DNA from: Bacillota bacterium
GTDB lineage: Bacteria; Bacillota; Clostridia; Lachnospirales; Lachnospiraceae
Assembly: GCA_029226935.1 (NCBI GenBank)
Contig: JAQXYZ010000072.1
Coordinates: forward strand, 62,001-126,000
DNA: 64,000 bases
Reading direction: 5' to 3'
The notes under the pieces were generated by a model. It had not been told where the DNA came from and ran no database searches. It worked only from the letters and a program-made list of their open reading frames with translations. This document shows positions 1 through 64,000 of the stretch, in pieces. Positions within the stretch are counted from its first letter, which is position 1. Each line of letters starts with the position of its first letter. The position numbers and the translations under genes were made by a program.

Positions 1-92
1 TGTATGTGAGCGTATATGCGTTTATGTACGAAAATAAAAACCCAATCAGTCGATGTTACGAGGAAGGGACTGAAGGGAGGTTAGGGTGTAAG

Positions 93-269
93 ATGTCAAA
101 CGTAATCGTAAAAGAGAACGAGACTTTAGATAGCGCTTTACGTCGTTTTAAAAGAAGTTGCGCAAAGGCTGGTATTCAGCAGGAAATTCGCAAGAGAGAA
201 CATTACGAAAAGCCTAGCGTAAGACGCAAAAAGAAATCTGAAGCAGCAAGAAAACGTAAATACAACTAA
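93..269 (+). CDS. rpsU: 30S ribosomal protein S21
   Basis: [58 protein letters not shown] is a canonical S21; internal ATG at 93 preceded by a GGAGG-like SD. Confidence 0.96.
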
Positions 270-285
270 TAATAACGTGCAATGT

Positions 286-320
286 AAAGTCCTTGACCTA
301 AAAACCAAGGACTTTCTTGT
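286..320 (+). terminator. Rho-independent-like terminator after rpsU
   Basis: AAAGTCCTTG...CAAGGACTTT hairpin, weak T tract. Confidence 0.55.
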
Positions 321-346
321 TGTATGGACTTTATTTTGAGGAAAAT

Positions 347-886
347 ATGTGGACAAAAGAAATGTTTGGTACGGATGTGTACCATTTGGTAGCTGCGTTC
401 ATCATCTATAGTGTGATGGGGTGGCTGGTGGAATCTATTTATATGTCATTTTGTAATAAAAAGCTTACTAACCGTGGATTTGGCAGGGGACCTTTCTGTC
501 CGATTTATGGTTTCGGAGGGGTGCTTGGATATTTGATTCTCCATCCGTTAAGCAATAATCTGGTGGTTCTCTATCTTGTTGGAGCAATTCTGGCAACCAC
601 ATTTGAGTATTTGGTAGGAATTTTCATGCAGAAGTTCCTTGGTGAGGTATATTGGGATTACAATGATAAGCCCTGTAATTATAAGGGCATAATCTGTCTT
701 GAGAGCACCATTGCATGGGGGTTTTATGCAATTATTATTATTACCTTCCTTCACAGTAGAATTTTAAGCTTGGTGGATCGATATGACTATTCTTTGGGAA
801 TCCGGGCATGCAAATTGATTCTCTTATTGGTAGCGATTGATTATCTTTTTAAATTGAGAAATGTTTTTCATATTAGAAATAAATAA
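347..886 (+). CDS. Putative ABC transporter permease (PF06541-like multi-pass membrane protein)
   Basis: Hydrophobic protein with YSVMGWLVESIYMSFCNKKLTNRGFGRGPFCPIYGFGG motif typical of this family; start may be 317. Confidence 0.75.
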   Translation: MWTKEMFGTDVYHLVAAFIIYSVMGWLVESIYMSFCNKKLTNRGFGRGPFCPIYGFGGVLGYLILHPLSNNLVVLYLVGAILATTFEYLVGIFMQKFLGEVYWDYNDKPCNYKGIICLESTIAWGFYAIIIITFLHSRILSLVDRYDYSLGIRACKLILLLVAIDYLFKLRNVFHIRNK

Positions 887-929
887 AACATATCCATAGT
901 AATAAAATACATAATAGGAGACTGACTTC

Positions 930-2096
930 TTGAATAAATTTTTCAAAGTAACCCTATGCTATGTGATGTGTATTATTGCTTGCCTGATGACACCGGTGGA
1001 GGCAGTGGCAGCACCTGCTGTTGAGGCCCCTTCCTATATACTGATGGAGGCGTCTACCGGTCAGGTTATCTGTGAACAGGATGCAGATGTAAGACGCAGC
1101 CCTGCCAGCATTACAAAGATAATGACGCTGCTTGTAATCTTTGATCATTTGGGAACCGGTCGCGTAAGGCTGGACAGTGAGGTCATGACCAGCGCATATG
1201 CTAAATCCATGGGAGGCTCACAGGTTTTTTTGGAAGAGGGCGAAGTGCAGACTCTGGAGACAATTATTAAGTGTATTGCAGTTGCTTCCGGAAATGATGC
1301 CAGTGTTGCTGCTGCGGAATTTATTGCCGGCAGTGAAGCAGAATTTGTAAAGCTGATGAATCAGAGGGCAGAAGAGATGGGACTTACGAATACTCATTTT
1401 GAAGACTGCTGTGGACTTAGCGAGTCAGACAATCACTATACATCGGCAAGAGATGTAGCAGTTATGTCCAGAGAACTGATTACCAGTTACCCGCAGATAT
1501 TGGACTATACCCAAATATGGATGGAGGATATTACCCATACCACCAATCAGGGAAGCAGTAACTTTACTTTGTCCAGTACCAATAAGCTGCTAAAGATGTA
1601 CGAGTGGACTACCGGTCTGAAAACAGGTTCTACCAGCAAGGCCTTGTATTGCCTTTCCGCAACGGCACATAAGGATAATATTGATATGATTGCGGTGGTT
1701 ATGGGATCACCCAGTAATAAAGTGCGCTTTCAGGATGCCATGACACTTTTGAATTATGGTTACAGCGTCGCGGCATTGTACGAGGATCCAAATGAAGATA
1801 CGCTTCCGGGTATTCCTGTTAAGGGAGGTGTCAAGGAGGAGGCTGCTCTTATTTACAAAGAACCGTTCAGATACCTTGATATTGCAGGCAGTGATTTGAA
1901 CAGTGTCGAAAAGGTTATCTCCCTGCCGGAAGAAATACAGGCCCCTGTTAATCGGGGAGATGCGGTGGGAGAAGCGGTGTATAAGCTGAATGGTCAGAGG
2001 ATAGGAAGTGTTTCGATTCTTTCGGATGTGACTATAGAAAAGGCAGGCTATAAAGATTATTTGGTCAAGGTATGGAAATTATACTGTTCCCTGTAA
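930..2096 (+). CDS. D-alanyl-D-alanine carboxypeptidase (serine-type, DacF-like)
   Basis: Signal peptide; SxxK motif SPASITK, SGN motif ASGNDASVA, KTG motif LKTGSTSKA; TTG start with upstream AGGAG. Confidence 0.9.
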   Translation: MNKFFKVTLCYVMCIIACLMTPVEAVAAPAVEAPSYILMEASTGQVICEQDADVRRSPASITKIMTLLVIFDHLGTGRVRLDSEVMTSAYAKSMGGSQVFLEEGEVQTLETIIKCIAVASGNDASVAAAEFIAGSEAEFVKLMNQRAEEMGLTNTHFEDCCGLSESDNHYTSARDVAVMSRELITSYPQILDYTQIWMEDITHTTNQGSSNFTLSSTNKLLKMYEWTTGLKTGSTSKALYCLSATAHKDNIDMIAVVMGSPSNKVRFQDAMTLLNYGYSVAALYEDPNEDTLPGIPVKGGVKEEAALIYKEPFRYLDIAGSDLNSVEKVISLPEEIQAPVNRGDAVGEAVYKLNGQRIGSVSILSDVTIEKAGYKDYLVKVWKLYCSL

Positions 2097-2977
2097 TGGA
2101 CAGTAAAAATAGAAAGGGAAGAACATTGAGGATATTGCTTCTTGTAATTGCAGTATTGGCAGGATTTTTTTTAGTAGTGATGGCAATAGACTGCAATCGT
2201 TTTGTAATAAGAAAATACAGATACCGGACAGGAAAGCTAAAGAAGGATGGCAAGGTCATCCTTCTTTCTGACCTGCATAATAAATCCTTTGGGAAAGGGA
2301 ATTACAAGCTGGTTGAAGCCATTCGCAGGATCAATCCTGACCTGATATTAGTGGCAGGAGATATGTATACCTCTAACAGCAACGGAGATATTCTGACGGC
2401 ACAGGAACTAATCTGCACGCTTGCCAGAGAGTATCCGGTTTACTATGGAAACGGAAATCATGAACATAAGACAAGGCTTTTTCCGGAATATTTTGGAACC
2501 ATGTATCAGGAATTCTCGAAAAAGATCGAAGAGGCAGGCGCAAAGCATCTGGTTAATGAAAAGATAACGCTGCCGGAATACAATGTAGATATTTATGGAC
2601 TGGAAATTGGACGGGAGTACTATGGAAAATTTAAAACCATGCAGATGGAAGCGGAATATATTGAGACTCTTCTGGGAAAGCCCGATCAAAACAGGACATC
2701 TGTTCTGATTGCTCATAATCCCGATTATTTTGAAGCTTATGCACGGTGGGGAGCAGATCTGGTGGTATCCGGTCACATTCATGGAGGCTTAATGAGACTT
2801 CCGGTTCTGGGAGGCGTTCTTTCACCGGCGATTAAGCTGTTCCCTAAGTATGATGGGGGAGAATTTAAGGAAGAGTCATCCACCATGATTTTGGGAAGAG
2901 GGCTTGGTACTCATACACTCCCTATCAGGATCTTTAATCCGGGAGAACTGGTGGTAATAGAGCTTTGCCAAAGTTGA
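2072..2977 (+). CDS. Metallophosphoesterase (membrane-anchored, YkuE-like)
   Basis: ILLSDLHNK, LVAGDMYTS, GNHEH and SGHIHGG calcineurin-like motifs; alternative ATG at 2096 overlapping the upstream stop. Confidence 0.88.
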   Translation: MEIILFPVMDSKNRKGRTLRILLLVIAVLAGFFLVVMAIDCNRFVIRKYRYRTGKLKKDGKVILLSDLHNKSFGKGNYKLVEAIRRINPDLILVAGDMYTSNSNGDILTAQELICTLAREYPVYYGNGNHEHKTRLFPEYFGTMYQEFSKKIEEAGAKHLVNEKITLPEYNVDIYGLEIGREYYGKFKTMQMEAEYIETLLGKPDQNRTSVLIAHNPDYFEAYARWGADLVVSGHIHGGLMRLPVLGGVLSPAIKLFPKYDGGEFKEESSTMILGRGLGTHTLPIRIFNPGELVVIELCQS

Positions 2978-3054
2978 CGGAAAAAGGGGTTCATGATAAG
3001 ATAATCGAAGCAGTCTGATTGGCAGGCCGCTGATTGGTCAGATGGGGAGGACAT

Positions 3055-3690
3055 ATGGATACAAAGTTATTTGATCATACTATTTTGAAAGCAGATGCCA
3101 CAAAAGAAGCAGTGAAAAAAATCTGCGATGAGGCAAAAGAATATGGCTTCATGTCAGTTTGCGTAAACAGCTTTTATACTGCTTATGTGGCAGAACAGTT
3201 GAAGGGAACGGGTGTAAAAACCTGCACGGTAGTGGGCTTCCCATTAGGACAGATGTCCACCCGTGCCAAGGCAGCCGAAACTGCCATTGCAGTGGAAGAT
3301 GGGGCAGAAGAAATCGATATGGTAATTAATGTAGGTGCGCTGAAGGACAAGCTTTATGACGTGGTGCTGACAGATATTAAAGAAGTAAAGAAGGTCTGCG
3401 GTAATGCGATGCTTAAAGTAATTATCGAAACCTGTCTGCTTACAGATGAAGAAAAAATCAAAGCTTGTGAGCTGGCAAAGGAAGCGGAAGCTGACTATGT
3501 GAAGACCTCAACCGGTTTTTCTGTAGCCGGTGCCAGAACGGAGGATGTTGCCTTGATGAGAAAGACGGTTGGCAATGAGATGGGCGTAAAGGCATCCGGG
3601 GGAATTAGAGATCGGGAAACCGCCATGGCAATGGTAAATGCCGGTGCCAGCAGACTGGGAACAAGTGCCACGGTGGCAATTTGCAGATAA
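3055..3690 (+). CDS. deoC: Deoxyribose-phosphate aldolase
   Basis: [26 protein letters not shown]... [20 protein letters not shown]...KASGGIRD typical DeoC. Confidence 0.95.
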
Positions 3691-3777
3691 GCGAGCAGTG
3701 GTGCAAAAAATTTAAATTTTCACTTTTTGATTTAAGCAGTATTGCAAGCAAGACTTGTGATATGCATGGAGATTAAG

Positions 3778-4524
3778 ATGGCAATTTCAGTTAAATTAGA
3801 GGCGTTTGAGGGACCGCTGGATCTGCTTTTACATCTGATTGAAAAGAATAAAGTCGACATTTATGATATTCCCATTGTAGAAATCACTGCACAGTATCTT
3901 GAGTACATTCAGGCAATGGAAACGGAAGATATGAATGTAATGAGTGAGTTCCTCGTTATGGCCGCGACCCTTCTTGATATTAAATGCAGAATGCTTCTGC
4001 CGAAGGAAGTAAATGAGGAAGGCGAGGAAGAAGACCCAAGGGCAGAGCTGGTTCAGAAGCTGCTGGAATATAAGATGTATAAATATATGTCCTATGAGCT
4101 TAAGGACAGGCAGGTGGATGCTGCAAGAACATGGTTTAAGGACAAGACTCTTCCAAAGGAAATAGAGGATTACAGACCACCTATTGATATGCAGGAACTG
4201 TTAGGGGACGCGAATTTAGGCAAGCTTCAGGAGCTGTTTAAGACGGTAATGCGCCGTCAGGAGGATAAGATTGATCCGGTAAGAAGTACGTTCGGACAAA
4301 TCGAAAAGGACGAGGTGGATATGGATATCAAGACTTTCTATGTGGAGGAATATATTCGTACCCATAAGACGTTCAGCTTTCGGGAACTATTGGAAAAGCA
4401 GAGAAGCAAAATGGAGATTATTGTAACTTTTCTTGTTATGCTGGAAATGATGAAGCTTGGAAAGATTTCGATCGTTCAGGAAGATACATTTGATGATATT
4501 TTGATCACTTCCAATGAAATATAG
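3778..4524 (+). CDS. scpA: Segregation and condensation protein A
   Basis: VKLEAFEGPLDLLLHLIEKNKVDIYDIPIVEITAQYLEYI signature; followed by scpB. Confidence 0.95.
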   Translation: MAISVKLEAFEGPLDLLLHLIEKNKVDIYDIPIVEITAQYLEYIQAMETEDMNVMSEFLVMAATLLDIKCRMLLPKEVNEEGEEEDPRAELVQKLLEYKMYKYMSYELKDRQVDAARTWFKDKTLPKEIEDYRPPIDMQELLGDANLGKLQELFKTVMRRQEDKIDPVRSTFGQIEKDEVDMDIKTFYVEEYIRTHKTFSFRELLEKQRSKMEIIVTFLVMLEMMKLGKISIVQEDTFDDILITSNEI

Positions 4525-5107
4525 GAGGAAGAATAAGTTGGAGAAGCAGAAAGCAAAAGCAGTGCTGGAAGCAATTCTTTTTACCATGGGAGAGGCGGTA
4601 GAGGTGGAAAGACTTGCATCTGTTATTGAAGAGGACAAAAAAACCACCAAAGAACTGCTGATGGAAATGAAAGAAGAATATGACGGGAAAGAGTGTGGCG
4701 TGACATTGATGGAGCTTGAGGATTCTTTTCAGATGTGCACCAAGGCAGAGATGTACGAATATCTGATTAAGATTGCCAAGACACCACGCAAATATGTGCT
4801 TACGGATACCTTGCTCGAAACCCTTTCCATTATTGCATATAAGCAGCCTATTACCAGAGCTGAAATTGAAAAAATCAGAGGTGTGAGTTGTGACCATGCA
4901 GTAAACAGGCTGGTGGAATTCGGTTTAATCGCAGAGGTGGGAAGAATGGATGCGCCGGGTCGTCCCCTTTTATTTGGAACGACAGAAGAGTTTCTGCGCA
5001 GCTTTGGCGTCAAATCACTGGAGGAACTGCCGGAGCTCTCAGCAGTACAAATTGAAGAATTCAAAGTACAGGCAGAGCAGGAAGCCAGTGTGCAGCTGGA
5101 TATTTAA
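4514..5107 (+). CDS. scpB: Segregation and condensation protein B
   Basis: EAILFTMGEAVEVERLA...LSIIAYKQPITRAEIEKIRGV signature; overlaps the end of scpA. Confidence 0.95.
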   Translation: MKYRRKNKLEKQKAKAVLEAILFTMGEAVEVERLASVIEEDKKTTKELLMEMKEEYDGKECGVTLMELEDSFQMCTKAEMYEYLIKIAKTPRKYVLTDTLLETLSIIAYKQPITRAEIEKIRGVSCDHAVNRLVEFGLIAEVGRMDAPGRPLLFGTTEEFLRSFGVKSLEELPELSAVQIEEFKVQAEQEASVQLDI

Positions 5108-5120
5108 ATTGGGAGAGAAA

Positions 5121-5165
5121 AAGAAAACCAAGTGCCGCATGAGCGGAATTTGGTTTTCTTTTTTG
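5121..5165. terminator. Bidirectional terminator between scpB and the convergent DacF-like gene
   Basis: AAGAAAACCAA...TTGGTTTTCTTTTTT hairpin with flanking A and T tracts. Confidence 0.8.
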
Positions 5166-5166
5166 T

Positions 5167-6432
5167 CTACAGGCTGTATCGAAGTAGGATCTGTTTCACA
5201 CACCATGGAAAATCAATGGCAGGGACATCTTCGGATGCTACAATATATTCAAGTTTATATAGAACACCGCCAACGAGATAACGAATGGTTCCCACCGGCG
5301 TTCCGGCTTTTACAGGTGCCTTGAGTTCATGAGACATTTGAAAATCTACCTGGATCTGTTCTCCTTTTTTAAGCAGAAGCCCGGTCCAATCATTTTTTCT
5401 GTCTATTTCGACTTTAGTATATGCCGTTTCACCAAGATTTTTTACCTGGCCGCCTATTACTTTAACGGGATCTAAACGGCTTTCATCAAAGGCAGCCTCG
5501 GAGAGGGAGTGAAATTCAAAATTTTCAAGTCCGTAATTCATCAGCGCCATAGTGTCATTCCACTTGTAGGTTTTGTGGTTGGGCCAGCCACAGGCAAGGA
5601 GGGATACCACGAAGGTCCGGTCGCCTTCCCGCAGAGCGCCTACATAGCAGTAACCGGCATTTCCTGTAAAACCTGTCTTCCCTGAAAGGGCGCCTTCCAT
5701 CATACCAAGAAAGGCATTGTGATTATTACAGGTAAAAGTACGGCCACTGGGAATAAAGCTGCCGTCTTTTTCCTTAAAGCTTCCGAAGGAGTAACTGTCA
5801 GTGCGGGTGATTTTAAGAAATTCTTCTTTTTGGGGAGAAGTCATGATGCAGTAGGACATAATCCGGGCAAGATCAGCAGCAGTAGTAGAATGGCTCTTTA
5901 CACTGCCGTCTTTGCAGGTGGCGGTGGCGTCCAAACCGTTTGGAGTAATAAAAAAGGTGTCAAAACAACCAAGGTCCCTTGCTTTTTGGTTCATCATGTC
6001 GGCAAATGCTTCTGTGCTTCCGGCGATGTGCTCGGCAATTACCACGGCGGCATCATTGTGCGATTCTAACATCAGGGAATAGAGCAGATCCTTAAGCTGA
6101 TAGTATTCACCATCCTTTACATACAGTTTCACCTTGGGCATACTGGCTGCGTAGGAGGAGGCTTTGGCATAATCCTGAAGGTTTCCGTATTCCAGAGCCA
6201 GAATGCAGGTCATGATTTTGGTAGTGCTCGCCATGGGAAGAACCTCTTCGGCATCCTTGGCATATAAAATGCGTCCTGAAGATGCATCCATCAATACGGC
6301 AGCTTTGGCATGGAGTTTTATTTCTTCCGGTTCCGTGCCGGCAGCGCGGACGGATAAAAGGAATTGGGAAACCAGAAGGACAAGCAGAAGAGTGGAGAAC
6401 AAAAGGAGGAAAATTCTTGTTTTATGTTGCAT
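5167..6432 (-). CDS. D-alanyl-D-alanine carboxypeptidase (DacF-like)
   Basis: Signal peptide; SxxK motif MASTTK, SHNDAAV, LSGKTGFTG motifs; C-terminal beta domain. Confidence 0.92.
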   Translation of the reverse strand: MQHKTRIFLLLFSTLLLVLLVSQFLLSVRAAGTEPEEIKLHAKAAVLMDASSGRILYAKDAEEVLPMASTTKIMTCILALEYGNLQDYAKASSYAASMPKVKLYVKDGEYYQLKDLLYSLMLESHNDAAVVIAEHIAGSTEAFADMMNQKARDLGCFDTFFITPNGLDATATCKDGSVKSHSTTAADLARIMSYCIMTSPQKEEFLKITRTDSYSFGSFKEKDGSFIPSGRTFTCNNHNAFLGMMEGALSGKTGFTGNAGYCYVGALREGDRTFVVSLLACGWPNHKTYKWNDTMALMNYGLENFEFHSLSEAAFDESRLDPVKVIGGQVKNLGETAYTKVEIDRKNDWTGLLLKKGEQIQVDFQMSHELKAPVKAGTPVGTIRYLVGGVLYKLEYIVASEDVPAIDFPWCVKQILLRYSL

Positions 6433-6681
6433 TTTTCAATCCGGCTAGGTTATTTCTTTTCATTTTTATGTTTCGGCCGGACGAAATATGCTATGGAAAA
6501 TATAAAACCATACAGAAAAGAACGCAATAAAGGATACCTGTAAAAATTTTGTAAATTTTGAGAACTTTATACTATGCGATTTACAACATTTGTGGTATAC
6601 TGCTATAGACAAAATTATGGGGATACTATGTCCCTGTGAATAAAGTTATTATTTTTTTAATATAAAATGGAGGGCTGAAAA

Positions 6682-8112
6682 ATGAGTACTACTTCACAGG
6701 CGAGTCAAAGAATAGCAGCTTTGCTCGATGAAAACAGTTTCGTGGAAATTGGTGCGCAGGTAACAGCAAGAAGCACTGATTTTAACCTGAAACAGACAGA
6801 GACTCCTTCTGACGGTGTTATTACCGGCTATGGAGTGATTGGCGGTAATCTTGTGTATGTATACAGTCAGGATGCATCCGTATTAAACGGAAGCGTAGGC
6901 GAAATGCATGCGAAGAAAATTGCAAACCTCTATGATCTGGCACTGAAAATGGGAGCACCCGTAATCGGATTGATTGAATCTGCCGGACTTAGATTACAGG
7001 AGGCAACAGATGCACTGAACGGATTCGGTGAAATCTACAAAAAGCAGGCATTAAGCTCTGGCGTAATTCCTCAGATAACAGCTATCTTTGGTTCTTGCGG
7101 CGGTGGACTTGCTTTAATTCCTACATTGACAGACTTTACTTTTATGGAAGAAAAGAAAGCAAAGCTGTTTGTGAATGCACCGAATGCATTGGATGGAAAT
7201 GAAATCAGCAAATGCGATACTTCTGCAGCAGCATTTCAGAGTGAAGAGGCAGGTATCGTTGATGTAGTTGCAGATGAAGCATCTGTTCTTGCACAGATCA
7301 GAGAACTGGTGTGCATGCTTCCTGCAAATAATGAGGATGATATGTCCTTTGAAGAATGTACAGACGACTTAAACCGTGCATGTACAGAAATTGCAAACTG
7401 CACAGGCGATACAGCCATTGCACTGTCACAGCTGGCAGATGATGGAGTTGTATTTGAAGTTAAGGCAGGCTATGCAAAGGAAATGGTAACAGCACTGATC
7501 AGATTAAACGGTGTTACCGTAGGTGCAGTTGCAAACCGCAGCGAAGTTTATGGGGAAGACGGAACCGTAACAGACAAATTCGATGCTGTTTTAACTCCTG
7601 CAGGATGTGACAAGGCTGCAGACTTTGTAAACTTCTGTGATGCATTCAATATCCCTGTTCTTTCTCTTACCAATGTGAAGGGCTTTAAGGCAGATAAGTG
7701 TTCCGAAAAGAAAATTGCTAAGGCAGCAGCAAAACTTACATATGCGTTTGCAAATGCAACCGTTCCCAAAGTAAACGTAATTATCGGACAGGCTTATGGA
7801 AGTGCTTATGTTGCCATGAACTCCAAGGCAATCGGCGCTGATATTACGATGGCTTGGCCTGATGCAGAAATCGGTACCATGGATGCAAAGCTGGCAGCAA
7901 AGATTATCTGCGATGGTCAGGGTGCAGATGCAATTGATGCCTGTGCAAAAGAATATGCCGCATTGCAGACAAGTGCTGTAAGTGCAGCAAAGAGAGGATA
8001 TGTTGATCAGATCATCGAGCCCGCAGCTACCAGAAAGTATGTGATCGGTGCATTTGAGATGCTGTTCACTAAGAGGGAAGACCGCCCTGCAAAGAAACAC
8101 GGTACAGTTTAG
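6682..8112 (+). CDS. Carboxyl transferase domain protein (biotin-dependent acyl-CoA (de)carboxylase alpha-type, MmdA/AccD-like)
   Basis: IGLIESAGLRLQEATDALNGFGEI, GSCGGGLALIP, FANATVPKVNVIIGQAYGSAYVAMNSKAIGAD crotonase-like carboxyltransferase motifs; first gene of the operon. Confidence 0.88.
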   Translation: MSTTSQASQRIAALLDENSFVEIGAQVTARSTDFNLKQTETPSDGVITGYGVIGGNLVYVYSQDASVLNGSVGEMHAKKIANLYDLALKMGAPVIGLIESAGLRLQEATDALNGFGEIYKKQALSSGVIPQITAIFGSCGGGLALIPTLTDFTFMEEKKAKLFVNAPNALDGNEISKCDTSAAAFQSEEAGIVDVVADEASVLAQIRELVCMLPANNEDDMSFEECTDDLNRACTEIANCTGDTAIALSQLADDGVVFEVKAGYAKEMVTALIRLNGVTVGAVANRSEVYGEDGTVTDKFDAVLTPAGCDKAADFVNFCDAFNIPVLSLTNVKGFKADKCSEKKIAKAAAKLTYAFANATVPKVNVIIGQAYGSAYVAMNSKAIGADITMAWPDAEIGTMDAKLAAKIICDGQGADAIDACAKEYAALQTSAVSAAKRGYVDQIIEPAATRKYVIGAFEMLFTKREDRPAKKHGTV

Positions 8113-8130
8113 AAAGGATGATTACTTAAT

Positions 8131-8853
8131 ATGAAAAAATGGTTATTAGTATTAGGTATGATTACCTGTATGTTCGGTTTGACAGCATGCGGTCAGAAGG
8201 AAACTGAGACTCCACTGATGACAGAAGCAGAAGCGGAAGCATGGGGAGCGCAGCTTGTAGAAACCATGAATCAATATGTGGTTATGCAGGCACAGGATCA
8301 GGCAACCGATCCGATTCTGATCAGTGCAATTGAAAGCTGGGAAGCCGCTGCTGAGGATATGGGTAATTATGAAGAGATTATCAGCATCGTCTCCGAATTA
8401 GGTGAAGAGGATGGTGTGATTGAAATCAAGGTAAAGGGTTCTTTACGTGATGCGGTGGTAGAAGTTGTAATTGAAAAATATGTTGTTACCAATGTGACTA
8501 CGAATGTGCAATACTCATTTGGTGAAACAATGGAAAAAGCTGCATTAAATACATTACTTGGTATGGGAACCGTATTTGTAGTTCTGATTTTGATCAGTCT
8601 GATTATCGGCTGCTTCGGATTTATTCCAAAGCTTCAGGCAAAATTTGCAAAGAAGCCTGCTAAGGATGAGGTTAAGAATGCGGCAGTTGACAATACCATC
8701 GCTCAGATTATTGAGAAAGAAGAATTAGCAGATGACCTTGAGCTGGTAGCAGTAATTTCAGCAGCAATCGCTGCAAGTGAAGGTGCTTCTTCCACAGACG
8801 GTTTTGTAGTGAGAAGTATCAGACGTGCCGGAAGCAAATGGCAGAGATCATAG
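8131..8853 (+). CDS. OadG-family (decarboxylase gamma subunit-like) lipoprotein with one TM segment
   Basis: Lipobox MFGLTAC; TM segment TVFVVLILISLIIGCFGFIPKLQAKF then DNTIAQIIEKEELADDLELVAVISAAIAASEG typical OadG tail. Confidence 0.8.
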   Translation: MKKWLLVLGMITCMFGLTACGQKETETPLMTEAEAEAWGAQLVETMNQYVVMQAQDQATDPILISAIESWEAAAEDMGNYEEIISIVSELGEEDGVIEIKVKGSLRDAVVEVVIEKYVVTNVTTNVQYSFGETMEKAALNTLLGMGTVFVVLILISLIIGCFGFIPKLQAKFAKKPAKDEVKNAAVDNTIAQIIEKEELADDLELVAVISAAIAASEGASSTDGFVVRSIRRAGSKWQRS

Positions 8854-8912
8854 ATTGAAAATAAAGTTTCATCTAATCAATTATTTCAATAGATTACAGG
8901 AGGATTTTAGTA

Positions 8913-9287
8913 ATGAAAAATTATACAATTACCGTAAATGGCAACGTATATGACGTAGTAGTAGAAGAAGGCACCAGTGCAGGAGCACCCGCACCTGCAG
9001 CACCTAAGGCAGCACCCAAGGCAGCACCTAAAGCAGCTCCCGCAGCAGCACCTAAGGCAGCTGGCGGCGCAGGCAGCGTAAGAGTGGAAGCTGGCGCAGC
9101 AGGAAAGGTATTCAAGGTAGAAGCAAGCGTAGGACAGGCAGTAAAAACTGGTGATACAGTAGTTATTCTGGAAGCAATGAAGATGGAAATCCCTGTTGTT
9201 GCACCTCAGGATGGTACCGTAGCAAGCATCGACGTAGCAGTTGGTGATCCTGTTGAAGCTGGCGCATTACTGGCAACATTGAACTAG
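8913..9287 (+). CDS. Biotin/lipoyl-binding carrier protein (decarboxylase biotin subunit)
   Basis: EAMKME biotinylation motif; Ala/Pro/Lys-rich linker. Confidence 0.95.
   Translation: MKNYTITVNGNVYDVVVEEGTSAGAPAPAAPKAAPKAAPKAAPAAAPKAAGGAGSVRVEAGAAGKVFKVEASVGQAVKTGDTVVILEAMKMEIPVVAPQDGTVASIDVAVGDPVEAGALLATLN
8983..9063 (+). repeat. Intragenic repeat encoding the Ala-Pro-Lys linker
   Basis: Iterated GCACCTAAGGCAGCACCCAAGGCAGCACCTAAAGCAGCTCCC units. Confidence 0.8.
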
Positions 9288-9329
9288 TAAAATGCGTATT
9301 TGCTGAGAAAACAACAGGAGGTAAAAGAA

Positions 9330-10481
9330 ATGGATTATATAGTATCTACACTGTCCAACCTGATTCATCAGACAGCCTTTTTTAATCTTACATGGGGCAA
9401 TTATCTGATGATCGTTGTGGCTTGTGTATTTCTCTATCTTGCGATTGCTAAGGGCTTTGAACCATTGCTCCTTACCCCTATCGCATTTGGTATGCTGCTT
9501 GTAAACATTTATCCGGATATTATGATGAGCATTGAAGACTCAGCAAACGGAGCCGGCGGCTTACTGTATTATTTTTATCTCTTAGATGAATGGGCAATTT
9601 TACCGTCGCTGATTTTCATGGGCGTTGGTGCCATGACAGACTTCGGTCCTCTGATTGCCAATCCTAAGAGCTTCTTACTGGGTGCAGCAGCACAGTTTGG
9701 TATTTTTGCTGCATATTTTGGAGCGATTGCAATGGGCTTTAATGATAAAGCAGCAGCAGCAATCTCTATTATCGGTGGTGCAGATGGTCCTACATCCATT
9801 TTCCTTGCAGGAAAATTAGGACAGACTGCTTTACTTGGACCTATCGCAGTAGCGGCATATTCTTATATGTCACTGGTGCCTATTATCCAGCCGCCTATCA
9901 TGAAGTTACTTACAACTGAAAAGGAAAGAAAGATTAAGATGGGGCAGCTTCGTCCTGTATCCAAGCTTGAAAAAATTCTTTTCCCTATCGTTGTTACTAT
10001 TGTAGTATGTATGATTCTTCCTACCACAGCACCCCTTGTTGGTATGCTGATGTTAGGTAACCTGTTCAGAGAATCAGGTGTTGTAAGACAGCTGACAGAT
10101 ACTGCATCTAATGCACTGATGTACATTGTAGTTATTCTGCTTGGTACATCTGTAGGGGCAACTACCAGTGCAGAAGCTTTCTTAAATCTGGACACTTTAA
10201 AGATTGTTGCACTTGGTCTGATTGCGTTTGCATTTGGTACCGCAGCAGGTGTATTGTTCGGTAAATTGATGTGTATTGCTACCAAGGGTAAGGTAAATCC
10301 GCTGATTGGTTCTGCGGGTGTATCTGCGGTTCCTATGGCAGCCAGAGTATCCCAGAAGGTTGGTGCTGAGGCAGATCCTACAAACTTCCTGCTGATGCAT
10401 GCTATGGGACCTAACGTGGCCGGAGTTATCGGTACTGCAGTAGCAGCCGGTACATTTATGGCCGTATTTGGAGTATTCTAA
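9330..10481 (+). CDS. Sodium ion-translocating decarboxylase beta subunit (OadB/MmdB/GcdB family)
   Basis: [32 protein letters not shown] and [17 protein letters not shown] hallmark motifs; multi-pass membrane; SD AGGAGG before ATG 9330. Confidence 0.95.
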
Positions 10482-10564
10482 CAGATATATAAACAAGGAG
10501 GATAAATCCTCTGCTCCTGTAGGAGCAGTCGCATTTTCCTTCGGAAAACAAGGAGGATTATAAA

Positions 10565-11992
10565 ATGGCAGAACAGGTTAAAAAACCGGTTGGCATTATG
10601 GAAACCGTTCTTCGTGATGCACATCAGTCTTTGATTGCAACAAGAATGCCTACCGACATGATGCTTCCAATCGTTGAAAAAATGGATAAAGTTGGTTATC
10701 ACGCAGTAGAATGCTGGGGTGGTGCTACGTTTGATGCTTCTCTTCGTTTCTTAAAGGAAGATCCATGGGAGAGACTTAGAAAATTAAGAGATGGATTTAA
10801 GAACACCAAGCTGCAGATGCTTTTCAGAGGTCAGAACATTTTAGGTTACAGACCATATGCAGATGACGTTGTTGACAGCTTCGTTGAGAAGTCAATCGCA
10901 AATGGTATTGATATCATTCGTATCTTCGACTGTTTAAATGATCTTAGAAACTTACAGGAAGCAGTTAATGCTACTAATAAGATTAAAGTACAGGAAGGCA
11001 GAGGTCATGCTCAGATTGCTCTTTCCTATACATTGGGTGATGCATATACTCTGGATTACTGGGTTGACATGGCTAAGAAGATTGAAGAGATGGGTGCAGA
11101 TTCTATCTGTATCAAGGATATGGCTGGTCTGCTTGTTCCTTACAAGGCTGCTGAACTGATCGGCGCTATGAAAGAAGCAACCAAGCTTCCTATTCAGCTT
11201 CATACACACTATACATCCGGTGTTGCAAGTATGACATATCTTAAGGCAGTAGAAGCAGGTGTCGATGTCATCGACTGTGCAATTTCACCTTTTGCTATGG
11301 GAACTTCACAGCCGGCTACAGAGGTTATGGTTGAAACCTTTAAGGGAACTCCTTACGATACAGGTTATGACCAGAATTTACTTGCAGAAATTGCTGATTA
11401 CTTCAGACCTTACAGAGACGAATGCCTTGCCAGCGGACTTCTTAATCCCAAGGTTATGGGCGTTGATATTAAGACTCTGTTATATCAGGTTCCCGGCGGT
11501 ATGCTTTCCAACATGGTTAGCCAGCTTAAGGAACAAAATGCAGAAGATAGGTACTATGATGTACTTAAGGAAATTCCTGCAGTTCGTAAGGATTTAGGTG
11601 AGCCTCCGCTTGTAACTCCTTCCTCACAGATCGTTGGTACACAGGCTGTATTTAACGTATTGATGGGCGAGAGATACAAGATGGCAACTAAGGAAACCAA
11701 GGCTGTTCTTCGTGGCGAATATGGTCAGACAGTTAAACCTATGAGCCAGGAAGTTATTGACAAGGTTATCCCCGGTGAAGAGAGAATTACCTGCCGTCCT
11801 GCAGATTTGATTGAGAACGAAATGGATAAGTTAGAGGCTGAAATGAAAGAATGGAAGCAGCAGGATGAGGACGTATTATCCTATGCACTGTTCCCTCAGG
11901 TAGCAACTGACTTCTTCAAATATCGTCAGGCTCAGCAGGAAAAGGTTGATATGACACAGGCAGATACCAAGAATGCAGCATATCCTGTATAA
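10565..11992 (+). CDS. oadA: Oxaloacetate decarboxylase alpha subunit / pyruvate carboxylase subunit B-type carboxyltransferase
   Basis: VLRDAHQSLIATRMPTDMMLP, ECWGGATFDASLRFLKEDPWERLR, FRGQNILGYRPYADDVV, QLHTHYTSGVASMTYLKA; no C-terminal biotin domain. Confidence 0.93.
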   Translation: MAEQVKKPVGIMETVLRDAHQSLIATRMPTDMMLPIVEKMDKVGYHAVECWGGATFDASLRFLKEDPWERLRKLRDGFKNTKLQMLFRGQNILGYRPYADDVVDSFVEKSIANGIDIIRIFDCLNDLRNLQEAVNATNKIKVQEGRGHAQIALSYTLGDAYTLDYWVDMAKKIEEMGADSICIKDMAGLLVPYKAAELIGAMKEATKLPIQLHTHYTSGVASMTYLKAVEAGVDVIDCAISPFAMGTSQPATEVMVETFKGTPYDTGYDQNLLAEIADYFRPYRDECLASGLLNPKVMGVDIKTLLYQVPGGMLSNMVSQLKEQNAEDRYYDVLKEIPAVRKDLGEPPLVTPSSQIVGTQAVFNVLMGERYKMATKETKAVLRGEYGQTVKPMSQEVIDKVIPGEERITCRPADLIENEMDKLEAEMKEWKQQDEDVLSYALFPQVATDFFKYRQAQQEKVDMTQADTKNAAYPV

Positions 11993-12014
11993 TCATTGTC
12001 AAAAATGAATCAAT

Positions 12015-12047
12015 GAAAGCCCCTTGCTTTACGCAGGGGGCTTTTTT
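12015..12047 (+). terminator. Rho-independent terminator of the decarboxylase operon
   Basis: AAAGCCCCTTGC tttac GCAGGGGGCTTTTTT. Confidence 0.9.
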
Positions 12048-12101
12048 ATGCTATAATAGGCGCAAAAGAAAACAGGTAACTGAGGGCGGGGAGATTTTTG
12101 C

Positions 12102-13028
12102 ATGGAGAATAAACGGTTTGCGCTGCTGATAGATGCAGATAACATTTCGGCGAAATATATTGGAGATATTTTGGAAGAGCTTTCCACTTATGGAATTACT
12201 ACATATAAGAGAATTTATGGCGATTGGACCAGTACACAGGCAACCAAGTGGAAGGGAGAGCTTTTGGAAAATTCCGTAATTCCGGTGCAGCAGTTCAGCA
12301 ATACGGTAGGGAAGAATGCAACCGATTCTACGTTGATTATAGATGCAATGGACATCCTTTATACAGGCAATGTAGATGGTTTTTGTATTGTATCCAGTGA
12401 TAGTGATTTTACAAGACTGGCGAGCAGATTAAGAGAGTCTGGGATGGAAGTGATCGGTATGGGAGAGGAGAAGACACCTCGATCCTTCCGTGTCGCATGC
12501 ACCCGATTTATTAATTTGGAGAATTTGGGAAATCAGGACGAAGATACTGTAAGTAAGGATAATAAGGATAACACAATCAGCAGAGAAGTAGTTTACAATG
12601 CCATTACCAATATCATTAACGAAAATGAAAATAAAGGTAAGAACGTTGAACTTGCGGCTGTAGGTAACAGATTGGTAAACATGTACCCTGACTTTGATGT
12701 AAGAAATTATGGATACAGTCTGCTGTCAAAATTTGTGGAAGATGCCGGCTTGTTCCTTCTGGAAAAGAAGCAGAATGTAGTGACTTTGTCATTAAAGGAT
12801 AACGAACAGTCTCAGGAAGAAATCAGGAATTACATAAAAGAGGTTATTCATAAGGCCGGAAATAAAGGAATTGGTATCAGCGAACTCAGTAACCGTGTAT
12901 ATAACAAATTTGACAACTTTAATGTGAAAGATTTTGGTTACAGCCAGTTTTCCAAGTTTGTTCAAAGTCTTGGAGAAGTAGAACTGTATCAGGATAAAAA
13001 CAACAGAAAAAGAGCAAGAAAAAAATAA
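12102..13028 (+). CDS. NYN (PIN-like) domain protein with tandem OST-HTH/LOTUS domains
   Basis: N-terminal FALLIDADNISAKY...GDWTS...NATDSTLIIDAMDILYTGNVDGFCIVSSDSDFTRLA; two C-terminal repeats YPDFDVRNYGYSLLSKFVEDAG and FDNFNVKDFGYSQFSKFVQSLG. Confidence 0.88.
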   Translation: MENKRFALLIDADNISAKYIGDILEELSTYGITTYKRIYGDWTSTQATKWKGELLENSVIPVQQFSNTVGKNATDSTLIIDAMDILYTGNVDGFCIVSSDSDFTRLASRLRESGMEVIGMGEEKTPRSFRVACTRFINLENLGNQDEDTVSKDNKDNTISREVVYNAITNIINENENKGKNVELAAVGNRLVNMYPDFDVRNYGYSLLSKFVEDAGLFLLEKKQNVVTLSLKDNEQSQEEIRNYIKEVIHKAGNKGIGISELSNRVYNKFDNFNVKDFGYSQFSKFVQSLGEVELYQDKNNRKRARKK

Positions 13029-13049
13029 AAATAGCTTTACATCAAGATT

Positions 13050-13077
13050 AAGAGTCCACTTAAGGACTCTTTTTTTG
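13050..13077 (+). terminator. Rho-independent terminator
   Basis: AAGAGTCCacttaaGGACTCTTTTTTT. Confidence 0.85.
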
Positions 13078-13142
13078 ATTGACATAACTTCTTAAATATT
13101 ATATCATAATAACACATGTTATACAAAAGAAGGGATGGTCTT

Positions 13143-13688
13143 ATGGCAAGGAAAGAGTCAATTACAAAAGAAGATTTGATGAATGCGGCATTTGCAATAT
13201 TAGAGGAGGAAGGGATAGAACAGGTCACCGCCAGAAAGCTAGCGGCTAAGGCAAATTGTTCTACACAGCCTATTTTCCGTGTTTATAAAAATATGGAGGA
13301 ACTGATAGAGGAACTTTTTGGAAGGGCCTGCCAGTTCTTTGAGGATTACTATGCGAGTTTTCCAAGACAGACTGTCGTTCCGTTTGTTACTTTGGGTCAG
13401 GCCTATATTAAGTTTGCCGAAGAACATAAGAAATTGTTTGAGTTTATCTTTTTGTCCTCCAACCGTTTTGGACGGAGTATGTATGATTTGATAAACGGAA
13501 AAGAAGGAAATGTGAGCAGGGAAATCCAGGCGGCAACCGGTCAGGGGTGCAGGAATGCAAGTGAGCTGTTTATGAAAATGTGGATTTTCATTCATGGGGC
13601 GGCATGCATGTCTCTTACCGGAGATTATGATCTTGCGGAAGAGGAAACGGTACAGCTCCTTAAGGATGCTTATCAGTCTTTCAAGTAA
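13143..13688 (+). CDS. TetR/AcrR family transcriptional regulator
   Basis: TKEDLMNAAFAILEEEGIEQVTARKLAAKANCSTQPIFRVYKNMEEL HTH; ATG at 13143. Confidence 0.85.
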   Translation: MARKESITKEDLMNAAFAILEEEGIEQVTARKLAAKANCSTQPIFRVYKNMEELIEELFGRACQFFEDYYASFPRQTVVPFVTLGQAYIKFAEEHKKLFEFIFLSSNRFGRSMYDLINGKEGNVSREIQAATGQGCRNASELFMKMWIFIHGAACMSLTGDYDLAEEETVQLLKDAYQSFK

Positions 13689-13742
13689 GATGAATGAGCG
13701 CAAAAGAAATAGCATGCTTTGATGAAGTGAAAGGAAAACGGG

Positions 13743-14681
13743 ATGGAACAACAAGGACAAGACATCATTACCAGAATGAATGATAAATACATAAAAATGA
13801 GTAAAGGACATAAAGCGGTTGCAGCGTACATTTCTGATCATTATGAGCAGGCTGTGTTTATGACCGCTGCAAAGCTTGGAGAAACAGTGGGGGTCAGCGA
13901 GTCTACTGTGGTGCGTTTTGCCATGGGACTTGGATATGAGGGGTATCCCGAATTTCAGAAGGCTCTGGAGGATTGGGTCAAAAATAAGCTGAATTCGGTG
14001 CAGAAGATAGGGGCGAAATACGGACGGAGCTCCCAGTCGGAAATCCTTCATTCGGTGCTCAATGCGGATATCGAAAAAATTCAGGACACCATTGTAAATT
14101 TGGATGCGGCGGCATTTGAGGCAGCGGTGGACATCATTCTGGAAGCAAAGACAATTTATCTGGTAGGAGTAAGAAGCTGTGAACCGTTGGCTGATTTCCT
14201 GCATTTTTATTTAAATATGATCAGAGGAAATATTGTTCTTTTAAAAACAACGAGTGTTACGGAAATGTTTGAACAGATGATCAGGATTAATGAGCGGGAT
14301 GCCATTATCGGTATCAGTTTCCCCAGATATTCCATGCGTACCTTAAAGGCAATGGAGTTTGCAAATGACAGAAATGCAAAGGTAATTACCATTACAGACA
14401 GCATCCATTCTCCCATGAATCTATATTCTTCCTGCAATCTGCTTGCACGAAGTGACATGGTATCGATTGTAGATTCACTGGTGGCACCTTTGAGTGTGAT
14501 TAATGCATTAGTGGTTGCACTTTGCCTAAAACAGCCGGATACAGTAAAAAAGAATCTGGAGACGCTGGAAGAAGTATGGAATAATTATCAGGTTTATTTA
14601 AATGATGAGATTAACTTTATAGATGAAGAACCCATGCTGAACTATCCACTGAAAAAGATGGAAGAACACAGCCAGGGTTAG
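13743..14681 (+). CDS. MurR/RpiR family transcriptional regulator (HTH + SIS domain)
   Basis: YISDHYEQAVFMTAAKLGETVGVSESTVVRFAMGLGYEGYPEFQKAL plus SIS domain. Confidence 0.93.
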   Translation: MEQQGQDIITRMNDKYIKMSKGHKAVAAYISDHYEQAVFMTAAKLGETVGVSESTVVRFAMGLGYEGYPEFQKALEDWVKNKLNSVQKIGAKYGRSSQSEILHSVLNADIEKIQDTIVNLDAAAFEAAVDIILEAKTIYLVGVRSCEPLADFLHFYLNMIRGNIVLLKTTSVTEMFEQMIRINERDAIIGISFPRYSMRTLKAMEFANDRNAKVITITDSIHSPMNLYSSCNLLARSDMVSIVDSLVAPLSVINALVVALCLKQPDTVKKNLETLEEVWNNYQVYLNDEINFIDEEPMLNYPLKKMEEHSQG

Positions 14682-14699
14682 TTTCGGAAAGCAGAGAAT

Positions 14700-16004
14700 A
14701 TGAAGCAGGTGATTGTAATCGGCGGCGGTGCTGCCGGGATGATGGCAGCGATTGGAGCCGCGAAAGAAGGTGCGCGTGTGACGCTGCTTGAACAGAATGA
14801 AAAGACAGGAAAAAAGATTTTTATTACAGGAAAGGGCAGATGTAATCTTACCAATGCCTGTGAACAGGAAGATTTTTTCAGTCATGTGATTAGCAATGGG
14901 AAGTTCCTTTACAGTGCTTTTTATCAGATGGACAATCAGTCAGTGATGGACTTTTTTGAGAATGCAGGATGCAGGCTTAAGGTGGAGAGAGGAGACAGAG
15001 TTTTTCCTGTATCAGACCACTCCTCAGATGTGATTGCCGCTTTAAATCGTCAGATGGAAAAAGAAGGCATTAAAGTATGTCTGCATACCAAAGTAAAAGA
15101 GATTTTGACAACTGTAGAATCAGGAAATTCGGAATATGCTGCAGAGGACGTAAATGGCGCTCAGTCACAGCCTGAAGAGCTTCGCATCATGGGGGTAAAG
15201 TTAGCGGATGGAAGAGTGTTAAATGCAGATGCCGTCATTGTTGCCACAGGTGGAAAATCCTATGAAACCACCGGTGCTACCGGGGATGGTTATGGGTTTG
15301 CCGAGGGCGTGGGGCATACAGTGAAAGAGGTAAAGCCGGCGCTGGTTCCTTTTACAGTGAAAGAAAGCTGGTGTATGGAGCTGCAGGGGCTTTCCCTTAA
15401 AAATGTGGCAATTACCCTAAAGAGTGACAAGAAAAAGATTTACGAGGGCTTTGGGGAAATGCTGTTTACCCATTTCGGCGTCAGCGGGCCTTTGATCTTA
15501 AGCGCCAGCAGCTACTATGTGAAAAAGTTTTATGGCATGCCGGTACAGCTTTTGATTGATTTGAAACCGGCGCTTACCAGGGAACAGCTGGATAAAAGGT
15601 TATTAAAGGATTTTGATGAAAATAAGAACCGTCAGTTTAAAAATGCACTGGACGGTCTTTTCCCTTCAAAACTGATTCCTATCATGATTCGATTATCAGG
15701 TATTTCACCGGAAAAGCGAGTAAATGAGATTACAAGGGAAGAGAGAAGCCATCTGATAGAGTGCATAAAGGCGCTTGCCCTGACAGTTACCGGAACCAGA
15801 AATTTTAAAGAAGCGATTATTACTCAGGGCGGTGTCCATGTAAAGGAGGTAAACCCTTCCACGATGGAATCCAAGCTGGTAAAGGGACTTTACTTTGCCG
15901 GAGAGGTGCTTGATCTGGATGCGGTTACGGGAGGGTTTAATTTGCAGATTGCATGGTCTACCGGATATCTGGCGGGGGTTAGTGCTGCAAAGGAAGTAAC
16001 ATGA
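14700..16004 (+). CDS. NAD(P)/FAD-dependent oxidoreductase (BaiN/YhiN-like flavoprotein)
   Basis: VIVIGGGAAGMMAAIGAAKEGARVTLLEQNEKTGKKIFITGKGRCNLTNAC; C-terminal GGVHVKEVNPSTMESKLVKGLYFAGEVLDLDAVTGGFNLQIAWSTG. Confidence 0.95.
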   Translation: MKQVIVIGGGAAGMMAAIGAAKEGARVTLLEQNEKTGKKIFITGKGRCNLTNACEQEDFFSHVISNGKFLYSAFYQMDNQSVMDFFENAGCRLKVERGDRVFPVSDHSSDVIAALNRQMEKEGIKVCLHTKVKEILTTVESGNSEYAAEDVNGAQSQPEELRIMGVKLADGRVLNADAVIVATGGKSYETTGATGDGYGFAEGVGHTVKEVKPALVPFTVKESWCMELQGLSLKNVAITLKSDKKKIYEGFGEMLFTHFGVSGPLILSASSYYVKKFYGMPVQLLIDLKPALTREQLDKRLLKDFDENKNRQFKNALDGLFPSKLIPIMIRLSGISPEKRVNEITREERSHLIECIKALALTVTGTRNFKEAIITQGGVHVKEVNPSTMESKLVKGLYFAGEVLDLDAVTGGFNLQIAWSTGYLAGVSAAKEVT

Positions 16005-16411
16005 AGGAAACTAAGGAACTGATTAATCAAATTAAAAACCGAAATGAGAAGGATCTGGACTTCCTTGATGAGAAGGATTTCCAATGTCCTCAGATACACT
16101 ATTATCTGTTAGATATCCTGAGGGAGAATGAGATGTCTAATGCAGAGTTCTTCATGAAGCTGAATCTTGAACGGAGTTATGGGTATCAGCTTTTAAATGG
16201 GCGGAGGAAGCCTTCCAGAGAACTGCTTATAAGAACTGCAATCCTGTTTCATTTTAGTCTTGAGGAAACACAGAGGCTGCTTAAGATTGGAAACAGAGAA
16301 GTTTTATATCCCCGGGTAAAGAAGGATGCTCTTGCGATTTTTGTCATTGAAAAAGGGCTGCAACTTTCAGAATATCAGGAATTGTTGGATGCTTATGAAG
16401 AGGGAGTTTGA
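16001..16411 (+). CDS. Helix-turn-helix (XRE-like) regulator
   Basis: NAEFFMKLNLERSYGYQLLNGRRKPSRELLIRTAILFHFSLEETQRLL HTH; ATGA overlap with upstream stop. Confidence 0.7.
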   Translation: MKETKELINQIKNRNEKDLDFLDEKDFQCPQIHYYLLDILRENEMSNAEFFMKLNLERSYGYQLLNGRRKPSRELLIRTAILFHFSLEETQRLLKIGNREVLYPRVKKDALAIFVIEKGLQLSEYQELLDAYEEGV

Positions 16412-16412
16412 G

Positions 16413-16441
16413 TTGACGGTGAACCAGTGAACCACTATAAT
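16413..16441 (+). promoter_or_regulatory. Sigma70-type promoter with repeat-filled spacer
   Basis: TTGACG (16413-16418), 17-nt spacer, TATAAT (16436-16441). Confidence 0.75.
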
Positions 16442-16469
16442 AAACAAATAAAAGTGAACCAGCGAACCA
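16419..16469 (+). repeat. Two copies of tandem octamer GTGAACCA-GYGAACCA (candidate operator)
   Basis: GTGAACCAGTGAACCA at 16419-16434 and GTGAACCAGCGAACCA at 16454-16469. Confidence 0.9.
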
Positions 16470-16487
16470 ACGCTAGGAGGGGTTAAC

Positions 16488-16667
16488 TTGGAAAAAGAGA
16501 AAAAGCGTATAACCATAACAATTCCTTTGGATCAGGAAGCGGAGCTTGAAGAATTAAGAAATGAAAAGTTTAAAGACAAAAGCAACTCCGAGCTGTTACG
16601 AACTCTGATGAGAGAGGGACTTGAGGTTTCTGATAAGCAGGAGCTTGAGACTAAAAATATCAGGTAA
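16488..16667 (+). CDS. Small ribbon-helix-helix-like DNA-binding protein (absent from the ORF track)
   Basis: TTG start after TAGGAGGGG; translation LEKEKKRITITIPLDQEAELEELRNEKFKDKSNSELLRTLMREGLEVSDKQELETKNIR*. Confidence 0.75.
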   Translation: MEKEKKRITITIPLDQEAELEELRNEKFKDKSNSELLRTLMREGLEVSDKQELETKNIR

Positions 16668-16731
16668 TCATGGATATGCATAGCTGGTTTGATGTTACTT
16701 AATTGTAAAAATGTGAAAGCGAGGAAAGACT

Positions 16732-18051
16732 ATGAAAAAAGGAAAAACTGGAAGAAGAATGCTATCTGCGGTAATAGCATCTGTTATGCTTCTTAGCAGC
16801 ATGACAGTATTTGCTGTTGAGAAGCCAGCGCTTGCTGAATATCTTCAAGACGATGATGAGGGCACTGGATTGAGCAGTTATATGGAAGCTCTGGATAATG
16901 CTCAGGTGGAGTATGTAGATACCGCAAATGGAGGGAATGTTGAGACTGCAAAACAGTATTTTGCTTCAGGTAAACTTATAGGGGATTTGAGTAAAAAAGA
17001 GGCAGTTGACAACGGCTGGGGCAATGGTTTCGATGCGCAATATGCTGCTATTCAAAGTCTGGATCAGTCAATTGTTGTGGCTGACGGCACTCGATATATT
17101 CCTGAAGAACTATATAGAGAACTTGATACAATCTGGGATAAGTTTACAATTTTGGATGGGAAATTGGAAAGTAATAGCATCATTCAGGTGTCGGATGAAG
17201 CTTCTGCTCCGGATGTGGCGACAATGGATAAGGGAGTCTACTGGGTGCTTGAGAGTGATGTGACAACCTACTTCAGTGACAGAGATGAATTGGCAAATAC
17301 CGAAAATGGATGGAGGAATGGAGAAGATTGGAAAAAAGTCACGATTCAAATGGCGTGGGGAGAATTTGAAACAGACGATCTTGTGTATGCAGATTTTTCA
17401 AAGCTAATTGATGACTATGAAACTGTTTATAATACCATTTTAGGTAAACTCCACGAAGGCACTAAGGAAACAGCAAAGCCTGTAGAAAGTCTGACAGCAG
17501 TAACCCCCTCCGCTAACAAGCCTCAGACGCAGGAGGAACCTGCCCCTGTTCTGGTTAATGAGGTTATAGCTTCGAACGGAACAAAGACTCAGTCAAAAAT
17601 GGAAGGAGTTTATGGAAGAACCGTTGTAGCAGGTGCAGTTTACACGGATGAACAGACAAAAATTAAACAGGCAGCCGGATTGACGGAAGAAGAAATTAAG
17701 AATGGCGTTGTGGTTAAGTATTATATATGCAATAGCTCAAACAAGACAGTAAATGAACAGCTTTCCGAGTCACTTACCGAACAGGGATATAAGGTGCTTG
17801 GGGTTATCAATAATGATCTTTACAAACTGAATAAAGGAAAAATCAGCAAGATTAAGACAACGGAGGGAGCCTTGACCTTAACCATTGGAGTGCCTGAAAA
17901 TTTCAGAAGTGAAAAGTTTGAGTTCATAATTATGTGTTATGATGAAAAAGGAAATCTTGTAATCATGCAGGATTTAGATGCAGACAAGAGTACAATTACC
18001 GTGCAGGGCAATTCGTTTGGATATTGGGCAATCGGATATAGGGCAAAATAA
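16732..18051 (+). CDS. Secreted protein of unknown function
   Basis: Signal peptide KTGRRMLSAVIASVMLLSSMTVFAVEK; no LPXTG; C-terminal beta-rich GALTLTIGVPENF...VQGNSFGYWAIGY. Confidence 0.75.
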   Translation: MKKGKTGRRMLSAVIASVMLLSSMTVFAVEKPALAEYLQDDDEGTGLSSYMEALDNAQVEYVDTANGGNVETAKQYFASGKLIGDLSKKEAVDNGWGNGFDAQYAAIQSLDQSIVVADGTRYIPEELYRELDTIWDKFTILDGKLESNSIIQVSDEASAPDVATMDKGVYWVLESDVTTYFSDRDELANTENGWRNGEDWKKVTIQMAWGEFETDDLVYADFSKLIDDYETVYNTILGKLHEGTKETAKPVESLTAVTPSANKPQTQEEPAPVLVNEVIASNGTKTQSKMEGVYGRTVVAGAVYTDEQTKIKQAAGLTEEEIKNGVVVKYYICNSSNKTVNEQLSESLTEQGYKVLGVINNDLYKLNKGKISKIKTTEGALTLTIGVPENFRSEKFEFIIMCYDEKGNLVIMQDLDADKSTITVQGNSFGYWAIGYRAK

Positions 18052-18088
18052 CAGAGAGCAAATATAGAAATCAAATGAAATAATATAT

Positions 18089-18135
18089 AAGTTGGCGGGA
18101 AAGGCAGATTTCAGGCTTTTACGCCAACTTTTTTA
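18089..18135 (+). terminator. Rho-independent terminator
   Basis: AAGTTGGCG...CGCCAACTTTTTTA. Confidence 0.8.
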
Positions 18136-18274
18136 TACAAATAATAAAGATTATGCTAAAAAATTCTTTTTATAAAACTGTAAATCGTAAAGATAAAAAA
18201 CATCCATGGCCTAAAGTTTTTTTCTAACGTATAATGAAAATAGATAGTTTCTCATATGGCTGGAAAGGAGCTGT

Positions 18275-18646
18275 ATGGAGAAAGACTATTCCAGATCCTA
18301 ATTGGAAGCAAGGAAAATCATCGGAGAAGAGCACCTGCCTCTGACGAAGGAGGACAGGCAGCGCATGGAGGCAGTATTGTATGCCTTCGCCTGTAAATTC
18401 TTAAAAAATGCAGATTTAAACGAAGTGAAGGAGGAACTGAGCATGACAGTACTCGGCGAAATGATATGGAATGATGGGTTGGAACGTGGCATGGAGCGTG
18501 GCATAACGCAGGGCATTGAAGCCTTAATAGAGACCTGTAAAGAATTAGGACTTTCTAGAGAGGATACAATGGTTAAGACTGAAAGTAAATTTCAGTTAAA
18601 AAGAGAGGATGCAGAGGACTATATGGCAAAATATTGGGAGCGATAA
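18275..18646 (+). pseudogene. Remnant of Rpn/PD-(D/E)XK family nuclease-transposase
   Basis: ATG at 18275 reads MEKDYSRS then in-frame TAA at 18299, followed in the same frame by the C-terminal Rpn-type tail RQRMEAVLYAFACKFLKNADLNEVKEELSMTVLGEMIWNDGLERGMERGITQGI. Confidence 0.65.
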
Positions 18647-18665
18647 AAACCTCGTGAAATAAACT

Positions 18666-18693
18666 AGGGCTCTTTGCATAAAGGAGCCCTTTG
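18666..18693 (+). terminator. Terminator-like hairpin
   Basis: AGGGCTCtttgcataaagGAGCCCTTT. Confidence 0.7.
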
Positions 18694-18764
18694 TGTTATG
18701 ATACGGATGTAGTTTTTAATCACTGAAAAACTGCGTAGATAAATTGGAAAAGGATGGATACAAT

Positions 18765-19421
18765 ATGAGTTATCAAATCGCAATAGATGGCCCTGCGGGA
18801 GCGGGCAAAAGCACAATCGCAAAGAAAGTGGCAAAAACCAAAGGATTTATTTATGTTGATACAGGGGCAATGTACCGTGCCATGGCGTACTACCTTTTGA
18901 CACAGGGGATAGACCCAGAAAATGCAGATGACATTGAGGCAAACTGTGTGAATGCTGATATTACCATATGCTATGAAAACGGAGAACAGGTGGTAATGCT
19001 AAACGGAGAAAACGTAAATGGCGTAATCCGAAACGAAGAGGTGGGAAACATGGCGTCCTCCAGCAGTAAAAACCCGAAGGTCAGGGAGAGGCTTACCATT
19101 TTACAGAAGGAGCTCGCTGCCAAAAATAATGTGGTGATGGATGGGAGAGATATCGGGACATGTGTTCTGCCCAATGCGGATGTAAAGGTTTATCTTACCG
19201 CCAGCGCAAAGGTAAGGGCAAAGAGAAGATATGATGAATTAAGTGCAAAAGGCGTCTCCTGTGATATCAGACAGATCGAAGAAGACATTATAAAACGCGA
19301 CGAGCAGGATATGAACAGAGAAATCGCACCTTTAAAACAGGCAGAGGATGCGGTGCTTGTGGATTCCTCTGATATGACCATTGAAGAAGTGGTGCAGGCA
19401 ATCCTTGATTTGTGCAGATGA
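18765..19421 (+). CDS. cmk: Cytidylate kinase
   Basis: YQIAIDGPAGAGKSTIAKKVAKTKGFIYVDTGAMYRAMAYY; VVMDGRDIGTCVLPNADVKVYLTASA. Confidence 0.96.
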   Translation: MSYQIAIDGPAGAGKSTIAKKVAKTKGFIYVDTGAMYRAMAYYLLTQGIDPENADDIEANCVNADITICYENGEQVVMLNGENVNGVIRNEEVGNMASSSSKNPKVRERLTILQKELAAKNNVVMDGRDIGTCVLPNADVKVYLTASAKVRAKRRYDELSAKGVSCDIRQIEEDIIKRDEQDMNREIAPLKQAEDAVLVDSSDMTIEEVVQAILDLCR

Positions 19422-19461
19422 TGGGAGCAAATATAGAAATCAGGTAAGGAGATTTTAATAG

Positions 19462-20310
19462 ATGGAAGTAATACTTGCCAATAGTGCAGGCTTTTGCTTT
19501 GGAGTTAAGCGTGCGGTAGAAAAGGTTTATGAGCAGATTGAAGCAGGCAAAAAGATTTATACTTACGGACCAATTATACACAATGAAGAAGTAGTAAAGG
19601 ATTTGGAAAAACGTGGTGTTCAGGTCATAGAAGGAGAAAGGGAGCTTGCCACATTGAAGGATGGGGCAATTGTCATTCGTTCTCATGGGGTGCCCCGACG
19701 CATTTATAATTTGATTGAACAGAATGGATTGGAATGCATTGATGCAACCTGTCCTTTTGTGAAAAGAATTCACAATATTGTAGATAAAGAGAGCACTGAC
19801 AATAAAAAAATTATCATCATAGGAAATTCAGGCCATCCGGAAGTAGAGGGGATTATGGGATGGTCGAACACTCCTGCGCAGGTGATTGAGTCCGTACAGG
19901 AGGCAGAAAATTATAACGAAGATAAGAGTAAACCGCTTTGCATTGTTTCTCAGACGACATTTAACTACAACAAATTTCAAGAATTAGTTGAAATTTTTCG
20001 GAAAAGAGGTTACAATGTTAATGTTGTAAATACTATCTGTAATGCGACAGAAGAACGACAGACGGAAGCTGGTGAAATTGCATCCAAGGTTGACGCAATG
20101 ATAGTAATAGGTGGCAGGCACAGTTCTAACACGCAGAAGTTATATGAAATATGCCGTGAGAAGTGCAAGGCCACATATTTTATACAAACACTGGAAGATT
20201 TGCATTTGGAACTGCCTAAAACTGCTGCTCTGGTGGGTATTACTGCAGGGGCTTCCACCCCTAACAATATTATCGAGGAGGTTCAAAATTATGTCAGAAT
20301 TAACTTTTGA
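19462..20310 (+). CDS. ispH: 4-hydroxy-3-methylbut-2-enyl diphosphate reductase
   Basis: NSAGFCFGVKRAVEKVYE; YTYGPIIHNEEVV; DATCPFVKRIH; SQTTFN; ITAGASTPNNIIEEV. Confidence 0.96.
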   Translation: MEVILANSAGFCFGVKRAVEKVYEQIEAGKKIYTYGPIIHNEEVVKDLEKRGVQVIEGERELATLKDGAIVIRSHGVPRRIYNLIEQNGLECIDATCPFVKRIHNIVDKESTDNKKIIIIGNSGHPEVEGIMGWSNTPAQVIESVQEAENYNEDKSKPLCIVSQTTFNYNKFQELVEIFRKRGYNVNVVNTICNATEERQTEAGEIASKVDAMIVIGGRHSSNTQKLYEICREKCKATYFIQTLEDLHLELPKTAALVGITAGASTPNNIIEEVQNYVRINF

Positions 20311-21457
20311 ACAAATGTTGGAAGAATCATTAAAAACAATACATACAGGAGAGGTAGTTGAAGGTACAGTCATTGATGTTAAGCCTGAAGAAATCATTCT
20401 TAACATTGGCTATAAGTCCGATGGTGTTTTGACAAGAAACGAATATACCAACGAGCCTAATGTAGACCTGACCACTGTAGCGAAACCTGGCGACACAATG
20501 GAAGTTAAAGTGCTTAAGGTTAATGACGGCGAAGGACAGGTTATCTTAACCTACAAGAGACTTGCAGCAGACCGTGGCAACAAGAGAATTGAAGAAGCTT
20601 TCAATAACAGAGAAGTGCTTACAGCTAAGGTAGCACAGGTGCTTGAGGGCGGTTTAAGTGTAATTATTGATGAGGTAAGAATTTTTATTCCTGCCAGTCT
20701 TGTTTCCGATGTATATGAAAAAGATCTTACTAAATATGCAGGTCAGGAAATTCAGTTCGTAATCAGCGAATATAATCCTAAGAGAAGAAGATATATTGGA
20801 GACCGTAAGCAGCTGTTGGTGGCAGAAAAGGCAGAGCTGCAGAAGAAGCTGCTTGAAAGCATTCAGGTTGGTGATGTTGTAGAAGGAACTGTTAAGAATG
20901 TAACAGACTTTGGCGCATTTATTGATATCGGTGGTGCTGATGGTCTGCTTCATATTTCAGAAATGTCATGGGGACGTGTTGAAAATCCCAAGAAAGTATT
21001 CAAGGTTGGAGATAAGGTTAAGACCTTCATCAAAGAAATTTCCGGTACTAAGATTGCACTCAGTCTGAAGTTTGAGGATGCTAATCCTTGGAAGGATGCA
21101 GACAGCAAATACGCAGTTGGCAATGAAGTTACCGGTAAAGTAGCCAGAATGACAGATTTTGGTGCATTCATTGAGTTAGAACCCGGAGTAGATGCACTGC
21201 TTCATGTATCACAGATTTCCAAGGAACATATTGAAAAGCCTTCAGATGTTCTGAAAGTCGGTGATGAAGTGACTGCAAAAGTAGTGGATTTTAATAGCGA
21301 AGATAAGAAAATCAGCTTAAGCATCAAGGCATTACTTGCACCCGAACCGGAAGCAGATCCTGAAAAGGAAGAGACAAAGGAAGCAGAAGATGATGCAGAT
21401 GTTGTATCTGTTGACATTGATGCAGTAATTGCAGCAGAGGCAGCTGAAGAAAAATAA
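20291..21457 (+). CDS. rpsA: S1 RNA-binding domain protein / 30S ribosomal protein S1
   Basis: Multiple S1 repeats (GDVVEGTVKNVTDFGAFIDIGGADGLLHISEMSWG); SD GAGGAGG 9 nt before ATG 20291. Confidence 0.93.
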   Translation: MSELTFEQMLEESLKTIHTGEVVEGTVIDVKPEEIILNIGYKSDGVLTRNEYTNEPNVDLTTVAKPGDTMEVKVLKVNDGEGQVILTYKRLAADRGNKRIEEAFNNREVLTAKVAQVLEGGLSVIIDEVRIFIPASLVSDVYEKDLTKYAGQEIQFVISEYNPKRRRYIGDRKQLLVAEKAELQKKLLESIQVGDVVEGTVKNVTDFGAFIDIGGADGLLHISEMSWGRVENPKKVFKVGDKVKTFIKEISGTKIALSLKFEDANPWKDADSKYAVGNEVTGKVARMTDFGAFIELEPGVDALLHVSQISKEHIEKPSDVLKVGDEVTAKVVDFNSEDKKISLSIKALLAPEPEADPEKEETKEAEDDADVVSVDIDAVIAAEAAEEK

Positions 21458-21472
21458 GACAAGTCAGGGCGG

Positions 21473-22261
21473 ATGATTATGGCTTATGATTATGAAAAAT
21501 TCAAAAGTGCTGTTTTGGGGCTTACAAAGATTGATTTAAATGCATATAAAGAGCGTCAGATGAAGAGAAGAATTGACGCATTGATTGCCAAGCATGGGAT
21601 TGCCGGATATGAGGATTATGTGCAGGTTCTTAAAACAGACAAAGCCAGATTTGAAGAATTCGTAAATTACCTTACAATTAATGTTTCAGAATTTTACAGA
21701 AATGTTGATCAATGGAAGGTTATGGAGAATGAAATTATTCCGGAGCTGATTGATAAGTTTGGCAAGAAATTGAAAATCTGGAGTGCGGCATGTTCTACAG
21801 GTGATGAACCCTATTCACTGGTTATGGCATTGTCAAGGCATTTGCCACTCAACATGATTCATATTACGGCAACAGATATTGATAAGCAGGTAATTGCAAA
21901 AGCAAAAGTTGGGCTTTACAATGAAAAGAGTATTGCGGCGGTTCCTGATGACCTGAAAAGGAAGTACTTTACAAAGGTCGGACTTTCTTACCAAATATCA
22001 GATGATATTAAGTCATGCGTTGAGTTTAAAGAACACAATCTGCTTGATAATAATTATCCCAAAGACTATGATATGATTGTGTGCCGCAATGTGCTGATAT
22101 ATTTTACAGAGGAAGCAAAGGATGAAGTATTCAGAAAGTTCTTCCAGTCGTTAAAACCGGGTGGCATCCTCTTTATCGGAAGCACAGAGCAGATTATAAA
22201 TCACAGGGATATCGGTTATGAGCGGAAAAACTCATTTTATTATGAGCGTCCAAGCAAATAA
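21473..22261 (+). CDS. CheR-type protein-glutamate O-methyltransferase
   Basis: NVSEFYRNVDQW...IWSAACSTGDEPYSLVMAL...DYDMIVCRNVLIYFTEEAKDEVFRKFFQSLKPGGILFIGSTEQI. Confidence 0.93.
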   Translation: MIMAYDYEKFKSAVLGLTKIDLNAYKERQMKRRIDALIAKHGIAGYEDYVQVLKTDKARFEEFVNYLTINVSEFYRNVDQWKVMENEIIPELIDKFGKKLKIWSAACSTGDEPYSLVMALSRHLPLNMIHITATDIDKQVIAKAKVGLYNEKSIAAVPDDLKRKYFTKVGLSYQISDDIKSCVEFKEHNLLDNNYPKDYDMIVCRNVLIYFTEEAKDEVFRKFFQSLKPGGILFIGSTEQIINHRDIGYERKNSFYYERPSK

Positions 22262-22277
22262 TATTCATAGAAATAAA

Positions 22278-22312
22278 ACAGGAGGTGTCCATTTGGATAC
22301 CTCCTTTACTGT
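22278..22312. terminator. Terminator hairpin
   Basis: GGAGGTGTCC atttGGATACCTCCTTTACT. Confidence 0.7.
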
Positions 22313-22332
22313 TGTGAAATAAGTTTTTTCTT

Positions 22333-23436
22333 TTAATCTTGCAATGCCATTTCATTTAGCACATGGCTGGCATAATCTGAAAACAGCTGTCGGTTCTTTT
22401 TAATGTCATCAGTAAGCTCGAAAAATAAAGTCTTACTCTTATATTCCCGCTTAAAAAATGGCTCCACAAGAACCTTCCATTGGGGAAGATAACAGGAAAA
22501 TTTCCGGGTATAGCAATTTGCAGCAGTTGCCTGTTCGCGGTATTCCTTGTCCACAAAAGAAGCAATGGATTTATGAAGTGCCGCATCTTCTGTAGGGAGA
22601 TAGTAGTAGTCTTTATAATTGGCATAAAAATATTTCAATTCTTCCTCATAGATAGGAACAATTAAAGTGCCTTCGTAGTCATTTCCCTTAAAATGACATC
22701 CTTTACCCATAAAGGAAACAGAAACGGGAAGAGGGGAGGCAAAGACAAGATGGAGTATCAGTTCTTTGCGTGGAATGCCATGAATATCATTATAATAGTT
22801 TGCCTGAACTTTGCGGGCTTTAATACTACAGTTAAATAAATCATAGTAAGACAGGATGGGAAGAACCTCCAGCATGCCTTTCATGTCATCTGAATTATGA
22901 AGCAGCAGTGTGTGATACAGACTATAATCATGTGAGGCAGTAAAATCTTTGTACACTTGTATCAATTCGCCACCGCTATAAGTGTCATCCCGGTGAATTC
23001 CTAAAAAGGCTTCTATGGTTTTTAATTTACAGTCAGGTAGTTTTAAAAAGTTTTTGTAAGGAACAATCCGGCGGTAGATGTCTAATCCTTCCATTTGCCC
23101 AAAATCGCAGGGAATACCATATTTGTCTGCCTTGTGTTTGAGAAATGGCAGATCAAAGGTGTTGCCATTATAGTGGATCAGATAGGAGTAGCTTTCTGTG
23201 AAGGATAAAAACGATTTTACAAGTTCAGCTTCTTCGTCAGGGGTCTGAGCAAACCACTGGCGAATGACCCAGTTCCCTTCTGAATAAAAAGCACATCCAA
23301 TCAGATAAATGGATGCTCCGGAAGAAAGAAAACCGGTTGTTTCTATGTCTAAAAAAAGAATCTGGTCTAAAGGAGCCAGACGCTCTAAAGGATATTTTAA
23401 TTGAAAATTGCCGAGTATGATTTCTTCTGTTTTCAT
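22333..23436 (-). CDS. Ribonuclease H-like / exonuclease domain protein (YprB-like)
   Basis: LFLDIETTGF...YSYLIHYNGNTFDLPFLKHKADKYG... DEDDh-like motifs. Confidence 0.8.
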   Translation of the reverse strand: MKTEEIILGNFQLKYPLERLAPLDQILFLDIETTGFLSSGASIYLIGCAFYSEGNWVIRQWFAQTPDEEAELVKSFLSFTESYSYLIHYNGNTFDLPFLKHKADKYGIPCDFGQMEGLDIYRRIVPYKNFLKLPDCKLKTIEAFLGIHRDDTYSGGELIQVYKDFTASHDYSLYHTLLLHNSDDMKGMLEVLPILSYYDLFNCSIKARKVQANYYNDIHGIPRKELILHLVFASPLPVSVSFMGKGCHFKGNDYEGTLIVPIYEEELKYFYANYKDYYYLPTEDAALHKSIASFVDKEYREQATAANCYTRKFSCYLPQWKVLVEPFFKREYKSKTLFFELTDDIKKNRQLFSDYASHVLNEMALQD

Positions 23437-23635
23437 AGGAACCTCCTAATATATGAATTCCTTTAAAATTGCTTTGACGGTTTATTTTCTCTGTTAAGTG
23501 TAGCATATTTTTCAAAATTGCAGTAGTATTTTCGACAAAAAAATAGTATATTTATAAGAGTGGAGATGAAAGAATTTTAACAGACGGCGAAACGGTCTGA
23601 TTGAATTAAATTAAGCATAGAAAGAAGGTTATCAA

Positions 23636-24952
23636 GTGGCGAGATTAACATTTGTGGGTGGTATCCATCCTTATGATGGTAAGGAGTTATCCAAGGACAA
23701 ACCAATCAGAGAAGTCTTACCTAAGGGTGATCTGGTGTATCCTCTGTCCCAGCATATAGGGGCACCGGCGCAGCCTATTGTACAGAAGGGAGATAGAGTC
23801 CTTACAGGACAGAAGATTGCGGAGGCAGGTGGATTTGTTTCTGCGCCTGTTTATGCAACTGTGTCGGGAACGGTAAAGGCGATTGAACCCAGACGAGTTG
23901 TTACGGGTGATAATGTTATGAGTATTGTCATCGAAAACGATGGGCTGTATGAAGAGGTAGAGTGGCCGGAGGTAAAGCCCTTCGAGGAGCTTACAAGGGA
24001 AGAAAAAATCAATATAATCCGGGAAGCGGGGATTGTGGGCATGGGAGGAGCTGGTTTCCCTACCGCTGTCAAATTATCTCCAAAGGAACCCGAAAAGATA
24101 GAATATGTGATTGTGAACGGTGCAGAATGTGAACCTTATCTTACATCTGACTACCGCAAGATGATGGAGGAACCCGAAAAGCTGATCGGAGGTCTGAAGG
24201 TTTCTTTAAGCTTGTTTGACAATGCAAGAGGAATTCTGGCAGTGGAGGATAACAAACCCGATTGCATAGCAAAATTAAAACGCCTGACCAAGGATGAGAC
24301 CAGAATTACGGTAAAAGCTGTTAAGACCAAGTATCCACAGGGCTCAGAGCGTCAGCTGATTTATGCAACGACAGGCCGTGCAATCCATTCTGCAATGCTG
24401 CCTTCTGATGTAGGCTGTATAGTGGATAATGTTGATACGGTAATTGCTATTTATAATGCAGTCATTGAAGGAAAACCGTTGATGCACAGAATTGTAACAG
24501 TAACAGGCGATGCGATTGCAGATCCCCGCAATTTTAAAGTCAGAATCGGAACCAACTATCATGAACTGGTGGAGGAAGCAGGCGGGTTTAAGGAACAGCC
24601 GGTTAAGATTATTTCCGGAGGTCCCATGATGGGATTTGGTATTTTTGATTTGGATGTACCAACAACCAAAACATCTTCAGCACTGCTTTGTCTTACCAAA
24701 GATGATGTATCTGCGATGGAACCCAGTGCATGTATTAACTGCGGAAAATGTGTAGAGGTATGTCCGGGCAGGGTAGTACCCCGGAAACTGGCAGATTACG
24801 CGGAGCATTATGATGAAGAGGCCTTTGTAAAAAATAATGGTATGGAATGCTGTGAATGCGGATGCTGTAGCTATGTTTGTCCGGCAAAACGTCCACTGAC
24901 ACAGGTAATCAAATCCATGAGAAAAATGCAGCTTGCAAAGAAGAAAAAGTAG
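23636..24952 (+). CDS. rnfC: Electron transport complex subunit RnfC
   Basis: GGIHPYDGKELSKDKPIREV; GMGGAGFPTAVKL; two 4Fe-4S motifs CINCGKCVEVCPGR and CCECGCCSYVCPAKRPLTQ; GTG start. Confidence 0.96.
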   Translation: MARLTFVGGIHPYDGKELSKDKPIREVLPKGDLVYPLSQHIGAPAQPIVQKGDRVLTGQKIAEAGGFVSAPVYATVSGTVKAIEPRRVVTGDNVMSIVIENDGLYEEVEWPEVKPFEELTREEKINIIREAGIVGMGGAGFPTAVKLSPKEPEKIEYVIVNGAECEPYLTSDYRKMMEEPEKLIGGLKVSLSLFDNARGILAVEDNKPDCIAKLKRLTKDETRITVKAVKTKYPQGSERQLIYATTGRAIHSAMLPSDVGCIVDNVDTVIAIYNAVIEGKPLMHRIVTVTGDAIADPRNFKVRIGTNYHELVEEAGGFKEQPVKIISGGPMMGFGIFDLDVPTTKTSSALLCLTKDDVSAMEPSACINCGKCVEVCPGRVVPRKLADYAEHYDEEAFVKNNGMECCECGCCSYVCPAKRPLTQVIKSMRKMQLAKKKK

Positions 24953-24964
24953 GAGGAAAACGCA

Positions 24965-25897
24965 ATGAGCGATTTGATGAAGGTTTCATCCAATCCCCAT
25001 ATCAGGTCAAAGGTTACCACAAGCAGTATTATGTTTGCGGTGGTGCTCGCATTACTTCCTACAGCAGGCTTTGGCATTTATAATTTTGGGCTGGATGCAT
25101 TGATTTTAATTTTAGTAACAACGGCAACAACAGTTCTTACGGAATTTATTTATGAAAAGGCCATGCATAAGAAAATTACCATTGGTGACTTTTCTGCTGT
25201 AGTGACTGGTCTGCTGCTGGCTCTGAACCTTCCTCCATCAGCACCCTGGTGGATAGGAGTAATAGGAGGTATTTTTGCAATTTTAGTAGTGAAGATGCTT
25301 TTTGGCGGATTGGGACAGAATTTTATGAACCCCGCACTGGGAGCAAGATGTTTTCTGCTGATTTCCTATACATCTATTATGTGCAATTTTGATTGTGATG
25401 CCTATACGGGAGCGACACCTCTTGCTACTTTGAAAGCGGGAGGAAGTGTTAATATCCTTGATATGGTAATAGGAAAGACAGGAGGCACCATTGGCGAGAC
25501 CTCAATGATAGCAATTGTGATAGGAGCCTGTTTCCTGATCCTTATTGGTGTGATTGATTTGAGGATACCGGGAAGCTACATAGTGACTTTTGTGATTTTT
25601 ATTTCACTTTTTGGCGGTCATGGATTTGATCCGGCATTTATCAGTGCCCATTTGGCAGGGGGCGGTTTAATGCTGGGGGCATTCTTTATGGCAACAGACT
25701 ATGTGACAAGACCTGTTACCAAAAACGGTCAGTATTTATATGGCGTAATCCTTGGTCTGCTGACCGGTATTTTTAGAATTTTTGGACCGTCAGCAGAAGG
25801 TGTTTCCTATGCAATTATACTGGGAAATCTGCTGGTTCCATTGATTGAAAAAATTACCATGCCTAAAATATTTGGAAAAGGAGGGGAAAAAGCATGA
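24965..25897 (+). CDS. rnfD: Electron transport complex subunit RnfD
   Basis: SSNPHIRSKVTTSSIMFAVVLALLP; YTGATPLATLK flavinylation-type motif. Confidence 0.95.
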   Translation: MSDLMKVSSNPHIRSKVTTSSIMFAVVLALLPTAGFGIYNFGLDALILILVTTATTVLTEFIYEKAMHKKITIGDFSAVVTGLLLALNLPPSAPWWIGVIGGIFAILVVKMLFGGLGQNFMNPALGARCFLLISYTSIMCNFDCDAYTGATPLATLKAGGSVNILDMVIGKTGGTIGETSMIAIVIGACFLILIGVIDLRIPGSYIVTFVIFISLFGGHGFDPAFISAHLAGGGLMLGAFFMATDYVTRPVTKNGQYLYGVILGLLTGIFRIFGPSAEGVSYAIILGNLLVPLIEKITMPKIFGKGGEKA

Positions 25898-26517
25898 AGA
25901 GTATGTTAAAAGATGCTGCCGTCCTTTTGGTGATTACGCTGTTTGCAGGGTTAATTTTGGGATTTGTATATCAGATTACCAAGCAGCCCATTGCAATGGC
26001 AGAAGAAAAGGCTGCAAAGGAAGCTTATGCAGAGGTATTCCCTGCAGCTGCGGATTTTGAAAAGCTGGAACTGGCAATGCCGGAAGATTCTGCATGGGTA
26101 GAGGAATGGAGCAATGCCGGGTTCAAAGGTGTAGAAATTGTAAATACACTTGAGGCAAAAGATAATGCCGGAGAAAAACTTGGATATGTGCTTACCGTTA
26201 CCTCCCATGAAGGGTATGGTGGTGACATTACCTTTACTATGGGAATCAGCGCTGATGGAACCATAAATGGCATTTCCATTTTAAATATTTCAGAAACTGC
26301 CGGTCTTGGTATGAAAGCAGAGGCGGTTTTAAAACCGCAGTTTGCAAATAAGAAGGTTCAGGGATTTACCTATACCAAGACAGGAGCGACTTCTGACAGT
26401 CAGATTGATGCAATCAGTGGAGCTACAATTACAACGAACGCCGTGACGACGGCAGTAAATGGTGGACTTTACTATTTCCAGACGCAGTTAGGAGGTAGCA
26501 GTTATGAAGCAGAATAG
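25894..26517 (+). CDS. rnfG: Electron transport complex subunit RnfG (FMN-binding)
   Basis: FMN-binding domain DAISGATITTNAVTTAVN; ATGA overlap with rnfD. Confidence 0.95.
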   Translation: MKSMLKDAAVLLVITLFAGLILGFVYQITKQPIAMAEEKAAKEAYAEVFPAAADFEKLELAMPEDSAWVEEWSNAGFKGVEIVNTLEAKDNAGEKLGYVLTVTSHEGYGGDITFTMGISADGTINGISILNISETAGLGMKAEAVLKPQFANKKVQGFTYTKTGATSDSQIDAISGATITTNAVTTAVNGGLYYFQTQLGGSSYEAE

Positions 26518-27289
26518 TATATCAGAACGTCTGATAAATGGTTTAATCAAAGAGAACCCTACTTTTGTGCTGATGCTGGGGATGTGTCCGACGCTGGCGG
26601 TTACCACATCAGCAATCAATGGATTAGGCATGGGACTTACGACAATGGTGGTTCTTGCACTCAGTAACATGTTTATTTCAATGCTCAGAAACATTATACC
26701 GGATAAGGTAAGAATTCCTGCATTTATTGTAGTGATTGCATCCTTTGTAACGGTAGTTGAACTTTTATTAAAAGCATATATTCCCTTTCTCTATGATGCA
26801 CTTGGACTTTATATTCCTCTGATTGTGGTGAACTGTATCATTTTAGGGCGTGCGGAAGCATATGCATCTAAAAATGGTGTTATTTCTTCTCTGTTTGATG
26901 GGGTTGGCATGGGACTGGGATTTACTGTTGCACTTACCATTATAGGTGCAGTCAGGGAAGTGATTGGTGCCGGAGAATTGTTTGGATTTGGCGTGATGCC
27001 GGCAAGCTATGTGCCGTGCAGTATTTTTGTATTGGCACCCGGTGCATTCTTTGTTCTGGCAGCATTGACTGCGATTCAGAATAAGGTAAAGCTTGCAGGA
27101 GAAAAGAAGGGCAAAGATATGTCCAAGATACAGTCGGGATGCAACTCTGACTGTATGAGCTGTGGAGAATCCGGATGCAGCAAACGCTTCTTTAATGAGA
27201 CGGTCAATGCAGACGAAACTGTAGATCAAAAGGAAGTAGAAGAAACGGCAGACGCGGCGGAGAAAAAGGAGGAAGAAAAAGATGATTAA
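26504..27289 (+). CDS. rnfE: Electron transport complex subunit RnfE with Cys-rich C-terminal extension
   Basis: LINGLIKENPTFVLMLGMCPTLAVTTSAINGLGMG; tail GCNSDCMSCGESGCSKRFF. Confidence 0.95.
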   Translation: MKQNSISERLINGLIKENPTFVLMLGMCPTLAVTTSAINGLGMGLTTMVVLALSNMFISMLRNIIPDKVRIPAFIVVIASFVTVVELLLKAYIPFLYDALGLYIPLIVVNCIILGRAEAYASKNGVISSLFDGVGMGLGFTVALTIIGAVREVIGAGELFGFGVMPASYVPCSIFVLAPGAFFVLAALTAIQNKVKLAGEKKGKDMSKIQSGCNSDCMSCGESGCSKRFFNETVNADETVDQKEVEETADAAEKKEEEKDD

Positions 27290-27860
27290 AGAATTATTGA
27301 TTATAATGATTTCGTCTTCGCTGGTAAGCAATGTGGTTTTAAGCCAATTTCTGGGGTTATGTCCATTCCTTGGAGTATCCAAAAAGACCAGTACGGCGGC
27401 AGGGATGGGAACGGCAGTTATTTTTGTCATTACCCTGGCATCTGCGGTTGCAGGGGCAATTTACAAGTTTATCCTTGTTCCCTTTGATCTGACTTATTTA
27501 CAGACAATTGTATTTATTTTGGTAATTGCAGCCTTAGTGCAGTTCGTGGAAATGTTTCTTAAAAAATTTATGAAATCCTTGTATCAGGCATTGGGAGTTT
27601 ATCTTCCTCTGATTACTACCAATTGTGCAGTATTGGGTGTTGCACTTACCAATGTACAGAAAAACTATGGAATATTTACAGGCATTGTGAATGGCTTTGC
27701 GACAGCAGTCGGTTTTACGATTTCTATTGTCATCCTTGCCGGTATCAGAGAAAAAATGGAATATAATGATATTCCGGAATCCTTTAAGGGAATGCCGATT
27801 GTGCTGATTACAGCCGGTCTGATGGCGATTGCCTTTTGCGGATTTTCAGGACTGCTGTAG
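27282..27860 (+). CDS. rnfA: Electron transport complex subunit RnfA
   Basis: SNVVLSQFLGLCPFLGVSKKTSTAAGMG; NCAVLGVALTN. Confidence 0.96.
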   Translation: MIKELLIIMISSSLVSNVVLSQFLGLCPFLGVSKKTSTAAGMGTAVIFVITLASAVAGAIYKFILVPFDLTYLQTIVFILVIAALVQFVEMFLKKFMKSLYQALGVYLPLITTNCAVLGVALTNVQKNYGIFTGIVNGFATAVGFTISIVILAGIREKMEYNDIPESFKGMPIVLITAGLMAIAFCGFSGLL

Positions 27861-27871
27861 GAGGTGCCGAA

Positions 27872-28669
27872 ATGAGTATATCTGGAGTTTTAACGGCGGT
27901 AGCTGTAGTCGGTGGGGTAGGTCTCTTTATAGGACTTTTTCTTGGGATTGCAGCCATTAAATTTAAGGTGGAAGTAGATGAAAGAGAAGAGGCAGTTTTA
28001 GCAGCACTTCCCGGAAATAACTGTGGCGGCTGCGGTTTTCCCGGCTGCAGCGGGCTTGCAGCAGCTATTGCTAAAGGCGAAGCAGCGGTAAATGCCTGTC
28101 CCGTAGGTGGAGAGCCGGTTGGAAAGGCAATTGCACAGATTATGGGAGTGGAAGCAGAAAAAACAGTCAGGATGACTGCTTATGTGCAGTGCCAGGGGGA
28201 TTGCGACAAGACAATTGTTGACTATGAGTATCATGGGATTGAAGACTGCAGGATGCTTTCCTTTGTGCCCAATGGTGGTGCAAAAAGCTGTAATTATGGG
28301 TGTCTTGGATATGGAAGCTGTGTGAAGGTCTGTTCCTTTGATGCCATCCATGTGGAAAATGGGGTTGCAGTAGTAGATAAGGAAAAGTGCAAAGCGTGTG
28401 GAAAATGTGTAGAGGTTTGCCCAAAACATTTAATCACATTAATTCCGTATGATGCGAAGTATGCAGTGGCATGCAGTTCGAAGGATAAAGGTCCGGTTAC
28501 CATGAAGGATTGCAGTGCAGGGTGCATCGGATGTCAGCTTTGTAAGAAAAATTGCCCTTCAGAGGCAGTTGAGGTAGCTGACTTTAATGCCACGATTGAC
28601 TATGAAAAATGTGTCGGCTGTGGTGTCTGCATGGAAAAGTGCCCCAGAAAGTCTATTGTGGCACATTAA
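27872..28669 (+). CDS. rnfB: Electron transport complex subunit RnfB
   Basis: LPGNNCGGCGFPGCSGLAAAI; several CxxCxxCxxxC ferredoxin motifs. Confidence 0.96.
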   Translation: MSISGVLTAVAVVGGVGLFIGLFLGIAAIKFKVEVDEREEAVLAALPGNNCGGCGFPGCSGLAAAIAKGEAAVNACPVGGEPVGKAIAQIMGVEAEKTVRMTAYVQCQGDCDKTIVDYEYHGIEDCRMLSFVPNGGAKSCNYGCLGYGSCVKVCSFDAIHVENGVAVVDKEKCKACGKCVEVCPKHLITLIPYDAKYAVACSSKDKGPVTMKDCSAGCIGCQLCKKNCPSEAVEVADFNATIDYEKCVGCGVCMEKCPRKSIVAH

Positions 28670-29637
28670 TCAAAGTTTTTATAAAGAATATTGCCGTCCT
28701 CTGTGATAAAAATTGCCTGAATATCAGGGTAGTTTTCAAGCAGTGAGACGGCTTTTTCGTATCCAAGAATAAAGCAAAGCGTAGAAAGGGCATCTCCATC
28801 CACGGAAGAAGGACTTAAAATAGTTACCTGAGACAGACCGCTTTCGGCAGGGTAGCCGGTAACGGTCGAGAGAATATGGTGGTAGAGAGTTCCATTTTGC
28901 TCAAAGTAACGTTCGTAGTTCCCTGATGAAACAACACTGCAGTCTGCAATATCCAAGGTAAGAACAGAAGTTCCGCTTGGAGCAAATGGCTTCTGGATGC
29001 CAATACGAAAAGCGGTGTGATCCGGTTTCATACCTAATGCAAGTACATTCCCGCCTAAGTTGATCAGAGCAGAGGTAACTCCTTCTGATAACAGGTATTC
29101 TTTCATTTTGTCAGCAATAAAGCCTTTGGCAATAAATCCAAGCTCAATGCGGGCTTCCGGATCTGTCAGTGCGACCTGATGTCCTTTGATAAGGATATTC
29201 CGGTAATTAACATGGTTGAGGGCTTCTGAAATCAGTTCATCATCAGGTATCAGATGTGTACTTTCGGAACCAAAGTTCCAAAGCTGGGAGAGGATTCCGA
29301 TGGTGGGATCGACAACACCATCAGACAGTTGTGCATAATAAAGTGCAGTATTTAGAAGGGTTAGTGTGTCGTCATCCACTGTCACAAAATTACCATTACT
29401 GTGGTTTAGATTCCAGATATCGCTGCCTTCAATATTAGGGCTTAATAAGTTTTCATAGTGCTCTGCCAGTTTCATGCATCTGTTCAGTATCTGTGCGGAG
29501 CCATTCTCGTATAGAGTGACTGAAATGACAGTGTCAAAATAAAAACCGGTATTTTTTAATGGGGCGTTTCCTGTAAAGGAACTGCAGCCTGTCAGCAAAA
29601 GAGCCAGCAAACATACGATAGAACATATTTTTTTCAT
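28666..29637 (-). CDS. apbE: FAD:protein FMN transferase
   Basis: Lipobox LLTGC; YFDTVISVTLYE; ARIELGFIAKGFIADKMKEYL; INLGGNVLALG; DALSTLCFILG. Confidence 0.94.
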   Translation of the reverse strand: MKKICSIVCLLALLLTGCSSFTGNAPLKNTGFYFDTVISVTLYENGSAQILNRCMKLAEHYENLLSPNIEGSDIWNLNHSNGNFVTVDDDTLTLLNTALYYAQLSDGVVDPTIGILSQLWNFGSESTHLIPDDELISEALNHVNYRNILIKGHQVALTDPEARIELGFIAKGFIADKMKEYLLSEGVTSALINLGGNVLALGMKPDHTAFRIGIQKPFAPSGTSVLTLDIADCSVVSSGNYERYFEQNGTLYHHILSTVTGYPAESGLSQVTILSPSSVDGDALSTLCFILGYEKAVSLLENYPDIQAIFITEDGNILYKNFD

Positions 29638-29767
29638 GTAAAACCTCTATCCTTGAAAATGGGTTGTAATGTAAGACAGTTTCATGTATATTTATAGAAA
29701 ATAAAGTGATTGTCTAAAATGTCGTCAGTGATATTATATATTTTTGCAGACGGTTTGAAAAGAGAAA

Positions 29768-30910
29768 GTGGTGGATGAAATGCGTTTGCCTGATGAATAC
29801 GAAGAAAGAGGAATGGGAACACCGGTCATCTATACGATTGTGGCGGTGTCGGCATTTATACTGATTATTCTTGCAGTGGTTTTTGCGAGCAATAACGGTA
29901 AAAAGAACTCGGGAAACGGAGTGAGTGGAGCGGTTAAGATGAGTCCTTCTCCAAGCCCTACCGAGGATGTTACCTTTGCAGAAGGGCAGGAAGATATAGA
30001 AGCTCTTTACAAAGAACATAAATTGCGGGCAGAAGATCTGGACTTTTGGGATATGTATCAGAACAATGATGTGGTAGTGGAAGCAGTTCCCACACAAAGT
30101 CCCTCTCCGGAACCTTCCCATGAGCCTACTGAAGAGGAGATGGCAACAGATGGGAAGCATGTAAAAATAACTCATAAAGATGGGGAAGAGGAATGGGTAA
30201 ATATTTCAGACGAGATTGCTCTTTCTACTTATGATTTTACAAATTTAAAGATCTCTGGCGGAAAGATGGCATATTATCAGGACGGAGAAAAGAAGTCATG
30301 GTTGGGAGTAGACTTATCCGAGGACAGTGGGGAAGTGGATTTTCAGGTATTAAAGGATTCGGGGATAGATTTCGTTATGATACGTTTAGGAAGCAGAGGG
30401 TATGAAAGCGGTCTTATTTCACTGGACGAAAAATTTGTTTCCAATATCACTGCGGCACAGGCGGCAGGACTTCATGTGGGTGTAAGCTTTTTTTCTCAGG
30501 CAGTGAATGTGAAGGAAGCGGTGGAGGAAGCTGAATTTGTTGCCAGCAACTTAATCCCGTATCAGATCGATTATCCGGTAGCTTTTGATATGGAATATAT
30601 TGTAAATGATGAAGCCAGAATCGATTCTTTGAATGTGGATGAAAAGACACAAATTGCAGAGGCATTTCTGTCAACCATTGAAAAGGAGGGATATCGTCCA
30701 ATTCTGTATGGCAATACAGACTGGCTTTTGGGAGAACTGGTGCCTGATAAATTGCTTTCAGAGTATGATATTTGGCTGAACGATCAGTCTCCGGTGCCGG
30801 AATATCCTTATCAGTTTAAATTGTGGAGATATGCCACACAACAGCAGGTTTCGGGTGTGGAAAAGGAAACTTCCTATACCATCAGCTTTGTAGATTACAC
30901 CCGCAAGTAA
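29768..30910 (+). CDS. GH25-family lysozyme (N-terminally membrane-anchored)
   Basis: TM segment; LGVDLSEDSGEVDFQVLKDSGIDFVMIRLGSRGYESG...YPVAFDMEYI...WRYATQQQVSG GH25 motifs; GTG start. Confidence 0.88.
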   Translation: MVDEMRLPDEYEERGMGTPVIYTIVAVSAFILIILAVVFASNNGKKNSGNGVSGAVKMSPSPSPTEDVTFAEGQEDIEALYKEHKLRAEDLDFWDMYQNNDVVVEAVPTQSPSPEPSHEPTEEEMATDGKHVKITHKDGEEEWVNISDEIALSTYDFTNLKISGGKMAYYQDGEKKSWLGVDLSEDSGEVDFQVLKDSGIDFVMIRLGSRGYESGLISLDEKFVSNITAAQAAGLHVGVSFFSQAVNVKEAVEEAEFVASNLIPYQIDYPVAFDMEYIVNDEARIDSLNVDEKTQIAEAFLSTIEKEGYRPILYGNTDWLLGELVPDKLLSEYDIWLNDQSPVPEYPYQFKLWRYATQQQVSGVEKETSYTISFVDYTRK

Positions 30911-31692
30911 TTACTGATTTTGCGGGAGACAGTCAATTTAGAATAAATGTCGGCGTAAGCAGAAGGAGAAAGATTTTCCAGATAATTTGGAGAAAAGTTC
31001 TTGTCTACGCCGGCTTTTTTTAATAGATCGATTGCCTTGTTATATGCAATGGCGGCTTCGATATCGCTGTTGTATGTGCCCACCGTATAATTCCCGTTAA
31101 TGTGGATTTTTGTCACATAACGGATCCCGTTTTTGGTGTTTTTTCTTGTTACACCGTGATAGGAATTCAATATTTCTATATTTTCATATCTAAAATCCAT
31201 ATCATTTCCATTTACAAAACGATAATCCCGATCTCTGACCGCATAATTTTTGATTCCATACCGGTTCATGATATTGACCTGCATACCATAATCAGATACA
31301 AAAAAATGGCGTCCCCGACGCATGATTTTGTGTGAGGAATAGTAAAACAGATCATCAATATCAAATTTTAGTACTGCTTCAGGAGAAAGATAATATTCAA
31401 AATATTTTTTGTATATGTAGATTGGTGTCGAAAAGTAAATCCCATTTTCGCGATAATTGATCAGGCATACCCATTTTTCGAAGGGAAGAATCCGGTGGAC
31501 GGAATAAGCTGAAAGATGAAGTTCCGGGTCAGTAAGCAAAGAGGTTCCTTCGAGATAGGCACCATATGCAATGAGCGCAGTGGGATAACTTCCCAAGCTG
31601 ATGTGCTTTTTTTTGTGTGTTATGGAGGCACGATAATAAACAGTACCGTCTTTTTTAGTTGCCGTAAATACACCGGGTAAATTCTGCTCCAT
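30895..31692 (-). CDS. AP2-like/degenerate HNH DNA-binding protein
   Basis: C-terminal HGVTRKNTKNGIRYVTKIHINGNYTVGTYNSDIEAAIAYNKAIDLLK and N-terminal PGVFTATKKDGTVYYRASITHKKKHISLGSYPTALIAYGAYLEG resemble AP2 domains; middle YRFVNGNDMDFRYENIEIL resembles HNH without the catalytic His. Confidence 0.65.
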   Translation of the reverse strand: MEQNLPGVFTATKKDGTVYYRASITHKKKHISLGSYPTALIAYGAYLEGTSLLTDPELHLSAYSVHRILPFEKWVCLINYRENGIYFSTPIYIYKKYFEYYLSPEAVLKFDIDDLFYYSSHKIMRRGRHFFVSDYGMQVNIMNRYGIKNYAVRDRDYRFVNGNDMDFRYENIEILNSYHGVTRKNTKNGIRYVTKIHINGNYTVGTYNSDIEAAIAYNKAIDLLKKAGVDKNFSPNYLENLSPSAYADIYSKLTVSRKISNYLRV

Positions 31693-31838
31693 GGGGACTC
31701 CTTATTACGAAAATCAGTTTTACTTAACATTATCATAACATAAAAGTTGAAATTTATAGAAATATTTTTGGCAGTAACTGTATAAAATATTAAAGAAATG
31801 TTACAAATTAAATTTACTTTCCGGTATTAGGAGAGAAT

Positions 31839-32489
31839 ATGGGGAAGAAAAGAAAGGATTTAGAAATGTATAAGAAATTTATATTACAGCTTTTTCTATG
31901 TAATATGATATTGGTAACCGGTTGGTTTTGTGTAAAAGGGGCGCAGATGACCCGCCTTGCAGCTACACCTGCTTTTCAACTACGGCTGACAGAAGATTAT
32001 AGAAACCCCAAGGCGGACAGGTTCTATGGCATATCGAAAAGAGCTGCATCAGGACAAAGGATAGTAGATTATGTAGTTATGGAAAAGGAGCGGAAATATG
32101 ATCTGCCTCAGAGCGACTATGAAGCATTACTAAAAATTGTACAGGCAGAGGCCGGTTGTGAAGATACGGAAGGAAAAATGCTTGTGGCAGGAGTTATTAT
32201 GAATCGGGTAAACAGCAGCAAATTTCCGAATACGGTTACAGAGGTAGTCACACAAAAGGAGAACGGAGTATATCAGTTTTCTCCGGTGGCAAATGGAACA
32301 TATCAGAAAGCAAGAGCTTCACAAGAGACCGTTGAGGCAGTGGAGCGCGTGCTTCAAGGGGAGGATATTACGGAAGGGGCACTTTATTTTGCAGCAAGAA
32401 AATATGCCGATCCGGAAAAGATGAAGTGGTTTGATTGTTCACTGGTAAAACTTTTTGAACATGGGGGACACGAGTTTTTTACAAATTAA
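31839..32489 (+). CDS. Cell wall hydrolase (SleB/CwlJ family)
   Basis: YEALLKIVQAEAGCEDTEGKMLVAGVIMNRVNSSKFPNTVTEVV...QFSPVANGTY. Confidence 0.9.
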   Translation: MGKKRKDLEMYKKFILQLFLCNMILVTGWFCVKGAQMTRLAATPAFQLRLTEDYRNPKADRFYGISKRAASGQRIVDYVVMEKERKYDLPQSDYEALLKIVQAEAGCEDTEGKMLVAGVIMNRVNSSKFPNTVTEVVTQKENGVYQFSPVANGTYQKARASQETVEAVERVLQGEDITEGALYFAARKYADPEKMKWFDCSLVKLFEHGGHEFFTN

Positions 32490-32634
32490 AAAAATAATAT
32501 GGGCAAATGGTTGAGAAATATATGCTTTTCGTTGTAAAAAAACGGACTTTATGATAAAATGTGTAATAAATATCGGCAGAAAAATCTGCCATGAAGTAAA
32601 ATACGAGAAGTAAAAGAGCGAAAGGCATGGTATT

Positions 32635-34125
32635 ATGATGGAAATTTTGTACAACAGCACAAGATCGAAGGGAAATCCGGTAAAGGCATCGGAGGCAATT
32701 TTGAAAGGACTTTCAGAAGATGGCGGATTATTTGTGCCGGAAAGGATTCCTGCTTTAGATAAAACCCTTGAAGAATTATCGGAAATGACATATGGACAGG
32801 TTGCATACGAAGTAATGAAGCTTTATCTTACTGATTTTACACAGCAGGAGCTTTTGGATTGTATTGCAAAGGCCTATGATGAGAAGTTTGATACAGAAGA
32901 AATCGCACCTATGGTAGAAGCAGATGGTGCATACTATTTAGAATTATTCCACGGAGCAACCATTGCGTTTAAAGATATGGCGCTTTCCATTCTCCCGCAT
33001 CTTCTGACTACCTCTGCTAAGAAAAATCAGGTCAAAAATGAGATTGTAATTTTGACAGCAACTTCAGGGGATACCGGAAAGGCAGCGCTTGCGGGCTTTG
33101 CGGATGTAGAAGGTACGCGGATTATTGTATTTTATCCTAAGAATGGTGTAAGCCCCATTCAAGAGAAGCAGATGGTTACCCAAAAGGGAAAGAATACATA
33201 TGTTGTAGGCATTCACGGTAATTTTGACGATGCACAGACTGGTGTAAAACAGATTTTTGGTGACAGGGAACTTGCTGCATATATGGATGAGAAAGGCTTT
33301 CAGTTTTCTTCGGCAAACTCCATTAATATCGGGCGTCTTGTACCCCAGATTGTGTATTATGTATATGCGTATGTGAAACTTTTGAAGGAAGAACGTATTC
33401 AGAACGGTGAAAAAATTAATGTTGTAGTTCCTACCGGAAATTTTGGTAATATTTTAGCAGCTTTCTACGCAAAACAGATGGGGCTTCCGATTGATAAGCT
33501 CATTTGTGCATCTAATGAAAATAAGGTGCTTTATGATTTCTTCCGTACAGGAACCTACGATAAAAACCGGGAGTTTGTACTTACAACATCCCCTTCAATG
33601 GATATTTTAATTTCCAGTAATCTGGAAAGACTGATCTACCGTATTGCAGGGAATGACCCGGATAAAAACAAAGAATTGATGAGCGCATTGACACAGGGCG
33701 GTATTTATACTATTACGGATGAAATGAAAGCACAGCTTGTAGACTTCTATGGCAACTATGCAAGTGAAGAGGAAACTTCAACCAAAATACACGATTTGTA
33801 TGACAGTACAGGATATGTGATCGATACGCATACGGCAGTTGCATCCTGTGTTTATGATAAGTATTTGAAGGAAACCGGAGACGATAAACCGGCAGTGATT
33901 GCATCAACAGCAAGTCCGTATAAGTTTACAAGAAGTGTTATGAATGCGATTGATCACAAGTATGATTCTATGGGAGATTTTGAACTTGTTGACAGGCTTT
34001 CTGAAATATCTAAGGTTGAGATCCCAAAGGCGATAGAAGAAATCAGGACAGCGCCTGTAGTACATAATCAAGTTTGTGAAAAGAATGAAATGAAAAAGAC
34101 GGTAATGGAATTTCTAGGCATCTGA
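32635..34125 (+). CDS. thrC: Threonine synthase
   Basis: YNSTRSKGNPVKASEAILKGLSEDGGLFVPE; FHGATIAFKDMALSILPHLL; LTATSGDTGKAALAGF. Confidence 0.96.
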   Translation: MMEILYNSTRSKGNPVKASEAILKGLSEDGGLFVPERIPALDKTLEELSEMTYGQVAYEVMKLYLTDFTQQELLDCIAKAYDEKFDTEEIAPMVEADGAYYLELFHGATIAFKDMALSILPHLLTTSAKKNQVKNEIVILTATSGDTGKAALAGFADVEGTRIIVFYPKNGVSPIQEKQMVTQKGKNTYVVGIHGNFDDAQTGVKQIFGDRELAAYMDEKGFQFSSANSINIGRLVPQIVYYVYAYVKLLKEERIQNGEKINVVVPTGNFGNILAAFYAKQMGLPIDKLICASNENKVLYDFFRTGTYDKNREFVLTTSPSMDILISSNLERLIYRIAGNDPDKNKELMSALTQGGIYTITDEMKAQLVDFYGNYASEEETSTKIHDLYDSTGYVIDTHTAVASCVYDKYLKETGDDKPAVIASTASPYKFTRSVMNAIDHKYDSMGDFELVDRLSEISKVEIPKAIEEIRTAPVVHNQVCEKNEMKKTVMEFLGI

Positions 34126-34170
34126 TATGGGCTTTCTTGTCAGCCTTCAAGGGGAGAGACAACTGGGAAA

Positions 34171-35529
34171 ATGAAACATATTTTAATTGTAGATGATGTA
34201 ACAACTAATCTGAAGTGCGCGGTGGAGGTACTTAAGGATACTTATGAAGTGTCTACTGCCAAATCAGGAAAATGTGCTTTGGACTTATTAAAGAAAAGCA
34301 TACCGGATCTGATTTTACTGGATGTTGATATGCCTGACATGAATGGCTATGAAGTAATGGAACGGCTTAGCATGGAAGAACAGCTTAAGGACATTCCGGT
34401 CATATTTCTGACTACAGGATCAGACAGGGAAAGCGAGATAAAAGGGCTGAAGATGGGCGCGATGGATATTGTCCGAAAGCCTTTTGAACCTGAAATCATG
34501 TGCAGCAGGATTAGCAAAATCCTTCAGATGACAGAGCAGAGAAAGGAACTGTTAGATATTGCTCAGAAGGATGGACTGACAGATCTTCTAAACAGAAGAT
34601 ATATGGAGAAGTTGCTTAATCAAACTGATACGAGAGAAAGAAAAGGATTTTTCTTTCTGCTGGATTTGGACAACTTTAAGATGATTAACGATACCTTTGG
34701 ACACGTTGTAGGTGATGATGTGTTAATAAGCTTTGCGAGGGTCTTAAAGGAAGAGGTCAGTAGTGCAGGAACTGTCTGCCGGTTGGGAGGAGACGAGTTT
34801 GCTGTTTATATTTCAGAGGAAAACAGGAAGGAAGAAATTACCCAAATTGCCCGCAGGATGATTGCAGGAATAGAATTTGAAATAAATGAGCTGCTTCCGG
34901 AAGCCTGTGATTTTAAGGTGTCTGTTTCAGTGGGAATTGCCGAGAAACCATTAGATGGAAATAGTTTTATTGAACTGTATGCAGCAGCGGATAAGGCGCT
35001 ATATTATGTAAAGCAAAATGGAAAGCGCGGATATCATTTTTATCGTGATACCAAGAAAGAACGTCGCAATTCAGAAGAAGATACTCTGATTGATCTGTTG
35101 CAGCTTCAGCGGCTGATTCGCGAGGAGGAGCATGAAGCTGGGGCATACAGAGTGGAGTATGACGGATTTAAAAGAATTTATCGGTTTGTTTCAAGATGTA
35201 TGGAGAGAAAAAGCCAGGATGTACAGCTGGTATTATTCACGATACAGGACACTTCAGAAGATGAGACAGACAGTATCAGAATGGATCATGGAATGCGAGG
35301 GTTGGAACAGGCTGTTGCTAATTCACTCAGAAGAGGAGATGTAGCAACGAAGTGTGGAAAAATGCAATATGTTGCCATTCTTCTCAACGCATCTTATGAG
35401 AATGGGAATCTGGTTGCACAGAGAATTCAAAAAAGGTTCAATAAAATTATGAATGATAACACATTGTTGCTATCCTATGAGATACAGAGTGTGGAAGCAG
35501 ACAAAGCAGAAATCAGAAATGTAAAGTAA
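34171..35529 (+). CDS. Response regulator diguanylate cyclase (REC-GGDEF plus degenerate GGDEF-like domain)
   Basis: REC ILIVDDVTTN...LLDVDMPDMNG; RLGGDEFAVYI; C-terminal SLRRGDVATKCGKMQYVAILL. Confidence 0.92.
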   Translation: MKHILIVDDVTTNLKCAVEVLKDTYEVSTAKSGKCALDLLKKSIPDLILLDVDMPDMNGYEVMERLSMEEQLKDIPVIFLTTGSDRESEIKGLKMGAMDIVRKPFEPEIMCSRISKILQMTEQRKELLDIAQKDGLTDLLNRRYMEKLLNQTDTRERKGFFFLLDLDNFKMINDTFGHVVGDDVLISFARVLKEEVSSAGTVCRLGGDEFAVYISEENRKEEITQIARRMIAGIEFEINELLPEACDFKVSVSVGIAEKPLDGNSFIELYAAADKALYYVKQNGKRGYHFYRDTKKERRNSEEDTLIDLLQLQRLIREEEHEAGAYRVEYDGFKRIYRFVSRCMERKSQDVQLVLFTIQDTSEDETDSIRMDHGMRGLEQAVANSLRRGDVATKCGKMQYVAILLNASYENGNLVAQRIQKRFNKIMNDNTLLLSYEIQSVEADKAEIRNVK

Positions 35530-35582
35530 AGGGCGATTGCAAAAGCGGTTGAATAACTGCTGGAGCAATGGCCCTTTTTTTA
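35528..35582 (+). terminator. Terminator
   Basis: AAAGGGCgattgc...gcaatgGCCCTTTTTTT. Confidence 0.7.
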
Positions 35583-35596
35583 GAAAACATCTGATA

Positions 35597-36964
35597 TTAA
35601 TGACGGTCACACATTTCAATATAAGTTTTGTCGTCCCCGATAGGTTTGTATGCGGGACGAATGATCTTTCCGTTGTTTGCAAGTTCTTCCATGCGGTGTG
35701 CGCTCCAACCGGCAATACGTGCGATCGCAAAAATCGGCGTATACAATTCTAATGGGAGACCAAGCATGTGATAAACAAACCCTGAGTAAAAATCCACGTT
35801 GATGCTGACACCTTTGTACATTTGTCTTTCTTCTGCAATGACAGCAGGAGCAAGCTTCTCAACAAGAGAGTATAAGGCAAATTCTTTTTCAAGCCCTTTT
35901 TCCACAGAAAGCTTTTCTACGAAGGATTTGAGAATAACTGCACGTGGGTCTGATTTGGAATAAATGGCATGCCCTACGCCGTAGATAAGACCTGCATGGT
36001 CAAAAGCTTCCTTGTGAAGAAGACGGCGTAAATAAAAGCTGACTTCGTTTTCGTCGGTCCAGTCCTTTACTTCCTGCTTCATTTCTTCAAACATCTGAAC
36101 AACTTTGATGTTGGCACCACCGTGCCTGGGGCCCTTCAGAGATCCGATTGCTGCAGCAATAACGGAATAGGTATCTGTAAGGGAAGAGGTAACTACATGC
36201 GTTGTAAAACTGGAGTTGTTTCCACCGCCATGCTCCATATGTAGTACCAGTGCGATGTCTAAAAGTTTGGCCTCCAGAGGCGTATAAGAGCTGTCGGGAC
36301 GCAGAATGTGAAGAATATTCTCGGCTGTTGACAGTGCAGGATCAGGCTGATGGATGAACAGACTTTTTCCATCATGATAATGACAGTATGCCTGATAGCC
36401 ATAGATAGACAAAAGAGGAAACAGGCTGATCAGTTGGAGACACTGTCTTAATACATTGGGTAAGGATACATCATCTGCACGGTCATCATAGGAATACAGA
36501 GTAAGTACGCTTCGTGCCAGAGTATTCATCATATCACTGCTGGGGGCTTTCATAATGATATCGCGTACAAAGCTGGTAGGAAGAGAACGATATTTGGAAA
36601 GAAGCTGCCGGAAATCGGCAAGTTCCTTCTCGTCGGGCAGTTTGTTAAATAAGAGGAGATAAGTTACCTCTTCAAAACCAAAACGATTGTCCTTTGTAAA
36701 ACCTGCTACCAGATCTTTGACATCATAGCCACGATAGAAAAGGCGACCATGGGCAGGGACTTCCTTGCCGTCTACAATTTCCTTGGCACGTACATCCGAA
36801 ATATTGGTAAGACCGGCTAAAACACCCTTTCCGTTTAAGTCTCTTAAACCTCTTTTTACATCGTATTTGGTAAAAAGTTCTGTATCAATCAGATCAGCCT
36901 GTTCGCTCATTTTGGCAAGGCGGACGATATCGGGTGTAATTTCAGAAAAAACGTTATGATCCAT
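35597..36964 (-). CDS. Citrate synthase
   Basis: RGYDVKDLVAGFTKDNRFGFEEVTYLLLFNKLP; LHMEHGGGNNSSFTTHVVTSSLTDTYSVIAAAIGSLKGPRHGGAN. Confidence 0.95.
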   Translation of the reverse strand: MDHNVFSEITPDIVRLAKMSEQADLIDTELFTKYDVKRGLRDLNGKGVLAGLTNISDVRAKEIVDGKEVPAHGRLFYRGYDVKDLVAGFTKDNRFGFEEVTYLLLFNKLPDEKELADFRQLLSKYRSLPTSFVRDIIMKAPSSDMMNTLARSVLTLYSYDDRADDVSLPNVLRQCLQLISLFPLLSIYGYQAYCHYHDGKSLFIHQPDPALSTAENILHILRPDSSYTPLEAKLLDIALVLHMEHGGGNNSSFTTHVVTSSLTDTYSVIAAAIGSLKGPRHGGANIKVVQMFEEMKQEVKDWTDENEVSFYLRRLLHKEAFDHAGLIYGVGHAIYSKSDPRAVILKSFVEKLSVEKGLEKEFALYSLVEKLAPAVIAEERQMYKGVSINVDFYSGFVYHMLGLPLELYTPIFAIARIAGWSAHRMEELANNGKIIRPAYKPIGDDKTYIEMCDRH

Positions 36965-37346
36965 TTAGTAAGCTCCTTTCTGTGATTATTTAATTCAGAC
37001 AGGTATATGCTGAAATAGAATGAACATTGTTGCTAGTTGTCAGTTAATAAATTAGAAATGAAAGAACATTTCAGAAAAAAAGTTAACATAACCATCATAA
37101 CATGTAAACTGAGTTCAAACAAGAAAAAAATTGCCTGTTAATAAATATTTTACATTTATAAATAAACGTAGGAATAAAATTGAGAAAAATGGATGCTATA
37201 AATATTGACTTTTAAAATCATGTTTGAGATAATACAATAGATGTGCCAAAGCAGGTACATTTTACGTAGACAATCACAATTCTGAGGCTTATACAGCAGC
37301 AGCTTTGTGGTGGAAAATACACAATAATTTAAGGAGGACGAATAAT

Positions 37347-39056
37347 ATGTCAACAAAAGCGTATTATCCAATTTCCGAAATCGGAGCTGGTAAAGTAGGT
37401 TTTTCCAAAACCCGTTCAATTATCGAAGCTGCTTTTTACGGAAATAATGTAGTTAAGGTAAATACCTTAAAGGAAGCTTATGAATTAGCTAAGAATTCAC
37501 CCGGAACAATTGTAACAGATATGCCTGTAAAAGATGGAGAAACTTTCGGTCTTGAAAAAGATGCCAAAGTTCTTCTTTTCAACGATGGTGCTGTAACAGG
37601 ACGTTATGCAGCAGCTCGCCGTATTAAGGGTGAACCTGGAGTTGATGAAGCAAAGCTGGATAAAGTTGTTATGGATGCAATCTACGAGACACGTTGGAAA
37701 ACAATGTATCATGCAGAATGCTTCGTAGGTCTTGATCCTGAATTTATGGTAAAAGCTCACCTCCTGATTCCCGAAGGAGAAGAGAATATTCTCTACAACT
37801 GGATGATCAACTTCCAGTATATGTCTGACGAATATGTTAAGATGTACAAGAAGTCCAAACCTGTTGGAGATGGAAAAGAACCTGACATTTATATCTTCTC
37901 CGATCCTCAGTGGGCTCCTCATGATGCACCTGACGTTGATTACAGCTGCTTAAGCGATCCTTTAACACTTTGCTATTTTGATACCAACCAGAACTGCGCT
38001 GCAATTCTTGGTATGAGATATTTTGGTGAACACAAGAAGGGTACTCTTACTATGGCTTGGGCACTTGCCAACAGAAATGGTTATGCAGCATGCCACGGTG
38101 GACAGAAGGAATACACATTAGCAGACGGTTCCAAGTTCGTTGCTTCTGTATATGGTCTGTCAGGTTCAGGTAAGTCTACTCTGACACATGCTAAGCATGG
38201 TGACAAGTATCCTGCAATCAAGGTTCTTCATGATGACGCATTTATTATTAACACAGATACCTGTGCATCCATCGCACTTGAGCCTACATACTTTGATAAG
38301 ACAGCAGATTATCCTACAGGATGTCCTGACAATGAATATCTGTTATCTGCTCAGAACTGTTCCGCAACTCTGGATGAGAACGGAAAGCTTCAGCTGGTAA
38401 CTGAAGATATCAGAAATGGTAACGGACGTGCAATTAAGTCTAAATTATGGTCTCCTAACAGAGTAGATAAGATTGACGCTCCTGTAAACGCAATCTTCTG
38501 GATTATGAAAGACCCTACCATTCCTCCTGTAGTTAAGTTAAAAGGTGCAGCTTTGGCTTCCGTTATGGGCGCTACACTTGCTACTAAGACATCTACAGCA
38601 GAGCGTGTTGCAGCAGGTACAGACTTAAATGCAATCCGTATTGTGCCTTATGCAAATCCTTTCAGAACCTATCCTCTGGTTAATGACTATGAGAAGTTCA
38701 AGAAGTTAGTAGAAGAGAAGAACGTAGCTTGCTACATCGTTAACACTGGTGACTTCATGGGACACAAGTGCCAGAAGGAAGATACTCTTGGTATTCTGGA
38801 GACAATCGTTGAAGGAAGAGCTAAGTTTGAACAGTGGGGACCTTTCGAAGATATCGAAATCATGAATGACTGGTCCGGCAAGACAGGCGATTTCACTCCT
38901 GACTTAAATGATTCTGAATACAAGGCAGCATTAAAGAATGCTATGCAGACTCGTGTAGATGCTGTTAAGGGATTCGCAGAAAAGAAAGATGGTTATGACA
39001 AGCTTCCTGATGAAGCACTTGCTGCAGTTCAGAAGCTGGTTGATGCTCTTAACTAA
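37347..39056 (+). CDS. pckA: Phosphoenolpyruvate carboxykinase (ATP)
   Basis: VYGLSGSGKSTLTHAKHGDKYPAIKVLHDDAFII kinase motifs; ATG 37347 after AAGGAGG. Confidence 0.93.
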   Translation: MSTKAYYPISEIGAGKVGFSKTRSIIEAAFYGNNVVKVNTLKEAYELAKNSPGTIVTDMPVKDGETFGLEKDAKVLLFNDGAVTGRYAAARRIKGEPGVDEAKLDKVVMDAIYETRWKTMYHAECFVGLDPEFMVKAHLLIPEGEENILYNWMINFQYMSDEYVKMYKKSKPVGDGKEPDIYIFSDPQWAPHDAPDVDYSCLSDPLTLCYFDTNQNCAAILGMRYFGEHKKGTLTMAWALANRNGYAACHGGQKEYTLADGSKFVASVYGLSGSGKSTLTHAKHGDKYPAIKVLHDDAFIINTDTCASIALEPTYFDKTADYPTGCPDNEYLLSAQNCSATLDENGKLQLVTEDIRNGNGRAIKSKLWSPNRVDKIDAPVNAIFWIMKDPTIPPVVKLKGAALASVMGATLATKTSTAERVAAGTDLNAIRIVPYANPFRTYPLVNDYEKFKKLVEEKNVACYIVNTGDFMGHKCQKEDTLGILETIVEGRAKFEQWGPFEDIEIMNDWSGKTGDFTPDLNDSEYKAALKNAMQTRVDAVKGFAEKKDGYDKLPDEALAAVQKLVDALN

Positions 39057-39073
39057 TCAGATATGTTTTTATT

Positions 39074-39105
39074 ATGTGGGTACGCTTATGCGTACCCATA
39101 TTTTA
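39074..39105 (+). terminator. Terminator after pckA
   Basis: ATGTGGGTACGC ttat GCGTACCCATATTTTAT. Confidence 0.85.
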
Positions 39106-39179
39106 TATAAAAAATTCCAGTTGTATTTTACAGTGTGATTGGATATAATAAAATTAACCTGAAATGCACGATAATTCCT

Positions 39180-39387
39180 GTTAGTTTTGAACCTACAGAT
39201 ACTTTAAACGGGATTCCTACATTATCTGGTGGCTGTCAAGCCCTCACTCATTTTGAGGATTGGAAGGGAAGGCAAAAGCGCAGATTGCGGTTACCCACCT
39301 AGCATAGCTAGGAGTCAAAAGGCAGGAACCGGCATTTTGGGGAACATAAACAGAAGAAAAGCAGCCCATATGGGGCTGCTTTTCTTC
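39180..39387 (+). ncRNA. ssrS: Candidate 6S RNA
   Basis: Non-coding, with long-range pairings GG(a)UUCCU/AGGAACC and CUGGUGG/CCACC(u)AG enclosing an internal bubble with a small CTAGCATAGCTAG hairpin, then GAAAAGCAGCCC..GGGCTGCTTTTC terminator; 5' end approximate. Confidence 0.55.
39355..39387 (+). terminator. Terminator of the candidate 6S RNA
   Basis: AGAAAAGCAGCCCatatGGGGCTGCTTTTCTT. Confidence 0.8.
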
Positions 39388-39410
39388 GTATAAAAGGGAA
39401 TGTGCAATTT

Positions 39411-41789
39411 ATGGAGAGAAAGTTAAAAATTTGGATTAAGTTAGTAGCAGTGATTGTATTGACCATTATGTTTATATGGCTGATCTATACGGATGAAAGA
39501 ATCATACAGATGAAGCAGCCGGAAGGAACACTGATCTCCAGAGAAGATGTATGGATTCTTTTGGATGCGTCGAATGAATGGAACTTGGATTCTGCTCTGA
39601 TGGAGGAGGTACGCAAAGGTGATGGAAATGATGGGAAACAGGAAGAATATTTGACCTATGCTGATTATCAAAAAATATTGGACTGTCTGTTAGAAGAAAA
39701 AGAATCAAATCCTCAAACCTTGAAGTTGAAGGAAGAACTTACATATAATGACCGATATCGAAGAGAGTTTTATCTCTTAAAGTCTGATTGGTATCAGGCA
39801 TATGAAAAGCTGCTATCTTTTTATGGGCTTTCACAGACTATTCATAAAGAGAGGGTGGAGATTCTTTGCGGAAATTCTAATGTGTCAGGGGAAAAAAGAT
39901 TGGAGGAAGGAGAAATCCTTACAAAAGATGGAAGGGTTTATGAAGGGATTTCCAAAGAATTTACAGAATTGAAATTTATCGTTGTCGATGCATTTGTCAG
40001 GGAAAACAAGCTGCTGACTGTGGTGGAAGCAGATGTGGGAGAAGGATGGCTTGAAAATCTGTGGGTTATGGAGTGCGCTGAAAGCAGGGTATGGTTTTTT
40101 TATAAAGGATATGAGCTGTGGGGAGAACTTGCGGAAGCTGGCGCAATATCACCGGAAGCAAGAGAACAGGTTGGAAATCTTGAGTTTAAGGAAGGCAAAA
40201 TTTTAAAAGGGGTAATCAAAACCGAACGGATAGGGGGAAAGCTTCTGGGAATTTCACCATCTCAGGTGGAAATTGAAGGTTATGGGAAGCTTGAACTTGC
40301 AGAAAACTGTGTGGGATATCAATTATATGAAGAACTGCGTGAAGCAGAGATATCGGAACTGTCTGTGGGATATCACTTTGCAGATTTTGTTCTTGAGGAT
40401 GGAAGGGTATGTGCCTTTCTCATTACCAAAAAGGAAAAGATGGAGAACATCCGGGTGTTGATTAGGAATAATGATTTTAGTGGATTATACCATAAGCAAA
40501 TCGTCTTAAGCTGTCAGGATGGAATGACTATTTATTATGGAAGTTACAAGGACAGACTGAATAAGAAAGTGAGTGCCGGAGAAACATTTGTGATTGATGC
40601 CGTGGATGAAGCACTGGGGGAAGGCAGAATCGAGGCTGTTCCTGATACCAATACGGGCAAAATAGAAGTGCAATCACTGATGCGCAGTCAGGGAATCCCG
40701 TCTTATCGCGGCAGTATGGAAATCCTAGAGACGAAGGAAGGGCTTGTTTTGATTAATGAAGTCCTTTTGGAGGAATATTTATATTCTGTAGTGCCCAGCG
40801 AAATGCCGGCATCTTATCCTATGGAAGCATTAAAGGCGCAGGCAGTCTGTGCCAGGACTTATGGTTATCGCTATCTGCAAGCACCCGGGTATGGAGCACT
40901 TGGGGCTCATGTGGATGACAGCGTGGGATATCAGGTTTATAACAATATTGCAGAAAATATGAATTCCACCAAGGCAGTAAAAGAAACTACAGGGATGATG
41001 TTGATGTATCAGGAGGAGATGGTTAATACCTATTACTATTCGACTTCCTGCGGCTTTGGTGCAGATGCAGGTGTGTGGGATGAGAGCAGGAAAGATCTGA
41101 CCCCCTATTTAAATGCCACATATCTTGGAAAAACTGCGGATGGGGAAACCAAGGATGGAGAGCTGCCGGAAGATTTGGCAAAGGAAGAAATTTTTCAAAG
41201 CTATATTATGCAAAAGGATGAAAATGCGTATGAAAAGGAAGAACCATGGTTTCGCTGGAACTATCAGGTGGAGAAACTTGATGTGGATTTGATGGCAGAA
41301 AGAGTGTTGGAGAGATATCAGGCAGTGCCGCAGAAGATACTTACCTTCGTTGGAACAGGTAATGCTACGGATGAAGAAGCAGAGTATGAAGAGAAGAAAC
41401 CTGAATGTTTTCGTAAGATATATGAAATAAGCTGTGTCAAACGAAGAGAAGGGGGTGTTATGGATGAACTTCTAATAAAGACAGATCAGGGAACCTATAA
41501 AATCATATCAGAATATAATATAAGATATATTTTAAATCAGGGTGGTGCGGTCATTAGGCAGGACGGCTCATCCTATGAGAGCAGTCAGCTGCTTCCCAGT
41601 GCTTATTTCATAATTGATATTGTAAAGGAAGGAAAAAGTGTGGTAGGATATACTATTATTGGCGGTGGCTATGGTCACGGCGTAGGAATGTCGCAGAACG
41701 GTGCCAGAGCAATGGGAGAGCAGGAAAAGAACTTTGAGGAGATCCTTGCCTTTTATTACCGGGGCTGTCAGTTAAATAGAGTTTATTAA
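39411..41789 (+). CDS. SpoIID/LytB domain protein
   Basis: YLYSVVPSEMPASYPMEALKAQAVCARTYGYR; GGGYGHGVGMSQNGARAMGEQEKNFEEILAFYY. Confidence 0.9.
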   Translation: MERKLKIWIKLVAVIVLTIMFIWLIYTDERIIQMKQPEGTLISREDVWILLDASNEWNLDSALMEEVRKGDGNDGKQEEYLTYADYQKILDCLLEEKESNPQTLKLKEELTYNDRYRREFYLLKSDWYQAYEKLLSFYGLSQTIHKERVEILCGNSNVSGEKRLEEGEILTKDGRVYEGISKEFTELKFIVVDAFVRENKLLTVVEADVGEGWLENLWVMECAESRVWFFYKGYELWGELAEAGAISPEAREQVGNLEFKEGKILKGVIKTERIGGKLLGISPSQVEIEGYGKLELAENCVGYQLYEELREAEISELSVGYHFADFVLEDGRVCAFLITKKEKMENIRVLIRNNDFSGLYHKQIVLSCQDGMTIYYGSYKDRLNKKVSAGETFVIDAVDEALGEGRIEAVPDTNTGKIEVQSLMRSQGIPSYRGSMEILETKEGLVLINEVLLEEYLYSVVPSEMPASYPMEALKAQAVCARTYGYRYLQAPGYGALGAHVDDSVGYQVYNNIAENMNSTKAVKETTGMMLMYQEEMVNTYYYSTSCGFGADAGVWDESRKDLTPYLNATYLGKTADGETKDGELPEDLAKEEIFQSYIMQKDENAYEKEEPWFRWNYQVEKLDVDLMAERVLERYQAVPQKILTFVGTGNATDEEAEYEEKKPECFRKIYEISCVKRREGGVMDELLIKTDQGTYKIISEYNIRYILNQGGAVIRQDGSSYESSQLLPSAYFIIDIVKEGKSVVGYTIIGGGYGHGVGMSQNGARAMGEQEKNFEEILAFYYRGCQLNRVY

Positions 41790-41813
41790 AACAGGTATGA
41801 CAGGGGAACGTTT

Positions 41814-42665
41814 ATGTTAAAAAGATTGATTTATATAGGAAATGATTTTGCAAAACATATGACCAGAAAAAATATCAGTGCTTTTGCAGCCAGCACAGCG
41901 TTTTTCCTGTTTTTGTCTTTGATACCGATGTTGATGCTGCTTTGTGCGGTTATTCCATATACCCCTCTTACAGAAGGAAATCTGATGGCAGTGGCAAGAG
42001 AAATTTCTCCTGACATGCTGGATCCTCTGCTGATTAGTATGATATCTGACGTTTATGACAAATCTATAGGGATCATCTCTGTTACGGCAATTGTAGTTTT
42101 ATGGTCGGCAGGAAAGGGAGTTTTGGCACTTATGCAGGGGTTGAATGCAATCAATGACGTGGAAGAGAATAGAAATTATTTTTTTCTGCGGATAGTGGCA
42201 AGTATGTATACGGTATTGATGTTGATTGCAATTGTTTTTTCCCTTTTGGTCATGGTTTTTGGGAATTCTTTGATTGAGATTATTGTAGGTGTCGTACCGC
42301 AGACAGAATACCTTTTTAATCTTCTTGTGGGATTTCGGATGCCCTTTTTGTTGGGAGTTACCATTCTGGTTATTGCGGTGATGTATGCATATGTACCCGG
42401 AACAAAGCTTGGAATCAGAACACAGCTGCCGGGTGCGGCCTTTGCAGCTGTGGCATGGGGCATTATGACGTGGGCATTTTCCATTTATGTGGATGAATTT
42501 GATGGCTTCAGCACTTATGGAAGTCTGACGACGATCATTATTTTAATGCTGTGGTTATATGCTGCTATGTATATTATTTTGGTAGGAGCGTATATAAACC
42601 GATATTTCATGCCGGCGTTCCAATTCCTGATAGGGAAGCGCAGAGAGAGGGGAAATAAGGGATAG
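41814..42665 (+). CDS. YihY/virulence factor BrkB family membrane protein
   Basis: NISAFAASTAFFLFLSLIPMLMLL; YAYVPGTKLGIRTQLPGAAFAAVAWGIMTWAFSIYVD. Confidence 0.9.
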   Translation: MLKRLIYIGNDFAKHMTRKNISAFAASTAFFLFLSLIPMLMLLCAVIPYTPLTEGNLMAVAREISPDMLDPLLISMISDVYDKSIGIISVTAIVVLWSAGKGVLALMQGLNAINDVEENRNYFFLRIVASMYTVLMLIAIVFSLLVMVFGNSLIEIIVGVVPQTEYLFNLLVGFRMPFLLGVTILVIAVMYAYVPGTKLGIRTQLPGAAFAAVAWGIMTWAFSIYVDEFDGFSTYGSLTTIIILMLWLYAAMYIILVGAYINRYFMPAFQFLIGKRRERGNKG

Positions 42666-42669
42666 ATAC

Positions 42670-42698
42670 TTGACATTTCTTATAACCTCATCTAAAAT
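42670..42698 (+). promoter_or_regulatory. Sigma70 promoter of the pheST T-box transcript
   Basis: TTGACA (42670) - 17 nt - TAAAAT (42693). Confidence 0.75.
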
Positions 42699-42704
42699 AA
42701 ACAC

Positions 42705-43005
42705 AGTTATATTTGACAGAATGACGATGAAGGTGTTAAGTAGTACATTGTTTTCTTACAGAGAGAGGAAGTCGGCGGCTGAAAGCTTCCTTAAGTTCAG
42801 ATAATGTGATGAAGTTCCCACCGGAGTTTCCAGATTGAATAGAATGATGATCGGGCATAAAGCACAAATGCCTTGGAGTCATTAGTAGGTTTGGACGTTT
42901 AACACTCGTTACGTGTATGAGGTGTCTGCTTTTCAAGCAGGAATTTGGGTGGTACCGCGGATTATATTCGTCCCTTGCATAAACAATGCAGGGGATTTTT
43001 TTATG
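42705..43005 (+). promoter_or_regulatory. T-box leader (Phe, predicted specifier TTC)
   Basis: T-box sequence TGGGTGGTACCGCGG at 42946-42960, GAAGTTCCCACCGGAGTTTCC specifier region, terminator GTCCCTTGCAT..ATGCAGGGGATTTTTTT; upstream of pheS. Confidence 0.9.
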
Positions 43006-43052
43006 TCAGTAATGACCAGAAGCATGGAACTACAAAAAGAAAGGAAAAAGTA

Positions 43053-44072
43053 ATGAAAGAAAAATTAGAGCAAATTAAAGCAGAAGCCTTAAGGCAGATC
43101 CAGGAAAGTGATGCTCTGGATAAGTTAAATGAAATCAGAGTGAACTATCTGGGAAAAAAAGGAGAATTAACTGCTGTCTTAAAGAGTATGAAGGACGTTG
43201 CAGCGGAGGACAGACCTAAGATTGGACAGATGGTTAATGATGCAAGACAGGAAATTGAATCCGTACTGGAAGAAGCAAAGAACAAAATGGAGAACGCAGT
43301 TCTGGAGGCAAGATTGAAAAATGAAACCATTGATGTGACTCTTCCGGCAAAAAAGAACAATGTGGGACATCGTCATCCAAATACGATTGCATTGGAAGAA
43401 GTGGAAAGAATCTTTGTAGGCATGGGGTATGAGGTGGTAGAAGGTCCTGAAGTGGAAACCGATTATTATAATTTCGAAGCACTTAATATTCCCGCTGACC
43501 ACCCGGCAAAGGATGAACAGGATACTTTCTACATTAATGGTGATTTCCTGCTTAGAACCCAGACTTCGGGAACCCAGGTACATGAAATGGAGAAGGGAAA
43601 GCTTCCTATCCGTATGATCGCACCGGGAAGAGTCTTCCGTTCAGATGAAGTAGATGCAACTCATTCCCCTTCCTTCCATCAGGTAGAAGGACTTGTGATT
43701 GACAAGCATATTACCTTTGCCGATTTAAAGGGAACGCTGGCTGAATTTGCGAGGGAGTTGTTCGGAGAGGAAACAAAGGTTAAGTTCCGTCCTCACCATT
43801 TTAATTTTACAGAGCCCAGTGCAGAGATGGATGTCTCCTGCTTTAAGTGTGGTGGAAAAGGATGTCGCTTCTGTAAAGGCTCCGGTTGGATAGAAATTCT
43901 TGGTTGTGGTATGGTTCATCCCAATGTACTTACCATGAGTGGAATTGATCCCGAAAAGTATTCAGGGTTTGCATTTGGTGTAGGTCTTGAAAGAATTGCG
44001 CTGCTTAAGTATGAAATTGACGACATGCGCTTGCTTTACGAAAATGATATCAGATTCTTAAAGCAGTTCTAA
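43053..44072 (+). CDS. pheS: Phenylalanine--tRNA ligase alpha subunit
   Basis: GHRHPNTIALEEVERIFVGMGYEVVEGPEVETDYYNFEALN; MAPGRVFRSDEVDATHSPSFHQ-type motif; FGVGLERIALLKY. Confidence 0.97.
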   Translation: MKEKLEQIKAEALRQIQESDALDKLNEIRVNYLGKKGELTAVLKSMKDVAAEDRPKIGQMVNDARQEIESVLEEAKNKMENAVLEARLKNETIDVTLPAKKNNVGHRHPNTIALEEVERIFVGMGYEVVEGPEVETDYYNFEALNIPADHPAKDEQDTFYINGDFLLRTQTSGTQVHEMEKGKLPIRMIAPGRVFRSDEVDATHSPSFHQVEGLVIDKHITFADLKGTLAEFARELFGEETKVKFRPHHFNFTEPSAEMDVSCFKCGGKGCRFCKGSGWIEILGCGMVHPNVLTMSGIDPEKYSGFAFGVGLERIALLKYEIDDMRLLYENDIRFLKQF

Positions 44073-44090
44073 AGAAAGGGAGGAAATGAG

Positions 44091-46511
44091 ATGAATACAG
44101 CATTATCATGGATTAAAGCATATGTGCCTGAGCTTGAATGCACTGATCAGGAGTATTGTGATGCAATGACGCTTACCGGAACAAAGGTAGAAAATTATGA
44201 AAGATTAGACAAAAATCTGGAAAAGATAGTAGTAGGACAGATTGAAAAAATAGAAAAGCATCCTGATGCGGATAAACTGATTATATGTCAGGTCAATATT
44301 GGCAATGAAGTGATTCAGATTGTAACAGGTGCACCCAATGTAAAAGAAGGCGATAAAGTGCCGGTGGTTCTGGATGGCGGAAAGGTAGCAGGCGGTCATG
44401 ATGGTGGTCCGTTGCCGGAGGATGGTATCAAGATTAAAGCCGGAAAATTAAGAGGCGTTCCGTCAAATGGAATGATGTGTTCCATAGAGGAACTTGGTTC
44501 TGACAGAAATATGTATCCCGATGCACCTGAATTTGGAATTTATATTTTCCCCGATGATGTACAGGTTGGAGCGGATGCAGTTGAAGTGCTTGGATTGAGA
44601 GATACCGTGTTTGAATATGAAATTACTTCTAACAGGGTAGACTGCTATAGTGTGCTTGGAATTGCAAGGGAAGCAGCCGCAACCTTCCGTAAGCCCTTTA
44701 TTCCTCCGGTGGTTGAGGTAAAGGAAAACGGAGAGAATGTAAATGACTATGTTTCTGTGGAAGTGCAGGATACAGATTTATGTACCAGATACTGCGCAAG
44801 GGTATGCACCAATATTAAGATTGCTCCTTCGCCGGAATGGATGCAGAGAAGATTGGCAGCCAGCGGCATCCGTCCTATTAATAATCTGGTGGATATTACA
44901 AATTATGTAATGGAGGAGTATGGTCAGCCTATGCATGCGTTTGATCTGGATACCGTGGCAGGTCATAAGATCATTGTACGGCGTGCAAAGGATGGAGATG
45001 AATTCCAGACTCTGGACGAACAGGTAAGGAAGCTGGATAAGGATATCCTGATGATTTGCGATGCGGAAAAGGAAATTGGTATTGCAGGTATTATGGGAGG
45101 TGAAAACAGCAAGATTACCGATGAGGTTAAGACGGTTCTCTTTGAGGCAGCAACCTTTAATGGTGCCAATATTCGTAAATCTGCCAAGAGACTGGGGCTT
45201 CGTACAGACGCCTCCGGCAAGTTTGAAAAGGGGCTTGACCCTCATAATGCTGAGGCGGCTATTAACCGTGCATGTCAGCTGATTCAGGAGCTTGGCTGTG
45301 GAGAAGTAGTAGGTGGAATGGTCGATGTATGCCAGCCTATGAAGGACGAGGTAAGAATTAAATTTGAGCCGGACAGAATCAATGACCTGCTTGGCACAGA
45401 GGTTTCTGTCGATGATATGATGGATATTTTTAAAATGCTGGAAATCAGATATGATGAAGCTGCAAATGAGCTGATTGCCCCTACCTACAGACAGGATCTG
45501 GAGTGCTGTGCTGATATTGCAGAGGAAGTGGCAAGATTCTTTGGATATGATAAGATTCCCACCACGTTGCCAAGCGGAGAAGCAACAGCAGGAAAGCTTT
45601 CTTATAAGCTTAGAATTGAGCAGAAGGCCAGAGATATTGTGGAATACTGTGGATTTTCACAGGGTATGTGCTATTCTTTTGAAAGCCCTAAGGTATTTGA
45701 TAAGCTTTTGATACCTGAGGACTCACCACTTAGAAATGCCATTGTGATTGCAAATCCTTTGGGAGAGGACTTCTCTATCATGAGAACCATACCCTTAAAC
45801 GGAATGCTGACTTCACTGGCTACCAATTATAACAGAAGAAATAAAGATGTCAGGTTATATGAGCTGGGTAACATTTATCTTCCTCATCAATTTCCTTTGA
45901 CAGAGCTTCCCGATGAAAGAATGCAGCTTACTCTGGGGATGTATGGAGACGGAGATTTCTATACCATGAAAGGTGTAGTGGAAGAATTCTTTGACTCTGT
46001 TGGAATGAAAAAGAAGACCACTTATGCTCCTGAAGCAGGAAAGAGCTTTCTCCATCCGGGACGTCAGGCAAACATTATCTATGATGGAAAAGTTGTAGGA
46101 TATCTGGGTGAAGTACATCCTATCGTATGTAAAAATTATGATATCGGCACACGGGCTTATATTGCAGTGCTTGATATGCCGCTTATTGTGGATCAGGCTA
46201 CCTTTGACAGAAAGTATGAAGGTGTTGCTAAATATCCTGCCGTGTCCAGAGATATCAGTATGGTAGTTCCTAAGAACATTCTGGCAGGGCAGATTGAAGA
46301 GATGATTGAGCAGCGGGGCGGTAAACTGCTGGAAAACTATCAGCTGTTTGATATTTATGAGGGAGAACAGATTAAAGAGGGCTTTAAGTCAATGGCATAT
46401 TCTATTACCTTCCGTGCGAAGGACAGAACGCTTGAAGAGAATGATGTGACCGGAGCTATGAAGAAAATATTGAATGGTCTTGAAAGCATGGGAATTGAAC
46501 TGAGACAATAG
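44091..46511 (+). CDS. pheT: Phenylalanine--tRNA ligase beta subunit
   Basis: tRNA-binding HPDADKLIICQVNIG; ITSNRVDCYSVLGIAREAAA; YNRRNKDVRLYELGNIY; anticodon-binding C-terminus. Confidence 0.97.
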   Translation: MNTALSWIKAYVPELECTDQEYCDAMTLTGTKVENYERLDKNLEKIVVGQIEKIEKHPDADKLIICQVNIGNEVIQIVTGAPNVKEGDKVPVVLDGGKVAGGHDGGPLPEDGIKIKAGKLRGVPSNGMMCSIEELGSDRNMYPDAPEFGIYIFPDDVQVGADAVEVLGLRDTVFEYEITSNRVDCYSVLGIAREAAATFRKPFIPPVVEVKENGENVNDYVSVEVQDTDLCTRYCARVCTNIKIAPSPEWMQRRLAASGIRPINNLVDITNYVMEEYGQPMHAFDLDTVAGHKIIVRRAKDGDEFQTLDEQVRKLDKDILMICDAEKEIGIAGIMGGENSKITDEVKTVLFEAATFNGANIRKSAKRLGLRTDASGKFEKGLDPHNAEAAINRACQLIQELGCGEVVGGMVDVCQPMKDEVRIKFEPDRINDLLGTEVSVDDMMDIFKMLEIRYDEAANELIAPTYRQDLECCADIAEEVARFFGYDKIPTTLPSGEATAGKLSYKLRIEQKARDIVEYCGFSQGMCYSFESPKVFDKLLIPEDSPLRNAIVIANPLGEDFSIMRTIPLNGMLTSLATNYNRRNKDVRLYELGNIYLPHQFPLTELPDERMQLTLGMYGDGDFYTMKGVVEEFFDSVGMKKKTTYAPEAGKSFLHPGRQANIIYDGKVVGYLGEVHPIVCKNYDIGTRAYIAVLDMPLIVDQATFDRKYEGVAKYPAVSRDISMVVPKNILAGQIEEMIEQRGGKLLENYQLFDIYEGEQIKEGFKSMAYSITFRAKDRTLEENDVTGAMKKILNGLESMGIELRQ

Positions 46512-46560
46512 TACTAAACGTTGGCACGCTTCGCAGAAATGTATGAAAGGAATAATAGAT

Positions 46561-47994
46561 ATGGAAAAGAAGAATACATGGGAAACATACAGCCATAAAC
46601 AGCTTAAGGAAGTGGATGCCTTTGCGGAGGAATACAGAAACTTTTTAGATGAAGGAAAAACGGAACGTGAATGCGTGGATTATATTGTAAATGCAGTAGA
46701 AAAGAAAGGGTATCGCGAACTGCTGCAGGTAATTAAAAACGGAGAAAAGCTGAAAAAGGGCGACAAGGTATATGCGGTTTGGATGAACAAGTCTGTTGTT
46801 ATGTTCCGCATTGGAAAGAAGCCTATGGCAGAGGGAATGAATATTTTAGGTGCTCATATTGATTCTCCAAGACTGGATGTAAAGCAGAATCCCCTATATG
46901 AGGAAGGTGGGTTTGCTTATCTTGACACGCATTATTATGGAGGGGTTAAGAAGTATCAGTGGGTAACGCTCCCTCTTGCACTTCATGGTGTGATTGTGAA
47001 GAAGGATGGCACTACAGTAGAACTTAACATCGGGGAAAATGAGGATGATCCGGTGTTCTTTATCTCGGATTTGCTGATTCATCTGTCACAGGAACAGTTG
47101 GAAAAAAAGGCATCTAAAGTCATTGAAGGGGAAGCCCTTGACTTAATTATTGGCAATAGACCAATCACAATTGGAAAAGAACAGTCTGATAAAGAGAAAA
47201 AAGACAGCAAGGAAGAAACAAAGGCAAAGGAAGCGGTAAAGCAGGGAATTTTGGATATCCTGAAGAAAACCTATGATGTTGAAGAGGAGGATTTCCTTTC
47301 CGCTGAACTTGAGATTGTACCGGCAGGCAGAGCAAGAGAAGCCGGATTGGACCGCAGCATGATTCTCGCATATGGTCAGGATGACAGAGTGTGTGCGTTT
47401 TCATCTTTAATGGCAATGCTGGAAGTGGAAGATACTGAGAGGACGGCATGCTGTCTTTTGGTTGACAAGGAGGAAATCGGAAGCGTAGGCGCTACCGGCA
47501 TGCAGTCAAAGTTCTTTGAAAATATGGTGGCAGAGGTCATGAATTTGACAGGAGAGTATTCGGAACTGAATGTGAGAAGATGTCTGTCTTCGTCCTGTAT
47601 GCTGTCCTCTGATGTAAGCAGTGCTTTTGATCCCGCTTTTGCAGCAAGCTTTGACAAAAAGAATGTGGCTTATCTTGGTGGAGGGATGGTATTTAATAAG
47701 TTTACCGGTTCAAGAGGCAAATCAGGTTCCAATGATGCAAACGCAGAGTATATTGCCCATATCCGCAGCATCTTTGAAAAGGAAAAGATTAATTTCCAGA
47801 CAGCTGAGCTTGGCAAAGTAGATCTTGGCGGCGGCGGTACAATTGCCTATATTTTGGCATTGTATGGCATGAATGTAATTGACAGTGGAGTGGCAGTCTT
47901 AAACATGCATGCGCCATGGGAAGCTACCAGCAAGGCGGATGTCTACGAGACGAAGCGTGGATATGAAGCTTTCTTAAGAGGAGCCGATCTGTAA
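46561..47994 (+). CDS. M18 family aminopeptidase
   Basis: [58 protein letters not shown]. Confidence 0.92.
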
Positions 47995-49088
47995 TGGATA
48001 TGACAAATAATGGAAAAGAAAACGGACAGGCGGCCGAGCTTAAGACTTCCGATTTTTATTTTGAACTTCCACAGGAGTTGATTGCACAGGACCCATTGGA
48101 GGATCGCTCTGCTTCCCGTCTGTTGATGGTAAACAAAAATACAGGTGAAATAAAGCATGAGGTATTTCGGAACATTATAAACTACTTAAATCCGGGGGAC
48201 TGTCTGGTACTGAACAATACCAAGGTGCTTCCCGCCAGACTTCTCGGTGTAAAAGAAGATACGGGCGCAGCGATTGAAGTCCTTCTTCTTAAGAGAAGAG
48301 AAGGAGATGTATGGGAAACGTTGGTTAAGCCCGGAAAGAAAATGAAGCCCGGCGCCAGACTTGTTTTTGGCAATGGCGTACTGAAGGCTGAAGTACTGGA
48401 TGTTGTTGAAGAGGGGAACCGCCTCATTCACTTTTCTTATGAGGGAATCTTTGAAGAGGTGCTGGATCAGTTGGGAGAAATGCCTCTGCCGCCTTACATT
48501 ACACATAAATTGAAGGATAAAAACAGATATCAGACGGTATATGCAAAATATGACGGCTCAGCGGCAGCCCCTACAGCAGGACTTCATTTTACCCAAGAAT
48601 TGTTGAATGAAATTGAAAAAAAGGGTGTGAGGCTGGCTTACGTTACACTTCATGTTGGACTTGGAACGTTTCGTCCGGTAAAGGCAGATCATATTCTTGA
48701 GCATCATATGCATTCCGAATATTATCAGATATCGGCGGAGGCGGCGGAACTTATTAATGAAACCAAAAGGAATGGAAAGCGGGTTATCTGTGTGGGGACT
48801 ACCAGCTGTCGTACCATAGAAAGTGCAGCGGATGAAAATGGCATGCTGGAAGAGTGTTGTGGCAACACGGAAATATTTATTTATCCCGGCTATCGGTTCA
48901 AGGTGTTGGACTGCCTGATTACGAATTTCCATTTGCCGGAGTCAACCCTTGTGATGCTGGTAAGTGCACTTGCAGGACGGGAAAATGTACTAAATGCATA
49001 TGAAGAGGCAATTAAGGAAAGATATCGCTTCTTTTCTTTTGGAGATGCCTGCTTTTTTACGGATGACTTTACAAAAAAAGCAATATAG
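47994..49088 (+). CDS. queA: S-adenosylmethionine:tRNA ribosyltransferase-isomerase
   Basis: [70 protein letters not shown]. Confidence 0.96.
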
Positions 49089-49129
49089 TCTATGATAATT
49101 TAAGTGGGAAATAAAATTCGTGCATAGAG

Positions 49130-49480
49130 ATGGAGGCGCCGATGGAAGAACGAAGAAAAAGCAACCGTATCGAATTAATATCAACTCTGGTCGTTAAGCG
49201 GCTGGATAATGGCACAGATAGAGAGGCACAGATTGAGATTGTCGATGTGTCTAAAACCGGAATTGGCTTTAGTTGCAATGAGCTATTAGAAATCGGTGCA
49301 GTCTATGAAGCTTTCCTCAGAATATGGACGCAGGAAGTCATCCATTCTTTTCTGGAGATTGTAAGAATTGAAAAGAAAGGTCCATCTTACAATTATGGGG
49401 CAGTCTTTATCGGAATGCCGGAAATGGATGCATCCAGAATTGAAGTTTATGATACCGTAGAAAGCCTTAAGAAGAGTTAA
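49130..49480 (+). CDS. PilZ domain protein
   Basis: ERRKSNRIEL (RxxxR) and VDVSKTGIGF (DxSxxG) c-di-GMP-binding motifs. Confidence 0.85.
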   Translation: MEAPMEERRKSNRIELISTLVVKRLDNGTDREAQIEIVDVSKTGIGFSCNELLEIGAVYEAFLRIWTQEVIHSFLEIVRIEKKGPSYNYGAVFIGMPEMDASRIEVYDTVESLKKS

Positions 49481-49516
49481 AATTATTTTGAAAGAGAAGA
49501 AGACTTCAATAGCAGA

Positions 49517-49553
49517 ACGTGCCGCCAAATACAATGGCGGCACGTTCTTTTAT
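49517..49553. terminator. Bidirectional terminator
   Basis: GAACGTGCCGCCA...TGGCGGCACGTTCTTTT. Confidence 0.85.
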
Positions 49554-50653
49554 AGCTTGCGGTAAATTGTATATCCTTTTGAAGAGAGAATTTCACTTGC
49601 CTTTTCGATACTTTCTGCTTCGTAGAATTCTACCCGCAGCACCCCGTCTTCCTGCTCTCTGTTGTGAACAATTCCAATATTCTTGATGCTGATTTGGTGT
49701 AACGCAAGAATGGTTGCGATGGCAGCCAGTGCACCGGGTTCATCAGCAATTTCGATTCGGATGGAATAGGACTTCTTAATTGGACCGCTGGAGGCGTCAA
49801 TAAAGGAATCACGATAGCTTCTGGCGGTATCAAAGAAGCGATAGAGCTGTTCCTGATCAGCATGATCAATTTCGGTTTTGATTGCAAGCAATGAGTTGAT
49901 GTAGCGTTCCAATAACTCTGAAATATTATCCCTGTTGGTCAGGCAGATTTGCTGCCACATGACAGGGGAGGAGGATGCAATTCTGGTAATGTCTTTAAAG
50001 CCACCTGCAGCAATCATTTTCATAATGCCTTCGTCAGAATCCGTTTCCTTAATCAGATTTACCAGAGAGGCAGCTATGACGTGAGGAAGATGGCTGACCG
50101 CAGCAGTGACAAAATCATGCTGTCTGCAATTAAGTACCAGCGGAATTGCGCCTAATGATGCAACCAGTTCCTTTAATTCATTGATTTTTTCACTATTTAC
50201 GCCTTCACATGGGGTCAGGATATAATAGGCGTTTTCCAGAAGCAGAGCCTTTGAATTAATATATCCGGTACGTTCACTCCCTGCCATGGGATGACCGCCG
50301 ATAAATTGGTTTTGCAGACCTGCAGCTGCAATATGGTCATGTATATCAGTTTTTACGCTGCCTACATCAGTAAGCAGACAGTCAGGTGTTATGTATTTTT
50401 TTAACTGTAAAAGATTACTGTCATTTTCAGCTACAGGAGCGCATAAAAAGATATAGTCGCAGGATGAAAATTCTTCACTGACAGACGAAAGCGGCAGATT
50501 GATGACACCATCTGAAACTGCACAGGAAAGAGCCTCACTGTTAACGTCATATGCTATCAAACGGCACTCGGGGTAAAATTTACGCATGGCTCTGGCGATA
50601 GAACCGCCAATCAGACCAAGACCGATAAATCCGCATGTAAAGTCAGATTTCAT
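49550..50653 (-). CDS. tyrA: Prephenate dehydrogenase with C-terminal ACT-like domain
   Basis: GFIGLGLIGGSIARAMRK; DVGSVKTDI; FIGGHPMAGSERTGY; SHLPHVIAASLV; ADEPGALAAIATILALHQISIKNIGI. Confidence 0.94.
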   Translation of the reverse strand: MKSDFTCGFIGLGLIGGSIARAMRKFYPECRLIAYDVNSEALSCAVSDGVINLPLSSVSEEFSSCDYIFLCAPVAENDSNLLQLKKYITPDCLLTDVGSVKTDIHDHIAAAGLQNQFIGGHPMAGSERTGYINSKALLLENAYYILTPCEGVNSEKINELKELVASLGAIPLVLNCRQHDFVTAAVSHLPHVIAASLVNLIKETDSDEGIMKMIAAGGFKDITRIASSSPVMWQQICLTNRDNISELLERYINSLLAIKTEIDHADQEQLYRFFDTARSYRDSFIDASSGPIKKSYSIRIEIADEPGALAAIATILALHQISIKNIGIVHNREQEDGVLRVEFYEAESIEKASEILSSKGYTIYRKL

Positions 50654-50664
50654 GTTGCCTCTCC

Positions 50665-51684
50665 TTACACATTAAAATCTCTGCCGACCAGCTGGCAGAA
50701 GGGGGTCAGTTCCTTTGTCAGGGATGAAAACTTTTCAAAGGTCAGTGACTGTGGACCGTCAGAAAGGGCGTGAGCAGGGTCGTTATGAACTTCAATCATC
50801 AGTCCATCCGCATCACAGGCAACTGCAGCCTTTGCCATGGGAGCCACATATTTGTAGGAACCGGTTGAATGGGAGGGATCTACAATGATGGGAAGGTGTG
50901 TTCTGGAACGTAGCACGGGAACAGCACTTAAATCCAGAGTGTTTCTGGTTGCGGTTTCAAAGGTACGGATGCCCCGCTCACAGAGGACTACGTTTGGATT
51001 TCCCTCAGCAATAATGTATTCTGCTGCATTTAACCATTCATCAATAGTGGCACACAGCCCACGTTTTAATAGTACAGGAAGACCGGACTGTCCGGCTTCC
51101 TTAAGCAGGATAAAGTTCTGCATGTTGCGGGCGCCGATCTGAATCATATCCACATATTTGACAGCAGCTTCAATGGCATCTAAACTTACTACTTCGCAGA
51201 TAGTGGAAAGACCGGTAGCAGCTTTCGCTTCCTGCATATATTTAAGACCTTCCTCCTCCAGTCCCTGAAAGGAGTAGGGCGAGGTACGGGGTTTGTATGC
51301 GCCGCCTCTTAAGATGGTAGCGCCTGCGTCCTTTACTGCATGGGCAATGCTAAGAAGCTGGTCATTCGTTTCCACAGCGCATGGGCCAGCCATAATGGTA
51401 AGGTTGCCGGGACCGATGCTGGTATTGCCGACCTTAACGGTGGTGGGCTCCGGATGGAATTTCCTGTTGGCAAGCTTATAGCTTTCAGTTACAGGAACGA
51501 TGTGGTCAACATCCTTAAAAATGGCAAGGTTTTCGGTGGAAAGTTTAGATTTGTCACCGACAATACCAATAATGGTCACTTCCTCGCCTTTGGAAAGATG
51601 TACCTGTAATCCATTGTCCTCAATGTATTTGGTAACGGCATGAATGCTGTGCTCCGATGCCTGGGGTTTCATTACGATAATCAT
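50665..51684 (-). CDS. aroF: 3-deoxy-7-phosphoheptulonate synthase (AroF/AroG type Ibeta)
   Basis: LTIMAGPCAVETNDQL; ATILRGGAYKPRTSPYSFQGLEEEGLKYM; LPIIVDPSHSTGSYKYV. Confidence 0.93.
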   Translation of the reverse strand: MIIVMKPQASEHSIHAVTKYIEDNGLQVHLSKGEEVTIIGIVGDKSKLSTENLAIFKDVDHIVPVTESYKLANRKFHPEPTTVKVGNTSIGPGNLTIMAGPCAVETNDQLLSIAHAVKDAGATILRGGAYKPRTSPYSFQGLEEEGLKYMQEAKAATGLSTICEVVSLDAIEAAVKYVDMIQIGARNMQNFILLKEAGQSGLPVLLKRGLCATIDEWLNAAEYIIAEGNPNVVLCERGIRTFETATRNTLDLSAVPVLRSRTHLPIIVDPSHSTGSYKYVAPMAKAAVACDADGLMIEVHNDPAHALSDGPQSLTFEKFSSLTKELTPFCQLVGRDFNV

Positions 51685-51912
51685 TTTTAGCTCCTTTCTT
51701 GAAGGGGTCGCCTTCGTTTTAACAATATAACACTTCAACGCGCGAAAGTCAAGGAGTATATTTGAAGGATAATTATGTATAAAATGTATGATTTTACTTG
51801 TATAATTTCAGAAAATTTAGTAAAATGTTCACATGGGGTTTATGAAGCTGTAATGATTTTTATGGAAATTATGGCGGATTGACCAAAAATGCAGAAAAGT
51901 GGAGGGACATAT

Positions 51913-54003
51913 ATGAATATTTACACAACTGACAAAATCAGAAACGTAGTACTGCTTGGACATGGCGGAAGCGGAAAGACCAGTCTGGCAGAGGCTATGG
52001 CATATTTATCGGGTATTACATCCAGATTAGGAAAAGTAGAAGATGGAAATACCGTCAGTGACTTCGGCAAGGAAGAGCAGAAGAGAAAAATATCCATTAG
52101 TACTTCCGTTATTCCTATTGAGTGGGAAGGATACAAAATAAATATATTGGACACTCCCGGTTTCTTTGATTTTGCCGGTGAAGTAGAAGAGGCTATCAGC
52201 GCAGCAGGCGCAGCAATTATCGTAGTTAACGGTAAGGCGGGCATGGAAGTGGGAACCCAGAAAGCCTGGGAACTTTGTGAAAAATATAAGATTCCCCGCA
52301 TGATTTATGTAAGTAATATGGATGTGGACAATGCTTCTTTCCGACAGGTAGTTGAGGACATGACCCAGATGTTTGGCAAGAAGATGGCACCTTTCCATTT
52401 ACCTATTCGTGAGAATGAGAAATTTGTTGGCTATGTGAACGTCATTACAGAGACAGGTAACAGATGGCAGGGCAAGGAAGTTGTTGAATGTGAGGTCCCT
52501 GAATATAATAAACCTAACTTGCAGATTTGCCGTGACACTTTGATGGAAGCGGTTGCAGAAACCAGCGAAGAGATGATGGAGCGCTATTTTGGCGGGGAAA
52601 CTTTCTCAGAAGCCGAAATCAGGGCAGCTCTTAGAACCAATGTATGTGATGGCAGTATTGTTCCTATGACAATGGGCTCTAACGTATTGTGTCAGGGCAT
52701 TTATACATTGCTTGACGATATCATCAAGTATTTCCCCAGCCCGGAGAACAGAGTGGTTGCCGGAATCAACATGAAGACCAACGACATTTATCATGCAGAT
52801 TATGATTTCTCCAAGGCAAAATCCGCATATATCTGGAAAACCATTGTTGATCCTTTTATTGGCAAATATTCACTGATTAAGGTAAATTCCGGTGTACTTA
52901 AGACAGATGATGTGATTTATAATGTGGATAAAGATATCGAAGAAAAGATTGGCAAGCTGTATGTGCTTCAGGGAAATAAGCCCATTGAAGTAAAAGAGCT
53001 GCATGCCGGAGATATTGGAGCACTTGCCAAGCTGACAGCTGCAAGAACAGGAAACAGCCTGTCAACGAAAGCAACTACCATTAAGTTTGGTAAATGGGAT
53101 ATGCCGGTTCCCTATACATATATGCGCTATAAGCCTAAGAATAAGGGGGATGTTGATAAGATTTCACAGGCACTTCAGAAGATATCCCATGAAGATTTGA
53201 CGATGAAGTATGTCAATGATTCTGAGAATAAGCAGATGCTCCTTTATGGTATGGGAGATTTACACCTTGAAGTGATTGCAAGCAAGCTGCTGAACGAATA
53301 TAAGGTTGAGATTGAATTGACCCAGCCTAAAGTTGCATTTAAGGAAACAATTAAGAAGACTTCCGATGTGGAATATAAGTACAAAAAGCAGTCTGGCGGA
53401 CATGGGCAATATGGTCATGTCAAGATGAAGTTTGAACCCTCAGGAAATCTGGAAGAAGCTTATGAATTTGAACAGGTAGTAGTAGGCGGAGCGGTTCCAA
53501 AGAATTATTTCCCCGCAGTGGAAAAGGGCATTCAGGAATCTGTATTGAAGGGGCCTATGGCTGCTTACCCTGTAGTGGGTGTGAAAGCAATCCTTTATGA
53601 TGGTTCTTACCATCCGGTAGATTCCTCTGAAATGGCATTTAAGATGGCAACGATTCAGGCGTTTAAGAAGGGCTTCATGGAGGCTCATCCGGTTCTGCTT
53701 GAGCCTATTGTATCCTTAAAGGTAACTGTACCGGATGCTTATACAGGGGATATTATGGGTGATTTGAACAAGAGGAGAGGCAGAGTGCTTGGAATGAATC
53801 CGGCACCTGGCGGAAAGCAGGTTATCGAAGCGGATGTTCCAATGATGGGATTGTTCGGATACTGTACAGATCTTCGTTCCATGACAGGTGGACGTGGAGA
53901 ATATGAATATGAGTTCTCGCGTTATGAACAGGCACCCAGTGATGTACAAGAGAAGGAAGTGGCTGCAAGGGCTGCTAAGGTAGCAGAAGGTGCAGAAGAA
54001 TAA
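51913..54003 (+). CDS. Elongation factor G-like translational GTPase (EF-G paralogue)
   Basis: GHGGSGKTSLAEAMAYLSG, DTPGFFDFAGEVEEAI, C-terminal GHGQYGHVKMKFEP and IMGDLNKRRGRVLGM EF-G motifs. Confidence 0.92.
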   Translation: MNIYTTDKIRNVVLLGHGGSGKTSLAEAMAYLSGITSRLGKVEDGNTVSDFGKEEQKRKISISTSVIPIEWEGYKINILDTPGFFDFAGEVEEAISAAGAAIIVVNGKAGMEVGTQKAWELCEKYKIPRMIYVSNMDVDNASFRQVVEDMTQMFGKKMAPFHLPIRENEKFVGYVNVITETGNRWQGKEVVECEVPEYNKPNLQICRDTLMEAVAETSEEMMERYFGGETFSEAEIRAALRTNVCDGSIVPMTMGSNVLCQGIYTLLDDIIKYFPSPENRVVAGINMKTNDIYHADYDFSKAKSAYIWKTIVDPFIGKYSLIKVNSGVLKTDDVIYNVDKDIEEKIGKLYVLQGNKPIEVKELHAGDIGALAKLTAARTGNSLSTKATTIKFGKWDMPVPYTYMRYKPKNKGDVDKISQALQKISHEDLTMKYVNDSENKQMLLYGMGDLHLEVIASKLLNEYKVEIELTQPKVAFKETIKKTSDVEYKYKKQSGGHGQYGHVKMKFEPSGNLEEAYEFEQVVVGGAVPKNYFPAVEKGIQESVLKGPMAAYPVVGVKAILYDGSYHPVDSSEMAFKMATIQAFKKGFMEAHPVLLEPIVSLKVTVPDAYTGDIMGDLNKRRGRVLGMNPAPGGKQVIEADVPMMGLFGYCTDLRSMTGGRGEYEYEFSRYEQAPSDVQEKEVAARAAKVAEGAEE

Positions 54004-54057
54004 GTCAGAATACTAAAATCAGGCAAACAAGTAAAGGTTCTTTTTAGAAGAAGGAAA

Positions 54058-54104
54058 ACAGGATGCTGTGTATGGGGGTATACAGCATCCTGTTGTATTT
54101 TACA
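54058..54104 (+). terminator. Terminator after the EF-G-like gene
   Basis: ACAGGATGCTGT...ACAGCATCCTGTTGTATTTT. Confidence 0.85.
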
Positions 54105-54165
54105 AAGGAAAATTGTATAATCATTTTCAGAAATATGATAATAGAAAAGTGAGGAATTTGGTCTG

Positions 54166-55812
54166 ATGAAGAAAAGTAAGATTTTGAGAAATTTTGTGCT
54201 TTTAGTGATTGCACTGTTTGCACTTGGAATTTATTATTATGTGACCATACCGGCAATTAATATTCATTCTGCCGGAACATGGGGTGTGATGCTCTTTCTG
54301 GTGGCGGTATTAATGGTTCTTTCATTGTTGAAACAGTTCAAAAAAAACAGGGATACAACGGTAGAAAGTATCAGAGCCTTTCACTTTAGCATCAGGGAAA
54401 CAGGATGGGCATTTAAAACATTAGGAATTCTGTTTATTGTATTGTGTGTTGTTTATGTAATGGGTTCGCTTTTGTCATCACCCTTTTTCAATGCAGCTAA
54501 ATACCAAAGGCTTTTGACGATTGAAGAGAGAGAGTTTACAGATGACATAAAGGAAGTGGATTATAAGACAATACCCTTACTGGATAAGGACTCTGCATCT
54601 TTACTCGGAAATCGTAAAATGGGAAGCATGGTGGATATGGTTTCACAGTTTGAAGTAACCGGGGATTATACCCAGATTAACTATCAGGGGAAACCGGTAA
54701 GAGTTACACCGCTTACCTATGCAAGCCCCATCAAGTGGCTGACCAATCAGAAAAACGGAATACCGGCATATATACTGATTGATATGACCACTCAGAATAC
54801 AGAATGCGTGAAGCTGAATCAGGGGATTAAGTATTCAAAGGGAGAGTACCTGAACAGGAATATTTATCGGCATCTCAGATTCAACTTTCCCACTTATATT
54901 TTTGACGATCAGATTTTCTTTGAAATAGATGAAGAAGGAACTCCCTATTGGGTATGTCCGGTGAAGAAATTCAATATTGGATTATTTGGAGGACAGACGG
55001 TGGGACGAGTGGTCCTCTGTAATGCACAGACCGGAGAATGCATTGATTATGCAGTGGAGGATGTACCACAGTGGATTGACAAGGTATATTCCGCAGAGCT
55101 TTTACTGGATCTTTATGACTACTCCGGACTGTTGAAGCATGGCTTTTGGAATTCCCTGCTTGGACAGAAGGACTGTTTACAGTCTACGAACGGATATAAT
55201 TATATTGCGTTGGAGGATGATGTGTGGGTTTATACCGGCATTACCAGTGTCAGCGGAGATCAGTCCAATGTAGGGTTTGTGTTGATGAACCAGAGAACCA
55301 TGGAAACCAGATCTTATAAGGTGGAGGGAGCAATCGAGGATTCCGCTATGTCTTCTGCGGAAGGACAGGTACAGAATCTTGGATATCGTGCGACCTTCCC
55401 ATTACTGCTTAACATTGCAGATGAGCCGACTTACTTTATGGCACTGAAGGATGGCGCAGGGCTGGTAAAGAAATATGCCATGGTCAATGTGCAGAAGTAT
55501 CAGTGGGTAGCCATTGGAGATACTGTGCAGGAATGTGAAAAGAATTATACAGAACTTCTGGATACCAATGGAATTGTAAGTGCTCTGGCAGAGAATGGAA
55601 AGAGCATTACCGGAATCATTGAAAGCATTTCTCCGATTGTTTTGGATGGAAATACACATTACTATGTTTGTCTGGAAAACCAGGAGGACATTTTTGATAT
55701 TGATATGAAGGATAGTGCTTTGATTCAGATCGTAAAATATCAGGTAGGAGACAGGATATCGTTTGATTATCGGGAGGGATATGGACTGAACGAGGTAAGA
55801 GCAATCAAATAA
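54166..55812 (+). CDS. Membrane-anchored protein of unknown function
   Basis: Three predicted N-terminal hydrophobic segments and a large soluble C-terminal domain. Confidence 0.75.
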   Translation: MKKSKILRNFVLLVIALFALGIYYYVTIPAINIHSAGTWGVMLFLVAVLMVLSLLKQFKKNRDTTVESIRAFHFSIRETGWAFKTLGILFIVLCVVYVMGSLLSSPFFNAAKYQRLLTIEEREFTDDIKEVDYKTIPLLDKDSASLLGNRKMGSMVDMVSQFEVTGDYTQINYQGKPVRVTPLTYASPIKWLTNQKNGIPAYILIDMTTQNTECVKLNQGIKYSKGEYLNRNIYRHLRFNFPTYIFDDQIFFEIDEEGTPYWVCPVKKFNIGLFGGQTVGRVVLCNAQTGECIDYAVEDVPQWIDKVYSAELLLDLYDYSGLLKHGFWNSLLGQKDCLQSTNGYNYIALEDDVWVYTGITSVSGDQSNVGFVLMNQRTMETRSYKVEGAIEDSAMSSAEGQVQNLGYRATFPLLLNIADEPTYFMALKDGAGLVKKYAMVNVQKYQWVAIGDTVQECEKNYTELLDTNGIVSALAENGKSITGIIESISPIVLDGNTHYYVCLENQEDIFDIDMKDSALIQIVKYQVGDRISFDYREGYGLNEVRAIK

Positions 55813-55821
55813 TCGGTTTTC

Positions 55822-55850
55822 TTGACATTTTGCTATATTATGGTTAAAAT
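55822..55850 (+). promoter_or_regulatory. Sigma70 promoter upstream of leuS
   Basis: TTGACA (55822) - 17 nt - TAAAAT (55845). Confidence 0.7.
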
Positions 55851-55895
55851 TAGGACTGGTTTGAAGAATTTGCAATTTGCGGAAAGAAGGAAAAA

Positions 55896-58307
55896 ATGAC
55901 AGCTTTATACAATCACAGAGAAGTGGAAACAAAATGGCAGAAGATTTGGGATGACGAAAAGGCATTCAAGACTTCTGATGATTATTCAAAACCCAAATAT
56001 TATGCGCTGGTGGAATTCCCTTATCCTTCAGGACAGGGATTACATGTAGGACATCCGAGACCCTACACTGCGCTTGACATTGTTGCAAGAAAGAGAAGAA
56101 TGCAGGGGTACAATGTACTTTATCCGATGGGATGGGATGCATTCGGGCTTCCTACCGAAAATTATGCAATTAAAAATCACATTCATCCTAAGATTGTGAC
56201 TAAAAATAATGTGGAACGTTTCAAAGGGCAGCTTCATGCGCTGGGATATTCCTTTGACTGGGATAGAGAAATCAACACCACAGATGTAGGATATTATAAG
56301 TGGACACAGTGGATTTTCTTAAAGCTCTTTAATGCCGGACTGGCATACAAAGCAGAAATGCCAATCAACTGGTGTACCTCCTGTAAGGTTGGACTTGCAA
56401 ATGAAGAGGTTGTAAATGGAGTATGTGAGCGTTGTGGCGCTGAGGTTGTCCGTAAGGTAAAAAGCCAGTGGATGCTTAAGATTACAGAGTATGCAGATAA
56501 GCTTTTGGAAGGACTTGACAGTGTAGATTATGTGGAACGAGTTAAAGTTTCACAGAAGAACTGGATTGGAAAATCTACCGGTGCAGAGGTTGACTTTATC
56601 TTAAAGGATAAAGAAGATAAACTGACTATTTATACTACAAGACCGGACACCTTGTTTGGGGTTACTTATATGGTTATGAGTCCTGAACATCCCTTTATTG
56701 ACAAATATAAAGCAGATATTAAGAACTGGGATGATGTGGTTGCCTACAGAGAAATGGCATCCAGAAAATCGGATTTTGAACGTACAGAACTTGCGAAAGA
56801 TAAGACCGGTGTCATGCTGGATGGTCTTACAGCAATCAACCCCGTAAACGGAAAGGAAATTCCTGTATGGATTTCTGACTATGTACTGATGACTTATGGT
56901 ACAGGCGCAATCATGGCAGTTCCTGCACATGATGAGAGAGACTGGGAGTTTGCAAAGAAGTTTAATATGCCGATAATTGAAGTAGTTGCCGGCAGCCCTG
57001 TGGATGTAAATGAGGCTGTCTTTACGGATGTTGCTACCGGAACATTGGTAAACTCCGGCTTCTTAGATGGGCTTTCTGTGGCGGATGCCAAGGAAAAGAT
57101 TATTGAGTTCCTGACAGAAAAGGGTATTGGACATCAGAAGACGAATTATAAGCTTCGTGACTGGGTATTCTCCAGACAGCGTTACTGGGGAGAACCTATT
57201 CCGGTTGTAAAGTGTGAGAAATGCGGCTATGTGGCACTTCCCGAAAGTGAGCTTCCTTTGGAGCTTCCTGATGTGGAGAGTTATATGCCGACTGATAATG
57301 GAGAATCACCGCTGGCACATATGACAGACTGGGTTAAGACCACCTGTCCCTGCTGTGGCGGTCCTGCGATGAGAGAGACGGATACCATGCCTCAGTGGGC
57401 TGGATCTTCGTGGTACTTCTTAAGATATACAGATCCTACTAATGATAAGGAACTGGCAAGTAAGGAAGCATTAAAGTATTGGATGCCTGTTGACTGGTAT
57501 AACGGTGGAATGGAGCATACAACATTACATCTTCTTTATTCCCGTTTCTGGCACAGGTTCTTATATGATGAAAAGGTTGTTCCCTGTCCCGAACCCTACC
57601 TTAAGAGAACCTCTCACGGTATGATTTTAGGTTCCAATGGGGAAAAGATGAGTAAGTCCCGTGGAAATGTAGTAAATCCTGATGATATTGTAAGAGATTA
57701 CGGCGCAGATACCCTTCGTACTTATGAAATGTTTATTGGTGCTTTTGATTTAAGTGCTGCATGGAGTGAAGATGGTGTAAAGGGATGTCGCAGATTCCTT
57801 GAAAGAGTATGGAAGCTGCAGGATATTCTCGTTGACGGTGATGGATATTCCAAGGACATGGAAGTAAAGATGCACCAGACAATCAAGAAGGTCAGCAATG
57901 ACTTTGAAAATCTGAAATATAACACAGCCATTGCGGCAATGATGGCACTCATCAATGATTTCTACAAAAAGAATGCAGTGACCAAGGGCGAGTTTAAGAC
58001 CCTGCTTACCCTGCTGAATCCTGTAGCACCTCATATTACAGAAGAAATCTGGCAGACAATAGGTTATGAAGGTCGCGTTTACCAGACTACATGGCCGGAA
58101 TATGACGAGGAAAAGACCATAGAGTCTACGATTGAGATTGCTGTTCAGATTAATGGTAAGACCAAGGCAACCTTAGCAATTGCAAGAGATGAGGATAAAG
58201 ATTCAGTCATTGCAAAAGCGAAGGAAACTATTACAGATAAGCTGACCGGAACTATTGTTAAGGAAATTTATGTTCCCGGCAGAATTGTAAATATTGTTAT
58301 GAAATAA
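55896..58307 (+). CDS. leuS: Leucine--tRNA ligase
   Basis: [26 protein letters not shown] (HIGH-like), [15 protein letters not shown] (KMSKS), editing domain. Confidence 0.97.
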
Positions 58308-58320
58308 AAGAGATAAACTT

Positions 58321-58372
58321 GAAAGGAACCGATTCTTTCCTCTTATGAGAAAGAAGTACGGTTCCTTTTAAA
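58321..58372. terminator. Bidirectional terminator after leuS
   Basis: GAAAGGAACCG...CGGTTCCTTTTAAATTTC. Confidence 0.85.
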
Positions 58373-58374
58373 TT

Positions 58375-58644
58375 TCATTTCCGTGGGCGCATGGACATGA
58401 TTTTTTCTATTTTTGCAATCTCTTCGGGAGAGGCATATTTCCTTATGACATTTACAATTTTAGTGATTTCTTCATCAGAAAAGGATACGTTTTTTTCTTT
58501 TCCTCGTTTCATAACTGCCATCAGGAAAGGCATAAGCTGTTCCTTTCTCAGGTTGCTGCTTTCAAATACGAGTGCCTGAAGAAACTCCAGTTTATATGGT
58601 TCAATGTCTTTTAGCGCTTCATCTTTCATCCAATCATTCTGCAT
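58375..58644 (-). CDS. Conserved-looking small protein of unknown function
   Basis: Start at ATG 58644 after SD GGAGGTAATCACC; MQNDWMKDEALKDIEPYKLEFLQALVFESSNLRKEQLMPFLMAVMKRGKEKNVSFSDEEITKIVNVIRKYASPEEIAKIEKIMSMRPRK. Confidence 0.75.
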   Translation of the reverse strand: MQNDWMKDEALKDIEPYKLEFLQALVFESSNLRKEQLMPFLMAVMKRGKEKNVSFSDEEITKIVNVIRKYASPEEIAKIEKIMSMRPRK

Positions 58645-59155
58645 GGTGATTACCTCCAAACATTTCAAACATTTGCTTTTGCTCAGGCGTGAGCATATTC
58701 ATAAGCATATTCATCATGTCAAAGCCGCTGTTATTACCGGAAGCGGTATCCGTGGATTTATCAGAAGCATTACCGGTAAAGGCAGTCATATCAGGCATGA
58801 AATCTTTCATCATATCCATTGTTTTGGACATTTCTTTGTACATTTCCACACTTTGAATGATACTTCTGATTTGTTCAAGCTGTTTCTTTTCATTTTCAGT
58901 ACAAAAGGGAAGCAATTCGCCGCACAGCTTAAAGATATCGGGGGAACTTTCCTTTTCTGCACAGCCGCACAGCGGGAAAGGATGCTTTTTGAAAAATTCA
59001 ATTGTATAGTTTAGCTCCAAGAATTTGATATAAATTGCCATTGATTTTTGTGTCTGATTATCCATGTAGGACAACATGATCTTTAGCATCTGTATGTGAT
59101 TGGTGCAAAAGAGAGTGTCAAATGCAATTACTTTCTCGCGCTCATTTGAATCCAT
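58634..59155 (-). CDS. Hypothetical protein, translationally coupled to the downstream small ORF
   Basis: MDSNEREKVIAFDTLFCTNHIQMLKIMLSYMDNQTQKSMAIYIKFLELNYTIEFF; Met-rich C-terminus; 11-nt overlap with next gene. Confidence 0.75.
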   Translation of the reverse strand: MDSNEREKVIAFDTLFCTNHIQMLKIMLSYMDNQTQKSMAIYIKFLELNYTIEFFKKHPFPLCGCAEKESSPDIFKLCGELLPFCTENEKKQLEQIRSIIQSVEMYKEMSKTMDMMKDFMPDMTAFTGNASDKSTDTASGNNSGFDMMNMLMNMLTPEQKQMFEMFGGNHHAE

Positions 59156-59210
59156 AACTACTCCTTTTCACCTGTTTAAATAGTTTATGTTTCTGGTTTG
59201 CCCGGTATGC

Positions 59211-59244
59211 AGAAAAGTAGGCTCTTTTCAGAGCCTACTTTTCA
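59211..59244. terminator. Terminator hairpin after the Cys-rich gene
   Basis: AGAAAAGTAGGCTC ttttca GAGCCTACTTTTCA. Confidence 0.8.
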
Positions 59245-59273
59245 GACATGATGAAAAGAATCTTTTGCGGAAA

Positions 59274-59498
59274 TTAGCATCCACAACCGTTGTTATTGCA
59301 GCAGAAGAGTAAAATGATAATCCAGATGATGCTGTCGCAACCACAACCACAACCGCAGTTGTCATCGCCTCTGCCCATCATACCATTACCGCAACCGCCA
59401 CAGCAGAAGAGTAAAATGATGATCCAGATAAAGGAATTGCATCCACATCCATTATTTACTGAATTGCATCCACATCCGGTAGCTGTTAAATCACTCAT
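59274..59498 (-). CDS. Cysteine/glycine-rich small protein with two hydrophobic repeats (chorion class high-cysteine HCB protein 13-like)
   Basis: MSDLTATGCGCNSVNNGCGCNSFIWIIILLFCCGGCGNGMMGRGDDNCGCGCGCDSIIWIIILLFCCNNNGCGC. Confidence 0.75.
   Translation of the reverse strand: MSDLTATGCGCNSVNNGCGCNSFIWIIILLFCCGGCGNGMMGRGDDNCGCGCGCDSIIWIIILLFCCNNNGCGC
59299..59429. repeat. 29-nt near-identical direct repeats inside the Cys-rich gene
   Basis: CAGCAGAAGAGTAAAATGATAATCCAGAT (59299-59327) and CAGCAGAAGAGTAAAATGATGATCCAGAT (59401-59429), one mismatch. Confidence 0.9.
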
Positions 59499-59660
59499 AT
59501 ATATTGCCTCCAAAAGGTTTTGTTTTATGGTTTATCATATGAGGTATGGCTTGTATGTGTTTCCATGTGCAGAAAAACTTTCAGAAAACTTTTTTAAGAT
59601 TCTGTTGTTTTTCAAAGATAAAGATTGTACAATGTTTGTCGGATAAAAGAGGAAAAGAAA

Positions 59661-60608
59661 ATGGACAATCTGATTTTTAGTTTAAATGCAACAATGCCGA
59701 TATTTCTTGTAATGGTGGCAGGCTACATATTAAGACAAATAGGGATGGTTGACGGTGGTTTTGTTGAAACACTGAATTCTTTCAACTTTAAGGTGACACT
59801 TCCGGTTCTGCTTCTGACGGATATTGCGGAGGCTGATTTTTATGAAGTGTGGGATACTAAATTTGTATTATTCTGCTTTGGAGTAACACTCTTTTGCATT
59901 CTCGCAATTGTAGTTGTGGGAAATCTGTTTGTAAAGGATGGGAATGTAAAGGGAGAGTTTATTCAGGCTTCCTACAGAGGGAGTGCAGCGGTCTTGGGTG
60001 TGGCTTTCATTCAGAATATATATGGTTCCAGTTCTATTGCACCATTGATGATTCTTGCAACAGTCCCGCTTTACAATGTGGCGGCTGTGATGATCCTTTC
60101 ATTTACGGCACCCGGTGGTGCTGGGCTTGACCGGAAAAATCTGATAAAATCTTTAAAAGGGATTGTTACAAATCCGATTATACTTGGAATTTTTCTTGGA
60201 ATGATTATTTCTGTGGCACGTGTTGAAATCCCTTTTATCATCAGCAAGACACTGCACAGCTTTGCACAGCTTGCAACTCCACTGGCGCTGATAGGATTAG
60301 GGGCGGCCTTTGAGGGCAGGAAAGCATTGGCGAAACTGAAGCCAACTCTGATTAGTTCATTGATTAAGTTGTTTGTGATGCCTGCAATATTTCTGCCTGT
60401 AGCGGCGTTCATGGGGTTTAGAGATGAAAAGATGGTGGCGATTTTGATTATGCTGGGTGCTCCCACTACAGTCAGCTGTTATATTATGTCCAAAAATATG
60501 GGACATGAGGGCATATTATCCTCAAGCTGTGTGGTATCAACAACCCTTTTAAGCTCTGTATTTATTACGTTGTGGCTGTATCTTATGAAAACATATGGTT
60601 TAATTTAG
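59661..60608 (+). CDS. AEC family transporter (auxin efflux carrier-like)
   Basis: ATMPIFLVMVAGYILRQIGMVDGGFVETLNSFNFKVTLPVLLLTDIA; ten-TM topology. Confidence 0.9.
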   Translation: MDNLIFSLNATMPIFLVMVAGYILRQIGMVDGGFVETLNSFNFKVTLPVLLLTDIAEADFYEVWDTKFVLFCFGVTLFCILAIVVVGNLFVKDGNVKGEFIQASYRGSAAVLGVAFIQNIYGSSSIAPLMILATVPLYNVAAVMILSFTAPGGAGLDRKNLIKSLKGIVTNPIILGIFLGMIISVARVEIPFIISKTLHSFAQLATPLALIGLGAAFEGRKALAKLKPTLISSLIKLFVMPAIFLPVAAFMGFRDEKMVAILIMLGAPTTVSCYIMSKNMGHEGILSSSCVVSTTLLSSVFITLWLYLMKTYGLI

Positions 60609-60626
60609 CGATTTAAGAAATAACTG

Positions 60627-61301
60627 TTATAAAATATTGATGTTGCTATTTAATAACTGAAAATGATTTTTATGAAAAAGAAGTAGTCCATCGTCCCGCA
60701 TTTTACATAGTTCATTAGAAAGAGCGCTGCGGTCAAGATTCAGGTAGTCGGCCATCTGCTGGCGGTTAAAAGGAATGTCAAATTGCAGGGATTTCTTTTG
60801 TCTGGACTGAGCAATGAGATAGGAAAGTACTCTGCCGCGTATATGTCTGGGAAAGGTATGGAAATTTCTTTTGGAGAGCTCTAAATTTTTCCTGTTAGAA
60901 ATTTTAAGCAAATTCATAATGAAAGTTGAATGCCATTGATATTTCATAGCCTCCGTTGTTTCTAATTTTTTCAGGTTTAAAAAAAGTACCTCACAGTCTG
61001 TATTGGATACCACATCAATCATGAGAGGTTCGTTTTTAAGCATTGCATAGGATTCAGCAAATATTTGACCTTTTTCAATATGTGCAAGAATATTTCTGTT
61101 TCCCTGATAATCAATGCGCTCTAAGCGTAAACTGCCAGATTGTACAATTCCCATTTCATTGATATAAGAGCCTTCGTGATAGATGAGTTCGTCTTTGGAA
61201 TAGGAACAAGTTCTGAAAGACAGGATATTTAATGCTTCTTTTATCTCTGTTTCTTTAAAATTTTCAAATAGTGGCGTTTCAAGAAAATCAGAATAATTCA
61301 T
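60627..61301 (-). CDS. Crp/Fnr family transcriptional regulator
   Basis: cNMP-binding-like N-terminus; C-terminal FDIPFNRQQMADYLNLDRSALSNELCKMRDDGLL HTH. Confidence 0.92.
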   Translation of the reverse strand: MNYSDFLETPLFENFKETEIKEALNILSFRTCSYSKDELIYHEGSYINEMGIVQSGSLRLERIDYQGNRNILAHIEKGQIFAESYAMLKNEPLMIDVVSNTDCEVLFLNLKKLETTEAMKYQWHSTFIMNLLKISNRKNLELSKRNFHTFPRHIRGRVLSYLIAQSRQKKSLQFDIPFNRQQMADYLNLDRSALSNELCKMRDDGLLLFHKNHFQLLNSNINIL

Positions 61302-61365
61302 ATGCTATCAATACCTTTCATGATGAAGAGTTATTTAGCTGGAAATAAATTCAAAGTAAATTTTT

Positions 61366-61379
61366 GTTGTTATAACAAC
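61366..61379. promoter_or_regulatory. Perfect 14-bp palindrome, candidate Crp/Fnr-family operator
   Basis: GTTGTTATAACAAC in the divergent intergenic region. Confidence 0.7.
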
Positions 61380-61447
61380 GGAATTTATGTCTTTGCTCTA
61401 CTACAATATAACCATCAAGAGAAGAAAAAATTCAGGAGGAATTTAGG

Positions 61448-62173
61448 ATGGTTAGAAAGATTATTCATATAGACGAGGAAAAATGTAATGGATGTGGAGC
61501 CTGTGTAACGGCATGCCATGAAAATGCAATTGGATTGGTAGATGGAAAGGCAAAGCTCCTTCGAGACGACTATTGTGATGGCCTTGGGGATTGTCTGCCA
61601 ACATGTCCCACCGGTGCAATTACGTTTGTGGAGAGAGAAGCGGCGGCATATGATGAAGCCGCTGTAAAAGAAAATCAAAAGAAGATGGAAATCCGGCGAA
61701 GAATGAAGGAACTTAACGGTGGAGGATGTCCAGGGGCGAGAATGCGTCAGATGAAGCATGAAGAGGATAGTGAAAAATCGGAAAATCAAGGTATTTTGAA
61801 TATGGCATCAAAGTTGCAGAATTGGCCGGTTCAGATTAAACTGACGCCCACAAATGCTCCTTGTTTCGAAGGAGCAAGGCTTTTGATTGCTGCCGACTGT
61901 GCAGCGTATGCATATGCTGCATTTCATCATAAATTGATGAAGGGAAAGGTAACATTGATCGGTTGTCCCAAGCTGGATGATATTGATTACAGTGAGAAGT
62001 TAACCCAGATTATTGCCAATAATGATGTTAAGGGAGTAACCATTGTGAGAATGGAAGTGCCATGCTGCGGTGGACTGGAAATGGCAGCGAAAAAGGCGAT
62101 ACAAAACAGCGGAAAATTTATTCCATGGCAGGTAGTAACGATTTCTATTGATGGAACGATTCTGTCTGAATAG
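61448..62173 (+). CDS. 4Fe-4S ferredoxin-domain protein
   Basis: IDEEKCNGCGACVTACHENAIGLVDGKAKLLRDDYCDGLGDCLPTCPTGAI two-cluster motif; C-terminal domain with APCFEGARLLIAADC. Confidence 0.92.
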   Translation: MVRKIIHIDEEKCNGCGACVTACHENAIGLVDGKAKLLRDDYCDGLGDCLPTCPTGAITFVEREAAAYDEAAVKENQKKMEIRRRMKELNGGGCPGARMRQMKHEEDSEKSENQGILNMASKLQNWPVQIKLTPTNAPCFEGARLLIAADCAAYAYAAFHHKLMKGKVTLIGCPKLDDIDYSEKLTQIIANNDVKGVTIVRMEVPCCGGLEMAAKKAIQNSGKFIPWQVVTISIDGTILSE

Positions 62174-62222
62174 ATAAAAATGAGGCGAAAGCTCGCAATT
62201 AATAGAAAGGATGGATGGTAAG

Positions 62223-62558
62223 ATGAGCTATATCAAAAATATTGAACACGAGAAGGTGTTGAAATTGGCAGATCAGGTTCAAGTAATGCCCGGACAGATT
62301 GTGAGTAAAACATTAGCACAAAACGAGGCAGTGAGCGTTACTTTATTTGCCTTTGCAAAAGGAGAAGAGATTGGTGCACATGATTCTTCAGGGGATGCAT
62401 TCGTAACTGTTTTGGAGGGAACTGGAAGATTTACCGTAGGTGGAGTGGAACATGTCGTTCGTGCAGGAGAAGCACTGGTTATGCCTGCGAATATAAAGCA
62501 TGCCGTGTATGGAGAAGAAGATTTTAAATGGATTCTTACAGTAGTATTTCCTTCGTAA
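62223..62558 (+). CDS. Cupin domain protein
   Basis: GEEIGAHDSSGDAFVTVLEGTGRFTVGGVEHVVRAGEALVMPANIKHAVYG. Confidence 0.9.
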   Translation: MSYIKNIEHEKVLKLADQVQVMPGQIVSKTLAQNEAVSVTLFAFAKGEEIGAHDSSGDAFVTVLEGTGRFTVGGVEHVVRAGEALVMPANIKHAVYGEEDFKWILTVVFPS

Positions 62559-62588
62559 AAAATAACGGATAGTAAATAATAAATTAAT

Positions 62589-62648
62589 ATTTACAGATCC
62601 AATATGCTGCTTAGCGATGCAGAGTATATTGGGTCTGTAATTTTTTGT
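62589..62648 (+). terminator. Terminator after the cupin gene
   Basis: TTACAGATCCAATAT...ATATTGGGTCTGTAATTTTTTG. Confidence 0.8.
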
Positions 62649-62700
62649 GAATGTTTTGATAAAATTATTTGATGTCAAATAAACAGTAAAAAATATATAA

Positions 62701-62747
62701 GCATGCCGGAGACAAGCTGTTTAATGCAAAATGTCGCCGGCATTTTA
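62701..62747. terminator. Terminator-like hairpin
   Basis: GCATGCCGGaGACA...TGTCgCCGGCATTTT. Confidence 0.5.
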
Positions 62748-62846
62748 TTGTGCAACAAAACTTGTACAATATGTGGACAAAATGCTTGAATTAATTTCAA
62801 GATATAGTAAAATAAGATATATATGCCATTAAAGGAGAAGTGTGTC

Positions 62847-64000
62847 ATGCCGGCAGATGAGCTGACAGTTGCAGGAAGACGATTCCGCACTCACGCGGAT
62901 TATGAAGCTGCATTACGCGACCAAAGAAAAATAGATAGTATCAAAGCGCAGACCAATTTAAATGACCCCAAGCAGTTATATGAATTATTTCAGGAACTGC
63001 AGAGCGGAATTTATCGTTTTGAGACAACGGTAGGAAATGATTTTGATGATGAAATATACGAAAAGATAGAAGCATTAAAGAAACAGGGAATTACTGCTGA
63101 AAATGCAAAGAATGCACTGAAAGATAAGAAGAAAGCAAAAAAAGAGAAAATTCCAAGAAGTCCCAAGGCATCAAAAACAAAGAAAAATGTTGGAAAAAAG
63201 AAACTGGAAGATTATGACAAGAATATGCAGGAGCAGATTCTTGAGGAGTTAAAGAAGCAGGAAAAACGACGGAAATTGATAGTGGCAGTTGCTTCAGTTG
63301 TGGCAGTTCTATGTTTCGGATATTTTGGCATTTATTATTTCTATAGTGCAAGGACAAGCATGGATTACAATGAGCTTGCAGCGCTTAAGGGAAGTGAAGC
63401 ACTTTCTTCCACACAGGAGAGAAATGAATTTTCATTACATAAGCAGTCTGTCAAGATGCCGGATGTTCTGGATGAATATAAAACTTTATATGAAAAGAAT
63501 AAAAAGCTAATCGGATGGCTTAAAATTGACGATACAATAATAGATTACCCTGTTATGCAGACAAATAATAATGAGTATTATTTGGAGCATAACTTTAATC
63601 AGGAATATGATAGGAACGGAAGCCTTTTTCTTGATTGTGACTGTCAGATTTATCCTCGGTCTACGAATCTGATTATTTATGGACATCACATGAAATCAGG
63701 ACAGATGTTTGGACAGCTTCAGAAATATGCTAAAGCATCTTATGGAAAGAAGCATTCTATCATTCAGTTTGACAGTATTTATGAAAAGGCAACCTATCAG
63801 GTAATGTATGTATTCCGTTCTCAGGTTTATAGTGAGAATGATGTAGTTTTTAAATATTATCAGTTTATAGAGGCAAATTCGGAGAAAGAGTTTGATTCCT
63901 ATATGCAGGAAATGGCAAAGCTGAGTCTGTATGATACAGGGGTTACAGCCAGCTACGGTGATAGTTTGCTTACATTGTCCACCTGTGACAATTCTCAGGA
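62847..64000 (+). CDS. Class B sortase with long cytoplasmic N-terminal extension (partial, runs off the window; absent from the ORF track)
   Basis: Open frame from ATG 62847 to the window edge; TM LIVAVASVVAVLCFGYFGIYYF; sortase motifs LIIYGHHMKSGQMFGQL and LLTLSTCDNS. Confidence 0.9.
   Translation, partial: MPADELTVAGRRFRTHADYEAALRDQRKIDSIKAQTNLNDPKQLYELFQELQSGIYRFETTVGNDFDDEIYEKIEALKKQGITAENAKNALKDKKKAKKEKIPRSPKASKTKKNVGKKKLEDYDKNMQEQILEELKKQEKRRKLIVAVASVVAVLCFGYFGIYYFYSARTSMDYNELAALKGSEALSSTQERNEFSLHKQSVKMPDVLDEYKTLYEKNKKLIGWLKIDDTIIDYPVMQTNNNEYYLEHNFNQEYDRNGSLFLDCDCQIYPRSTNLIIYGHHMKSGQMFGQLQKYAKASYGKKHSIIQFDSIYEKATYQVMYVFRSQVYSENDVVFKYYQFIEANSEKEFDSYMQEMAKLSLYDTGVTASYGDSLLTLSTCDNSQ

Follow-up and report, generated by a model that had tools for sequence, protein, structure and literature searches.

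The window, meaning the whole 64-kb stretch of DNA that was analysed, comes from a gut-type bacterium and carries on its minus strand the AP2-HNH*-AP2 gene, whose product is predicted, from profile comparisons and an AlphaFold2 model, to be a protein of two AP2 folds around a degenerate HNH core (Table 1). Its reading frame and that of the convergent GH25 gene share 16 nt (30895-30910), an overlap already noted in a preliminary description of this DNA. Beyond its ribosome-binding site, a conserved non-coding block separates it from a divergent sleB-type gene, and thrC follows on that side.

Table 1. Positions of the gene, its predicted domains and the neighbouring features in the window
Feature	Position	Strand	Details and basis
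AP2-HNH*-AP2 gene	30895..31692	-	265 aa, pI 9.3, ATG start; open reading frame, ribosome-binding site, Lachnospirales relatives
Ribosome-binding site AAGGAG	31698..31703	-	sequence; most relatives have a similar site
N-terminal AP2 module, residues 7-54	31531..31674	-	AlphaFold2 beta-beta-beta-alpha; hhalign against phage AP2, E 1.4e-9
Linker with helix 71-83, residues 55-102	31387..31530	-	AlphaFold2
Degenerate HNH region, residues 103-178	31159..31386	-	hhalign against phage HNH-AP2, E 6e-11
HNH motif remnant DYRFVNGNDMDFRYENIEI, residues 156-174	31171..31227	-	alignment with phage profile, AlphaFold2 secondary structure
C-terminal AP2 module, residues 179-226	31015..31158	-	AlphaFold2; hhalign E 1.1e-12; Pfam AP2 sub-threshold
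C-terminal tail, two short helices, residues 227-265	30898..31014	-	AlphaFold2
Conserved non-coding block, 47 bp, between gene and sleB	31751..31797	+	AAATATT 31760-31766, TATAAAATA 31781-31789
thrC (threonine synthase)	32635..34125	+	most persistent neighbour; adjoins the gene in most relatives
GH25 gene	29768..30910		convergent with the AP2-HNH*-AP2 gene
cheR	21473..22261		
REC-GGDEF gene	34171..35529		
PilZ gene	49130..49480		

Domain layout of the predicted protein

The AlphaFold2 model of the 265-residue protein (79 homologues as input; mean pLDDT 93.4) predicts a strand-strand-strand-helix unit at residues 8-54 and another at residues 181-226, with a reduced HNH core (107-174, including a reduced beta-hairpin at 157-174) sitting between both AP2 folds. 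In hhalign comparisons, the family matched a phage HNH-AP2 profile, built from ten phage proteins that are mostly annotated as HNH or homing endonucleases, with an E-value of 6e-11 over residues 103-224 (HNH core and C-terminal AP2), while the N- and C-terminal AP2 modules of the same protein matched each other with an E-value of 1.1e-6. PHROG 99 (HNH endonuclease) likewise matched the protein at 2.5e-7. Structural searches with Foldseek returned the plant AP2 domains of TEM1 (7et5) and WRI1 (7wq5) as the best solved matches (E 0.006-0.06), with a probability of up to 1.00 for the TEM1 AP2 domain and its three-stranded sheet packed on a helix, and HNH-AP2-type endonucleases as the best viral ones. 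The preliminary description had read both termini as AP2-like and had named a profile-profile search and an AlphaFold model as ways to check this; the former leads to phage HNH-AP2 endonucleases and the latter places AP2 folds at both ends, in agreement with that reading.

Pfam AP2 (PF00847) scored 15.5 bits against a gathering score of 33.3 (E 0.021; best family member 22.2), and the AP2 assignment therefore depends on profile comparisons and on the fold. The protein falls into no family of Pfam, NCBIfam or PADLOC, and the matches to FolB and ClpS (Pfam) and TuaE (NCBIfam), all far under cut-off, were rejected as chance. An anti-phage defence role was also set aside, with no PADLOC match at E-values up to 1.

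Within the linker, K73, N79, Y86, P90, I91 and Y100 are invariant family-wide. The position of the C-terminal tail is occupied by another AP2 module in relatives of family f2 (L125, L126 and L127; AP2-HNH*-AP2-AP2), whose locus differs and adjoins a transketolase gene in two of the three. In a separate Lachnospiraceae family (L169 and L195 in genome G056, L170 in G331), with several copies per genome, an AP2 module comes after two zinc-ribbon-like repeats (CxC..C..SCGC).

Distribution, inheritance and the link to flagella

Across the order Lachnospirales, the gene was matched in 148 of 393 genomes, a count that includes one weak partial match (G372) left out of the 147-carrier counts below, and the relatives share 37-82% identity with the window protein. 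No match was found outside the order among 293 genomes sampled at class level and 250 sampled at phylum level, and none in a plasmid search. The gene is present in a single copy in the window genome. It lies in conserved synteny, with thrC on one side (joined by the sleB-type hydrolase in sporulating relatives) and GH25/Rnf on the other; some lineages also have leuCD or ilvCN beside it. Pairwise distances between AP2-HNH*-AP2 proteins follow those between the ThrC proteins of the same loci (Pearson r 0.83, 74 loci). Phage carriage was considered and rejected: the two full-length 'phage' matches are short, unannotated fecal contigs deposited in GenBank as 'Bacteriophage sp.' (L130, MT837267.1; L131, MT836856.1), and since they bear leuCD, citZ or thrC, along with an MCP gene, they are fragments of bacterial chromosomes. 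The suspected domestication is well supported by vertical inheritance, a conserved locus, strong purifying selection (see below), and searches that returned no plasmid copy and no genuine phage copy.

FliG was detected in all 147 near-complete carriers, and the gene in none of the 151 FliG-negative genomes. In the phylogenetic profile, the gene goes with the flagellar system and not with the cell-wall hydrolases next to it. Being restricted to one order and, in near-complete genomes, found only alongside flagellum genes, it probably encodes a tamed selfish-DNA protein that serves motility. In the window's own genus, FliG occurs in all carriers except G018 (incomplete, 82%), and six flagellate genomes of 88-97% completeness lack the gene; overall, 95 FliG-positive genomes do so. 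The gene is therefore not essential for flagella, and the dependence is one-way. In the window's family, 16 of the 19 FliG-positive non-carriers have a clearly lower-scoring FliG. The FliG proteins of family f1 fall into two score classes (E 1e-41 to 1e-46 in gene carriers, 1e-37 to 1e-40 for the lower-scoring class in non-carriers), which suggests that some Lachnospiraceae have replaced or re-acquired their flagella.

An uncorrected Fisher test for FliG gave a p of 5e-43, which, the genomes being related, was not taken as a measure of the strength of evidence; a tree-based p was used instead. On an RpoB tree of 58 genomes (the G294 row, in the wrong frame, being left out), nine supported independent pairs differ in FliG, with the gene differing in the same way in 5.7 of them on average and in the opposite way in 0. 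The resulting association is marginal (median p 0.031, range 0.031-0.125 over pairings), and may be flattered by the hand-picked genome set, in which FliG-positive genomes without the gene are under-sampled. A SpoIVA tree of 74 genomes gave a consistent gene-FliG direction, never the opposite, in an underpowered test (p 0.06-0.25). SpoIVA itself, a similarly patchy trait used as a control, gave p about 1 in the same RpoB-tree test.

The immediate neighbours (thrC, GH25, sleB) are no motility genes. Further away, the window contains cheR, a REC-GGDEF gene and a PilZ gene. In L118, L131, L220, L221, L226 and L231, a CheY and CheX pair is found close to the gene or to thrC, and the MCP gene of L131 is divergent from the AP2-HNH*-AP2 gene. 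A cheR-like protein, judged by eye, is also encoded near the gene in L117 (1697-2524). These chemotaxis and c-di-GMP neighbours are suggestive only of a motility context.

The loss of the gene together with flagella could reflect a shared lifestyle instead of a mechanism. It is possible, if on the unlikely side, that the protein is a dead, domesticated DNA-binding regulator with targets other than motility (amino-acid biosynthesis, for example, or a role that is global or architectural). The flagellar link would then be a lifestyle correlation, in which the regulatory gene sets of motile lineages are larger or less reduced. The persistence of thrC, the leuCD or ilvCN genes beside some copies, the flagellate genomes that lack the gene and a tree-controlled p of only about 0.03 would all fit such targets; such targets are harder to reconcile with the lack of a single exception among the 147 carriers, with the five or more supported branches on which both were lost, several of them within genus g23 (G285, G288, G357, G419, G429), and with the absence of any such association for the similarly patchy SpoIVA.

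Nuclease core, regulatory DNA and selection

In HNH enzymes, the first His forms a conserved catalytic pair with the second N/H, the two being equivalent to H41 and N62 of Endo VII (PMC6083498). In the hhalign alignment, the canonical V-D-H-x-D-G-N...N-N-R-x-x-N-L reads Y-R-F-V-N-G-N...D-F-R-Y-E-N-I in the family, with the catalytic Asp-His pair replaced by R158-F159; F159 is invariant in the 79 relatives and in a wider set of 24 diverse sequences, and R158 is found in 92%. The Asn at the 'eNL' position is retained as the invariant N171. The helix that carries the second N/H of the HNH metal site is missing from the alignment through a 12-residue deletion, which removes the segment bearing the invariant QN-x-x-N of the phage proteins, and the AlphaFold2 model likewise has no helix between the strands at 172-174 and 181-186. 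The preliminary description, which had reported an HNH pattern with both its His and its key Asn replaced, was right about the degenerate motif and the lost His, but the 'eNL' Asn is kept, and it is the following helix with the conserved 'QN' that has been lost instead.

No His is invariant family-wide in the homologue alignment, and the invariant residues of the core are D156, R168, N171 and N176. With an invariant Phe in place of the catalytic His and the second-residue helix deleted, the nuclease is, judging from alignment and model, almost certainly dead, as had been proposed at the outset. The extreme conservation of the core and its four invariant residues would suit a protein that still works as a nuclease or nickase through other residues; such an activity is very improbable in view of the missing His, the lost helix of the beta-beta-alpha-metal site and a gene without mobility, which is found as one copy per genome at a fixed locus with no sporadic distribution.

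The 47-bp block is nearly identical in about 20 congeners. Its two elements, AAATATT and TATAAAATA at a spacing of 14, presumably form a sigma-E-like promoter of the sleB-type gene, as judged by eye against the B. subtilis consensus. The block is recognisable mainly where sleB adjoins and was not recognised in loci without sleB, and we rejected it as an operator of the AP2-HNH*-AP2 protein because it fits the promoter of the divergent gene. The divergent arrangement with sleB across this very conserved block, seen in most loci of sporulating relatives, might point to a regulator of sporulation or of the sleB-type cell-wall hydrolase. We consider this role very improbable, as the block was not recognised without sleB while the gene stays beside thrC, and the tree-controlled association with SpoIVA is null. 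SpoIVA is moreover present in 74 of the 147 carriers and absent in the other 73, so that about half of them do without it and sporulation is no requirement.

At the flgB promoter, the only flagellar promoter considered, no convincing carrier-specific element was found, and conservation was equal with and without the gene; the terminator and the sigma-A promoter there are common to carriers and non-carriers. Neither this promoter nor the 47-bp upstream block yielded an operator for the protein. Control of the gene by sigma-28 was also rejected, with one match in 202 upstream regions and no sigma-28 site in the window gene's own promoter.

Close pairs of homologues gave a median dN/dS of 0.09 overall, and 0.149 for the N-terminal AP2 module, 0.091 for the linker, 0.042 for the HNH core and 0.073 for the C-terminal AP2 module. 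The degenerate HNH region is also the best-conserved part of the protein, with a mean top-residue frequency of 0.81 against about 0.70 elsewhere. As the dead core is under the strongest constraint, it is functional and has been re-used. That the gene is a decaying relic without present function, to which its absence from several lineages and a frame-shifted copy in one flagellate genome (G258) might point, is scarcely conceivable and already refuted by these dN/dS values, and the frame is open and intact in nearly all carriers across order-wide divergence. The frame-shifted copy (L228; G258:C1:3450505-3451280) is split into two frames in a near-finished genome and may be a recent pseudogene or an assembly error.

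Proposed origin and comparison with known systems

Our main reading, to which we give a probability of roughly one half, is that the protein is a domesticated HNH-AP2 homing endonuclease, now a putative nuclease-dead DNA-binding regulator of motile Lachnospirales with a link to flagella. An HNH-AP2 mobile nuclease would have been captured in an ancestor of, or within, the Lachnospirales, would have lost its active site, and has from then on been passed down vertically as a putative DNA-binding protein of the chromosome. Acting as a monomer, the protein could recognise a long asymmetric DNA site with its two dissimilar AP2 modules, between which the dead HNH core serves as a spacer. The remodelled core may help the AP2 sheets to read the site in the manner of homing endonucleases, with cutting lost. 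The protein would regulate genes of motile cells, most likely the flagellar, chemotaxis and c-di-GMP network, and the gene would no longer be kept once the flagellum is lost. This motility role is supported by the phylogenetic profile; otherwise, we infer it.

Plant AP2 factors are thought to descend from HNH-AP2 homing endonucleases, and to our knowledge intermediates between the two are not available. The present family would offer a present-day example from bacteria: its nuclease appears dead, the remnant core is kept under tighter constraint than any other part, and the AP2 modules are likely DNA readers. We know of homing-endonuclease domestication into regulators mainly from WhiA. Text searches of the open-access literature turned up no account of such an AP2 regulator in bacteria. 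More tentatively, and short of an even chance, the family may represent an order-wide, previously unnamed group of transcription regulators that arose from a domesticated HNH-AP2 homing endonuclease, uses AP2 as plants and Apicomplexa do, and controls the flagellar programme in Lachnospiraceae of the gut, which would be a bacterial counterpart to the proposed eukaryotic AP2 origin. It would then offer a candidate motility regulator for Lachnospiraceae such as Roseburia and Eubacterium rectale. The flagellins of these bacteria are pro-inflammatory, and a regulatory role there has been suggested for CodY and CsrA (PMC3720852).

The closest known systems are the HNH-AP2 homing endonucleases of phages (PHROG 99), among them YP_008770791.1 of Bacillus phage Staley. 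They share the HNH-then-AP2 order and homologous sequence, and their AP2 modules align residue by residue with those of the window protein. The window family differs from them in its extra N-terminal AP2 module, the Asp-His to Arg-Phe replacement and the deleted second-residue helix, and in being vertical, single-copy, chromosomal and restricted to one order.

WhiA/DUF199 is a LAGLIDADG homing endonuclease turned chromosomal regulator, with a dead nuclease (PMC3781837). The window family resembles it as a nuclease-dead, domesticated, chromosomal gene of Gram-positive bacteria that retains the dead nuclease domain, its regulatory role here being a proposed one. The folds are unrelated, with no match to a LAGLIDADG core or HTH in the window protein in Pfam or NCBIfam; WhiA binds DNA via an added HTH, whereas the window family probably does so via its inherited AP2 modules, and its distribution is narrower.

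I-TevI is a homing endonuclease that acts as a transcriptional autorepressor through its promoter-repressing DNA-binding module, and homing endonucleases in general make extended multi-domain DNA contacts of up to about 30 bp (PMC3943268). I-TevI, however, is an active GIY-YIG nuclease in a mobile intron, unlike the window family, in which no autoregulatory site was found. With the plant AP2/ERF proteins, the window family shares the AP2 fold and the pairing of modules seen in plant double-AP2 proteins, but it is bacterial, falls under the Pfam AP2 cut-off, has its modules separated by a dead HNH core, and presumably arose independently.
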